From Flavobacteriales bacterium (GTDB lineage: Bacteria; Bacteroidota; Bacteroidia; Flavobacteriales_D; UBA2798), in contig JAIBBF010000024.1 of NCBI GenBank assembly GCA_019694795.1, positions 1-47,219 of the forward strand: a stretch of DNA of 47,219 nt. Direction: 5' to 3'. Shown piece after piece: positions 1-47,219 of the stretch (positions are counted from its first letter, which is position 1; every line of letters starts with the position of its first letter). The position numbers and the translations under genes are program-made. The notes under the pieces are model-generated. The model worked only from the letters and a program-made list of their open reading frames with translations, did not search any database and had not been told where the DNA came from.

Positions 1-583
1 AAGTAAAATTAAAAATCAAATTATCCGGTCCCGCAGCCCCGGCTCCACCTACCGAATTATCGCTCCAGTTTACAATGAAATCTGAAACATCTAATGCATT
101 AGCCCGGTATCCAATGTATGCCCGGTCGTTATTGTCGGTGAAGGTGATACCTGTTCGCATCCAGTCGCGATAACCAAACTCCTGTACATTGTTTACATTA
201 TTAGTGTTTCCGTTTAAATGCAATAACGTAAATGCTCCCCGGTTAGCTGATAATAAAGTTCCGCCGTTAACATTTCCATTGTTTCCTAAAAGAAGAAAAC
301 CATCACGGACACCAGTAAAGGTGTTTACCGGATAGCTTACGGAACCATTCAGTCTTGTACGGGTGACTCCGAAAGTTTGGGTGAAAATTGGAGAATTAAA
401 ACCAGCGAGTGTTCCAAAGATGTTGTTTGGTGTGGTTGCTGTATTTCCACCTCGATACCATGCAGCAGATGCCTGGGCGTTAGTGTTATTTGCAGGCGGG
501 ATTCCTTGTGGTGCCTGTTGGGCATACGTTACAGGGGTTAATGCTAATGTACTAAAAAGTACTTTTACAATTTTATTTACCAT
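1..583 (-). CDS. Short secreted AWYRGGN-type protein, C-terminus beyond window
   Basis: The reading frame is open from an ATG at 583 to the left edge, so 194 codons are visible and the end is missing. It starts with a signal peptide (MVNKIVKVLFSTLALTPVTYAQ), followed by PPANNTNAQASAAWYRGGN, an FGTL...NSPIFT segment and a stretch NALDVSDFIVNWSDNSVGG. The same motifs in the same order occur in the protein at 2597-3202, so the two are paralogs; their DNA is nearly identical over roughly 70 bp near the left edge. It starts 12 bp after the stop of the T9SS type B protein at 596-1615 and is probably co-transcribed with it. I do not know a function. Secretion across the inner membrane is inferred from the signal peptide. 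Confidence 0.75.
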   Translation of the reverse strand, partial: MVNKIVKVLFSTLALTPVTYAQQAPQGIPPANNTNAQASAAWYRGGNTATTPNNIFGTLAGFNSPIFTQTFGVTRTRLNGSVSYPVNTFTGVRDGFLLLGNNGNVNGGTLLSANRGAFTLLHLNGNTNNVNNVQEFGYRDWMRTGITFTDNNDRAYIGYRANALDVSDFIVNWSDNSVGGAGAAGPDNLIFNFT

Positions 584-595
584 AAGTAATAAGAT

Positions 596-1615
596 TTACC
601 TTACTACTTGAACAAAACCACTTTTTTTTATTTTTCCTCCGTTTTGATCAAATCCATCCAATCTGTAATAATATGTGCCTTCTGCAACCTTATCACCAGA
701 CATTGCTTTTCCATCCCATTTTGAGTTTGGGCCATTGGATTGCCACACAACATTTCCCCATCTGTTAAAAATAACAAGATCTAATTCAACAAATTTATAG
801 ATTGAAAAATCCATCACATCATTTATGTTATCTCCATTTGGACTAATAATGTTAATGTTGAAATCATCAAAGTCATATTCAATTTTGTACAGTTTTACAC
901 TGTCAACTAAATAATATGTATCCGTTACATAAAGAGAATCGCCAGTCATTGGATCAATTTCTGGCGGGATAAAAAATGCGCAGTCATTTGTAATAGTATC
1001 TCCAAACCATCCAATCGTTAAATAATTTTCATTGCCGTTAGCAGTAAATTCCCCTGAAACCAACACCCAATCTGTTGTATCGGTTAAAAAACCTGTTTGG
1101 TTGAGTATTGTTGGTGTGAGATTGTACGGTGAAACACTAGCGTTATACATATTGCCATTTGAGAAGTTTGCTCCAATATTTTCTACTGCAAAATTGTACC
1201 CATTGGCTCTATTAATTCTCATCGAAAAGCGATAATTCACATTTGGCTCTAATGGTTGTAAAAGCATTGTTTGGACATATTCGCTCCACATATTATTAGA
1301 CCAAAGTGTATAAGCCAAAAATCCACAATATCCAACGCCATCAAATGAGTTTTGATATGTAACATTATTACTCGGAATACCATTTGCCAAGATATTACAT
1401 GCATTAAAATAATCACTTGTTGCATGTGTTGGAGCGTACCAACCTACAACGCTATCAATCCACATCTGATTTGGAAAGAAAGAGTTTCCTTGAGGGCATG
1501 CGGTATAATCTTCAAAACTTGGGTTTTGAATGTATTGGTTTGTTACGTCAATATAAGTTTGGGAGTAGCAAATACTACTGATTAATGGAAGTAATATAAT
1601 TAAGAGTTTGTTCAA
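596..1615 (-). CDS. Secreted protein with T9SS type B (gliding-motility-associated) C-terminal domain
   Basis: 339 residues. Residues 1-18 form a signal peptide ending near SICYSQ. The central region (about 30-240) begins with NPSFEDYTACPQG and WYAPTHATSDYFNAC, a pattern typical of Bacteroidota secreted beta-sandwich proteins. The last 90 residues form the type B sorting domain, recognised by IISPNGDNINDVMDF, LVIFNRWGNVVWQSN, WDGK and GTYYYRLDG. This domain directs export through the type IX secretion system. The gene is first in a two-gene module with the short protein 12 bp downstream, and it is a diverged paralog of the protein at 3216-4202. The substrate or ligand is unknown; surface location is inferred from the sorting domain. 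Confidence 0.9.
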   Translation of the reverse strand: MNKLLIILLPLISSICYSQTYIDVTNQYIQNPSFEDYTACPQGNSFFPNQMWIDSVVGWYAPTHATSDYFNACNILANGIPSNNVTYQNSFDGVGYCGFLAYTLWSNNMWSEYVQTMLLQPLEPNVNYRFSMRINRANGYNFAVENIGANFSNGNMYNASVSPYNLTPTILNQTGFLTDTTDWVLVSGEFTANGNENYLTIGWFGDTITNDCAFFIPPEIDPMTGDSLYVTDTYYLVDSVKLYKIEYDFDDFNINIISPNGDNINDVMDFSIYKFVELDLVIFNRWGNVVWQSNGPNSKWDGKAMSGDKVAEGTYYYRLDGFDQNGGKIKKSGFVQVVR

Positions 1616-1968
1616 GTAATAGGGTGGTTAAACGACAAGATTTTCTAGGTCTTCTAAATTAAGTAATTCTTGATTTCGTTCAAGACTTATCCTTATGATA
1701 AGTGAAAACGTGTAATATTGCCTACTCTTTAGACGATATATTACCTTAATTGGTTATAGCTTTCTGTAGTTATTTCATAGAATCTACAATTTTTAGTTTA
1801 ATCATTGAAATTGTTGGCAAAGGGTTAAAAATGTTCCTGGAATTTTAGCCATATTCCGGAGTAAGGGTATTGAGTAAGAATAAAAGTTTCTGGGAGGAAA
1901 CCCCAAGAAAGTATTGGGTTTCTAAAACATAAAAAATTGTAACGAGGCAATAATTGCCATACTTTATA

Positions 1969-2038
1969 GCAAACTGCAAACTGCAAACTGCGAAGTGCGA
2001 AGTGCGAAGTGCGAAGTGCAAACTGCGAAGTGCGAATG
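1969..2038. repeat. Heptanucleotide array A (GCAAACT / GCGAAGT)
   Basis: Nine perfect heptamers lie head to tail in strict 7-nt register: three GCAAACT, four GCGAAGT, one GCAAACT and one GCGAAGT, followed by a broken unit GCGAATG. The two unit types differ at positions 3, 5 and 6, yet never lose register. The matching array at 4395-4458 sits at the same place in the duplicated module. On the opposite strand the units read ACTTCGC and AGTTTGC. Confidence 0.9.
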
Positions 2039-2310
2039 CATTTTTCTTTTTTTGGGCAGCAATAAATTTAAATGATCGATGCTCATGAGTCAAGAAAAAA
2101 TCACCGTGTTTTCGACCTAAAATTTGTCGTTTCTTACATTTTCGAGGCGATGATTTTTTAACATTTTTCGTTGGTTTTAAATAATAATTTTACTGAAGAA
2201 AACATGCTTTATATTGATAATGAATTGTTGAAGAATTTGAAGCTTAATAAAACAAGGTGAAATTTTAATTCACAAATTGATTAATTAAGGAGGAAGGGGA
2301 AAAGGAAAAA

Positions 2311-2405
2311 TAGGTAGTGGGTAGTGGGTAGTAAGGTAGAAGGGCGAATGGGAAGAGGGTAGAAGGAAAATTAGGTAGTAGGGAGAGGGTAAAAAGGCAG
2401 TAGGA
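2311..2405. repeat. G-rich heptamer-type array C (GTAGTGG / GTAGAAG)
   Basis: The array opens with GTAGTGG GTAGTGG GTAGTAA and decays into GTAGAAGG, GAAGAGG, GTAGTAGG and GCAGTAGG pieces. Runs of GGG are spaced by four bases on the plus strand, so G-quadruplex formation is possible in principle. The equivalent array at 4738-5025 is three times longer. Confidence 0.8.
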
Positions 2406-2430
2406 AAAAAAAGAGTGATGAAATGGTAAT

Positions 2431-2485
2431 ACACACCGTGCGTCATTCAGAGCGGAGCGTGGAATCGGATTGTTGCCGGGTGGGT
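2431..2485. repeat. CGTCATTC-type interspersed repeat, copy 1
   Basis: The core CGTCATTCAGAGCGGAGCG is followed by TGGAATCGGATTG. The preceding ACACACCGTG and following TTGCCGGGTGGGT are also shared with the copy at 5283, so the repeated unit is about 55 bp. Copies lie at 2431, 5043 and 5283, all in the same orientation. Confidence 0.8.
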
Positions 2486-2596
2486 TTTTAGATCACGAAG
2501 ACAGAAGGACACTAAAAGTTTCATTGAAATTTTTAGAGAAATATTATCGTGAAAAGAAAACGGGTAAATTATTTCAATTAGGAAAGGAGCGAAATT

Positions 2597-3202
2597 CTAA
2601 GAAAGAAAATTAAAAATCATATTATCCGGCGCACCAACCCCACCTACCGAATTATCGCTCCAGTTTACAATGAAATCCGAAACATCTAATGCATTAGCCC
2701 GGTATCCAATGTATGCCCGGTCCTGATTATCTGTAAATGTGATACCTGTTCTCATCCAGGTTCTGTAACCTTGTTCCTGAATGAATCCCGGATTATTGGT
2801 GTTCCCATTGAGGTGTAGCATCGAAAAAGCCCCTTTCTGGTTATAGAAATTATTTGGAGTAATTCCTAGATCATTTCCAAGTAACATATAACCGGAGGTG
2901 TTTACACCTTGAATTGTGCCAAAACCGTTGATCAGGTATTGGGCTCCAACCAAGTTGCCGTTTAGTTTAGATCTTGGTGTGTTTGCAGTAAAGGTGTAAA
3001 TCGGAGAATTCCATAAGGTACCGAAAATATTATTGCCAAGTGGGACAGTGTTGTTGTTACCTCCACGGTACCATGCTGCTCCAGCCTGAGCATTGGGGTT
3101 ATTGGCAGGCGGAGTCCCAATTACCGGTGTTTGCGCTTGAGAGGTAAATGAAGTAAATAAGGGCAATAGGCCTAAAATTGTAATGCATAAAGGTTTTTTC
3201 AT
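2597..3202 (-). CDS. Short secreted AWYRGGN-type protein
   Basis: 201 residues with a signal peptide (about 1-23, ending TSQAQ), then PPANNPNAQAGAAWYRGGN, FGTLWNSPIYTF, LNGNLVGAQYLINGFG, LHLNGNTNN, GYRTWMRTGITFTDN and NALDVSDFIVNWSDN. It ends abruptly at DNMIFNFLS, without any sorting domain. The paralog at the left edge is still open at the equivalent point with a different residue (FNFT), which suggests that one copy may be truncated. It starts 13 bp after the stop of the T9SS type B protein at 3216-4202 and probably shares its transcript. Related N-terminal regions that I recall from Flavobacteriales sit in longer proteins; that is recollection, not a search result. Confidence 0.8.
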   Translation of the reverse strand: MKKPLCITILGLLPLFTSFTSQAQTPVIGTPPANNPNAQAGAAWYRGGNNNTVPLGNNIFGTLWNSPIYTFTANTPRSKLNGNLVGAQYLINGFGTIQGVNTSGYMLLGNDLGITPNNFYNQKGAFSMLHLNGNTNNPGFIQEQGYRTWMRTGITFTDNQDRAYIGYRANALDVSDFIVNWSDNSVGGVGAPDNMIFNFLS

Positions 3203-3215
3203 GGTAAAAAGACAT

Positions 3216-4202
3216 TTACCTGAATACTGAAAGTGTTCCTTTTTTGTAAATGATTTTTCCTTCTTTGGTGCTTGCCGAAAATACGTAAAAATAGGTACCT
3301 GAGTGTACGTTTTGATCGGTGAATGTATTCTCGGGCCAAAAGGGATTGTTGCTATTTAGAACTGCAACTTCATTTCCCCAGCGTGAATAAATGACTACGT
3401 TTTCCTGAAACAAAAATTCGTATTCAGGTAAAATAAATACATCATTTATTCCGTCGTTGTTTGGTGAAATAACATTTTGAAAATCGGGTAAATTTTCAAG
3501 ATCTGTTATGTCAATTAGAGTTACACTATCTACAAGATAATAAGCATAATTTAAAAAAGGTACTGGTGTGTTAGTTGAGACTGCAGCTAATTGACTTGGT
3601 CCGTTAAAGTCAAATCTTGATATGGTAAGCCATTTTTCCCCCCCTTGGGCTACGAACTCCGCTTCTTGTTTAACCCAATTCATGGTGTCAGTAAGATATG
3701 AGACGACCAATTGTGGGTGATATGCTGAAAAGGTATCGCACTCAAAAGGTTTGTTGGGTCTGGTTTCAGATACAAGAACGCCAAAGTTATCAATTGTAAA
3801 TTCTGAACTATTACAAAGGCTAACAAAAAGACTGATTCTGTATTTATGAAAGGCTAAAAGGGAGTCTGTTAGTTCCGTCTGAATACTTTCAGTTAATAAG
3901 AGATCTATCCCATCTTCCATATCCCCATAAGCCCCAATTCCCATATAACAACTTCCATGAAAAGCTTCCTGGTATCCCATCCAGTAAAAAGGTGAATTCA
4001 CACCATTACCAGAAGGAGAACAAGTGCATACGTAATCCGCAGTACATCCATTTGCCTCTTGCCAAAAATTGCAATATGTGACTTGATCCTGTAAAAATGG
4101 ACAATTGGAGTGATCTTCAAAACTGCCATTCGGTACCAAGTTGGTTTGCGCTTTACAGAAAAGAGAAAAAAAAATAAAAAATATGTAAAAAGGAACTTTC
4201 AC
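3216..4202 (-). CDS. Secreted protein with T9SS type B C-terminal domain, paralog of 596-1615
   Basis: 328 residues. The signal peptide covers about 1-19 (FFSLFCKAQ). LVPNGSFEDHSNCP opens a beta-sandwich-like region with several cysteines. The type B sorting domain follows, with NVISPNNDGINDVFILPE, VVIYSRWGNEV and SGTYFYVFSASTKEGKI. Domain order matches the protein at 596-1615, but the middle regions are strongly diverged. It is the first gene of module 2 and precedes the AWYRGGN protein by 13 bp. T9SS export to the surface is expected from the C-terminal domain. The ligand is unknown. Confidence 0.9.
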   Translation of the reverse strand: MKVPFYIFFIFFSLFCKAQTNLVPNGSFEDHSNCPFLQDQVTYCNFWQEANGCTADYVCTCSPSGNGVNSPFYWMGYQEAFHGSCYMGIGAYGDMEDGIDLLLTESIQTELTDSLLAFHKYRISLFVSLCNSSEFTIDNFGVLVSETRPNKPFECDTFSAYHPQLVVSYLTDTMNWVKQEAEFVAQGGEKWLTISRFDFNGPSQLAAVSTNTPVPFLNYAYYLVDSVTLIDITDLENLPDFQNVISPNNDGINDVFILPEYEFLFQENVVIYSRWGNEVAVLNSNNPFWPENTFTDQNVHSGTYFYVFSASTKEGKIIYKKGTLSVFR

Positions 4203-4394
4203 TATTCAGTTTGTAAATAAAAAGTGCAATACTGGATTGCAAAATCTCCACCTTGTTTTTTAAGCGTCAAAAGAAAGTGGGAACAAAACGCAATTTTGCT
4301 AAGTTACAAAAAGCACCTCCTTTCTATGCAAAAAGGAGTTATAATTTGATGAAAAGACCCAAAAGAATTGGGGAATATTAGAAAAGCATAAAAT

Positions 4395-4458
4395 GCAAAC
4401 TGCAATTGCAAACTGCGATTGCGATTGCGATTGCGATTGCGATTGCGAAGTGCGAAGT
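4395..4458. repeat. Mixed hexamer/heptamer array B (GCGATT, GCAAACT, GCGAAGT)
   Basis: The units are GCAAACT, GCAATT, GCAAACT, then five consecutive GCGATT hexamers (4415-4444) and two GCGAAGT heptamers, followed by GCGAATG as in array A. Hexamer units replace the heptamers of array A, which suggests that the array was rewritten or re-expanded after the duplication. Confidence 0.85.
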
Positions 4459-4737
4459 GCGAATGCATTTTTCTTTTTTTGGGCAGTAATAAATTTAAAT
4501 GATCGATGCTCATGAGTCAAGAAAAATTACTAGGTTTTCGACCTAAAATTTGCCGTTTCTTACATTTTCGAGGCGATGATTTTTTAACATTTTTCGTTGG
4601 TTTTAAATAATAATTTTACTGAAGAAAATTTGCTTTATATTGATAATGAATTGTTGAAGAATTTGAAGCTTAATAAAACAAGGCGAAATTTTAATTCACA
4701 AATTGATTAATTAAGGAGGAAAGGGAAAAGGAAAAAA
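4459..4737. repeat. Duplicated intergenic block, second copy (first copy 2032-2310)
   Basis: The two blocks align from GCGAATGCATTTTTC to the start of the G-rich arrays with only a few substitutions and one or two 1-bp indels. Differences include CAGCAAT against CAGTAAT, TTTGTCG against TTTGCCG, and AAGGTGA against AAGGCGA. By eye they are clearly more similar than the coding parts of the two modules. Confidence 0.85.
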
Positions 4738-5025
4738 AGGTAGTAGGTAGTGGGTAGTAAGGAAAAATAGGTAGTGGGTAGTGGGCAGAAAGGTAGAAGG
4801 GAAAATAGGTAGTGGGTAGTAAGGAAAATTGGGTAGTAGGCAGTGGGTAGTAAGGTAGAAGGGGGAGAGGGTTGTAGGCAGAAAGGTTGAAGGGAAAATA
4901 GGTAGTGGGTAGTGGGTAGTAAGGAAAAATAGGTAGTGGGTAGTGGGCAGAAAGGTAGAAGGGGGAATGGGAAGAGGGTAGAAGGAAAATTAGGTAGTAG
5001 GGAGAGGGTAAGTAGGAAAAAAAAG
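4738..5025. repeat. G-rich heptamer-type array D (GTAGTGG)
   Basis: About 290 bp of GTAGTGG heptamers are interrupted by AAGGAAAAATAG, GCAGAAAG and GTAGAAGG pieces. A stretch of at least 40 bp beginning AAGGAAAAATAGGTAGTGGG occurs at 4759 and again at 4921, so the array contains an internal duplication with a 162-bp offset. This likely explains why it is longer than array C. Confidence 0.85.
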
Positions 5026-5042
5026 AGGGATGAAATGGTTAT

Positions 5043-5097
5043 ACACACCGTGCGTCATTCAGAGCGGAGCGTGGAATCGGAGGATTGCAGGGCAGGG
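5043..5097. repeat. CGTCATTC-type interspersed repeat, copy 2
   Basis: It shares ACACACCGTG, CGTCATTCAGAGCGGAGCG and TGGAATCGGA with copy 1. It then diverges to GGATTGCAGGGCAGGGG where copy 1 has TTGTTGCCGGGTGGG. Confidence 0.75.
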
Positions 5098-5282
5098 GTG
5101 AACCACTAAGGCACAAGTACACGAAGTTGCACGAAGAAAATTAAAAGAAGAACACTAAGGGGTGGTAACATTTAGAGATAGCGGATACTGAGTTGCACTC
5201 AGTTTTAGTTAGGATTAAAATTTAAATAGCGTTTGTTGGCAAATAGAATATGTGTTTGAGGAATACCACTGAGGCACTGAGT

Positions 5283-5336
5283 ACACACCGTGCGTCATTC
5301 AGGGCGGAAGTGGAATCGGATTGTTGCCGGGTGGGT
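5283..5336. repeat. CGTCATTC-type interspersed repeat, copy 3
   Basis: It reads CGTCATTCAGGGCGGAAG where the other copies have CAGAGCGGAGCG, but keeps the ACACACCGTG start and the TTGTTGCCGGGTGGGT end of copy 1. It stands alone, without an adjacent heptamer array. Confidence 0.75.
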
Positions 5337-5397
5337 GAAACACGGAGATCGTTTCTAATGCAATTTTTGTGAAGGATGAGAGGAGCGGACTTGTGCT

Positions 5398-5862
5398 TTA
5401 GTTTTTTATCCAGATGTAGGTGTTGAGGCTGAGGGCGACGAGGCCCCAGAGGAGGTAGGGGAGCAGAAAGAAAATACTCGCTTTCCATTCGCGGATAAAA
5501 TAATAACTCATCACCACCAACACGAAATAAAAAAGTGAAAGTTCAATTAAGCCCAATGCAGGAGACCGCATCCAGAAGAAACAATAGTTCCAGGCTATGT
5601 TTAGCAGCAGGTGAATCCAGTAAAAAGTAATCAGCGGATTACCCCATTGAAAGAGACGATTTAAAGGAATTGTTTTTGCGCAGAGTATCGTAAGCAATAC
5701 CATGATGGTAGTCCAGGCAAATCCGAAAAACCAGCCGGGTGGTGTCCAGGGTGCCAATTGAAGCGTAGGGTACCATTCGCGGACTCCTCTCGAGGTGGCA
5801 ATTCCTCCAATGGCCAATGCGGAAAAATGAATAAAACCGTAAACCAATAGCGACCGGATCAT
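5398..5862 (-). CDS. tspO: TspO/MBR family membrane protein
   Basis: 154 residues from the ATG at 5862, with five predicted membrane segments. TspO hallmarks are visible: LAPWTPPGWFFGFAWTTIM near residue 38, LLNIAWNYCFFW in the middle, and PYLLWGLVALSLNTYIWIKN at the end. Family members bind porphyrins and are tied to tetrapyrrole or stress handling in the membrane. The frame could start at an upstream TTG (5868), but the ATG overlaps the stop of the preceding gene as ATGA, which favours it and suggests coupled translation. The final 22 codons are unusually C-ending (17 of 22). hemH lies 6 kb away on the other strand, so no operon link to haem synthesis is visible. Confidence 0.93.
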   Translation of the reverse strand: MIRSLLVYGFIHFSALAIGGIATSRGVREWYPTLQLAPWTPPGWFFGFAWTTIMVLLTILCAKTIPLNRLFQWGNPLITFYWIHLLLNIAWNYCFFWMRSPALGLIELSLFYFVLVVMSYYFIREWKASIFFLLPYLLWGLVALSLNTYIWIKN

Positions 5863-6245
5863 ACACAAAATTCTTGAAGCTGCGAATGAAAACGGGTGCT
5901 TAACATCTGGATGATCCGCTTATTATACGCATTGCTGTTTTGTAAATAGTGCTGCATTTCTTCATCATTGAACAAAGCCAGTACCATGCCGCAAATCTGC
6001 GCACGTAAATGATGATCTTTTTGCAGCGATTGATGGATGTATTCCTCTTTCGATGCTTTGTTTCTGCTGCAAAACTGAGGGTCCTTGTTCTTCAGATAAT
6101 GCTGCATGTAAATCAACAGGAGGTCCGACTGAAACTTGAGTATCGGACGCAAAACCTGATTTTGAAAACGTTCCTCTACACCGGATTCTTTTTCGGCAAG
6201 GTTTAACGCGGGAATGATACTACGAAGGGCAGAATGGCGGTCCAT
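5859..6245 (-). CDS. Conserved small helical protein of unknown function
   Basis: 128 residues, apparently all alpha-helical, with no signal peptide or membrane segment. Visible motifs are FQNQVLRPILKFQSDLLL, GMVLALFNDEEMQHYLQN and NKRIIQMLSTRFHSQLQEF. I recall similar small proteins as widespread Bacteroidota conserved hypotheticals, sometimes labelled glyoxalase without a recognisable glyoxalase fold; I would not use that name. It is the first gene of a pair with tspO through an ATGA overlap. The start ATG at 6245 is the first in the frame. Function is unknown. Confidence 0.8.
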   Translation of the reverse strand: MDRHSALRSIIPALNLAEKESGVEERFQNQVLRPILKFQSDLLLIYMQHYLKNKDPQFCSRNKASKEEYIHQSLQKDHHLRAQICGMVLALFNDEEMQHYLQNSNAYNKRIIQMLSTRFHSQLQEFCV

Positions 6246-6338
6246 GGATAGTTAACCCTTTAAAACGATTTTTGTTCATTTCGGAAATGATTTTTGGTTT
6301 ACACTTCTATTCAGTGACGAATTGATTAATTTCATACT

Positions 6339-6788
6339 ATGAGTCCACTGAACATCCGCCCCGCCGAAGAAAAAGATCTGAATGCAGTACACGCATTGAT
6401 CTGCCAATTGGAAGAATTTGATATTCCCATGGATGAGTTAAGCAGGATTTACCTTAAAAACCTGAAACAGGAAACAATTTATTATTACGTGGCCGAAGAA
6501 AAGAATCAGGTAATTGGTTTTGTTAGTATGCATATCCAGTTCCTGCTGCATCATTATGCTGCGGTTGCCGAAGTGCAGGAGATTTGTATTCACGATTCCT
6601 GTCGCGGTAAAGGTTACGGAAAAATCCTGCTCGATTTTGTAAAGGAAAAAGCAAAGGAGTTGGATTGCGACCTCATCGAATTATGCACCAATAAAAAACG
6701 CAGCGATGCCCATCGTTTCTACGATCGCGAAGGATGGCGCCAAAGTCATTACAAATACACCTTTCCCTTTCGCAAGGAGTTTTTATAA
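6339..6788 (+). CDS. GNAT family N-acetyltransferase
   Basis: 149 residues. The N-terminal strand and helix (NIRPAEEKDLNAVHALICQL) and the acetyl-CoA loop CRGKGYGKILLDFVKEKAKE near residues 88-107 match the Gcn5-related acetyltransferase fold. The end of the protein has RSDAHRFYDREGW, typical of motif B. Family members move an acetyl group from acetyl-CoA to an amine; nothing here tells the substrate. The gene stands alone, divergent from the tspO pair across a 93-bp gap that must hold both promoters. Confidence 0.93.
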   Translation: MSPLNIRPAEEKDLNAVHALICQLEEFDIPMDELSRIYLKNLKQETIYYYVAEEKNQVIGFVSMHIQFLLHHYAAVAEVQEICIHDSCRGKGYGKILLDFVKEKAKELDCDLIELCTNKKRSDAHRFYDREGWRQSHYKYTFPFRKEFL

Positions 6789-7014
6789 GGGGAAGATTTT
6801 TTCGTCATATTGACCAAAAATGGTTATGTTTTAATTTGTTTTAGCCCCATATTTTTGGGTTAACTATTCAGCCATCCATCATTTAACTAATGATTGCATG
6901 GTTCTGGTTTTTGGATTTAGGTTTTATTATAAATTTCTAAAGTCACCGGTGGCTAAATGACCGTATCAATGCTAGCATTCAATTTCTTTTTTAGCTATAT
7001 TAGCTAGAAGCATT

Positions 7015-7473
7015 ATGCGCAAATTTTTATTCATAGCTCTATCCCTCATTCTTTTTTCCTGCAAAAAAGATAATTTTAAAGGCGATTACCATGAATTGGT
7101 TGGCAAGTGGAAATGGACGCATACCACAGTGAATTGGTATAATATTGGAGGAGCGGGGAGTGTAATAGATACCGTATATCCTTCGGATTATGGATACAAT
7201 TATGAGGTTGAATTTCATGCAAACGGAAAGATTTCCTTTTACCAGAATGATAAATTGGTAGAGTGCTGGAAAAGAAACTGTATTCATTGGTCCACGTATG
7301 GTACGTATGCATATTACGATATCAATCACAATTGCAACTCCACTGAATCAGATTTATTTGTTGATCTTCATCGCCCTGATTCCTTAGCGCTCGATTGCAG
7401 GCCTTTGGATGAATCCCATCCTGATTTTTATAATTCATATGGCAGATGGAATTATTTTGTTCGGGTGAAGTGA
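7015..7473 (+). CDS. Lipoprotein, GxWK-type, first of a tandem pair
   Basis: 152 residues. The N-terminus MRKFLFIALSLILFSCKKDN is a lipoprotein signal with the acylated cysteine near residue 17. The mature part has LVGKWKWTHTTVNWY and YEVEFHANGKISFYQNDKL, the short beta-rich pattern of small lipocalin-like lipoproteins in Bacteroidota. The next gene begins the same way and shares G(K/R)WK and the EFxxxGKI strand, so the two look like tandem duplicates. Outer-membrane or periplasmic anchoring is inferred from the lipobox. No catalytic residues are recognisable and the function is unknown. Confidence 0.85.
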   Translation: MRKFLFIALSLILFSCKKDNFKGDYHELVGKWKWTHTTVNWYNIGGAGSVIDTVYPSDYGYNYEVEFHANGKISFYQNDKLVECWKRNCIHWSTYGTYAYYDINHNCNSTESDLFVDLHRPDSLALDCRPLDESHPDFYNSYGRWNYFVRVK

Positions 7474-7507
7474 ACTGCATTCTGCCTTCCAAAAACTGAA
7501 ATAATAA

Positions 7508-7957
7508 ATGAGATTACCAATTTTCATATTCCTTTCCCTCCTACTTTTTTCCTGCAAAAAAGATAAGCTCGATAATGAAGCACAGCTACTCATTGGTCGC
7601 TGGAAGTTAGTGGAGTCAGGAGGTATTAATTATTCTCCGGATGATGAAGAATATTTTGAATTGGAATTTTCAGAAAGTGGTAAAATTAAAAAGTGGAAGG
7701 ATGGAAAATGCAAGGAGAGAGGCTATTTTAAAAAAATTACGGTTGACGGGAATTATTTAGATGCAGGGTATATTTTTTTTAATGTTGAAGCTAAATCTTC
7801 TTCACCATTTGAAGACGAAGGGTTTTGCGATCGCTTGAGTACTTGTGAAATTATCTTAGCGAATTCTTTTTATAATCCTAAAATGGTAGATATGCTTTCT
7901 GTAAGATTAATAAATGCAATGTCATATTATGGAACTTTTGAGAAAATTGGTGATTAG
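7508..7957 (+). CDS. Lipoprotein, GxWK-type, second of a tandem pair
   Basis: 149 residues with a lipoprotein signal (FIFLSLLLFSCKKDK, cysteine at about 16). It has LIGRWKLVESGGINY and FELEFSESGKIKKWKDGKC, matching its neighbour at 7015-7473 in layout with low overall identity. It starts 34 bp after that gene. Its 3' end overlaps the start of the next secreted-protein gene by 29-44 bp in another frame, so the genes are probably translated together. The function is unknown. Confidence 0.85.
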   Translation: MRLPIFIFLSLLLFSCKKDKLDNEAQLLIGRWKLVESGGINYSPDDEEYFELEFSESGKIKKWKDGKCKERGYFKKITVDGNYLDAGYIFFNVEAKSSSPFEDEGFCDRLSTCEIILANSFYNPKMVDMLSVRLINAMSYYGTFEKIGD

Positions 7958-8480
7958 CGTATTATTTTTTATTGTTCTTTTTTTTGTTTTTACTCCCAAT
8001 CCGCTTAATGCCCAACGGAATTTTTTGTCGCTGGATGTCGGGAATAAGTACATCTATTGTATTAATTACGAAAGAAGTTTAATTGCAAATGACAGCTCAG
8101 GAAATGTGCTTAATTTATCGTTTGGTGGGGGTTGGGTTCCTGGTCATACCTATTTAACAAGCACCGTTAAATTCAATCCATTTCAAAAAGCCCCTCGCTG
8201 GATTTTAGAGGGTGGATTAGGCCATGTATTTGAAGGTAATCCACATACCAGAAGTTTTCAGGATTCGGCCTTGCTTGCCAATCCGATTTATTTTAATCAG
8301 ATACATTATAAACCCGTTTACAGGCCGGTTCTATTTTTGGGAATTGCTTATCGGATACTGAATCGATCCCGATTCCAATTATCAATTTGTTTATCGGGAT
8401 TTTTAATTTGGGATAGAAAATACTATAATGAGTGGTATGCAATTCCATGGGGAGGAATTAATTTATCGTTTGGTTTATGA
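7929..8480 (+). CDS. Secreted, probably outer-membrane protein, first of a tandem pair
   Basis: 183 residues from the ATG at 7929; an ATG at 7914 would add five residues. The signal peptide runs to about PNPLNAQ. The mature protein begins RNFLSLDVGNKYIYCINYER and ends GGINLSFGL, with alternating hydrophobic strands that suggest a small beta barrel. The next gene repeats both the beginning and the end almost word for word, so this is a tandem duplication. It overlaps the preceding lipoprotein gene, and its stop overlaps the next start (ATGA). I do not recognise a named family. Confidence 0.8.
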   Translation: MELLRKLVISVLFFIVLFFVFTPNPLNAQRNFLSLDVGNKYIYCINYERSLIANDSSGNVLNLSFGGGWVPGHTYLTSTVKFNPFQKAPRWILEGGLGHVFEGNPHTRSFQDSALLANPIYFNQIHYKPVYRPVLFLGIAYRILNRSRFQLSICLSGFLIWDRKYYNEWYAIPWGGINLSFGL

Positions 8481-9028
8481 AAAAATTAATTAAAGTATTA
8501 TTTCCAATATTTTATTTTGGTTTGAATTTTTGCAATGAGGTTTTTGCCCAACGGAATTTTTTGTCGCTGGATATCGGAAATAAATATTTATACAGCATCA
8601 ATTATGAACGTGATTTTAGTAGAGATGATTCATCAGGGAAATATGTAAATGGGCTTATCGGTTTTGGATTTGATCCACGGGTAAATCATTTATCATGCGT
8701 GTCATCTACCCTGAAGTTTAATCCATTCAATAAAGCGAAAAGGTTGGTTTTCGAATGTGGACTTATCCATGTGCTTAACCGGGATTATTATACCCGTAAG
8801 GAATTGGATTCAATTCAAGACTCCGATCCTTTATTTTTTAAACGGGTTAAAGTAAATCCGCATTATCAGCTGATGGGATTTTTATCCATGGGTTTTCAGT
8901 TTTTAAAACTCAAAAAATGTTCAATGGTTCTATTTGCAAATGTGTATTTAATAAATGATCGCAAGTATTATAATACATTTAGTGCCATCCCATATGGGGG
9001 AATTAACTTGTCTTTTCCCTTGAAATAG
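8477..9028 (+). CDS. Secreted, probably outer-membrane protein, second of a tandem pair
   Basis: 183 residues. The signal peptide runs to about NEVFAQ, followed by RNFLSLDIGNKYLYSINYER; it ends PYGGINLSFPLK. Shared elements with the preceding protein include STLKFNPF and DRKYYN near the C-terminus. The ATG overlaps the stop of the preceding gene (ATGA at 8477-8480), a sign of coupled translation and probably of joint function. The alternating strands suggest an outer-membrane barrel, but this is inference from sequence pattern. Confidence 0.82.
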   Translation: MKKLIKVLFPIFYFGLNFCNEVFAQRNFLSLDIGNKYLYSINYERDFSRDDSSGKYVNGLIGFGFDPRVNHLSCVSSTLKFNPFNKAKRLVFECGLIHVLNRDYYTRKELDSIQDSDPLFFKRVKVNPHYQLMGFLSMGFQFLKLKKCSMVLFANVYLINDRKYYNTFSAIPYGGINLSFPLK

Positions 9029-9177
9029 CGAATGCAGGTCAATAGATTTCCTGACCAATGCAACACTTCAACCGCATTACGCCATACGGGATACACAGGC
9101 AGAATAAACGTTGGTGGTAATAATTTCTGTTCCACAACCCATACAACAGCTTAGAATAGCAAGGTGTTTTGGGCCAC

Positions 9178-9209
9178 TTGAAGGCTTGTTTTACAGCTTG
9201 TTACCTTTG
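9178..9209 (+). promoter_or_regulatory. Promoter of lpdA
   Basis: TTG at 9178-9180 is followed after 21 bp by TACCTTTG at 9202-9209. This fits the Bacteroidota vegetative consensus (TTG, 19-21 bp, TAnnTTTG). Transcription would start near 9215, giving a leader of about 60 nt before the ATG at 9274. Confidence 0.65.
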
Positions 9210-9273
9210 CTCTTAGTGCATTTTCTCTTCCTGCTAAAATTCTTACCTTCGTTGGGTAAAAAAAAGCAAAACC

Positions 9274-10677
9274 ATGAGTAATTACGACGTTATCATTATC
9301 GGATCTGGTCCCGGCGGATATGTTTCTGCCATTCGCTGTGCGCAACTGGGTATGAAAACTGCATTGATTGAACGCTACAATACACTGGGCGGAACCTGTT
9401 TAAATGTGGGTTGTATTCCATCTAAAGCGCTGCTCGATTCTTCGGAACATTTTCATAATGCAACACATACTTTTACCGAGCATGGAATTGATGTGAAGGA
9501 TGTAAAAGTGAACATCAAGCAAATGATTGCCCGTAAAAATGAAGTGGTGAAACAGACTGTTGGTGGTATTGATTTTCTGATGAAGAAAAATAAAATTGAT
9601 GTGTATCGCGGACATGGTTCTTTCGAATCGAAAACGCAGGTTTCCATTAAAGGAGATGATGGTAAAGTAACCACTATCGAAGGGAAAAACATCATCATAG
9701 CTACCGGATCAAAACCTTCTGCATTTCCCGGAATGGAAATCGATAAAAAACGCGTGATCACTTCCACCGAAGCGTTAAATCTCACCGAAGTTCCCAAACA
9801 CCTGATCGTTATTGGCGGTGGGGTAATCGGATTGGAATTAGGTTCGGTATATGCACGTTTGGGTGCAAAAGTTTCGGTAATTGAATTTGCTCCCGGAATT
9901 ATTTCTACCATGGATGGTACAATGGGTAAAGAATTACAGAAGTCACTGAAAAAATTAGGTTTCGAATTTTATTTCCAGCATAAAGTACTCAGCGCAAAAG
10001 GCAGTGCTAAAGAAGCAGTTGTTGTTGCAGAAGACAGCAAAGGAAATAAAGTGGAATTTAAAGGGGATTATTGCCTGGTTTCAGTGGGAAGAAAACCTTA
10101 TACCGAGAGCTTGGGTCTCGATAAAGCAGGTGTTCAATTAGACGAGCGTGGTCGCGTGGTAGTGAATGATCACTTGCAAACGAATGTCCCCCATATTTAC
10201 GCCATTGGCGATGTGGTACGCGGTGCAATGCTGGCGCACAAAGCCGAAGAAGAAGGCGTGTTTGTGGCGGAATATATTGCCGGACAAAAACCGCATATCA
10301 ATTACCTGCTTATTCCCGGTGTGGTTTATACCTGGCCGGAAGTAGCTTCAGTAGGTTATACCGAAGAGGAATTGAAAAAAGACGGAAAAAAATATAAGGT
10401 CGGTCAGTTCCCTTTCAAAGCTTCGGGTCGTGCCCGCGCTTCGATGGATACAGACGGACTTGTAAAAGTACTTGCCGACGAACAAACCGATGAAATCCTC
10501 GGTGTGCATATGATTGGTCCCCGCGCTGCCGATATGATTATGGAAGCTGTTGTGGCCATGGAATACCGCGCCTCCGCCGAAGACATATCCCGCATCTGCC
10601 ACGCACACCCGACCTTCACCGAATCCCTCAAAGAAGCCGCCCTCGACGCCACCGCTAAGCGGGCATTGCATATTTAA
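9274..10677 (+). CDS. lpdA: Dihydrolipoyl dehydrogenase
   Basis: 467 residues, the usual family length. It re-oxidises the dihydrolipoyl group of 2-oxoacid dehydrogenase complexes, passing electrons through FAD to NAD+. The FAD-binding GSGPGG lies at 10-15, the redox pair in GGTCLNVGC is Cys42/Cys47, the NAD-binding GGGVIGLELG is near residue 180, and the C-terminal HAHPTFTES carries the catalytic His445-Glu450 dyad. It stands alone behind its own promoter. The last 35-40 codons switch abruptly to C-ending codons (23 of 31 between 10561 and 10653), unlike the rest of the gene. The stop codon touches the heptamer array that follows. Confidence 0.97.
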   Translation: MSNYDVIIIGSGPGGYVSAIRCAQLGMKTALIERYNTLGGTCLNVGCIPSKALLDSSEHFHNATHTFTEHGIDVKDVKVNIKQMIARKNEVVKQTVGGIDFLMKKNKIDVYRGHGSFESKTQVSIKGDDGKVTTIEGKNIIIATGSKPSAFPGMEIDKKRVITSTEALNLTEVPKHLIVIGGGVIGLELGSVYARLGAKVSVIEFAPGIISTMDGTMGKELQKSLKKLGFEFYFQHKVLSAKGSAKEAVVVAEDSKGNKVEFKGDYCLVSVGRKPYTESLGLDKAGVQLDERGRVVVNDHLQTNVPHIYAIGDVVRGAMLAHKAEEEGVFVAEYIAGQKPHINYLLIPGVVYTWPEVASVGYTEEELKKDGKKYKVGQFPFKASGRARASMDTDGLVKVLADEQTDEILGVHMIGPRAADMIMEAVVAMEYRASAEDISRICHAHPTFTESLKEAALDATAKRALHI

Positions 10678-10830
10678 GGGGTAGAGGGTAGAGGGTAGAG
10701 GGTAGAGGGAAGAGGGAAGAAGGTAGAAGGCAGAGGGAAGAAGGTAGAGGGTAGAAGGGAAGAGGGTAGAAGGTAGAAGGGAAGAGGGAATATGGGCAGA
10801 AGGTTAGAGGGCAGAGAGTAGTGGGTTGAG
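10678..10830. repeat. G-rich heptamer array E (GTAGAGG / GAAGAGG)
   Basis: It starts directly after the lpdA stop codon. Eleven heptamers run in exact register from 10681 to 10757 (four GTAGAGG, then GAAGAGG, GAAGAAG, GTAGAAG, GCAGAGG, GAAGAAG, GTAGAGG, GTAGAAG). Further units follow with occasional 1-nt slips, and a GTAGTGG unit lies at 10818. The general unit is G-N-AGA-R-G. Confidence 0.9.
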
Positions 10831-10902
10831 TGGAAAATTAATATTTAATAAAATGCATTTGCCGGTTGAATTACTTGTGAAGGAAATTGAAGTTGTGGTT
10901 AT

Positions 10903-10910
10903 TAATTTTG
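10903..10910 (+). promoter_or_regulatory. Promoter -7 box upstream of the S23-type gene
   Basis: TAATTTTG matches TAnnTTTG. No TTG lies at the ideal 19-21 bp upstream, so only the -7 element is supported. Transcription from here could also read through the C-rich array into hemH-pabB-tilS, because no terminator lies between. Confidence 0.45.
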
Positions 10911-11029
10911 TGCATCATTTTTATTTGAATATTAACGATCAACCCTAGAAGTCCTTTTCATTTTTTTTCTGTTTTTACATTTCGGTGATTTTTTGCAGGA
11001 ATTATTTTTTTATTGCTAAAAATTTCGCT

Positions 11030-11425
11030 GTGGAAATCGAACTTGAAAAATCCCTTGAAAAATTATTGGTCTGGAATAAAACCAGAGCGCTGCGTATTCG
11101 TATTTCTCAATTGGTAAAGCGGATTCCAGATCAGGAGAAATTAAGATTATCCGATCAGATGATTCGTTGTTCTAGATCAATATCTGCAAATATTGCCGAA
11201 GGATATGGACGGTTTCACTTCCAGGATTCGATTCGCTTTTACATCATTGCAAGGGGATCATTAATTGAACTTTTAGATCATTTGTATGTTTGTATAGATG
11301 AAAATTTTATAACTCAAGAGACCTTCAACAATTTCCGCGAGGAAATTTATGATTGTTTAAAAATGCTAAATGGCTATATAAAATACGTTCGAAACCAAAT
11401 AAAGAAAAAACCCCCAACCACATAA
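11030..11425 (+). CDS. Four-helix-bundle protein, S23/IVP family
   Basis: 131 residues from the GTG at 11030; a GTG at 10985 would give 146, but the family usually has about ten residues before the L-x-VW motif, which fits 11030. LLVWNKTRALRIRISQLVKR forms the first helix, and MIRCSRSISANIAEGYGR is the family signature SIxxNIAEGxGR. It ends in a lysine-rich tail. Relatives are encoded in 23S rRNA intervening sequences, as free-standing genes, and as the Avd accessory proteins of diversity-generating retroelements. No 23S rRNA, reverse transcriptase or template repeat is seen here. The gene is enclosed by heptamer arrays on both sides. The biochemical role of the stand-alone members is not established to my knowledge. 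Confidence 0.85.
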   Translation: MEIELEKSLEKLLVWNKTRALRIRISQLVKRIPDQEKLRLSDQMIRCSRSISANIAEGYGRFHFQDSIRFYIIARGSLIELLDHLYVCIDENFITQETFNNFREEIYDCLKMLNGYIKYVRNQIKKKPPTT

Positions 11426-11433
11426 TTATGCCC

Positions 11434-11621
11434 AACACCCACTACCCACTACCCACAACCTAATCCCCACTACCCACTACCTAATCCCCACTACCCACTA
11501 CCTAATTCCCACTACCCACTACCTAATCCCCACTACCCACTACCTAATCCCCACTACCCACTACCTAATCCCCACTACCCACTACCTATTCCCCACTACC
11601 CACTACCTAATTCCCACTACC
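11434..11621. repeat. C-rich array F of 21-bp units (TAATCCC-CACTACC-CACTACC)
   Basis: Seven complete 21-bp units start at 11461, 11482, 11503, 11524, 11545, 11566 and 11587, followed by a two-thirds unit at 11608-11621. Each unit is three heptamers, and variants are limited to TAATTCC or TATTCCC in the first heptamer. Irregular CACTACC units precede the series from 11434. Units are directly adjacent with no spacers. The array ends 7 bp before the hemH ATG. Confidence 0.95.
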
Positions 11622-11628
11622 TACCCCA

Positions 11629-12633
11629 ATGAAAAACGCAATATTACTACTCAACCTCGGAACACCCGATTCAACGAAAACATCAGACGTGCGAAAATAC
11701 TTGCGCGAGTTTTTGATGGATGGTCGGGTGATTGATATTAATCCACTGGGAAGATGGTTTCTGGTGAATTTGATTATTGCACCCTTTCGCGGACCCAAAT
11801 CGGCGAAGGAATATAAAAAGTTGTGGACCAAAGACGGATCTCCATTGTTGTTGCATGGATTAAAAGTGAAGGAAGCGTTACAGAAAATGGTTCCCGAAAA
11901 TTACACGGTGGAGTTTGCCATGCGCTATCAGAATCCATCCATGGAGTCGGTGCTCGAACGAATGAGTAAAGCGAATTACGACCGCATCATTATCCTTCCG
12001 ATGTATCCGCAGAATGCTTCTTCCACTACCGGATCATCACTCGAAAAAGCAATGCGCATCATCAGTAAATGGTGGGTGATTCCGGAAATAAGAATGATTA
12101 GTCAGTATTACGATCATCCCAAATACATCGATGCATTTGTTGCACGCGGCAGAGAACACGATATCGCTTCGTACGATCATGTATTATTCAGCTTTCACGG
12201 AGTGCCGGAGCGGCATGTGGATAAGGTGTATACCGATAACCGTCCGTGTAGCGACCACCATTGTGAAGAAGGAATTACCGACGAAAATAAATTTTGTTAC
12301 AAAGCAACTTGTTACGAAACGGCAAAACGTATTGCACAACGATTGGAAATTAAAAATTATACTGTGGTTTTTCAGTCGCGCCTCGGTAAAGATCCATGGC
12401 TGGAGCCTTATGCCGATCAAACCATTATTCGTTTGGCTCAGGAAGGAAAAAAACGATTGCTGGTATTTTCTCCTGCCTTTGTTTCCGACTGCCTCGAAAC
12501 AACCGTAGAAATCGGCGAAGCTTATCAAGAATTATTCTGCGAACACGGTGGTGAAAAATTACAATTGGTGAACAGTTTAAACGATTCGCCATTGTGGGTG
12601 GAATGTTTAAAAGAGCTGGCATTGAATCCATGA
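11629..12633 (+). CDS. hemH: Ferrochelatase
   Basis: 334 residues. It inserts iron into protoporphyrin IX (or the coproporphyrin form) in haem synthesis. Markers are LLLNLGTPDSTKTSDVRKYL at the start, the catalytic histidine in SFHGVPERH (residue 190), QSRLGKDPWLEPY, and FSPAFVSDCLETTVEIGEAY with the conserved glutamate. Four cysteines sit at 207, 212, 223 and 228 in a CX4C-X10-CX4C pattern just after the active histidine and could bind a metal or cluster. The start ATG follows the C-rich repeat by 7 bp, so no ordinary leader is present. The stop overlaps the pabB start (ATGA). Confidence 0.96.
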   Translation: MKNAILLLNLGTPDSTKTSDVRKYLREFLMDGRVIDINPLGRWFLVNLIIAPFRGPKSAKEYKKLWTKDGSPLLLHGLKVKEALQKMVPENYTVEFAMRYQNPSMESVLERMSKANYDRIIILPMYPQNASSTTGSSLEKAMRIISKWWVIPEIRMISQYYDHPKYIDAFVARGREHDIASYDHVLFSFHGVPERHVDKVYTDNRPCSDHHCEEGITDENKFCYKATCYETAKRIAQRLEIKNYTVVFQSRLGKDPWLEPYADQTIIRLAQEGKKRLLVFSPAFVSDCLETTVEIGEAYQELFCEHGGEKLQLVNSLNDSPLWVECLKELALNP

Positions 12634-13790
12634 ACATCAGCAGCGAACAAGCTATTCTGCATGTACAAAACGCACTGCGTGATGCGAAAAATTTTGCATG
12701 GCTGGCGGCTGGTCCCAATGGAAAACAGTTGCTCAATGTGGCGGGGGAATGGCAGGACTACGATCCTTTTTCGGAGGAGTGTCCCAATGGAATTCTCGCT
12801 CTCGCGTATGAGTTAAAAGACCGATTCGAACGATTGCAGTCCAACGGAATTCCTGCTGTGGATTTTCCGCATGCTGCTTTGCTTCCTTTTGATGAAAGGT
12901 ATGAATTTGATGCGCCTGATTTTAAATTGAATTCCAATGCAGATGTTCCGCTTCCGGAATTTGAAATGGATTTTACCAAGGCAGAGTATATACAAAGTGT
13001 AATACAGATTCAGGAACATTTACGTCGCGGCGATTGTTACGAAATGAATTTTTGCATGCGCTTTACATTGCGGAATGTGAGTCCCGATCCATTCACCTTG
13101 TATCAGCATTTATATTCCATTTCCAAAGCGCCTTTCTCTGCATTTTTGCGTAATGGGGAACGGTTTTTAATTTGCGGTTCGCCCGAGCGGTTTTTGAAAA
13201 AAGAAAAAAACCGGTTGATCTCTCAACCCATTAAAGGAACGATACGCCGGGGTGTTAGTCCTGCAGAAGATCTGGCATTGCAGCAACAACTGCGCAACGA
13301 TCCCAAAGAGCGAAGTGAAAATATTATGATTGTGGATCTGGTGCGGAACGATTTTTCGCGCATTGCTGAATCGGGTTCGGTGGCGGTGGATGAGCTCTGT
13401 GCCATCTATTCGTTCAATACGGTGCATCAAATGATTTCTACCGTATCCTGCAGCACTTCTGCATCACCGGGTGAAATTTTACGTGCTACTTTTCCAATGG
13501 GATCCATGACGGGCGCACCCAAGGTGAGGGTGATGGAGTTGATTCATCAGTATGAAAAAAGTCAACGCGGTTTATATTCAGGAACGGTAGGTTATATCAC
13601 AGGTGATGGCGATTTCGATTTGAATGTGGTAATACGAAGTATTCTATATGATCGTAAAAATCGCTATCTTTCTTTTTCTGTAGGCAGTGCCATTACGCTG
13701 GCTTCCGATCCCGAACGGGAATATGATGAATGTCTGCTTAAATCGGAATCCATGCGCAGGGCCATTGCTGCTTCATTGCAAAAGGGATGA
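12630..13790 (+). CDS. pabB: Aminodeoxychorismate synthase component I (chorismate-binding)
   Basis: 386 residues from the ATG at 12630, which overlaps the hemH stop; an upstream ATG in frame at 12594 lies inside hemH and is unlikely. It converts chorismate and ammonia to 4-amino-4-deoxychorismate for folate. Chorismate-binding signatures are present: RRGDCYEMNFCMRF, LISQPIKGTIRRG with the PabB-type PIKGT, VDLVRNDFSRIAESG, FPMGSMTGAPKVRVMELI, and GLYSGTVGYITGDGDFDLNV. An anthranilate synthase role is less likely because of PIKGT and the lack of trp neighbours. The glutamine amidotransferase partner is not in the window. The stop overlaps the tilS start. Confidence 0.9.
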   Translation: MNISSEQAILHVQNALRDAKNFAWLAAGPNGKQLLNVAGEWQDYDPFSEECPNGILALAYELKDRFERLQSNGIPAVDFPHAALLPFDERYEFDAPDFKLNSNADVPLPEFEMDFTKAEYIQSVIQIQEHLRRGDCYEMNFCMRFTLRNVSPDPFTLYQHLYSISKAPFSAFLRNGERFLICGSPERFLKKEKNRLISQPIKGTIRRGVSPAEDLALQQQLRNDPKERSENIMIVDLVRNDFSRIAESGSVAVDELCAIYSFNTVHQMISTVSCSTSASPGEILRATFPMGSMTGAPKVRVMELIHQYEKSQRGLYSGTVGYITGDGDFDLNVVIRSILYDRKNRYLSFSVGSAITLASDPEREYDECLLKSESMRRAIAASLQKG

Positions 13791-15115
13791 ACGAACTCGA
13801 AAAAAAATTCCGGATTCTTATCGATGAGCATTTGCCTCAGTTCGAAGAACAACGTTTTTTACTCGCGGTAAGTGGTGGAGTAGATAGTGTGGTATTGTCG
13901 CAACTGATGCATCGCCTGCGTTTTAATTTTACCATTGCGCATTGCAATTTTCAATTGAGAGGGGAGGAGTCCAACCGCGATGAGCAATTTGTTCAGCAAC
14001 TCGCCATGGAGTTGGATGTTCCTTTTTTGGTGCGACATTTCGATACGCTTGCTTATGCCGAAAAAGAAAAAATAAGTGTGCAAATGGCAGCGCGTGATCT
14101 GCGTTACGAATGGTTTCGCGAGTTATTGAAAAAACAAAAATTTACTTTTCTCGTCACTGCCCATCACCTCAACGATCAGGCAGAAACATTTTTTGTTCAG
14201 GCTTTTCGCTCGGCCGGCATCGAGGGATTAAGCGGTATGAAAATTCTTGAACGGGATGTGTTTCGTCCGCTCTTGCCTTTTTCGCGCGAGGAGATTCTTC
14301 ATTTTGCACTGGAAAACCGCATCACCTGGTGCGAAGATTCTTCCAATGCAGAAACACATTATCTGCGCAATCAGATTCGGCACGATTTATTTCCGCTCAT
14401 CGAAAAATCGCAACCGCATGTTGTACGTGCCATCAGCAACAGCATGCAGCATTTGTCGGATGTCAATCAGTGGTATCGCCACCATATGGATCTTCGCAAA
14501 TCGGAATTGCTTCGTAAAAATGAATTTGGCTGGGTTTTTTCGATCGACGAAATTTTGCAGGATCCTGTTCCGCGTTTGCTGATGTTTGAATTGTTGCGTC
14601 CCTTCGGATTTCATCATTCTTCCGTTGCGCAAATTCTCGATCGTCACCTGCGTGATTCCGGTAAAAAGTTTTTTTCGCACACGCATCGTCTGGTGTTAAA
14701 CCGCGGACTCGGCCTCTTAACGCCGCTGGCACCCGAAGATTTGGAGGTGCATGAAATTGCCGAAGGAGAAACACTGCTCGAATATCCGTTGCGTATACAA
14801 CTGGAATACATCAAAGGAAAACCCGAACCGGTTCCGGATAAAAACAGCATTTACGTGGATGCCGATCTTTTGCAGTTTCCCTTATCCCTTCGTCGCTGGC
14901 ACAAAGGCGATTCGTTTATTCCTTTTGGCATGAAAGGCCGCAAAAAACTTTCCGATTTTTTTATCGACCAGAAAATGTCGATCCCCGAAAAAGAACAGGT
15001 GTGGGTGCTGACTTCGGCCGACAAAATCGTGTGGCTGGTGGGCATCCGTGCGGATGACCGATTTAAGTTGAGCGAAAAAACGACGAGAAGCGTTAAATTA
15101 TCGATAGATTCTTAA
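13787..15115 (+). CDS. tilS: tRNA(Ile)-lysidine synthase
   Basis: 442 residues. It attaches lysine to C34 of the CAU-anticodon isoleucine tRNA, changing it to read AUA; the enzyme is essential in most bacteria. The N-terminal ATP pyrophosphatase loop SGGVDS lies at 29-34, followed by HCNFQLRGEESNRDE, the HHLNDQAETF motif and LRNQIRHDLFPLIE. The C-terminal region RRWHKGDSFIPFGMKGRKKL matches the tRNA-binding domain. The ATG overlaps the pabB stop, the second overlap in a row, so hemH-pabB-tilS is a tightly coupled transcript. Confidence 0.96.
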   Translation: MNELEKKFRILIDEHLPQFEEQRFLLAVSGGVDSVVLSQLMHRLRFNFTIAHCNFQLRGEESNRDEQFVQQLAMELDVPFLVRHFDTLAYAEKEKISVQMAARDLRYEWFRELLKKQKFTFLVTAHHLNDQAETFFVQAFRSAGIEGLSGMKILERDVFRPLLPFSREEILHFALENRITWCEDSSNAETHYLRNQIRHDLFPLIEKSQPHVVRAISNSMQHLSDVNQWYRHHMDLRKSELLRKNEFGWVFSIDEILQDPVPRLLMFELLRPFGFHHSSVAQILDRHLRDSGKKFFSHTHRLVLNRGLGLLTPLAPEDLEVHEIAEGETLLEYPLRIQLEYIKGKPEPVPDKNSIYVDADLLQFPLSLRRWHKGDSFIPFGMKGRKKLSDFFIDQKMSIPEKEQVWVLTSADKIVWLVGIRADDRFKLSEKTTRSVKLSIDS

Positions 15116-15178
15116 AAAGAGCCTAAACCATTTTGCGGGTTCACTCGTAAAAGCCTCTTACCTCCAAAAACCAATTGC

Positions 15179-15478
15179 ATGGATAAACTAGCTACGCCCG
15201 TTTTGATTTCTAAAGAAAGTGTTGCAGGATTGCGTTTCCCCGCTGAGGCGATTAGCAGAAGCCGGGAAGAACAAAAAATTCTGATGGATAAACTCAAAGA
15301 TGCAACCACTCTGGGAAACATTGAACACAACAAATGCCGCATTATTTTTTCCGACGATGAAGGACTGAAAATGGTTGAGACCACCATCTGGGCTACCGGC
15401 GAAAAAAATATTGTGCTTAAGCATGGCATGACCATCCCCATTCACCGCATTGTGGATGTGAACATTTATGCCGGTTAA
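15179..15478 (+). CDS. Conserved small protein of unknown function
   Basis: 99 residues, soluble, with no signal peptide. The second half has KCRIIFSDDEGLKMVETTIW and VLKHGMTIPIHRIVDVNIY, a compact alternating-strand pattern that I recall in small conserved Bacteroidota proteins. It begins 63 bp after tilS on the same strand and may be the last member of that transcript, or lead the transporter 25 bp downstream. The function is unknown. Confidence 0.8.
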   Translation: MDKLATPVLISKESVAGLRFPAEAISRSREEQKILMDKLKDATTLGNIEHNKCRIIFSDDEGLKMVETTIWATGEKNIVLKHGMTIPIHRIVDVNIYAG

Positions 15479-15503
15479 TTGTTGTATTGCAGATTAATAT
15501 TAT

Positions 15504-16238
15504 TTGGATCCGCAACTCAAATTAAAAGCCGAGAAGTATTACTTCATTTTAGCAGGCGTTTTTATTGCCGCATTGGTGGCCTGCAATCTTACTTTTCAGA
15601 AATTTTTTTACTGGACACCCTTCAGCTTTTTAAGTTTCGGTGCAGATGATGCTTCGTGGTGGCATTCGCTTACCCATTACACTTTTTATATTAGCGTAGG
15701 CATTATTCCTTACCCGGTTACTTTTTTAATTACCGATATCGTATCGGAAATTTATGGTCGCCGGCGTTCGGATTTAATTGTCATGGCCGGATTGATATCG
15801 AGTGTTTTTGTTTTACTCATCATCTACATCTCAGCCGCAGTCCCCGCCACCGATTGGTCGCCCGTAAGCGATGATCAGTTTCACCGCGTATTCGGAAACA
15901 CGGTCGATTCCGTAGCCGCATCCATGGCCGCCTATCTCATGGCGCAGTTCATTGATATCCGCTTGTTTCATTTCTGGAAAAAGAAAACCCATGGAAAGCA
16001 TTTATGGCTGAGGAATAACTTTTCTACCATCCCTTCCCAATTTATCGATACATTAATTGTATTGCTGGTCTTGTGTTATTTCGGCAGTATCTCCTGGGAT
16101 CGCTTTGGTCCTTTATTGGTCAATGGATTTTTATTTAAGGTGGTCATTGCACTTTTAGATACCCCTTTCTTCTATTTTTTCGCCTGGTGGTTCCGCCGGA
16201 AATTTAAGCTTGGTCCGCAGGATGAGATCGATTTTTAG
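15504..16238 (+). CDS. yhhQ: Queuosine precursor transporter (YhhQ family)
   Basis: 244 residues with six or so membrane segments. Family hallmarks are LITDIVSEIYGRRRSDLIV, VAASMAAYLMAQFIDIRLFH, KHLWLRNNFSTIPSQFIDT and a final hydrophobic segment before WWFRRKFK. Members import queuine or preQ-type precursors used to make queuosine in tRNA. The start is a TTG at 15504: a stop lies three codons upstream and the first membrane segment follows closely, so no ATG is available. The preceding small gene ends 25 bp upstream. With tilS nearby, this makes a weak cluster of tRNA-modification genes. Confidence 0.9.
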   Translation: MDPQLKLKAEKYYFILAGVFIAALVACNLTFQKFFYWTPFSFLSFGADDASWWHSLTHYTFYISVGIIPYPVTFLITDIVSEIYGRRRSDLIVMAGLISSVFVLLIIYISAAVPATDWSPVSDDQFHRVFGNTVDSVAASMAAYLMAQFIDIRLFHFWKKKTHGKHLWLRNNFSTIPSQFIDTLIVLLVLCYFGSISWDRFGPLLVNGFLFKVVIALLDTPFFYFFAWWFRRKFKLGPQDEIDF

Positions 16239-16296
16239 GACTTAGAAATCCAAGGATTTGGACCATTTTCGGACCTTTTAATACAATTTTCCTAGT

Positions 16297-16304
16297 TAGA
16301 TTTG
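16297..16304 (+). promoter_or_regulatory. Promoter -7 box upstream of dsbD
   Basis: TAGATTTG matches TAnnTTTG exactly, but no good TTG lies 19-21 bp upstream. A start point at about 16308 would coincide with the first in-frame ATG (16309), leaving either a leaderless message or a leader of about 180 nt for the ATG at 16492. Confidence 0.4.
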
Positions 16305-16308
16305 TGTT

Positions 16309-16491
16309 ATGGAGAAAAAAAGATCCATGATAAGAATCTTAGGAAAGACCCTGGCGCTTGGAGTCCTGATACTTTGTTTGTTTTGGCTGTACGATGGCTG
16401 TGGTAACCGCAATGAGGTCTGCAACTGCGACAAAAAGCACACAAGTGGCTCGAATAATTCCCTAAGTTTGAACCCTTCAAATACAACTGGT
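16309..16491 (+). other. Ambiguous leader or N-terminal extension of dsbD
   Basis: These 61 codons are in frame with dsbD and start with ATG. They encode a hydrophobic helix (ILGKTLALGVLILCLFWLY) followed by a cysteine-rich stretch with CGN, VCNC and then a Ser/Asn-rich linker. A complete signal peptide starts afresh at 16492. Either this is an untranslated leader, a small separate membrane peptide fused in frame, or a real extension. Confidence 0.4.
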
Positions 16492-18918
16492 ATGAAAAAT
16501 TTCCTTTTGTCTGCACTTCTGTTGTTTCAGACGGTGAACCCTGCCCAGGCGCAGAAGTTCGATAATGTGGTGTGGTCGTACGACGTGAAACAAAATGGAT
16601 GCGAGGCAGAACTTACCTTCACCGCAGTGATCGAAGAAGGCTGGTACATCTACTCGCAATTTCAACCCAATGCCGATGGACCCATTCCCACGGCTTTCAC
16701 ATTTACTGATAGCAAAGCTTATCAGCGTGTAGGGAAAGTAAGCGAAGGAAAAGCCAAAGCGAAATTCATGGAAGGATTCGGAGGTGAGTACAATATCTTT
16801 CCTCATAAAGCAGTATTCAAACAAAAAATAAAAATCCTCTCCAAAAAAGATTTCGAACTGAAAGGTGAAATCGAATTCATGCAATGCGATGAGAGTAAAT
16901 GTTTACCTCCGGCCTATGTCCCCTTTAGTTTTAAATTAAAAGGGTGTGCAGGTGGCACCAGTGATGTGGTGGAAGAAGTGGTGAATGAAGAAACTACAGC
17001 GGTTGAGGTTCCTGCGGTAGATTCTGCTCAGGCCGGACATGCCATCACCCCGGTGGGATGGAAAATCTATTCGAAAAAATATTCGGCTACCGAGTATGAA
17101 ATCCTCTTTAAACTGCAAAGCGATTCCGGTTATGTAGTTTCCGCCGATATGGCTTATCACCCTTTTGCGATTGATATTAAATTACCCGACGGAATTGTGG
17201 CCGACGGAAAAATGACCATGGGCGAAATCATGTCGTGGAAAATTCCGGGCAGCGATAAATCCATGCAAGTCTATATTCAGGATGCCGTGTTTTCGCAAAA
17301 AATAAAAGTGAACAAGGCCGATTCTATTCTCATGAGTAAAATCCCCGTTCACATTTCCTTTGCAGCCACCAACGGAAAACAAAAATATGTGCTGCAGGAA
17401 GAAATGAATGTTGACCTCAACCTGCACGACGCCGAAAATATTTCTACCGCCGCTTCGGAAGATTCTTATTTCATGATTTTCCTGATTGCCTTTTTAAGCG
17501 GATTTGCTGCGCTTTTAACACCTTGTGTGTTCCCAATGATTCCAATGACGGTAAGTTTCTTTTTAAAGTCCTCGAAAGACCGTAAAAAGGCAATCACCAA
17601 TGCTTCCGTATATGGAATCTCCATCATTCTTATTTATGTGGTCATCGGATTATTGATTACGGGAATATTCGGACCAACGGCATTGAATGAAATGTCCACC
17701 AGTCTCTTTTTTAATCTACTCTTCTTTATCGTTCTGGTGGTATTTGCTGTTTCATTCCTTGGTGCATTCGAAATTGTTTTACCTACATCATGGGTAAATG
17801 CAGCTGATAAGAATGCAGATAAAGGAGGAATGCTCGGAATCTTTTTCATGGCCTTTACACTGGCGCTTGTTTCATTTTCATGTACAGGTCCGATTGTTGG
17901 TTCTCTATTGGTAGAATCGGTTTCGAAAGGGATAATGGGACCCATTTTCGGAATGCTGGGATTCTCGATGGCCATTGCATTACCATTTACCTTGTTCGCT
18001 ATATTCCCCGGATTCCTCAACAGCATGCCTTCATCGGGTGGATGGTTGAATACGGTTAAAGTAAGTTTGGGATTTGTAGAATTGGCATTGTCATTAAAAT
18101 TCCTTTCCAAGGCCGACCTTGTAAATCAAAGTCACTTACTGGAACGCGAAGTTTTCCTCGCCTTGTTTGCAGGTGTTTTGTTTATGTGGGGACTCTACCT
18201 CATTGGTGCATTTAAACTTTCGCACGATTCCGAAGGTTCTAAAATTTCATCGGGCAGAGCAGTAATGGCTATGATTGTATTTTCATTTATGGTTTATATC
18301 ATTCCCGGAATGTGGGGTGCTCCAGTAAACTTATTGGCGGGAATTGCTCCCCCATTAGAGTATAGTGAATCGCCTTACGGAGTTGGTAATAAAGCACCCG
18401 ATGCAAAAGAAAGCGGCGAAGGCTTACCCGAACATGCCAGTTATGGTCCACATCAGCTCATCACCTTCCACGATTATGATCATGGAATGGAATATGCGCG
18501 CTTAAAAGGATTACCGGCAATGATCGACTTTACCGGTTACGGTTGCGAGAATTGTCGTAAGATGGAACAAAATGTTTGGTCCGCTCCTGCAAATCTCCAG
18601 TTGCTTCGCGATTCGCTGGTGGTCATTTCATTGCATGTTGACGAAAGAACCAAACTTGATCCGAATGATCCGGCTGCTTCCAAATTCAGAAATGTTGGTC
18701 AGAAATGGGCCGATATGGAAGTGAAATTGTATGGCGAATCATCCCAGCCTTTATACATCTTACTAGATGGTAATGAAGAAATGCTGAACGGAAAAGCAAG
18801 TTATCAAACCCATGGCGAAGTAAAGGCCTTTAATGAGTGGTTGTCGCAAGGACTCGAAACCTTTAAAAAGCGAAAAGGAATCCGCGTGGTTCGTCCGGAA
18901 ATGATTGCAGCGAATTAA
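16492..18918 (+). CDS. dsbD: Thiol:disulfide interchange protein DsbD type, with C-terminal thioredoxin domain
   Basis: 808 residues from the ATG at 16492. It moves electrons from cytoplasmic thioredoxin across the inner membrane to periplasmic thiol proteins. A signal peptide (MKNFLLSALLLFQ...AQA) leads into a DsbD-alpha-like beta domain with CDESKCLPP, then a second beta region, then eight or so membrane helices. TPCVFPMIP carries one redox cysteine (345) and SCTGPI the other (464). The end is a thioredoxin fold with GYGCENCRKME (Cys685/Cys688). All three redox pairs needed for relay appear present. It ends at a shared terminator facing the bacilliredoxin gene. Confidence 0.93.
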   Translation: MKNFLLSALLLFQTVNPAQAQKFDNVVWSYDVKQNGCEAELTFTAVIEEGWYIYSQFQPNADGPIPTAFTFTDSKAYQRVGKVSEGKAKAKFMEGFGGEYNIFPHKAVFKQKIKILSKKDFELKGEIEFMQCDESKCLPPAYVPFSFKLKGCAGGTSDVVEEVVNEETTAVEVPAVDSAQAGHAITPVGWKIYSKKYSATEYEILFKLQSDSGYVVSADMAYHPFAIDIKLPDGIVADGKMTMGEIMSWKIPGSDKSMQVYIQDAVFSQKIKVNKADSILMSKIPVHISFAATNGKQKYVLQEEMNVDLNLHDAENISTAASEDSYFMIFLIAFLSGFAALLTPCVFPMIPMTVSFFLKSSKDRKKAITNASVYGISIILIYVVIGLLITGIFGPTALNEMSTSLFFNLLFFIVLVVFAVSFLGAFEIVLPTSWVNAADKNADKGGMLGIFFMAFTLALVSFSCTGPIVGSLLVESVSKGIMGPIFGMLGFSMAIALPFTLFAIFPGFLNSMPSSGGWLNTVKVSLGFVELALSLKFLSKADLVNQSHLLEREVFLALFAGVLFMWGLYLIGAFKLSHDSEGSKISSGRAVMAMIVFSFMVYIIPGMWGAPVNLLAGIAPPLEYSESPYGVGNKAPDAKESGEGLPEHASYGPHQLITFHDYDHGMEYARLKGLPAMIDFTGYGCENCRKMEQNVWSAPANLQLLRDSLVVISLHVDERTKLDPNDPAASKFRNVGQKWADMEVKLYGESSQPLYILLDGNEEMLNGKASYQTHGEVKAFNEWLSQGLETFKKRKGIRVVRPEMIAAN

Positions 18919-18940
18919 GGGTACTCGGAAGATTAAAAAA

Positions 18941-18960
18941 AATCCCGCTTTTGCGGGATT
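18941..18960. terminator. Bidirectional intrinsic terminator between dsbD and bacilliredoxin
   Basis: AATCCCGC and GCGGGATT pair perfectly over eight bases around a TTTT loop. An A-run precedes and a T-rich run follows, so the hairpin can stop transcription from both converging genes. Confidence 0.85.
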
Positions 18961-18969
18961 TATTATCAT

Positions 18970-19380
18970 TTAGCAAAACTCATCAAAAGCTGCCTTCAGG
19001 TTTTCGGCAATCATTTCTGCTGAACGTCCTTCAATATGATGGCGCTCTAAGAAGTGCACCAGTTTACCATTTTTAAACAATGCAATAGAAGGCGATGAAG
19101 GCGGATAAGGCAACATGTATTTTCTGGCCTGTTCTACTGCGTCTTTATCCACCCCTGCAAATACGGTGGTTAGGTGGACAGGAAGTTTGCCGTTTTTCAG
19201 TGCCATGCGTACACCGGGACGAGCAGCGCCGGCTGCACAACCGCATACGGAGTTTACCACCACTAGAGTAGTGCCGTCGTTTTTCATTCCCGCATCCACG
19301 TCACCTGCGGTGATCATTTCTTTGAAACCTGCGTCAACAAGTTCCTTTTTCATCGGAGCAACTAATTCTGGAGGATACAT
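18970..19380 (-). CDS. Bacilliredoxin, BrxA/BrxB (YphP/YqiW) family
   Basis: 136 residues, the normal length. The motif VNSVCGCAAGAARPG holds the CGC redox site (Cys46-Gly47-Cys48) that replaces the CxxC of thioredoxins in this family. Later come YPPSSPSIALFKNGKLVHF and HHIEGRSAEMIAENL. Bacillus homologs remove bacillithiol from mixed disulfides; whether this organism makes bacillithiol cannot be told from the window. The gene converges on dsbD across a shared terminator, so the two redox genes share an end but not a promoter. Confidence 0.95.
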   Translation of the reverse strand: MYPPELVAPMKKELVDAGFKEMITAGDVDAGMKNDGTTLVVVNSVCGCAAGAARPGVRMALKNGKLPVHLTTVFAGVDKDAVEQARKYMLPYPPSSPSIALFKNGKLVHFLERHHIEGRSAEMIAENLKAAFDEFC

Positions 19381-19459
19381 ATTTTAAAGTTTTAAACGTT
19401 GTTTTATAATAAGGATTTCTGCTGTAAAATTACAAATTATTGTACGTACAAGACCAGAC

Positions 19460-19834
19460 ATGGATATTAAAATTCAACAATGGATTGAAAAGCAAAATCT
19501 GGAGAATCAATTAAAAATTGAGAAGATCCGGGAATGGACCTTATCCCTGTCGCCATATTTCAGCGAAAAATTTCGTTATCAAACCTTGTTTTTCGATCAT
19601 AAATCCATACTGCTTTATTTGTCCGTTAACCCAAAGTCGGAATTATACGCTGGTTTTGTGCAGGGGCATTTAATGGATAATTCCGAAGGACATTTAGAAG
19701 GGGATCATAATAAACAAATCCGACATTTTTATTTTCGGGAAATGACGAAAGAAACCGAAGAAAATTATCGCTGCCTGGTATTGGAAGCGATCGATTTGGA
19801 GAAAGAAATGTTAAAGCTGAAAAAAAGGAAATAA
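19460..19834 (+). CDS. DUF1801-like small protein
   Basis: 124 residues, soluble. WTLSLSPYFSEKFRYQTLFF, SILLYLSVNPKSELYAGFVQG and HLEGDHNKQIRHFYF resemble the YdhG/DUF1801 fold as I remember it. The protein begins and ends with charged helices (KEMLKLKKRK). It stands alone, divergent from the bacilliredoxin gene over 79 bp. Its stop codon directly abuts the stop of the convergent gene at 19835, with no intervening base. The molecular function is unknown. Confidence 0.75.
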   Translation: MDIKIQQWIEKQNLENQLKIEKIREWTLSLSPYFSEKFRYQTLFFDHKSILLYLSVNPKSELYAGFVQGHLMDNSEGHLEGDHNKQIRHFYFREMTKETEENYRCLVLEAIDLEKEMLKLKKRK

Positions 19835-20326
19835 TTATTTTTTCCCTTTTCCCTTGCCATTACCGTTCCCATTTCCTTTTCCATTATTTCCATGGGAATT
19901 TCCGTTGCCCTTCATTTTATCGTTTTTGCCTTTAGCGCTCGATTTCAATTGGTGAAATTCACTGGATCCGGGTTTAATGCCCATTTCTTTTGCAATTACA
20001 CCCCAGCCCTTGCTTTTGTTGCTCTGGTAACATTGGGTAACAGCATCCACCGTTTTACCTGTAATTTTTCCAATTTCAAGTGTCATGTAAATATCAGCAG
20101 GAGCCATTTTTATGGTGGTCTTTAGGTATTCTAATTTCTGGTCGGTTACGTTGTAGGCCAGCTTCATTTCATTTTTAAATAGTTGAAAATCGGCTGTCGC
20201 TTTTACATTCATGTCGCTCAGGGTAACATCCAATTCTGCATCACCCGATTTAGCCGTAAAAGTTACATTTTGTCCATTTGCTTGTAATAAAGCAACAAAC
20301 AGGAAGAGAGAGAAAATATGCTTCAT
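19835..20326 (-). CDS. Secreted protein with Gly/Asn/Lys-rich tail
   Basis: 163 residues with a signal peptide (MKHIFSLFLFVALLQANGQ). A compact domain follows with DAELDVTLSDMNVKATADF and CYQSNKSKGWGVIAKEMGIK. The last 35 residues are low-complexity GNGNGKGKGK, strongly basic. The GWGVIAKEMGIKPGS segment resembles short periplasmic proteins whose repeats precede such a tail in other Bacteroidota. Binding to an anionic polymer would fit the tail but is speculation. It stands alone, convergent and abutting the gene at 19460-19834. Confidence 0.8.
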   Translation of the reverse strand: MKHIFSLFLFVALLQANGQNVTFTAKSGDAELDVTLSDMNVKATADFQLFKNEMKLAYNVTDQKLEYLKTTIKMAPADIYMTLEIGKITGKTVDAVTQCYQSNKSKGWGVIAKEMGIKPGSSEFHQLKSSAKGKNDKMKGNGNSHGNNGKGNGNGNGKGKGKK

Positions 20327-20396
20327 GGTTCGGGTTTTTGGTTTACCTAATTTACCGAAAAATGAGCTGATACTATTGAGTTGTTGAAGAAAAAAA

Positions 20397-21416
20397 TTAA
20401 TAGGTGCTGAGGTTCAATGGAAAGGCCATTTCAAAATAAGGTTCTTCCAGTTGAAATTCAACTTCCGTGCAGCGAATGCCTTGTAAAAACAAACGGTGTG
20501 CCCACATGTAAATGGCCGCTTTTTCATTCTTGTACAATTTCAATTTTCCCTGATTAAGGGCTTTCACTAAATCGTCATTGTTTTTATATGCACTGAATTT
20601 AAAATTGAGTTCATCCAATTCGGCAAATGGGGGGTGACCAAATTTCTTGATCAGTTGTTCAAATAAAGTGGAGTCTACCGCTATGCTGCGATCCGGAAAC
20701 ATTTCCTTCAACTTTTTTTTGTCCTCAGGCAAGCGCGAATAATTCGATTTCAAAAAAGTAAAATTGCGCGTATCCATCATTAACTCCCGGTTTAACTTCC
20801 GGTCTTTGTCCTGCAGATTAACCAAAATCATAAAATCACCATCCGCACCGAGCGATAAATTCTCAATGAAAAATTCATAAAGGTTTTCTTCACTTAAGGT
20901 GGACATCGCCTTAAACTTTGGTTCAAAAAAATACTTTTTATCGTTTTTTAAAAAGTATAACACTTCCACACGGTAGTGTTTTCCTTCTTTGTTTACAGAA
21001 TACATGTCCACCAAAAATTGATTCGCCATTAGGCTGTCCTTCGAAAGAACAGGGAGAAATTCATTGGCAGTGATGGATTGAATCAGTTTCCATTCTGCAT
21101 TTTTTAATGCAAGTTCTGAATAGAAGGCAGTCATTTTTTTTTCAAAATCCTGCATGAACTGCTGATACACTTTTTTCGATTCGAAATCCTTTTTAAAAGT
21201 GGAGCGGTCGACATTAGATGAATTGGCAAATTCTTTTTTTAATTGGTTGGAGCTTTTCCATAACACTTCTTCCAAATCTGTAGCAGAAATAATTTGCTTT
21301 TTAAAATCAGAAAAATTCCCCTTGCGTAATGTTTGTATAATGGAAGAAGAATTGCTTTGTGCATGGATGGTTGCACTGCACAGGAGATAAAGCAGAAAAA
21401 CGATCAGTGTTCTCAT
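20397..21416 (-). CDS. Secreted protein of unknown function
   Basis: 339 residues with a signal peptide ending at SATIHAQ. The mature protein is rich in charged helices with some beta stretches and contains no cysteine cluster or sorting domain. Phrases such as HYRVEVLYFLKNDKKYFFEPKF and IYMWAHRLFLQGIRC are visible, but I do not recognise a family. Its ATG overlaps the tadA stop (ATGA at 21413-21416), so the two are co-transcribed and probably coupled; this need not mean a shared function. Periplasmic or cell-surface location is inferred from the signal peptide. Confidence 0.8.
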   Translation of the reverse strand: MRTLIVFLLYLLCSATIHAQSNSSSIIQTLRKGNFSDFKKQIISATDLEEVLWKSSNQLKKEFANSSNVDRSTFKKDFESKKVYQQFMQDFEKKMTAFYSELALKNAEWKLIQSITANEFLPVLSKDSLMANQFLVDMYSVNKEGKHYRVEVLYFLKNDKKYFFEPKFKAMSTLSEENLYEFFIENLSLGADGDFMILVNLQDKDRKLNRELMMDTRNFTFLKSNYSRLPEDKKKLKEMFPDRSIAVDSTLFEQLIKKFGHPPFAELDELNFKFSAYKNNDDLVKALNQGKLKLYKNEKAAIYMWAHRLFLQGIRCTEVEFQLEEPYFEMAFPLNLSTY

Positions 21417-21859
21417 CGTTTTTTTCTAAAAAATTCCCGGATTAATTCGCCGCATTCTTCTTCTAAAATGCCTCCGGTAATTTCTGTTTTCGGATGAATA
21501 ATTTTTTCATTCATGCTTTTATATCCGCGTTTTTCATCCTTAGCGCCGTAAACAATTTTTCCGATTTGGGTCCAGAACGATGCTCCTGCACACATTACGC
21601 AAGGTTCCAGGGTAACATAGAGTGTACATTCGTTCAGGTATTTTCCGCCGATGTGATTGGTAGCTGAGGTGAAGGCTTGCATTTCGGCATGTGCAGTAAA
21701 ATCCTGTAAGAGTTCGGTTAAATTATGTGCACGAGCAATAATCTGATTTTTCCAGACAATTACTGCACCTACAGGAACCTCATCCTGTTTAAACGCTTCA
21801 CGGGCTTCATTCAATGCTTGTCGCATAAAATGTTCATCGCTATGTACAGATAAACTCAT
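21413..21859 (-). CDS. tadA: tRNA-specific adenosine deaminase
   Basis: 148 residues from the ATG at 21859; an in-frame TTG at 21874 is less likely. It deaminates A34 of arginine tRNA to inosine. The zinc-site motifs are FTAHAEMQAF (histidine ligand plus proton-shuttling glutamate) and LEPCVMCAGASF (two cysteine ligands). The end has the family's GGILEEECGELIREFFRKKR. Length matches TadA rather than free-base or CMP deaminases. The stop overlaps the start of the next secreted-protein gene. Confidence 0.95.
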   Translation of the reverse strand: MSLSVHSDEHFMRQALNEAREAFKQDEVPVGAVIVWKNQIIARAHNLTELLQDFTAHAEMQAFTSATNHIGGKYLNECTLYVTLEPCVMCAGASFWTQIGKIVYGAKDEKRGYKSMNEKIIHPKTEITGGILEEECGELIREFFRKKR

Positions 21860-21900
21860 GTACAAATCTAGCAATGTTCAGCGCTTCTTTTTAGGGAAGC

Positions 21901-22851
21901 TTATTCTTTTATCCACGTACCGTGAGATACCTTGTTGTCCCTGCCGGAGATGCGGTAGGAATAAATCCCCGGAGGAATGGTATTGCAATTGTAGTGATAG
22001 GAATTCCCACGGATGATTTCTTTACTCAGACATTTTCCATGGATGTCAAAAATCGAAATAGTTTCTCCCTGAAAGGATGATCCGTCTTTCTTTTGGATTT
22101 GAATAAAATCAGTGGCGGGATTGGGTAGAATTTTCAGGTCCATAGCAGAAGATAATTCTTCCACCGAAGAGCAGATCCCATTGTCAACCGTTATCAGAAA
22201 ATTATCAATCATCCAGCCATCCTGATTGGTATTTACGCTATCGGAACTGAAGCGAAATCTCAATTTTAACGTATCGCCACTTCCACCGCGTTGTCCGCCA
22301 TCGGGATCCTGAAAAACAGCCATGCAATAAAATTGAAATCCTACATTTTGCCAACCATTACTTGATCCGGAAAAGGCGGGTGTTCCATTTTGTAGCGTGT
22401 CGTTCGCACTGTAAATTCCACTGATGGCTCCAATACCATAAACTCCCGCGTAACAATAATCCCACATCTGCGCCTGTAAAATATTTTTCCATTCATCGGT
22501 GCAATAATCATAGTATTCAATCCAACCTCCGTCTTTTCCTGCTTCGGTATCGTATTGGTGATCAAAATTGAAATACCAGGTGGGCGAATAGGGAAGTGGA
22601 ATGGATAACTGAAAAAAGCAGTCGGACTGATTCGGGTAAGGTATTAATGTATCGGTCACAATCACGTTGGGGACCGAGTAGGCAGAGGTAAAGGTGGACT
22701 TCGACGGACTTCCGATTTCCCATAGGCATTGAATGCTGTCAAGATGTATCATCGCCTGCGGAAATCCTTCGAGGGTCCAGGGATAAAAGCTTTGAGCTTT
22801 TATTGAATTTCCGGTAATAATGAGAACAACAAAAAGTAGAATTTTTTTCAT
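21901..22851 (-). CDS. Secreted protein with T9SS type A sorting domain
   Basis: 316 residues from the ATG at 22851; an upstream ATG at 22884 would place 11 residues before the signal peptide. A signal peptide (MKKILLFVVLIITGNSIKAQ) is followed by a beta-sandwich-like region with several aromatic-rich strands and DGGWIEYYDYCTDEW, WQNVGFQFYCMAVF and DGWMIDNFLITVD, resembling MAM/jelly-roll-like ectodomains. The C-terminal 75 residues (LKILPNPATDFIQIQ, ISIFDIHGKCL, IPPGIYSYRI) are a type A sorting domain. Export to the surface or medium is expected; the ligand is unknown. Confidence 0.88.
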   Translation of the reverse strand: MKKILLFVVLIITGNSIKAQSFYPWTLEGFPQAMIHLDSIQCLWEIGSPSKSTFTSAYSVPNVIVTDTLIPYPNQSDCFFQLSIPLPYSPTWYFNFDHQYDTEAGKDGGWIEYYDYCTDEWKNILQAQMWDYCYAGVYGIGAISGIYSANDTLQNGTPAFSGSSNGWQNVGFQFYCMAVFQDPDGGQRGGSGDTLKLRFRFSSDSVNTNQDGWMIDNFLITVDNGICSSVEELSSAMDLKILPNPATDFIQIQKKDGSSFQGETISIFDIHGKCLSKEIIRGNSYHYNCNTIPPGIYSYRISGRDNKVSHGTWIKE

Positions 22852-22931
22852 GGCGCAACTTTCCATAAAAATAGCGAAATCCAATCACCCGGTGTGGCCT
22901 TTTCTGGGGGTATAGTTGCCGTTAAATAAAA

Positions 22932-22953
22932 AAAGCCGGACGTATCCGGCTTT
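22932..22953 (-). terminator. Intrinsic terminator after the LamG-type gene
   Basis: GCCGGA and TCCGGC pair around a CGTA loop, extended by A-T pairs. On the minus strand the hairpin is followed by a run of seven T, which fits termination of the gene at 22996-24483. Confidence 0.85.
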
Positions 22954-22995
22954 GCTTTGCTGCGGTGTTATGTTCAACCTTTCATCTAGAGTTGA

Positions 22996-24483
22996 TTATT
23001 GAACAATCAGTTTATAAACAGTATTCGAGCGAATGTCGCGGATAAAATACACACCTGCTTCCATTCCTTGTAAATCGATGCTTTGTGTACCTGTAATGGT
23101 TTTTGTCATTATTGTTTTTCCGCTGATATCGGAGATGGAAATGCCGGTGGCGTTTTCAGTTTTAATGGTTACCATTCCCTGTGCAGGATTTGGGAATACC
23201 TGAAGATGGTTCAGCGTGTTTTCGGTAATGGCAGAAGGCGCAGAAATAGTTACTGTTCCGCTGGTGCTGCAACCAAGTGAATCGGTTACCTCAATGGTAT
23301 AAGTGCCGGTAGCAAGGTTGGATAAAGAAACCGATTCTGCATAGGAGAATTGTCCATTGTAATATTTTCCTGTTCCAAAGCATGGATCACCAAATACGCC
23401 GTTATCAGTTCCGAAATTGATAACATCATTTCCAAGAACGTTAGCATTAATGCTGCTGGTTGAGGTCATAGAATGGCAGGGACCATAGGTAAAGTTTCCG
23501 CAAGATCCATTCGAAGTTCCGTAACTTGAAAAATTTACATTGGTAAATACTGCAGTACCTGGAGCAGTTAAGCTGATGGATCCGCCTTCGAAAGAATACC
23601 CACACATCGATCCGGAAGGAATGGCATTCGACGATCCTCCGTTTACGGTGTAGGTATAGGGACCAAATCCGCCGGTAATGGCAAAATTAATAGCACCGTC
23701 ATTCGATGATGTTGAACTTGCATCCGTTCCTGTGAGTGATGCAAAATCAAATCCATTGCAGGTAGGGTCCGGCATGTTGAAAAGTGAATCCACCTCAACA
23801 GCACTTAGGGCGCGATTATAAATGCGTACATCGTCGATTTTACCCGGGAAAAAACGGTTAGGACTCACACTGCTTCCGCTAACATCATTAGCTTGTGCTC
23901 CCATCGATAAACTGGTGTAATCGGATGTTGTTGCAACTGTTCCTACCATGGTTTGACTAAGGGTAACAATATTGTTGACATACACTTTATGGTCGCCACT
24001 GTTCTTATCGAAGGTAAATACTACGTGATACCAGTTTCCGGCTTGTAAATTGGAATTGTCGGTAATACCTACGGAACTAATGGAACGGATACCAACGGTA
24101 ATGCTGTTTCCATCCATCCACATTCCATATTGCTCAGAAGTGCTTCCACACCATTTGGTAACGATGGATGTTAATCCTGCTGGATTCGAACTGGGATTGA
24201 TCCAGGCTGAAATACTAACACCATCCATTAGATCCAGATTGATATTGCTATTGTCGCTTGCAATCAGGTAATCGCTCGATCCGTTAAATTCAAAGGCCAT
24301 GTTCGTTCTTCCAAAACGATCGCTGGCTGGTACCGCTCCAACAATGCTGGCATGTTGTGCAAACTGATAGTTAAATCCGCCTCCAAAATCAAAGGGGTAA
24401 TTGGCTACAAGGCCATTATTTAATTGAGATTGAGCAGTGTACCCTGCAAGGCTGAATAAGGCAATGAGTAGGTTTTTTTTCAT
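22996..24483 (-). CDS. Secreted LamG-like lectin-fold protein with T9SS type A sorting domain
   Basis: 495 residues. A signal peptide (to about TAQSQ) is followed by a concanavalin/LamG fold at about 25-240, recognised by FEFNGSSDYLIAS, GVSISAWINPSS, NWYHVVFTFDKNSGDHKVYV and GKIDDVRIYNRALSAVEVDSLF. A middle region has SprB-like phrases (FGPYTYTVNGG, LSNLATGTYTIEVTDSLGC). The end (LQVFPNPAQGMVTI, ISISDISGKTI, GVYFIRD) is a type A sorting domain. LamG folds often bind carbohydrate, but no ligand can be read from sequence. It is followed by its own terminator and lies alone on the minus strand. Confidence 0.92.
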   Translation of the reverse strand: MKKNLLIALFSLAGYTAQSQLNNGLVANYPFDFGGGFNYQFAQHASIVGAVPASDRFGRTNMAFEFNGSSDYLIASDNSNINLDLMDGVSISAWINPSSNPAGLTSIVTKWCGSTSEQYGMWMDGNSITVGIRSISSVGITDNSNLQAGNWYHVVFTFDKNSGDHKVYVNNIVTLSQTMVGTVATTSDYTSLSMGAQANDVSGSSVSPNRFFPGKIDDVRIYNRALSAVEVDSLFNMPDPTCNGFDFASLTGTDASSTSSNDGAINFAITGGFGPYTYTVNGGSSNAIPSGSMCGYSFEGGSISLTAPGTAVFTNVNFSSYGTSNGSCGNFTYGPCHSMTSTSSINANVLGNDVINFGTDNGVFGDPCFGTGKYYNGQFSYAESVSLSNLATGTYTIEVTDSLGCSTSGTVTISAPSAITENTLNHLQVFPNPAQGMVTIKTENATGISISDISGKTIMTKTITGTQSIDLQGMEAGVYFIRDIRSNTVYKLIVQ

Positions 24484-24719
24484 CGTGTAATTTTTTGGTA
24501 AAAATGAAGGTGCTGACTGAAAAAGCGGAGCTTGACTTTATGAAACGTCGCTTTGGCTTTACGAACCGTATGCAGCACCCCTTTTTATTTATTTAGCACA
24601 TCTTTTCGGATGCTTGTTGCCACAGGTGATGGTTGTGGACTGAGGAATCCTTCTGCTTTTTACCCATTTCTGTTTCAATTGCAGGCATTTTCCTAATTTC
24701 ACGTCCAAAATCGAATAGA

Positions 24720-26480
24720 ATGTTAGCTACTAGAAAAAGATCGCATCACAATGGTGAGTTGAGATTGGAACATGTCGGAACTGAAGTACAGCTCGTGGGC
24801 TGGGTGCAGAATAGTCGCGACTTGGGGGGAATGACCTTTGTGGATTTACGGGATCGCTATGGAATAACGCAATTGGCATTTAATATGGAAGTGAATGCCG
24901 CATTGTGCGAGAAGGCGAGAAAACTCGGACGTGAATTTGTTATTCAGGTCAAAGGAAAAGTGATTGAGCGCAGCAGTAAAAATAAAAATATCGCAACGGG
25001 AGAAATCGAAATTCTGGTCACAGAGTTATCTGTTCTCAACGAATCGAAAATTCCTCCTTTTACCATTGAAGATGATACCGATGGTGGTGATGAATTACGC
25101 ATGAAATACCGCTACCTCGATTTACGACGCGCTCCTGTTCGTCGTAATCTTGAATTGCGTCACCGCATGTCCATAGTTACCCGGAACTATCTCGATTCAT
25201 TGGGATTTATGGAGGTAGAAACGCCTTATCTTATCAAATCCACTCCGGAAGGTGCGCGCGATTTTGTGGTACCTAGCCGGATGAATCAACATCAGTTTTA
25301 TGCATTGCCGCAATCACCGCAAACGTTTAAGCAATTGCTAATGGTGAGTGGTTACGACCGTTATTATCAAATTGTAAAATGCTTCCGCGATGAAGACCTC
25401 CGTGCCGATCGTCAACCGGAGTTTACCCAAATCGATTGCGAAATGGCCTTCGTTGAACAGGAAGATATTTTGTCCACCTTCGAAGGACTCACCCGTCACC
25501 TCTTTAAGCAGGTGAAAGGCATCGATATTCCCGAGTTGCCACGCATGACCTATGCCGACGCCATGAAGTATTATGGTTGCGATAAACCGGATACCCGTTT
25601 CGAAATGAAATTTGTTGAATTGAACGATGTGGTAAAAGGAAAATCGTTTAAAGTATTTGATGAAGCGCAACTCGTGGTTGGTATTTGTGCAAAGGGCGCA
25701 GCGGAATATACACGCAAACAACTGGATGAATTAACTGAATGGGTAAAACGTCCGCAAATCGGCGCTACCGGATTAGTGTATTGTCGTTATAACAGCGATG
25801 GCACCATAAAATCGTCGGTCGATAAATTTTACAATGAAGAAGAATTGAAAAAATGGACAGCCTTGTTCAATGCAGAACCGGGTGATCTTATTCTTGTGTT
25901 GGCTGGTGATGCGAATAAAACACGCAAAGCACTCAATGAACTTCGCCTCGAAATGGGAACACGTTTGGGATTGCGCAATAAGGATAACTATTCTTGCTTA
26001 TGGGTGGTTGATTTCCCTTTGCTCGAATACAATGAAGAAGCGGGAAGATATTTTGCCATGCACCATCCATTTACCTCACCAAAACCGGAAGATATTTCGC
26101 TGCTGGAAACCAATCCCGGTGAAGTGCGTGCCAATGCCTACGACATGGTGATTAACGGTGTGGAAGTAGGAGGAGGATCGATTCGTATTTACGATCGTGC
26201 TCTTCAATCGCGTATGTTCACCTTACTTGGATTTAGCGATGAGCAGGCGCAGGCGCAATTTGGATTTTTAATGAATGCCTTCGAATTCGGGGCTCCGCCG
26301 CATGGTGGAATTGCTTTTGGATTTGATCGTCTCTGTTCTCTGTTCGGCGGTAGTGAATCCATTCGCGACTTCATTGCTTTCCCGAAAAACAACAGCGGCA
26401 GAGATGTGATGATTGATGCACCTTCTCCTATTGAAAAAGAACAAATGGATGAATTAGGTATCAATTTAAAATCGAATTAA
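24720..26480 (+). CDS. aspS: Aspartyl-tRNA synthetase
   Basis: 586 residues from the ATG at 24720, the bacterial length; 29 upstream in-frame codons start with a non-ATG codon and are unlikely. It charges tRNA(Asp) with aspartate. The N-terminal OB fold has [20 protein letters not shown]. The class II core contains motif 2 ([19 protein letters not shown]) and motif 3 ([16 protein letters not shown]). The inserted GAD domain between them marks the bacterial type. The gene is followed after 21 bp by two small membrane-protein genes on the same strand. Confidence 0.97.
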
Positions 26481-26501
26481 TTTTTTTTCTAAATTCCCGA
26501 T

Positions 26502-26870
26502 ATGGAAAATAATTTTAACCAACAGGATCCCATCCCCGACGATATTCTGGCAGAAGCAAGAAGCATGGCGGGTTGGATGAATTTTGTCGCCATCATGACC
26601 TTTATTGGTCAGGGCCTTTCAATCTTGGGTAACATCTCCAATTTAGCAACACAGGGAGGCATTCATTATGTGTTGCAAATCCTTGTTGGAGGCTTCTCTA
26701 TTTACATCGCCATTTTGCTTGTAAAAAAAGTGAGCCTGTTCCGCCAATTCGGACATACCGGCGATTTGCAGGTATTGAATGAAGCGATGATTCAAACAAA
26801 AATGTACTGGACACTCACCCTCGTGATGTTAGGTGTATCAATTTTAATTGGAATTGTATTTCCAGCATAA
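26502..26870 (+). CDS. Small membrane protein, DUF5362-like
   Basis: 122 residues with three hydrophobic segments (about 25-50, 60-80 and 100-120) and a soluble N-terminus of about 20 residues. ILAEARSMAGWMNFVAIMTFIGQGL and HTGDLQVLNEAMIQTKMYWTL recall a small Bacteroidota membrane family, which I tentatively name DUF5362. It shares layout with the next gene, including a short segment of about 20 residues before the last helix (TGDLQVLNEAM here, SMEDLRKSIAGMKKFW there), so the pair look like diverged paralogs. Function is unknown. Confidence 0.75.
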   Translation: MENNFNQQDPIPDDILAEARSMAGWMNFVAIMTFIGQGLSILGNISNLATQGGIHYVLQILVGGFSIYIAILLVKKVSLFRQFGHTGDLQVLNEAMIQTKMYWTLTLVMLGVSILIGIVFPA

Positions 26871-26880
26871 ATCATAAACG

Positions 26881-27378
26881 ATGGAAAATTCAGAAACGTT
26901 AGACTGGTCGCAAAATACCCAGGGTATTACCGACGAGCACAAACAAAATTTTAGAGCAGCCGGCGGAATTATCAAAGGATATTCCATTACTATTTTGGTT
27001 CTACTCGGACTCTTCGCACTCATTCTCTTATTGGTGATGGCTATGGGATCGGAAAATATTACCTCCGTAGCAAAACGTGGAATGCGTTATGAAGAGCGTG
27101 CGGTGTTCGACCGAATCTGGCCCATCGTGGCAAGCATCATTTATCTGATCATTGTATTGGTAGGAATCTATATTTTCGGTACCATCAATTTATTGCGTTC
27201 AGGCAATGCACTTACAGAATTATCTCATAGTGGTTCCATGGAAGATTTGCGCAAATCCATTGCAGGAATGAAAAAATTCTGGATGATTGCAGGAATAGGA
27301 ATTATCGCTGCTTTTGTAGTGGTAATCTATTTGGTGGCACGCATTGTTCCTGTGATTATGGAATTACAGGGCCGCTGA
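26881..27378 (+). CDS. Small membrane protein, paralog-like neighbour
   Basis: 165 residues with three hydrophobic segments (about 34-56, 79-102 and 137-160). The loop GSMEDLRKSIAGMKKFWMIAG matches the pre-helix loop of the preceding protein. It starts 10 bp after that gene, so the two are surely co-transcribed. Its stop codon is immediately followed by the stop of the convergent ribE. Function is unknown. Confidence 0.75.
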   Translation: MENSETLDWSQNTQGITDEHKQNFRAAGGIIKGYSITILVLLGLFALILLLVMAMGSENITSVAKRGMRYEERAVFDRIWPIVASIIYLIIVLVGIYIFGTINLLRSGNALTELSHSGSMEDLRKSIAGMKKFWMIAGIGIIAAFVVVIYLVARIVPVIMELQGR

Positions 27379-27960
27379 TTATTTCGCCATTAAACGCGAA
27401 ACATATTTACCGATAATATCAAATTCAAGATTCACTTTATCACCTGGTTTCAGGTGATGAAAATTCGTGTGTTCGTAGGTATAGGGAATAATCGCCACCG
27501 AAAATTCGCCTTTGCTAGAATCAACAACGGTAAGACTAACCCCATTAACGCAAATGGAACCTTTGGTTACTGTTACATTTTCGTTTTCGGTATACATAAA
27601 ATGAAATTTCCAGCTGCCGTTTTCTTCTGTCACTGATGTGCAAATGGCCGTTTGATCCACATGGCCTTGCACAATATGTCCATCCAAACGATCGCCTAAT
27701 TTCATGCAGCGTTCCAGGTTAATCTCATCGCCCAGACACCAGTTTTCAAGATTGGTTTTAGAGAGCGTTTCTGCAATGGCAGTAACCACATAGGCATCCT
27801 GCTGTATATCCACTACCGTTAAGCAAACGCCATTGTGCGCAATGCTCTGATCAATTTTTAATTCGCGTATAAAAGGGGCAGAAATATAGTAGTGAACATT
27901 TCCTTCTTCGGAAACAATATTCACCACAGTGCCCAAAGCTTCAACAATTCCTGTAAACAT
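27379..27960 (-). CDS. ribE: Riboflavin synthase, alpha chain
   Basis: 193 residues. It joins two lumazine molecules to give riboflavin. The N-terminus MFTGIVEALGTV and two tandem lumazine-binding barrels are clear: the first with IAHNGVCLTVVDIQ, the second with ICVNGVSLTVVDSS, and GDRLDGHIVQGHVD between them. The start lies 5 bp after the stop of the large secreted T9SS protein, so the two can share a transcript, though no functional link is evident. The stop abuts the convergent small membrane gene. Confidence 0.96.
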   Translation of the reverse strand: MFTGIVEALGTVVNIVSEEGNVHYYISAPFIRELKIDQSIAHNGVCLTVVDIQQDAYVVTAIAETLSKTNLENWCLGDEINLERCMKLGDRLDGHIVQGHVDQTAICTSVTEENGSWKFHFMYTENENVTVTKGSICVNGVSLTVVDSSKGEFSVAIIPYTYEHTNFHHLKPGDKVNLEFDIIGKYVSRLMAK

Positions 27961-27965
27961 GATGA

Positions 27966-30644
27966 TTAATGTACTGATGCCCCGTTGGAGCGGTAAAGAT
28001 GGATAAATCCGCTGAGGTCAATCACCTCTAATCCGGTTAAGCGAATGGTATAAACTTTACAGGTGTAGAAATACACCCCTTCCGGACATTCCAATTGATT
28101 ATCCTGATTTTTTCCATCCCATTTTATATCCGGATTCTCGGTATGGAACATCAATTGTCCCCAACGATTGTAAATGTTCATGTCCACTTTCTCAACGAAA
28201 CGATATGGGAATGAAACAAAATAATCATTATCGCCATCGCCGTTGGGAGAAAAAACATTGGGTAAGAAATACACCGGACAATTATCGCCACACACGATGT
28301 TGCTCGGTAAACTTTCATTTCCATATTGCACACTGTCAATCGCCGTTACATAGTAACATCCCGCAATGGATCCATTGTCCAACACGTGCGTAAACACTGT
28401 ATCCTGATTACTGTTGATCGTCGCCAACAACGTAAAAGCTTCTCCCTGCACCGGGGTGAAATAAATGTTGTACGACATCACATCATCGGCACAACTGTTA
28501 TTCGGATTGTTCCATACCAAAGTGTTTAATGGAATTTCACAATCATTATCGATGCTTAGTGTTGGCGCACATGGCGGCGTTAAATCAATCGGCGATTTGC
28601 AGGCTTTTTGAGAGTAGTTGATAAGTGGACTCGGAATTCTCGGATCGGAATAAGAGCCATAGGAAACTACACGGTAGCAATAGGTAATTCCATTCACCAA
28701 TCCGGTATCGGTATAGGTTTGGTTAAAGGTTGAATCGATGAAAACAAAATTGTTGGAACCTGTCGGACTTTCCCTGTAGATTTTATAATAAGTATTCGTC
28801 CAGGGAACATCTTCCTGCCAGGTTAAAATCAACTGCTGATCGGCCGGCGCAATGCTCAGGAAAATGGAAGAAGCGTGATTGGTTGGACCAATATATTCTT
28901 CGTTTCCGCTAACGGTGTTAAATTGATAAAGATCTACCCTGTAACTATAAGCTTTATCCTGTGTGTTGAGTGTATCTATTATTAATTCTTTTTGCGTTAG
29001 GTATAATTGATTCGATTGCGGCGTGGTAAATACCAATGAAGAAGGATTACCAAATCCGTCGCGTTTAAATATTTTGTAGAAGTAAGGACCAGTAAAATTA
29101 GAGAATGTATCTAACTCCAGCGGATGAACCCAACGAATGGTATCGATACCGGCAGTAAGATCTGTTTCGCCTACGGAAACGTGTGTAATTACAGGTACGT
29201 CCATCAGCAAGTGTGCACAGTCTTCTTCCGAAGGACAACTCACTGCTCCGTCTTGCATATAGGAAACTATCACGTAACAATAATCGTTTCCTAAAACCAA
29301 TGAACTGTTGTCGATGTAACTGGTATTGTTTAATCCATTTACGGTTGCGATTAAAGTATAACCATTATCAGTCGCAGTGTTTTCATCGCAGCAGCCACTA
29401 AATGGTCCGCCACCTGTTCCTATTTTACGGTAAATTCGATAGCCTTTAATGTTGCTGCAGGTATTCGGATTCCAGTTTAACTGCATGGTGTTGGTTACCG
29501 GCGAAACGCTTAAACCTGTTACCGGTGGAGGAATCACTTTTATCATGGCAGAACGCACATCAATCATCGGCACCTGCGGATCGTTGTCCTCCGCAATAAA
29601 ATAAACCTGATATGGTGAATTGCGAATGTGTGAGCAATCGGTTTGCCAGTTAAATGTCCCGGTAACGGGATTGGAACCAACGGTGTTGAAAGTAGCGGGT
29701 GAGGTGGTCAGTGAAAAGGGTTGTCCATATTCATTCAGCGTTACCACATCGCCCGAGTTGGGATCGGTGGCCGTGAGTGAAAAGCTGATGCTGCTTCCTG
29801 CAACTACACAGGTATCGGCAATGGGGGTTAATTGCGGAGGATCATTATTGCAAATACCCAAAATGGTAATTTGAATATCGCGCAATACACTGCCTACAAA
29901 CATTCCGTTTTTATATTCTTTAATGAGAATGGCAATGTTGTATTCGCCTTGAATTTGCGGATTATCCCAACAGAATGTTCCGGTTACGGGGTCAATGGAA
30001 ATTGTTCCTCCTCCAATAACATTCGGATAAGAGTAAACAGCACCGAAGGGAAGAGGAGAACATCCATTGTCGTTGCCATTATCGCCCATGCACGGCACTA
30101 ACTCATAGGCAAGACTGTCGCCATTGGGATCATAAGCGGCGCTATTGAAACAATACCTTCCGCCTACACAGCCGATTTCCGGACAAGGAAATTTTTCCGG
30201 AACACAGGAACTGTTTCCATAGTTTAATCCAAAGAAAGGAGAAATAACAAGTGTAGTTCGTAAACAGAAAGGAACGTTTACCGAATTACTGATGTTTAAG
30301 ATTCCCTGATTACGATTGGGATCGAGCACCTGTATGTAATACGTGAAGGGTCCGTCGTAGGTATGTGTAGCAATGTAAATATTATCACTGCCCGAAAAAG
30401 ATCCAATGGGTGGCACCATGGTTTCCGATACCCTTGGAACTGTATCTCGCTCTCCATCGCCATACCAGATTTCAAGTTCCGGACGATCGGCAATATTGGA
30501 GCCTTCATTGGTGCAAATACGAATTGTAAAGCGGTATGTATAACCTCCCATCCATTCATACGTAATCTCACCCGCTCTGTTGTGCGTTGCAGAGGCGGAA
30601 AAAGACCACAGGATGAAAAGAAAAGCCAGTAAGCGTTTTAGCAT
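27966..30644 (-). CDS. Large secreted fibronectin-III protein with T9SS type B domain
   Basis: 892 residues from the ATG at 30644. The frame stays open for 185 more codons to 31199, but that part is antisense to pdxA and precedes the real signal peptide (MLKRLLAFLFILWSFSASA), so I reject it. The mature protein opens with THNRAGEITYEWMGGYTYRF, a frequent start of Bacteroidota gliding-type surface proteins. Cadherin-like and Fn3-like repeats follow (PPPVTGLSVSPVTNTMQLNW, LTWQEDVPWTNTYYKIYRES). The last 95 residues (FLPNVFSPNGDGDNDYF, MNIYNRWGQLMFHTE, WDGKNQ, GVYFYTCKVY) are the type B sorting domain. Surface location is inferred; the role is unknown. Confidence 0.9.
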   Translation of the reverse strand: MLKRLLAFLFILWSFSASATHNRAGEITYEWMGGYTYRFTIRICTNEGSNIADRPELEIWYGDGERDTVPRVSETMVPPIGSFSGSDNIYIATHTYDGPFTYYIQVLDPNRNQGILNISNSVNVPFCLRTTLVISPFFGLNYGNSSCVPEKFPCPEIGCVGGRYCFNSAAYDPNGDSLAYELVPCMGDNGNDNGCSPLPFGAVYSYPNVIGGGTISIDPVTGTFCWDNPQIQGEYNIAILIKEYKNGMFVGSVLRDIQITILGICNNDPPQLTPIADTCVVAGSSISFSLTATDPNSGDVVTLNEYGQPFSLTTSPATFNTVGSNPVTGTFNWQTDCSHIRNSPYQVYFIAEDNDPQVPMIDVRSAMIKVIPPPVTGLSVSPVTNTMQLNWNPNTCSNIKGYRIYRKIGTGGGPFSGCCDENTATDNGYTLIATVNGLNNTSYIDNSSLVLGNDYCYVIVSYMQDGAVSCPSEEDCAHLLMDVPVITHVSVGETDLTAGIDTIRWVHPLELDTFSNFTGPYFYKIFKRDGFGNPSSLVFTTPQSNQLYLTQKELIIDTLNTQDKAYSYRVDLYQFNTVSGNEEYIGPTNHASSIFLSIAPADQQLILTWQEDVPWTNTYYKIYRESPTGSNNFVFIDSTFNQTYTDTGLVNGITYCYRVVSYGSYSDPRIPSPLINYSQKACKSPIDLTPPCAPTLSIDNDCEIPLNTLVWNNPNNSCADDVMSYNIYFTPVQGEAFTLLATINSNQDTVFTHVLDNGSIAGCYYVTAIDSVQYGNESLPSNIVCGDNCPVYFLPNVFSPNGDGDNDYFVSFPYRFVEKVDMNIYNRWGQLMFHTENPDIKWDGKNQDNQLECPEGVYFYTCKVYTIRLTGLEVIDLSGFIHLYRSNGASVH

Positions 30645-30745
30645 AAATACAGCCCTTTGGGAATAGAACAGCAAAGTACGCAAAATATTGCAAGTGGCAG
30701 AGAGAATGAATGTGCGAATTAGGCTTCGGCTCTGAATGCTTTTAT

Positions 30746-30753
30746 TAACTTTG
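30746..30753 (+). promoter_or_regulatory. Promoter -7 box of pdxA
   Basis: TAACTTTG matches TAnnTTTG. A start point near 30758 would leave about 10 nt before the ATG at 30768, which argues against the GTG at 30753 as the translation start. Confidence 0.5.
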
Positions 30754-30767
30754 TGCAAAATCGATAC

Positions 30768-31847
30768 ATGAGTCAGCAACATACATCCGAAGATCGCGTC
30801 CGCATCGGTATTTCCGTTGGAGATATCAATGGCGTTGGAATGGAAATCATTCTTAAATCGCTCGCCGATAACCGCTTGTTCGGTGAAATAACGCCCATCG
30901 TTTACGGTTCTTCTAAACTGGCTTCCTATTACCGAAAGGTGTTGCAGATGAATGAATTTAATTTTCATCTCATCAATTCGGCAACAGAGGCACAAAAAAA
31001 CAAGGCCAACCTGGTGCAGGTGTGGAATGAAGAAATGAACATCACCCCGGGTGAAGCAACTTCGTTGGGTGGAAAATATGCTTTTCAATCGCTGGAGGCT
31101 GCAGTAAAAGATCTGGCTTCCGGAAAAATTGATGTGCTGGTTACTGCGCCCATTAATAAACTTGTCATGCAAAGTGACCAGTTTAAATTTCCTGGTCACA
31201 CCGAATACCTGGCTTCCATTGCCGGTGTGGATGAAGCGCTCATGATGATGGTGGGTGGTTCACTGCGGGTTGGACTCGTCACCGCTCACGTTCCTTTAAA
31301 GGAGGTTTCAACCTTAATCACCAAAGATAAAATCATCCGCACGGCTCAACGCATGAACCAAAGCCTGATTCGCGACTTCGGGATTCGTAAACCGCGGATT
31401 GCTGTGCTGGGGATTAATCCCCATGCCGGTGAAAATGGTTTGTTGGGGGAGGAAGACCGTAACGTTATAGAACCGGCCATTAACGCTTTGCGCAATGAAG
31501 GCATTATGGCATTTGGTCCCTACGCAGCGGATGGGCTCTTCGGCTCGGGTAACTTCCGGAATTTCGACGGAATTCTGGCGATGTATCACGACCAGGGTCT
31601 TACGCCATTCAAGGCTTTGTCGTTCGATGAAGGCGTGAATTTTACGGCGGGACTCCCCGTAGTGCGCACTTCTCCAGATCATGGTACAGCATACGACCTG
31701 GCGGGTAAGGGCTCCGCTTCAGAGGCCTCGTTCCGCAATGCGATTTACCTGGCTAAAGATGTGTTTTTAAACCGGAAGTTTTATAAAGAGATCAATTCCA
31801 ACCCCTTACAACCACAGGTGAAGGCCGAACGCAATGAGCGGGAGTGA
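30768..31847 (+). CDS. pdxA: 4-hydroxythreonine-4-phosphate dehydrogenase
   Basis: 359 residues from the ATG at 30768. It oxidises 4-phosphohydroxythreonine on the way to pyridoxal phosphate. Markers are RIGISVGDINGVGMEIILK, APINKLVMQ, the metal/substrate motifs GHTEYLASIAG and INPHAGENGLLGEED, YHDQGLTPFKALSFDEGVNF, and VRTSPDHGTAYDLAGKG. Length is close to the usual 330-360. It is divergent from the large T9SS protein and sits 85 bp upstream of yceD. Confidence 0.96.
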   Translation: MSQQHTSEDRVRIGISVGDINGVGMEIILKSLADNRLFGEITPIVYGSSKLASYYRKVLQMNEFNFHLINSATEAQKNKANLVQVWNEEMNITPGEATSLGGKYAFQSLEAAVKDLASGKIDVLVTAPINKLVMQSDQFKFPGHTEYLASIAGVDEALMMMVGGSLRVGLVTAHVPLKEVSTLITKDKIIRTAQRMNQSLIRDFGIRKPRIAVLGINPHAGENGLLGEEDRNVIEPAINALRNEGIMAFGPYAADGLFGSGNFRNFDGILAMYHDQGLTPFKALSFDEGVNFTAGLPVVRTSPDHGTAYDLAGKGSASEASFRNAIYLAKDVFLNRKFYKEINSNPLQPQVKAERNERE

Positions 31848-31904
31848 TTTCGCATTATTTCGTCCCTTTTTCCATCTTTTTCTCCTTCCTGTTTTCTTTT
31901 TTAT

Positions 31905-31912
31905 TACCTTTG
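31905..31912 (+). promoter_or_regulatory. Promoter -7 box of the yceD-rpmF-plsX-fabH-acc cluster
   Basis: TACCTTTG matches TAnnTTTG. The -33 region is T-rich without a clean TTG. A start near 31917 gives a leader of about 16 nt before the TTG start codon at 31933. Confidence 0.55.
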
Positions 31913-31932
31913 CCGTCCTTTAATCATAAAAC

Positions 31933-32448
31933 TTGAAGTTGCTGGATCAATATACGATCTCATTTTCGGGTCTGAGAGTTGGCCGGCATGAGTTTAGTTT
32001 TGTGGTAGACAAGAAGTTCTTTGCATGCTTTGAATCGTCGGAGATTGAAGAAGGCGATATTCAGGTTCATGTGATCCTGGAAAAATCTTCTTCCATGCTC
32101 GAATTGTTTTTTCATTTCGAAGGAACCGTTCGGGTGATGTGCGATCTCTGCACGGGCGATTTCGATCTTCAGGTGGAAGGTGATGACAAACTCATTGTTA
32201 AGTTCGGTGAGGAAGAATTTACCAATACCGAAGAAATCCTGGTCATTCCTCACGGAGAACATCAGGTCCAGTTCGCCCAGCAACTTTACGAATTCATCAA
32301 CCTCGCGCTACCGGTGCGTCGGGTTCACCCGGAGGGTGAATGCGATACCGAAATGCTGAAGAAAATTGAAGAATACCGCGTAAAGGGAAAAGACGATGAT
32401 GATACCGACCCACGTTGGGATATGCTGAAGAACATCAAGTTGAATTAA
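31933..32448 (+). CDS. yceD: YceD/DUF177 family, 23S rRNA accumulation protein
   Basis: 171 residues. YceD supports accumulation of large-subunit rRNA and is nearly always upstream of rpmF, as here. The CDLCTGDFDL motif, a diagnostic CxxC with its following strand, and the acidic C-terminus (KGKDDDDTDPRWDML) fit the family. The start is TTG at 31933 (MKLLDQYTISFSG); no ATG is available at the N-terminus. It leads the cluster and sits behind a good -7 promoter box. Confidence 0.9.
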   Translation: MKLLDQYTISFSGLRVGRHEFSFVVDKKFFACFESSEIEEGDIQVHVILEKSSSMLELFFHFEGTVRVMCDLCTGDFDLQVEGDDKLIVKFGEEEFTNTEEILVIPHGEHQVQFAQQLYEFINLALPVRRVHPEGECDTEMLKKIEEYRVKGKDDDDTDPRWDMLKNIKLN

Positions 32449-32500
32449 AGGAGTAAATAAATTAGGAGTTAGTTGTTTAATCATAAAATACGTTTGAGCC

Positions 32501-32692
32501 ATGCCAAATCCCAAACGCAAACATTCCAAGACAAGACGGGACAAAAGAAGAACCCACTATAAGGCTGTAGCCGGAAATGTTGCAATCTGTCCTACCACAG
32601 GAGAACCACACCTGTTCCACCGTGCCTACTGGCATGAAGGAAAAATGTATTATAAAGGCAAAGTAGTGATCGACACTACCGCTACTGCCTGA
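32501..32692 (+). CDS. rpmF: 50S ribosomal protein L32
   Basis: 63 residues. [20 protein letters not shown] is the typical basic L32 start. [19 protein letters not shown] keeps only one cysteine, so this is the zinc-free form. It lies between yceD and plsX in the conserved ribosome-lipid arrangement. Confidence 0.97.
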
Positions 32693-32754
32693 TCGATACA
32701 TCCCGGTTGATTCGAATCTTTGTTTACATTTGTCCGATTCCAAAACCATAAGGA

Positions 32755-33696
32755 ATGAGGATAGGTATTGACATAATGGGAGGCGATTTTGCCCCTGAAG
32801 CTACCACTACGGGAGCTATCGCAGCCAGAAAAGAACTTCCTGAAGATGTCAGGCTTGTTCTGATTGGTGATGAACCACAAATACGTTCCATTTTAGAAAG
32901 GGAGCAAGAAGATGTTTCGAAGTATGACATTGTGCATACTACGGAGGTCATTGGTATGGACGAACATCCAACACGCGCCTTGCCCCAAAAGCCTCAGTCG
33001 AGTATAGCGGTTGGATTCCGCATGCTGAAAGAAGGTAATTTGCATTCTTTTGCTTCTGCAGGAAACACCGGCGCCATGCTGGTAGGTTCCATTTTTAGCG
33101 TCAACAATGTCCCCGGCGTTATTCGTCCCTGTATCACTTCTATTCTTCCAAAATTCGAAGGTGGAATCAACATCATTCTGGATGTAGGTTCAAATGCCGA
33201 TTGCAAACCGGATGTATTATATCAGTTTGCGGTTTTGGGTTCAATTTACATTGAACAGGTTTACGGCGTAAAAAATCCGAAAGTGGGCTTGCTCAATATC
33301 GGAGAAGAACCTGAAAAAGGAAATCTGCTTGCTCAAAGCGCACATGCCTTAATGAAAGATTCAAAGGACTTCAATTTCATTGGTAATGTAGAAGGCAGAG
33401 ATTTGTTCCGCGACAAAGCCGACGTAATTGTTTGCGACGGATTTACAGGTAACGTAGCGCTCAAGGAAGCGGAAGGATTATACTGGCTCCTGCGCAAACG
33501 CGGTATCCGCGACGAATATTTCGATCGTTTTAACTACGAAAACTACGGCGGAACCCCGGTATTGGGGGTGAATTCCAATGTTATAATCGGTCATGGTATT
33601 TCTAATGCCACTGCAATCAAAAATATGATACTTTTGAGCAAGGATGTGGTGAACGCCGGCATCCCTGAAAAGATCAAAGGAGTTTTTGCAAAATGA
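32755..33696 (+). CDS. plsX: Phosphate acyltransferase PlsX
   Basis: 313 residues. It makes acyl-phosphate from acyl-ACP for phospholipid synthesis. [59 protein letters not shown] and [16 protein letters not shown] are the usual motifs. The stop overlaps the fabH start as ATGA, so the two enzymes are produced together. Confidence 0.97.
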
Positions 33697-34691
33697 CCAA
33701 GATTACTGCTGCCATAACTGCTGTTGGAGGATATGTTCCTGAATATGTTCTTACCAATGAAGAACTGTCTACCATGGTAGATACCAACGACGAATGGATC
33801 CGCACGCGAACCGGAATTTCTGAGCGGAGAATTCTTAAAGGAGAAGGCAGGGCTTTGTCCGACATCTGTGTGGAAGCGGTAAAACAAATTCTTGAAAAGA
33901 AAAAAATTGCTCCCGAAGAAATCGATATGCTCATCATCGGCACCATTACCGGTGATTATTCATTCCCCTCTACTTCCAATGTAGTTTGCGATAAACTCGG
34001 ATTAAAAAATGCCTGGGGATTTGACCTCTCGGCGGCTTGTTCCGGATTTATTTATGCACTTTCCACCGGCGCTCAATTCATTGAAACCGGACGATATAAA
34101 AAAGTGATTGTTGTGGGAGCGGATGTAATGTCGACCATCCTCAATTACGAAGACCGCGCAACCTGTGTTATTTTCGGAGATGGGGGAGGAGCGGTATTGC
34201 TCGAACCTAACGAAGAAGGTTACGGAATTAAAGATTTTATTCTCCGTGCAGATGGAGCAGGAAGAAATTATCTCTGCCAACCCGCCGGAGGTTCTATGAT
34301 GCCGCCTTCGCACGAAACCATTGATAAAAAATTGCATTACGTTTTTCAGGAAGGTAAAACGGTATTCAAGTTTGCCGTAACCAACATGGCCGATGTTTCT
34401 GCCGAGATCATGGAGAAAAACCATCTCAGCGCAAACGATGTGGCATGGCTGGCACCGCATCAGGCCAATCTTCGAATTATCGACGCCACTGCTGAACGTA
34501 TGGGGTTGGATAAGTCGAAGGTAATGGTCAATATTGAAAAATACGGAAATACCACCGCAGGTACCATTCCACTTTTGCTCTGGGAATGGGAAAACAAACT
34601 TCATAAAGGGGATAATTTAATTTTATCTGCTTTTGGTGGAGGCTTTACCTGGGGAGCTGTATATTTGAAGTGGGCTTACGAACCGAATTAA
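33693..34691 (+). CDS. fabH: 3-oxoacyl-ACP synthase III
   Basis: 332 residues. It starts fatty acid chains by condensing an acyl-CoA with malonyl-ACP. The catalytic triad is visible as Cys116 ([13 protein letters not shown]), His256 ([11 protein letters not shown]) and Asn286 ([13 protein letters not shown]). The N-terminal [16 protein letters not shown] also matches FabH. In Bacteroidota this enzyme often takes branched primers, which cannot be decided here. Its start overlaps plsX, and accB follows after 23 bp. Confidence 0.97.
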
Positions 34692-34714
34692 TTGCTTAAT
34701 CAAAAACCATTCAT

Positions 34715-35200
34715 ATGGAACTTAACGAAATACAGGATCTGATCAAGTTTGTTTCTAAATCGGGAGTTACCGAAGTAGAAATCGAGAAAAAAGATTTTAA
34801 AATCGTGATCCGCGCTAAAGCGAATGTTGTGCAAACTACCGTACAGGCTGCACCTCAGGTGGTAGCTGCTGCTCCGGTTCAACAAGTGATTGCTGCAACT
34901 CCTGTAGCACCTGCTGCCGATGCACCAAAAACTCCGGCCACCAATGCCGATGATGCTAAATACATCACTGTAAAATCGCCAATGATCGGAACATTTTACC
35001 GTTCTCCTGGTCCTGATAAACCTGCATTTGTAAGTGTTGGTGATACCATCAAGGCCGGTGATAAAATTTGCATCATCGAGGCAATGAAATTATTCAACGA
35101 GATTGAAGCTGAGGTTTCCGGAAAAATTGTAAAAGTTCTGGTTGACGATGCAAAACCGGTTGAATATGATCAACCACTTTTCCTTGTTGATCCTGCTTAA
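34715..35200 (+). CDS. accB: Acetyl-CoA carboxylase biotin carboxyl carrier protein
   Basis: 161 residues. It carries biotin between the carboxylase and the carboxyltransferase. The N-terminal helix ([20 protein letters not shown]) is followed by an Ala/Pro/Val linker (about 40-80) and the biotinyl domain, with the target lysine in [13 protein letters not shown] at residue 125. It follows fabH and precedes accC, with a hairpin in the 56-bp gap. Confidence 0.97.
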
Positions 35201-35215
35201 TCGATTCTGAATTAG

Positions 35216-35240
35216 GACCGCACTCGTTGCGGTCTTTCTC
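35216..35240 (+). terminator. Possible attenuator between accB and accC
   Basis: GACCGCA and TGCGGTC pair perfectly around CTCGT, followed by TTTCTC. The U-run is short, so this would be a weak or partial terminator, able to lower accC relative to accB. Confidence 0.5.
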
Positions 35241-35256
35241 ATTTAAAGCAAAAACA

Positions 35257-36666
35257 ATGGCTATTTTTAAAAAGTCAGGCTCATCTTCTTCGAAAAAATC
35301 GAAAGATGACTCTAGCAAAATGTTTAAGAAAATTCTGATTGCCAACCGCGGTGAAATCGCATTGCGCGTAATTCGCACCTGTAAGGAAATGGGCATTCAA
35401 ACTGTTGCCGTGTATTCTACGGCCGATAAAGATTCATTGCATGTTCGTTTCGCTGATGAAGCAGTATGTATCGGACCTCCACCGAGTAAAGATTCGTACC
35501 TGAACATGTCGCGCATCATCGCAGCTGCCGAAATTACCAATGCAGATGCCATTCACCCGGGCTATGGATTCCTTTCCGAAAATTCGAAATTCTCGAAGAT
35601 TTGTCAGGACCATAACATCAAATTTATCGGAGCAACGCCTTATCAAATTGATTCGATGGGTGACAAAGCCTCGGCAAAAGACACGATGAAAAAAGCGGGT
35701 GTTCCTGTTATTCCCGGTAGCGATGGATTATTGGAAGATCTTGCTGAAGCGAAAAAAATTGCGGCTAAGATTAAGTATCCCGTTATTCTGAAAGCAACTG
35801 CCGGTGGTGGTGGAAAAGGAATGCGCGTAGTGTGGAAAGAAGAAGATCTTGAAAACGCATGGGATTCTGCACGTCAGGAAGCCGGTGCTGCATTTGGAAA
35901 CGATGGTGTTTACATGGAGAAATTCATTGAAGAACCACGCCACATCGAAATCCAGGTAGCGGGCGACCAATACGGAAATGCATGTCACCTTTCCGAACGC
36001 GATTGTTCTATTCAACGCCGGCATCAAAAACTGGTAGAAGAAACACCTTCTCCGTTTATGACGCCTGAACTTCGTAAGAAAATGGGAGATGCAGCCATTA
36101 AAGCAGTTAAAGCAATTCAATACGAAGGAGTGGGGACGATAGAATTTTTGGTGGACAAACACCGTAATTTCTATTTCATGGAAATGAATACACGTATCCA
36201 GGTGGAACATACCATCACCGAAGAGGTGATCGATTATGACCTGGTGAAAGAGCAGATTAAAATTGCTGCAGGTGTAGCTATCTCCGGTAAAAACTACGAA
36301 CCACAATTACACGCCATTCAGTGTCGTATTAACGCCGAAGATCCATTCCGAAACTTTGCTCCGTCACCGGGTAAAATCACGAATTACCATTGTCCGGGCG
36401 GACACGGTATCCGTATCGATACCCATGTGTATGCCGGTTATATTATTCCCCCGAACTATGATTCGATGGTTGGAAAATTAATTACCGTAGCACGTACACG
36501 TGAAGAAGCGATTACAAAAATGCAACGTGCGCTGGATGAATACATCATTGAGGGAATTAAAACCACCATTCCGTTCCATCAGGCACTATTGAAAAACGAA
36601 GATTTCAGAAAAGGAAATTTCACCACTAAATTTGTGGAGGAATTCTGGAATCCTGAAAAGAAATAA
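35257..36666 (+). CDS. accC: Biotin carboxylase subunit of acetyl-CoA carboxylase
   Basis: 469 residues from the ATG at 35257. It carboxylates biotin on AccB using ATP and bicarbonate. The usual start ([20 protein letters not shown]) lies 21 residues further in, at 35320; the extra region is a Ser/Lys-rich stretch. I chose 35257 because it follows an A-rich leader, but 35320 is a fair alternative. The ATP-grasp motifs [15 protein letters not shown] and [19 protein letters not shown], the [17 protein letters not shown] active-site strand and [18 protein letters not shown] are all present. A strong terminator follows, ending the cluster. Confidence 0.96.
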
Positions 36667-36684
36667 GACGCATACATAACAAAG

Positions 36685-36712
36685 ACCCCGGAAGCGATTT
36701 CGGGGTTTTTTT
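36685..36712 (+). terminator. Intrinsic terminator after accC
   Basis: ACCCCGGAA pairs with TTTCGGGGT (one G-T pair) around a GCGA tetraloop, followed by a run of T. It closes the yceD-accC transcript. Confidence 0.9.
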
Positions 36713-36790
36713 ATGTCCTTACCAATGATGAACGCAGAATTCGTTTTGAATTGTGCGCTTTTTTTCTTCCTTTTGGTAAAATCATTCCTT

Positions 36791-38080
36791 ATGAAATACC
36801 AGGCTATTAATCCGAAATTGTTTATCGACAACCGCAAGCGTTTTGCAGCAATGTTAAAGCCCGGCGGAATAGCCGTATTTAATTCGAACGATTTATTGCC
36901 GACCAATGCCGACGGACATATGTTGTTCCGTCAGAATAACGATCTGTTTTATTTAAGTGGCATTGATCAGGAAGAAAGCATTTTGGTTTTGTTTCCCCAC
37001 GCGCATGATCCTGCACATCGCGAAGTGTTGTTTTTAAAAGAAACAAGCGACGAAATTGCTATTTGGGAAGGTGCAAAACACAGTAAGAAATCGGCCTATG
37101 AAGCCTCGGGAATAAAAACTGTTTACTGGTTGCAACATTTCGAAAAGGTATTTAAACAATTAGTCTGCGAAGCCGATTCCATTTACCTCAACACCAATGA
37201 ACATTTACGCGCGGTGATTGAAACGGAAACACGCGATACACGATTTATTCAATGGATAAAAACAAATTATCCGCTTCACTCGCTGGAACGTGTTGCTCCT
37301 ATTATGCACCAATTGCGCAGTGTGAAATCGGGACTCGAAATTGAGCTGATGCAAACGGCGATTGATATTACGGAAAAAGGTTTCCGTCGCGTGTTGGAAT
37401 TTGTAAAACCGGGCGTGATGGAATATGAAATTGAAGCAGAATTCATTCACGAATTTGTGCGCAACCGTTCACGTGGATTTTCTTATACGCCGATTATTGC
37501 AAGCGGATTTAATGCCTGTGTGTTGCATTATATCGACAACAACCAGGAGTGTAAAGCAGGTGATGTGATATTGCTTGATGTGGGAGCTGAATACGCTAAT
37601 TACGCGGCCGATATGACGCGCTGCATTCCCGTTTCAGGTCGTTTTACTGATCGTCAGAAAGCAGTTTACAATGCGGTTCACCGTGTGATGAAAGAAGCCA
37701 TGAAGATGTTACGTCCGGGAACCATGCTGGCCGATTATCATAAGGAAGTGGGAAAAGTGATGGAGAGTGAGTTATTGGGACTTGGACTATTAAGTAAAAC
37801 AGATATTGCCAATCAAAATCCGGAGTGGCCGGCGTATAAAAAATATTTTATGCATGGCACTTCACACTTTTTAGGATTGGATGTTCACGACGTGGGATTA
37901 TGGCATAAACCCATTCAACCCGGAATGGTTTTCACCGTTGAACCCGGAATTTATATCCGCGAAGAAAGTTTGGGTATTCGTCTTGAAAATAACATCATGG
38001 TTACCGAAAGTTCGCCGCGCGATTTAATGGCTAATATTCCTCTTGAGGCCGATGAAATTGAAAGCCTGATGAATCGCTGA
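36791..38080 (+). CDS. pepP: Xaa-Pro aminopeptidase (M24B family)
   Basis: 429 residues from the ATG at 36791; the frame also has an ATG at 36713, but that would put 26 hydrophobic residues ahead of a typical start and lies in the accC terminator. It removes N-terminal residues before proline. The N-terminal creatinase-like domain is followed by the dimetal site: DVGAEYANYAADMTR (two Asp), HGTSHFLGLDVHDVG (His), TVEPGIYI (Glu) and GIRLENNIMVT (Glu). The stop overlaps the next start (TGATG), so the hydrolase is coupled to it. Confidence 0.93.
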   Translation: MKYQAINPKLFIDNRKRFAAMLKPGGIAVFNSNDLLPTNADGHMLFRQNNDLFYLSGIDQEESILVLFPHAHDPAHREVLFLKETSDEIAIWEGAKHSKKSAYEASGIKTVYWLQHFEKVFKQLVCEADSIYLNTNEHLRAVIETETRDTRFIQWIKTNYPLHSLERVAPIMHQLRSVKSGLEIELMQTAIDITEKGFRRVLEFVKPGVMEYEIEAEFIHEFVRNRSRGFSYTPIIASGFNACVLHYIDNNQECKAGDVILLDVGAEYANYAADMTRCIPVSGRFTDRQKAVYNAVHRVMKEAMKMLRPGTMLADYHKEVGKVMESELLGLGLLSKTDIANQNPEWPAYKKYFMHGTSHFLGLDVHDVGLWHKPIQPGMVFTVEPGIYIREESLGIRLENNIMVTESSPRDLMANIPLEADEIESLMNR

Positions 38081-38898
38081 TGAAGGCATCGTTTACCGTT
38101 TTTAATTCTAAAAAAATCCGTTATTACACCGAAGGCCATGCAAGTCATTGCGTTGTGCTGTTGCATGGATTTCTGGAATCATCACTGATCTGGGAAGATT
38201 TTTCTGCTGTTTTTTCCAAATCGTACAAAGTGATTTGTGTCGATTTAGCGGGCCATGGCGAATCGGAGTCGCTGGCTGAGGTGAATAGTATGAATTTAAT
38301 GGCAGATGCTGTGGTAAGTGTGTTGCGTGAAGAAAAAGTGAAATCGGCCATTGTTCTTGGTCACTCCATGGGTGGTTACGTTGCTCTTGCATTGGCCGAT
38401 CGCTATTCGGAATTTTGTAAAGGAATTGTATTGTTGAATTCTACGGTGTTTGCCGACAGTGAAGAAAAAAAGGCAGATCGTCTCCGTGCTATACGCGTTC
38501 TTGAAATGAACCCGCGCGTTTTTATCAGCGAAGCGATTCCGAATTTATTTGCCAAACAGAATCTCCATTTGTTTATTGAAGAAATTGAATTGATCAAAAA
38601 ACTGGCTTTGCTAACAAGTACGCAAGGCGCAGCTGCATGTTTACGCGGAATGCGCGAACGGGAAGATAAACGATCTGTATTAAGCAAGGGCCGTTTTCCG
38701 GTAATGGTATTAGCAGGTAAATATGATAATGTGGTGCCGGAAGAAAAATCGAAAGAAATGTTCGAATCAGGAACACGGGTGCAAGGAGTGATTTTGACGA
38801 ATAGCGGACATATGTCCTTCATTGAAGAGAGAGATGCATGCATCCACCACCTCAGTGATTTTTTTAAGGAAGTGTTTTCTATTCCGGATAATAGATAA
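38080..38898 (+). CDS. Alpha/beta hydrolase
   Basis: 272 residues. The nucleophile elbow GHSMGG (Ser96), the oxyanion-side LLHGFLES, an acidic residue in GKYDNVVPEEKS and the final histidine in NSGHMSFIEE form a complete catalytic set. The substrate is unknown; esterase or similar roles are possible. Its start overlaps the stop of the M24 peptidase, and its end overlaps the convergent gene at 38879 by 20 bp. Confidence 0.92.
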   Translation: MKASFTVFNSKKIRYYTEGHASHCVVLLHGFLESSLIWEDFSAVFSKSYKVICVDLAGHGESESLAEVNSMNLMADAVVSVLREEKVKSAIVLGHSMGGYVALALADRYSEFCKGIVLLNSTVFADSEEKKADRLRAIRVLEMNPRVFISEAIPNLFAKQNLHLFIEEIELIKKLALLTSTQGAAACLRGMREREDKRSVLSKGRFPVMVLAGKYDNVVPEEKSKEMFESGTRVQGVILTNSGHMSFIEERDACIHHLSDFFKEVFSIPDNR

Positions 38899-39172
38899 AT
38901 GGGTATTTCACCAAATCTGAACCATCAATCAGATAGAGAGTATAATTTCCTTTTCGAAGTGATGTAACATCAATCGTGTTTTCCGCTTGTTCGGCATTTA
39001 ATTCGCCTTTTAACATCACTTGTCCGTTCGGATTGGAAATATCGTAAATCAACATGCCCGATTTAGCAGTGTAGAAAATATACATCACGCCACCTTCGGT
39101 GCGCACCTTCAGGCTGGGATCCGTAACAGCGGAATGTCGTCCTCTCATCATATCTTTTAAAATATCGAGCAT
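38879..39172 (-). CDS. Small conserved-looking protein, sorting-domain-like strand pattern
   Basis: 97 residues without a signal peptide. A short helix (MLDILKDMMRGRH) is followed by beta strands: VMYIFYTAKSGMLIYDIS, then NTIDVTSLRKGNYTLYLIDG near the end. That spacing echoes T9SS type A tails, but there is no ectodomain and no signal, so I do not call it a sorting domain. It overlaps the alpha/beta hydrolase gene by 20 bp at its 3' end. Function is unknown. Confidence 0.65.
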   Translation of the reverse strand: MLDILKDMMRGRHSAVTDPSLKVRTEGGVMYIFYTAKSGMLIYDISNPNGQVMLKGELNAEQAENTIDVTSLRKGNYTLYLIDGSDLVKYPFIYYPE

Positions 39173-39381
39173 TTTTGGTTCAGGTCTTTCTACGTTACAA
39201 AAGACGAAATATGTTGCTAAAAGGCACTAGCCAAAAATGGTTATTTTGCCCAATCCCGCTTTTTTACCCACTAATCAGGGTCAACACCCGTTGAAGGAGG
39301 TAAAAAATGCAGATACACCTTTTCTAATACGGTTTAGCAAGGATTATACCAAAGACTCACCTAAACGTTCATTAAACAAAA

Positions 39382-39405
39382 AAAACCAGCATTAAGCTGG
39401 TTTTT
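39382..39405. terminator. Bidirectional intrinsic terminator
   Basis: AAAACCAGC pairs with GCTGGTTTT around ATTAA, with A- and T-runs on both sides. It mainly serves the minus-strand gene ending at 39424. The 250 bp between 39173 and 39423 otherwise hold no gene that I can support. Confidence 0.85.
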
Positions 39406-39423
39406 CTATCGATGAACCGGAGA

Positions 39424-40143
39424 TTATCGACTCTGATCGGCTAACTCCTTCGGATTGGAAGAGGAAATTTCGAGGATGCGGGCGAGCGGGAGGGCTTCGT
39501 TGTTTTTCGACCAGGCGCTGAGGGCGACGGATTGTAATCCTTTTTGCTGAAGAAGTTCGATGTAAACTTCGGCTTCTTCCGGACTATTAAATCTTCCGAA
39601 AATACACATCTCTTTTCCGGCGGAATTAACCACCATCTGAAGTGTTTTTCCTAATTCGAAAAATACATCAACTGTTTTCGCATCGGTGAAATCGATCGTT
39701 ATGGCATAATAATAATCATGTTGTTGTACGAGGGATAAAAGTGAATCCATTTTTTGTACGCTGATACTTTGTGTTGCTGCATTGGAGTTAAGGTGATTAA
39801 TGGCATCTGCAGTGGGGATTTCTTTTTTATCGAGATAGGCGATGACATTTACATTGGTAAATCCCATTTCCATTAAACGGTTTCTTTCCCGTTGAGCTTT
39901 GATGAAATCGGAATACATCCCCATTTCGCTGATGTTGCCATCGGTATGTACGGGAGCAAAATATTTCATGGATTTTTCGGCGAGTAAAATTTCGTTTTTA
40001 TCAGCTCTTAACCGGAAGATAAGACCTGCAGGCAATGCAGCTGAAGAAGGGTTTGAAAAAGCAAGTTGAATTTGAAGTACGAGTGTTACCAACAAAATTG
40101 CTTTACGGAAAAAATGAGATACGGAGGTAGAAATAGCGTTCAT
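39424..40143 (-). CDS. Secreted SPOR-like protein
   Basis: 239 residues from the ATG at 40143; the upstream TTG is not needed. A signal peptide or anchor (FFRKAILLVTLVLQIQLAFS) is followed by two regions with SPOR-like spacing: GLIFRLRADKN and ERNRLMEMGFTNVNVIAYLD, then YYYAITIDF and EEAEVYIELLQQKGLQSVAL. SPOR domains bind denuded peptidoglycan in other bacteria, and here the similarity is weak. The final codons are C-rich (15 of 22 around 39470-39545). A terminator follows. Periplasmic location is inferred. Confidence 0.7.
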   Translation of the reverse strand: MNAISTSVSHFFRKAILLVTLVLQIQLAFSNPSSAALPAGLIFRLRADKNEILLAEKSMKYFAPVHTDGNISEMGMYSDFIKAQRERNRLMEMGFTNVNVIAYLDKKEIPTADAINHLNSNAATQSISVQKMDSLLSLVQQHDYYYAITIDFTDAKTVDVFFELGKTLQMVVNSAGKEMCIFGRFNSPEEAEVYIELLQQKGLQSVALSAWSKNNEALPLARILEISSSNPKELADQSR

Positions 40144-40224
40144 GACTTCAGAGTTTAATCGGTTCAACAATCACATTCGGATTCGTAAATCCGGCTTGAA
40201 GACAAAATCAGGGCTAGCTCTGGT

Positions 40225-40251
40225 TCCGGATTCCTTCGGGTGGAATCCGGA
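40225..40251. repeat. Perfect 10-bp inverted repeat (TCCGGATTCC / GGAATCCGGA)
   Basis: The stem is perfect with a 7-nt loop (TTCGGGT). Neighbouring smaller hairpins are CGGATT-CGTA-AATCCG at 40178 and CCGGTT-GGTTT-AACCGG at 40260. No T-run follows, so these are not terminators. Confidence 0.8.
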
Positions 40252-40621
40252 TTTGGTTTCCGGTTGGTTTAACCGGATTTTCGGGCGCATGGTTCAGATT
40301 TTTCGACCAGCATTTCCCTGGCTTCTACCAAAAACGGTTTCGTTTATTTTAGTATGCATGCATAACAAAAACAGGATCTGCTCCTGTTGGTTTTGCATCC
40401 GATAAGCAGAATATTTGGCAATTTTTGCATAAAGAAAAATTAAGTTTGGTTAAAGAGCGATCATTAAAAATGAATTGCCGGATATAGGGGTACAGACCAA
40501 TTTTTAAGGTTTCTTAATCCAGAAAGGGAGGGAATCAGTTGGTTAAGTTCGATCTGTAATTATAAATTATTTTTATGTAAAATATAATTAATATAAATAA
40601 AAAGATATGAATAATTGCACT

Positions 40622-40629
40622 TAGGTTTG
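40622..40629 (+). promoter_or_regulatory. Promoter -7 box of the SbtA-like gene
   Basis: TAGGTTTG matches TAnnTTTG, 18 bp upstream of the ATG at 40648. A clear -33 TTG is lacking. Confidence 0.45.
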
Positions 40630-40647
40630 CGGCCGAGAAAATGCGAT

Positions 40648-41607
40648 ATGCAAACTGATTTATTGATTTCGAATTTAACCAACCCGGCATTTTTATTTTT
40701 TGTGTTGGGAATTCTGGCGGTACTCATCAAAAGCGATCTGGAGATTCCGTCGACCTCTTCTAAGTTTATTTCCATGTATTTGCTTTTTGCAATTGGGTTT
40801 AAGGGGGGACAAGAACTTTCGCATGAGGAATTTTCCGGTGAGATTGTTAATTCCATTGTACTTGCGCTGATTTTATCGCTGGCCATTCCGGTTTATACCT
40901 TTTTTATTTTACGAAGAAAATTAAATGTGTATGACGCCGGTGCCATTGCTGCTGCTTATGGATCGGTGAGTGCTGTTACTTTTGTTACTTCCGTTAGCTA
41001 CCTCGAATTGTTAGGTAAATCATTTCATGGTCACATGGTGGCAATAATGGCTTTAATGGAAGCACCTGCAATTATTGCGGGATTGTTTTTGTTATCGCGT
41101 TTTTCTGAAGAAAAAAATACGGCAGTTTCTAAACGGGAAGTTATCCGTCATTCCCTCACCAATGGAAGCGTGGTGCTAATTTTGGGCAGCTTGCTGATTG
41201 GCTATTTTTCAGATGCGGGTCAGGCCGAAGGAATCAAGCCTTTTACCAATGATATTTTTAAAGGATTTTTGGCCATCTTTTTATTAGACATGGGGATTAC
41301 CAGTGGTAAAAATCTTTCTTCATTAAAAAATTACGGTTGGTTTCCCTATGCATTTGCCATCCTCATTCCTTTAGTGAATGGCGTTGCGGTTGCCTGGTTG
41401 AGTGCATTGGTAAGTCCGGTTCCGGAAAACAGATTTATGTTTGGAATTCTGGCGGCTAGTGCATCCTATATTGCTGTGCCTGCTGCCATGCGCATTGCCA
41501 ACCCGAAAGCGAATCCGGGAATATATTTGCCTATGTCACTAGCCATAACATTTCCGGTTAATATCACCATTGGTATGCCGCTTTATTGGGCAGTGGCCAA
41601 TTGGTAA
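40648..41607 (+). CDS. Sodium-dependent bicarbonate transporter family permease (SbtA-like)
   Basis: 319 residues from the ATG at 40648. About ten membrane helices in two halves are apparent. Family motifs are AIGFKGGQELSHEEF, AIAAAYGSVSAVTFVTS, HGHMVAIMALMEAPAIIAG, LLDMGITSGKNL, ASASYIAVPAAMRIANPKAN and ITFPVNITIGMPLYW, which match cyanobacterial SbtA and its relatives. SbtA imports bicarbonate with sodium. No SbtB regulator or carbonic anhydrase is adjacent. In a heterotroph the bicarbonate could feed carboxylases such as AccC, but that link is inference. It converges on the PurF-like gene with one base between stops. Confidence 0.9.
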   Translation: MQTDLLISNLTNPAFLFFVLGILAVLIKSDLEIPSTSSKFISMYLLFAIGFKGGQELSHEEFSGEIVNSIVLALILSLAIPVYTFFILRRKLNVYDAGAIAAAYGSVSAVTFVTSVSYLELLGKSFHGHMVAIMALMEAPAIIAGLFLLSRFSEEKNTAVSKREVIRHSLTNGSVVLILGSLLIGYFSDAGQAEGIKPFTNDIFKGFLAIFLLDMGITSGKNLSSLKNYGWFPYAFAILIPLVNGVAVAWLSALVSPVPENRFMFGILAASASYIAVPAAMRIANPKANPGIYLPMSLAITFPVNITIGMPLYWAVANW

Positions 41608-41608
41608 A

Positions 41609-43510
41609 TCAGTAGGCTCTTACTTTTTTGCCTTCCATAAAATTCACGAATGCACGATTAGCAACGCGGTGTCCGCCCGGTGTTGGATAATCGCCGGAGA
41701 AGTACCAGTCGCCACTGTTTTTCGGACAAGAGGCATGAAGGTTTTCTATGGTTTGAAAAATCACTTCCACTTGTGCTTTACATCCGGGAGGGGTAACGAG
41801 TTGTGCAACCTTTGCAGATATTTCTTCCGGTTGAAATGCTTCGTACACTTTTACCGCCACATTGTGCGATTGTTCACGTGGTAAACGAAGTTGTTCCTTC
41901 GCCATCATATACACTTCATCGAGTAAGCCACTCATGTTTCGTTCGCGCAGTAATTCCACCGCAGCCTGAAAAGCGATGAAGTCGCCCATAATAGCCATAT
42001 CAATGCCGTAACAATCCGGAAAACGAATTTGCGGTGCGGAGGAGACAATGATAATTTTTTTCGGTTGCAGGCGATCCAGCATTTTAATAATGCTTTTTTT
42101 CAACGTGGTTCCGCGTACGATGGAATCATCGATCACCACCAGATTATCCACGCCTTTATTTACCGTGCCGTGTGTTACATCGTAAACATGTGCCACCATA
42201 TCATCCCTTGCGTCATCATTGGTGATAAAGGTGCGAAGTTTGGCATCTTTAACAGCAAGTTTTTCTACGCGGGGACGAATGGATAATATTTGTTCCAGTT
42301 TATCGGGATCGGGATTCGATCCCAGTGAAAGAATTTTTTCTTTTTTAATGATATTGAGATGATCTTCTACCCCTTTGATCATTCCGTAAAAGGCCGTTTC
42401 TGCAGTGTTGGGTATATAGGAAAAAACAGTGTTCTCCAGATCGTTGTCGATGCTTTTGAGAATTTGCGGAACGAGACTTTTTCCTAATTGAATCCGCTCG
42501 CGGTAAATTTCTGCATCGCTACCGCGTGAAAAATAAATCCGCTCAAAGGAACATGCTTTTCGTTCTTTGGTTTCGGTGATGGAAAATTCACCAACCTGAC
42601 CATTTTTCCGAATGATTAAGGCGTGTCCGGGTGTAATTTCTTTTACGGCCTCGAAGGGGACATTAAATGCAGTTTGAATAACGGGACGTTCCGATGCAAC
42701 AACACAAATTTCATCGTCCTGGTAATAGTAAGCTGGACGAATTCCGTGTGAGTCGCGCAATACAAATGCATCTCCATGTCCGGTTAATCCTGCCATAGCA
42801 TAACCTCCATCCCATTTTTCTGCAGAATTGATTAGAATCTGCTGGATGTCCATATTGGATGCAATCAAACCGGAAATTTGTCGGTTAGAGTAGCCAAGTG
42901 CTTTGTAAATTTTAAACAGTCGTTCATTTTCTACATCGAGGAAATGACCGATTTTTTCCATCACCGTAACGGTGTCCGACATCTCTTTCGGATGTTGTCC
43001 GATTTCAGTTAACTGGGCGAATAGTTCATCCACATTGGTGAGGTTGAAGTTCCCTGCCACCACGAGGTTGCGGGTCATCCAGTTATTCTGACGTAAAAAG
43101 GGGTGACAACTTTCTATTGAGTTTTTCCCGTAGGTTCCATAGCGCAGGTGTCCGAGAAACAATTCCCCGGTGAATCCGAAATTTTCTTTTAGGTAAGCTA
43201 CATCCTTAAGTAATGCAGGGTTGTTTTCGGTGCCTGAGTTGATTTTACCATAGATCTCCGAAAATATTTCCTGAATGGCATTGGTGTTAATGGAACGTTT
43301 TCTGGAAATATAACGCTGCCCAGGCTGCATGTCGAATTTAATATTCGCGATCCCCGCCCCGTCTTGTCCACGGTTGTGCTGTTTCTCCATAAGGAGATAC
43401 ATTTTGTTTAGTCCATAAAAGGCAGTGCCGTATTTATCGACGTAGTATTCAAGGGGTTGAAGTAAACGAAGGAGGGCTATGCCGCATTCGTGTTTGATGT
43501 TATCGCTCAT
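41609..43510 (-). CDS. Long amidophosphoribosyltransferase (PurF family)
   Basis: 633 residues, against about 470-510 for standard PurF. PurF makes phosphoribosylamine from PRPP and glutamine at the start of purine synthesis. MSDNIKHECGIALLRLL places the nucleophile Cys9 after an eight-residue propeptide. Glutaminase motifs QHNRGQDGAGIAN and GHLRYGTYG and the PRPP loop VVIDDSIVRGTTLKKSI (near 460) are intact. Extra length lies in insertions around residues 60-110 and 330-410 and in a C-terminal extension of roughly 100 residues (WYFSGDYPTPGGHRVANRAF). I recall that many Bacteroidota have such a long form beside a normal purF. Its exact role is unknown. Confidence 0.88.
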   Translation of the reverse strand: MSDNIKHECGIALLRLLQPLEYYVDKYGTAFYGLNKMYLLMEKQHNRGQDGAGIANIKFDMQPGQRYISRKRSINTNAIQEIFSEIYGKINSGTENNPALLKDVAYLKENFGFTGELFLGHLRYGTYGKNSIESCHPFLRQNNWMTRNLVVAGNFNLTNVDELFAQLTEIGQHPKEMSDTVTVMEKIGHFLDVENERLFKIYKALGYSNRQISGLIASNMDIQQILINSAEKWDGGYAMAGLTGHGDAFVLRDSHGIRPAYYYQDDEICVVASERPVIQTAFNVPFEAVKEITPGHALIIRKNGQVGEFSITETKERKACSFERIYFSRGSDAEIYRERIQLGKSLVPQILKSIDNDLENTVFSYIPNTAETAFYGMIKGVEDHLNIIKKEKILSLGSNPDPDKLEQILSIRPRVEKLAVKDAKLRTFITNDDARDDMVAHVYDVTHGTVNKGVDNLVVIDDSIVRGTTLKKSIIKMLDRLQPKKIIIVSSAPQIRFPDCYGIDMAIMGDFIAFQAAVELLRERNMSGLLDEVYMMAKEQLRLPREQSHNVAVKVYEAFQPEEISAKVAQLVTPPGCKAQVEVIFQTIENLHASCPKNSGDWYFSGDYPTPGGHRVANRAFVNFMEGKKVRAY

Positions 43511-43529
43511 AAGGGGAAGAACTGGAGTG

Positions 43530-43537
43530 CAAATTTA
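43530..43537 (-). promoter_or_regulatory. Promoter -7 box of the PurF-like gene
   Basis: On the minus strand this reads TAAATTTG, matching TAnnTTTG, about 20 bp before the ATG at 43510. Confidence 0.5.
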
Positions 43538-43633
43538 CGAGAATTATAGACAGCATAAAAATCAGTTTTTCTCTCGGGCAACACTTTTTGCTTTTGTACG
43601 TCTATAGATTGCTTCGTAACTTGCTGAGTTGTT

Positions 43634-46600
43634 TTGAAAAATTGGCTATCCATAGGGTGTTTGTTTCTTTTTCTGCTGATGGGCGGAAAAGGCTATGCCT
43701 GGCATGAGTCTGTTTTTTTTACACCGAACCAGGGTCAGTGGAATGAAAAGATCCGCTTCCAATTGAAAATGAACCCGGGTTATATGTACCTGGAAAATCA
43801 GGGGGCTACTTATCTTTTTCTCGAAATGGACAAACATGCGCGTCACCAACCCTCCAACACGGAAGCACGCGCTCATTGTTTGCGAATGAATTATGTGGGT
43901 TCCAATTCTGATGCAGCATTTCTCCCGGGAAAACAAACGCCGTTTTATTACAACTATTTTACGGGAAATGATCCTGCGCGATGGAAATCGGGTTTGCATT
44001 CATCGTATGAACTGACGCGCGAAAATTTTTATCCGGGGATTGATCTGATGTATTACGGCAATGAAAACGGAAATCTCAAATACGATTTTCTTGTATCACC
44101 CGGTGCAGATGCTTCCGTGATCCGATGGAAATATGCCGGTGCAGATAAGATAAAACTACAAGGAAAAGATCTGGTGATTGAAACAAGTATTTGTACGCTA
44201 ACAGAAAAAGCTCCATTGGTGTGGCAAATGATTCAGGGAAAAAAAGTGATGGTGGAATGCCGTTACGCGCTTGCGGGAGATTCTATTTCATTTGTTTTTC
44301 CCAATGGTTATGATGAACACTACCCATTGATAATTGATCCGATTTTAGTGTTTAGTTCGTACAGCGGATCAACAGCAGATAATTTTGGATTTACCGCAAC
44401 CTATGATGCCGTAAAAAATACATTTGGTGCAGGCATTGTTTATCCGAACGGACAATATCCCGTAACGCCTGGTGCTTTTCAAACCAGTTTTAATGGATTA
44501 GTGACTTCCTTCACCCGTGATATTGGACTGAGCAAATTTAATGTGAGCGGAAGTGCATTGATTTATTCAACTTATTTAGGCGGAACCGGAACTGAAGCGC
44601 CGCATTCAATTGTGTGCAATAGCGCCAATGAATTATACATTATGGGAACTACCGGATCGCTCGATTTCCCAATGTCAGGAGCACCTTTTGATAATACGTT
44701 TAATGGTGGAACCAATGCAGCGCCGCCTTCGAGTGGAATGAGTTACAATAGCGGATCCGATATTTTTGTTGCGCGTTTTAATCCCACAGGCACTGCTTTA
44801 TTATCGAGCACTTATATTGGAGGAACGCAAAACGACGGATTAAATTTATCGACATCACTGGCCTACAATTATGGTGATCCATTTCGTGGTGAAGTAATTG
44901 TAGATGCTACCGGAGATATTGTTGTTGCGTCTGTAACATCATCGGCTGATTTTCCCACCAGCGCAAATGCTCCCGAACCTGTATTTGGTGGTGGAGGTTA
45001 TGATGGTGTTGTTTTCCGAATGAACGCCTCACTTTCGGTGTTAAACTGGAGCACCTATTTCGGCGGAGCAGGTGCCGATGCCGCTTATGGTGTACAAGAA
45101 GATTCCAATGGCGATGTTTATGTGGCAGGCGGATCGGAGAGTCCGGATTTATTGGTTTCACCCGGTGCATTGCAAACAACTTATTCGGGAGCTGTAGATG
45201 GATTTGCAGTTCGGTATAGTCCGAGCGGAAATTCCATTTTAGCTTGTTCGTATTTCGGAACATCGCAATACGATCAATGTTATTTTGTGCAGATCGATTT
45301 GAATAATGATGTGTATGTGGTGGGACAAACAGCCGGTAATTATCCAATCACTCCGGCGGGTGTTTACAACAATGGAAACAGCGGACAATTCATTCACAAA
45401 TTCAATAACTCTTTTACCAGCACCGATTTTTCCACGCGCGTAGGAAGAAATGCCGGTGTGGTCGATTTTTCTCCATCTGCATTTTTGGTTAATAAATGCG
45501 GACAAATTTATCTCTGTGGCTGGGGTGGATTTTTAGCAGGTATTGCACCTTATCATGCAAGCAGTTCTTCTACTACAGGATTACCCGTTACCATTGACGG
45601 ATTACAATTGAGTACAGATGGAAATGATTTTTATCTGATGATTCTTGCGCCGGATGCAACACAATTACTTTACGGAACCTATTTAGGCGCAGGTTCACCG
45701 AGTGAAGAACATGTAGATGGAGGTACTTCCCGTTTCGATAAAGATGGGGTAGTGTATCAGGCAGTGTGTGGTGGTTGTGGCGGACAATCAAATTTTCCTA
45801 CTACACCGGGTGTATGGTCGAACACCAACAATTCTCCGAATTGTAATCTCGTTGTTTTTAAAATTGATTTAAAAGATATCGTTGCACAAGCGCAATTCAG
45901 CTTTACGGGAGATCCATGTCAACTTCCTGTTTCTGTTCAGTTGCAGAATAACAGTGTGGGTGCAATAGGTTATTATTGGGATTTTGGGGATGGTGATACG
46001 TCTGTTGCTGTTAATCCAAATCACACTTACAGTTTACCGGGCACTTATGAAATTATGCTGGTAGCGCTGGATTCCAATACGTGTAATGGAGCAGATACTG
46101 CTTATGTAGAAGTGTTTATTCCGGGTCCGCTCAGCGCAAGTGTTTTACCCGGAGATACCATTTGTAACGGAGAACAAACCACCATTACTGCATCGGGTGG
46201 TGCAACTTATTCGTGGACACCAACGCTGAATGTGATAGGTGCAAATACGGCAACACCATTGGTGAGTCCCACCGTTACCACCGATTATACCGTAATTGTT
46301 GCGGATACCAATGGATGTTTAGATACACAGCAAGTGCATATTGAAGTGTTGCAATATGTGCAGGCAGATATGGATGTTCATTTTACACCTTGTGTAATTC
46401 CTGCATTGGTGCAATTTGAAAATAACAGTTCAAATGGAATTACGTATCAATGGATTTTTGGTAATGGTCAAACCTCCACCGATCCGGATGAACAAATTTT
46501 TTATACGGCTTCCGGTTATTATGATATTACCTTGATTGCAACAGCGAATAATACGTGTAATATTTCTGATACGGCGTATACGCAAATTTATTTACCGCCT

Positions 46601-47219
46601 CCTGCACATATTACAGCAGGTGGTGCAGATACCATTTGTTCCAATCAAACCGCTGCTTTATTTGTGAGTGGTGCTGATAGTTATACCTGGTTCCCGCCTT
46701 TTGATATCGACGATCCGAATTCTGCATTTCCGATTGTGGGTCCCGATTTTACCACTACCTATGGTGTGATTGGCGTTGATACTAATGGTTGTGCCGATAC
46801 AGCATTTGTAACCGTAAATGTTTTTCCTCCGAGTTATGTTGATGCAGGTCCGGATGTAATTCTCGATATTGGTGATGCTCCGGTATTGAATCCTGTTATT
46901 CCCGGTAATGGAACGTTTTATTGGTCGCCTCCTTACGGATTAAGTTGTACGGATTGTGCGCATCCAGTAGCCACTCCGGAACAAAACACATGGTATTATT
47001 TAACCTTTGAAGATGATTACGGTTGTGTGTATGTCGATTCGATGGAAGTGATTTTAACACCTTCTGTTTTTATTCCCAATGCATTCACACCAAATGCGGA
47101 TGAACACAATAATATTTTTCAGCCGGTGGTTCGCAATCTTGCCACGTATGAATTCTGGATTTTCAATCGCTGGGGAGAGGTGATTTTTCATTCTACCAAT
47201 CCCAATGAAGGCTGGAATG
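43634..47219 (+). CDS. Giant secreted protein: DUF7948-like, SBBP and PKD repeats, T9SS type B (3' end beyond window)
   Basis: The frame opens after a stop at 43625 and stays open to the right edge (1,195 codons seen). I start it at a TTG (43634) because that yields a perfect signal peptide, MKNWLSIGCLFLFLLMGGKG plus YA, before WHESVFFTPNQGQWN. Residues 25-235 match the ENxGQW-type domain (DUF7948-like: GIDLMYYGNENGNLKYDFLV, HYPLIIDPILVFSSY). SBBP/beta-propeller repeats follow to about 745 (YSTYLGGTGTEAPH). PKD domains lie near 752-830 (YYWDFGDGDTS) and 911-980, then Ig-like segments. From about 1144, FIPNAFTPNADEHNNIF and FWIFNRWGEVIFHS mark the type B sorting domain, cut by the edge. A surface adhesin or structural role is plausible. 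Confidence 0.9.
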   Translation, partial: MKNWLSIGCLFLFLLMGGKGYAWHESVFFTPNQGQWNEKIRFQLKMNPGYMYLENQGATYLFLEMDKHARHQPSNTEARAHCLRMNYVGSNSDAAFLPGKQTPFYYNYFTGNDPARWKSGLHSSYELTRENFYPGIDLMYYGNENGNLKYDFLVSPGADASVIRWKYAGADKIKLQGKDLVIETSICTLTEKAPLVWQMIQGKKVMVECRYALAGDSISFVFPNGYDEHYPLIIDPILVFSSYSGSTADNFGFTATYDAVKNTFGAGIVYPNGQYPVTPGAFQTSFNGLVTSFTRDIGLSKFNVSGSALIYSTYLGGTGTEAPHSIVCNSANELYIMGTTGSLDFPMSGAPFDNTFNGGTNAAPPSSGMSYNSGSDIFVARFNPTGTALLSSTYIGGTQNDGLNLSTSLAYNYGDPFRGEVIVDATGDIVVASVTSSADFPTSANAPEPVFGGGGYDGVVFRMNASLSVLNWSTYFGGAGADAAYGVQEDSNGDVYVAGGSESPDLLVSPGALQTTYSGAVDGFAVRYSPSGNSILACSYFGTSQYDQCYFVQIDLNNDVYVVGQTAGNYPITPAGVYNNGNSGQFIHKFNNSFTSTDFSTRVGRNAGVVDFSPSAFLVNKCGQIYLCGWGGFLAGIAPYHASSSSTTGLPVTIDGLQLSTDGNDFYLMILAPDATQLLYGTYLGAGSPSEEHVDGGTSRFDKDGVVYQAVCGGCGGQSNFPTTPGVWSNTNNSPNCNLVVFKIDLKDIVAQAQFSFTGDPCQLPVSVQLQNNSVGAIGYYWDFGDGDTSVAVNPNHTYSLPGTYEIMLVALDSNTCNGADTAYVEVFIPGPLSASVLPGDTICNGEQTTITASGGATYSWTPTLNVIGANTATPLVSPTVTTDYTVIVADTNGCLDTQQVHIEVLQYVQADMDVHFTPCVIPALVQFENNSSNGITYQWIFGNGQTSTDPDEQIFYTASGYYDITLIATANNTCNISDTAYTQIYLPPPAHITAGGADTICSNQTAALFVSGADSYTWFPPFDIDDPNSAFPIVGPDFTTTYGVIGVDTNGCADTAFVTVNVFPPSYVDAGPDVILDIGDAPVLNPVIPGNGTFYWSPPYGLSCTDCAHPVATPEQNTWYYLTFEDDYGCVYVDSMEVILTPSVFIPNAFTPNADEHNNIFQPVVRNLATYEFWIFNRWGEVIFHSTNPNEGWN

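Follow-up and report, generated by a model that had tools for sequence, protein, structure and literature searches.

Organisation of the lpdA–hemH interval

The window, by which we mean the whole 47,219-nucleotide stretch of DNA analysed, is contig C24 of a draft genome (G000) of 3.45 Mb in 124 contigs. An lpdA-like gene, apparently for a dihydrolipoamide dehydrogenase, occupies positions 9274–10677 of the + strand, ends with a TAA codon at 10675–10677, and has 79% DNA identity to its copy in a sister species of the same genus (G001); its name derives from the preliminary description of this DNA and from our inspection of the sequence. Immediately after the stop codon begins a G-rich heptad array, (GGGTAGA)n, that extends along the + strand from 10678 to 10830 and that we refer to as the upstream arm. 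Tandem Repeats Finder (TRF) places this array at 10679–10830 with period 7, as 21 degenerate copies of GGGTAGA with 76% matches. The downstream arm is a C-rich heptad array (11445–11621, + strand), formed by 8.4 copies of a 21-nt unit, CCCACTACCCACTACCTAATC, each of three heptads, with 96% matches. The next gene, hemH-like and encoding a ferrochelatase (11629–12633, + strand; 86% amino acid identity in G001), has its ATG at 11629, 7 bases past the end of the C-rich array.

The only gene between the two arrays is a member of the S23, or 23S rRNA-intervening-sequence-protein, family (11030–11425, + strand), encoding a four-helix-bundle protein of 131 residues. GTG at 11030 is its likely start, with GTG at 10985 also possible, and its stop codon is at 11423–11425. 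A possible Bacteroidota-like −7 promoter box, TAATTTTG (TAnnTTTG), can be picked out by eye at 10903–10910 on the same strand.

The two arms are complementary. Aligned against the reverse-complemented downstream arm, the upstream arm reaches a local score of 62 over 105 bp, whereas direct comparison gives 8 and the maximum in 500 shuffles is 44. When the whole interval is folded as RNA its ends pair, with an energy of −281 kcal/mol compared with −225 ± 9 for shuffled sequences (z = −6), and the predicted lpdA–hemH transcript would close on itself as one extended hairpin whose loop contains the S23 gene. No Rfam family matches anywhere in the window. The preliminary description had placed the two arrays and the single S23 gene as we find them and had recognised that the arrays are complementary; the upstream unit that it gave, GTAGTGG, is replaced by the degenerate GGGTAGA, and the fold that it proposed as a check gives paired ends.

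Other repeats are found in the window and elsewhere in the genome. Positions 1969–2500 and 4394–5100 of the window hold two copies, 88% identical, of a composite repeat with TGCGAAG heptamers, ∼270 bp of other sequence, GGTAGTG heptamers and a dispersed ∼60-bp repeat (GATTCCACGCTCCGCTCTGAATGACGC...), in that order. By eye we suspected an S23 remnant in these composites, and rejected it on an HMM E-value of about 0.9 and a DNA match of 65% that is confined to low-complexity sequence. A single pattern search located GGTAGTG arrays dispersed through the genome on contigs C41, C60, C74, C85, C92 and C100 (L016–L029), mostly with no S23 gene and often in tandem with the ∼60-bp repeat and with CTTCGTG/CCTTAGTGG arrays. 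The genome has a third S23 gene, on contig C1, that follows three direct repeats of 112 bp in which GAGAGCGA and TTCTGA hexamers occur (L069, ∼9510–9820); these stand directly after what appears by eye to be a tRNA gene cluster.

The S23 protein

Assignment of the encoded protein to the S23 family, which was originally encountered as a passenger of bacterial ribosomal RNA genes, is secure. It matches PF05635 with an E-value of 1.9e-31 and 108.8 bits (cut-off 33.8), over positions 1–106 of the 106 in the model, and TIGR02436 with an E-value of 1e-31. A weaker match, to PHROG 3206 (Avd protein of diversity-generating retroelements; E = 3e-6), is consistent with a common fold. The solved relatives 2gsc and 2rld each have five chains. 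S23 genes are under strong purifying selection, with dN/dS values of 0.03–0.14. The protein has no match in a library of defence systems, and S23 relatives are rare on viral contigs, where seven were found.

A connection with diversity-generating retroelements, raised in the preliminary description, finds no support in the genome itself, which is 99.9% complete and has no match to RVT_1, the reverse transcriptase family. Six S23-rich genomes of 99–100% completeness (G065, G077, G091, G033, G074 and G164) likewise have no RVT_1 gene. As these genomes are drafts, the absence is strong rather than absolute; we nevertheless reject a reverse transcriptase acting in trans as a general requirement.

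Inverted heptad arms recur at S23 genes

The anatomy seen in the window recurs around S23 genes at large. Our first sample came from relatives in the order to which the window belongs and consisted of 61 loci, the window being one of them, as stretches of at most 20 kb with S23 genes inside. Coverage by tandem arrays in these stretches is 135 bp/kb within 250 bp of an S23 gene, 29 bp/kb at 250–500 bp and about 4–13 bp/kb beyond 500 bp. Flanks of 300 bp were scored as inverted complements at a local score of at least 28, an arbitrary threshold that was applied alike to the controls. Inverted flanks were found for 42/65 S23 genes in this sample and for 8/718 control genes, direct flank similarity being rarer (12/65). 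A second, phylum-wide sample gave inverted flanks for 14 of 30 S23 genes. Pooled, the Bacteroidota sets give inverted flanks for 67 of 120 distinct S23 genes (56%) and direct flanks for 16 of 120, with the caveats that most genomes are drafts and that orthologous units are not fully independent; the other 44% have arms below detection at the threshold used. Among 1549 control genes the inverted fraction is 1.2%, rising to 2.7–4.1% where there are real spacers on both sides, and the ten top-scoring controls include two at known S23 positions that had been left unmasked (L219) and one that is itself an unrecognised S23 gene (L229:12246). An excess of arrays beside S23 genes, as expected in the preliminary description, is thus present, and it is specifically one of inverted arms.

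Within the arms, base identity at lags of 7, 14 and 21 is 57, 57 and 55%, whereas most other lags give about 26%. The period is not always 7: at some S23 units it is 8 or 26 (L115, L101, L108), the arms appearing as TGCTAATG arrays or as 26-mers with an internal GCCTTCGGC palindrome. A dispersed repeat of ∼35 bp (TTGTAAGGAATTGCTTTGAACCTGTCTTACTT) lies just 5′ of one S23 gene (L200, 3879–3913) and has many further copies on many contigs of G065, G077, G091 and G137.

The same arms are found across phyla. In a set of named GTDB genomes, drawn by one S23 motif and biased to the subfamily of that motif, inverted flanks are present for 24/36 S23 genes outside the Bacteroidota side and 28/53 within it, where Chlorobiota and Calditrichia loci are scored on the Bacteroidota side and a few loci have two S23 entries. 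Units of this anatomy occur in Chloroflexi, Verrucomicrobia, Nitrospirae, Cloacimonadota, Neomarinimicrobiota, Acidobacteria, Elusimicrobia and Deltaproteobacteria, and in a Parcubacterium. On cyanobacterial plasmids 8 of 12 S23 genes pass the threshold, and weaker arms are visible by eye at no fewer than two of the others.

Arm polarity and the match between protein and heptad

The arms have a defined polarity with respect to the S23 gene. In the direction of the gene, G is more frequent in the upstream arm than in the downstream one for 56 of 67 Bacteroidota units (p = 2e-8), and the window agrees; a second set of units shows the same in 51 of 53 cases (p = 3e-13). A common heptad word emerges clearly only in the AEGxG subfamily, whose upstream heptad, RGTTAWY, carries 5.6 bits of information compared with 3.9–4.2 in within-heptad permutations; for the mixed Bacteroidota set the consensus is not significant (1.82 as against 1.65 ± 0.08). 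The downstream form of the AEGxG heptad, RWTAACY, includes TAACTGA.

Similarity between S23 proteins predicts similarity between their heptads. Over 128 units the partial Mantel correlation is 0.33, a value reached in none of 300 permutations, with correction for G+C and with pairs above 0.65 in similarity, pairs from one genome and pairs within the Balneola-type genus removed. Unlike S23 genes that share a genome have a heptad similarity of 0.196, close to the background of 0.203, whereas like S23 genes (0.45–0.65) in different genomes average 0.34. Because heptads track the type of protein across genomes, and not the host, we regard gene and arms as a cognate unit. The simplest reading of this covariation of sequences is that each S23 protein recognises its own heptad, as would fit the proposal in the preliminary description that the protein acts on the heptamer; the match of protein type to heptad type is indirect evidence for it, with binding itself only inferred. 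Alternatively, gene and arms may have been inherited together by common descent, which would give the same covariation with no binding. That the arms are taken from the target site, as was hinted at by a junction (site B, below) at which end heptads overlap host codons, is a candidate that we set aside since heptads follow the protein across genomes.

Occupied, empty and replaced junctions

Evidence for movement comes from six genomes of a Balneola-type genus (G065, G077, G091, G102, G106 and G137), compared at four junctions of one operon of fatty-acid/phenylacetate type. At site D, between thiolase and PaaY-like genes, an S23 unit is present in G065, G137, G091 and G106, and G102 is empty, with a 3-bp gap. 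The S23 gene of G106 contains an in-frame stop and is 91–93% identical to the others while its flanks are only 65–73% identical; the element is thus more alike between hosts than its surroundings, which shows lateral transfer into this junction. At site B the unit is present in G102, G065 and G091, and G137 is empty despite flanks of 88% identity. This presence and absence is what is expected of a mobile element, gain and loss looking alike at sites B and D for as long as the species tree is unrooted. Replacement is seen at site A, where G137 carries a different S23 gene (61% identity) with different arms between flanks that are 92% identical to those of G065; G106 has no S23 unit there. Site C is occupied in G102, G091 and G077, lacks a unit in G106, and holds a heptad array with no gene in G137.

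No obvious target-site duplication is apparent by eye at the empty sites, whose spacers differ too widely to give a clear reading. Many S23 insertions are common to related species, for which vertical inheritance is possible. In the genome of the window, too, the thiolase/PaaY junction is occupied by an S23 unit (L068); its congener has the orthologue there, with arms that have changed on both sides. Of about 190 S23 loci, 23 have thiolase genes nearby (e.g. L059, L068, L079, L082, L086, L090, L200, L214), and this recurrence in different families suggests preferred or long-held junctions.

At the lpdA–hemH junction itself the sole syntenic relative is G001, in which lpdA and hemH also adjoin and the interval holds a GxxExxY (PDDEXK_3) gene (L120/L146, contig C37 of G001; E = 2.9e-40 to PF13366). 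This gene is enclosed by inverted octamer repeats of CACTAAG type, which run up to the lpdA stop on one side and to the hemH start on the other. Inverted flanks are present for 12 of the 23 GxxExxY genes of relatives that were tested, and the GxxExxY family appears to follow the same logic with an arm family of its own. In G002 the two host genes are not neighbours, and no clean empty lpdA–hemH site was found among the relatives. The suggestion in the preliminary description that the interval is a mobile unit is therefore upheld by presence, absence and replacement at other junctions of relatives and not by an empty site here; the repeat-generating activity that it also envisaged is not supported.

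Placement in operons and the choice between RNA and DNA

S23 units lie preferentially between co-directional genes (71/82, compared with 60% in controls), with 56 in the sense and 15 in the antisense orientation relative to both neighbours. On cyanobacterial plasmids (L358, L359, L362) they occur inside cas operons, in the orders cas6–S23–cas4 and cas10–S23–cmr3, and others lie between ribonucleotide reductase genes. A 23S rRNA IVP is listed among CRISPR-linked proteins (PMC10910872), and units of this kind may explain that entry. Operon-associated genes, for example those reported from cas clusters, may accordingly be passengers rather than functional parts.

Arms that are maintained for pairing in a sense transcript should favour GU over AC mismatches. 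The 267 mismatches in the arms show no such wobble signature (142 GU and 125 AC), so that pairing is not visibly kept for sense RNA. Four paired changes distinguish the site D arms of G065 and G091, and most comparisons have few or none. We conclude that DNA is no less likely than RNA to be the level at which the arms act, through end synapsis, a cruciform or a single-strand hairpin.

A model for the S23 unit and its alternatives

On balance we favour, as probable, the interpretation that the lpdA–hemH interval is a copy of a mobile unit resembling the intervening sequences (IVSs) of 23S rRNA, in which an S23 gene lies within an inverted repeat made of heptad arrays, its ends being bound by S23, and which has spread into intercistronic junctions. 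An S23 oligomer would bind several heptads in each arm, and the five chains of 2gsc and 2rld fit a ring capable of this. The protein might then hold the two ends of the unit together, whether as double-stranded, cruciform or hairpin DNA or as a hairpin in the transcript, and this would enable gene and arms to spread as one into other junctions. Since no catalytic domain is recognisable in S23, replication, recombination or RNA-processing enzymes of the host would have to supply the strand transfer, cutting or copying. Insertion between a stop and a start codon is perhaps tolerated through trimming of the mRNA hairpin, as happens in rRNA.

Several other explanations can be set against this model. 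The units could be resident regulatory modules that do not move, their arms forming an mRNA hairpin that S23 binds for processing or to control its own translation, and their spread being that of ordinary gene transfer. The predominance of the sense strand (56 of 82 units), the strong fold of the transcript, the purifying selection on S23 and the both-sided arm changes at site D all fit such a module, which we nonetheless judge unlikely: it does not predict the 15 units that are antisense to both neighbours, the lack of a GU bias or the scarcity of double changes in most paired comparisons, and it has difficulty with presence and absence, with replacement by an unlike S23 gene and with high-identity transfer into a single junction. 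A still simpler account, that the arrays arose by replication slippage in spacers where S23 genes merely happen to be located, draws on the abundance of heptamers, which outnumber all other long simple repeats in many prokaryotes (PMC4679880, PMC4692102), and on the GGTAGTG arrays that occur in this genome with no S23 gene. Slippage yields direct arrays, however, whereas S23 flanks are inverted about four times as often as they are direct and far more often than those of wide-spacer controls, and it predicts neither the match of protein to heptad nor the G-rich upstream polarity; we hold this account to be very improbable.

Two further proposals concern how copies are made. S23 units might also scatter their arms alone, as non-autonomous hairpins, in the manner of a REP/RAYT pair, so that lone arrays would be their offspring. 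Gene-less heptad arrays do stand beside S23-bearing junctions in the Balneola-type genus (L204, near 8780–8830), the TAACTGA repeat of Beggiatoaceae and Cyanobacteria (PMC4679880) corresponds to the downstream heptad RWTAACY, and six period-7 arrays were found in random stretches of S23-positive genomes compared with none in 465 kb of five S23-null genomes, although these counts of gene-less hairpins per genome are small numbers and S23 has no known transposase-like activity; we give this proposal as little weight as slippage. Least credible of all is copying of the hairpin RNA to new sites by a reverse transcriptase acting in trans with an Avd-like S23. The fold that S23 shares with Avd (PHROG 3206) and the location of the units in transcribed junctions, mostly in sense orientation, are in its favour, and the absence of RVT_1 from the genome of the window and from the six S23-rich drafts speaks against it.

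Returning to the mobile-unit model, it may extend well beyond this genome, and we put forward tentatively, as a possibility with somewhat less than even chances, that S23 genes constitute a phylum-spanning class of mobile unit, of which the IVSs of 23S rRNA are a special case, with subfamily-specific heptad words, no catalytic domain, spread of the gene and possibly of lone arrays, and a parallel in GxxExxY. Such a class would explain some of the heptanucleotide-repeat excess seen in bacteria. What recurs between ordinary genes in many bacterial phyla is a package with its own seven-letter word for each type of protein, whose appearance, disappearance and replacement resemble those of a mobile element.

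Comparison with known systems

The preliminary description held that no system of this kind is known, which overstates the case, as an S23 ORF within an inverted repeat is the established anatomy of the 23S rRNA IVS. IVSs with an S23 ORF are found in Leptospira and Coxiella (PMC4990558), and the idea that the ORF is required for IVS mobility was raised by Ralph and McClelland in 1993, as cited there. Like an IVS, the window unit has a single S23-family ORF between complementary sequences that make up a long inverted repeat within a transcribed region, the ORF lying in the loop, and S23 units share with IVSs a sporadic distribution and suspected horizontal spread. IVS RNA is cut out by RNase III; for the window unit a hairpin that closes its two ends is predicted. 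The window unit differs in lying between lpdA and hemH rather than inside a 23S rRNA gene, and S23 units generally occupy gaps between protein genes, in many copies per genome. Their arms are heptad arrays where the Coxiella IVS has a 28-bp stem, and, unlike in IVSs, each type of S23 protein has its own heptad; the gene is under strong purifying selection here, whereas the Coxiella ORF is decaying (PMC4990558).

With the Avd and bAvd proteins of diversity-generating retroelements S23 shares membership of one four-helix-bundle family; the reverse transcriptase of those elements is absent from this genome.

In REPtrons, which combine REP sequences with a RAYT gene, inverted copies of a short repeat, specific to the family and also found by itself, stand on either side of the gene. 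S23 units are alike in placing a gene between inverted, short, family-specific repeats that also stand alone, and unlike in that the repeat is a 7-nt tandem array instead of one imperfect palindrome and that the protein, with PF05635 as its only family match, is not a tyrosine transposase of the Y1/HUH kind.

Parallels to the arms themselves are found among published heptamer repeats. TAACTGA is a repeat adjacent to start codons in Beggiatoaceae, Cyanobacteria and some Bacteroidetes that was reported as unexplained (PMC4679880), and the G-rich heptamers of Nostoc and Xanthomonas have been studied as G-quadruplexes (PMC4692102). Like S23 arms, both have period 7, are intergenic and often abut start codons, and TAACTGA is the downstream-arm form of the heptad AGTTATC. 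A text search found no mention of S23 in either paper, and the open-access literature yielded none that links stand-alone S23 genes with inverted heptad arms; within that literature, accounts of IVSs and of heptamer repeats do not connect the two. The function and mobility of S23 and the IVS have been in question since about 1990, and slippage, to which heptamers were put down by Mrazek et al. in 2007 (as reported in PMC4679880), has since been the sole explanation for the excess of heptanucleotide repeats. The link between S23 and heptads, whose code from protein to heptad is open to simple binding assays, joins these two bodies of work and makes both questions testable.
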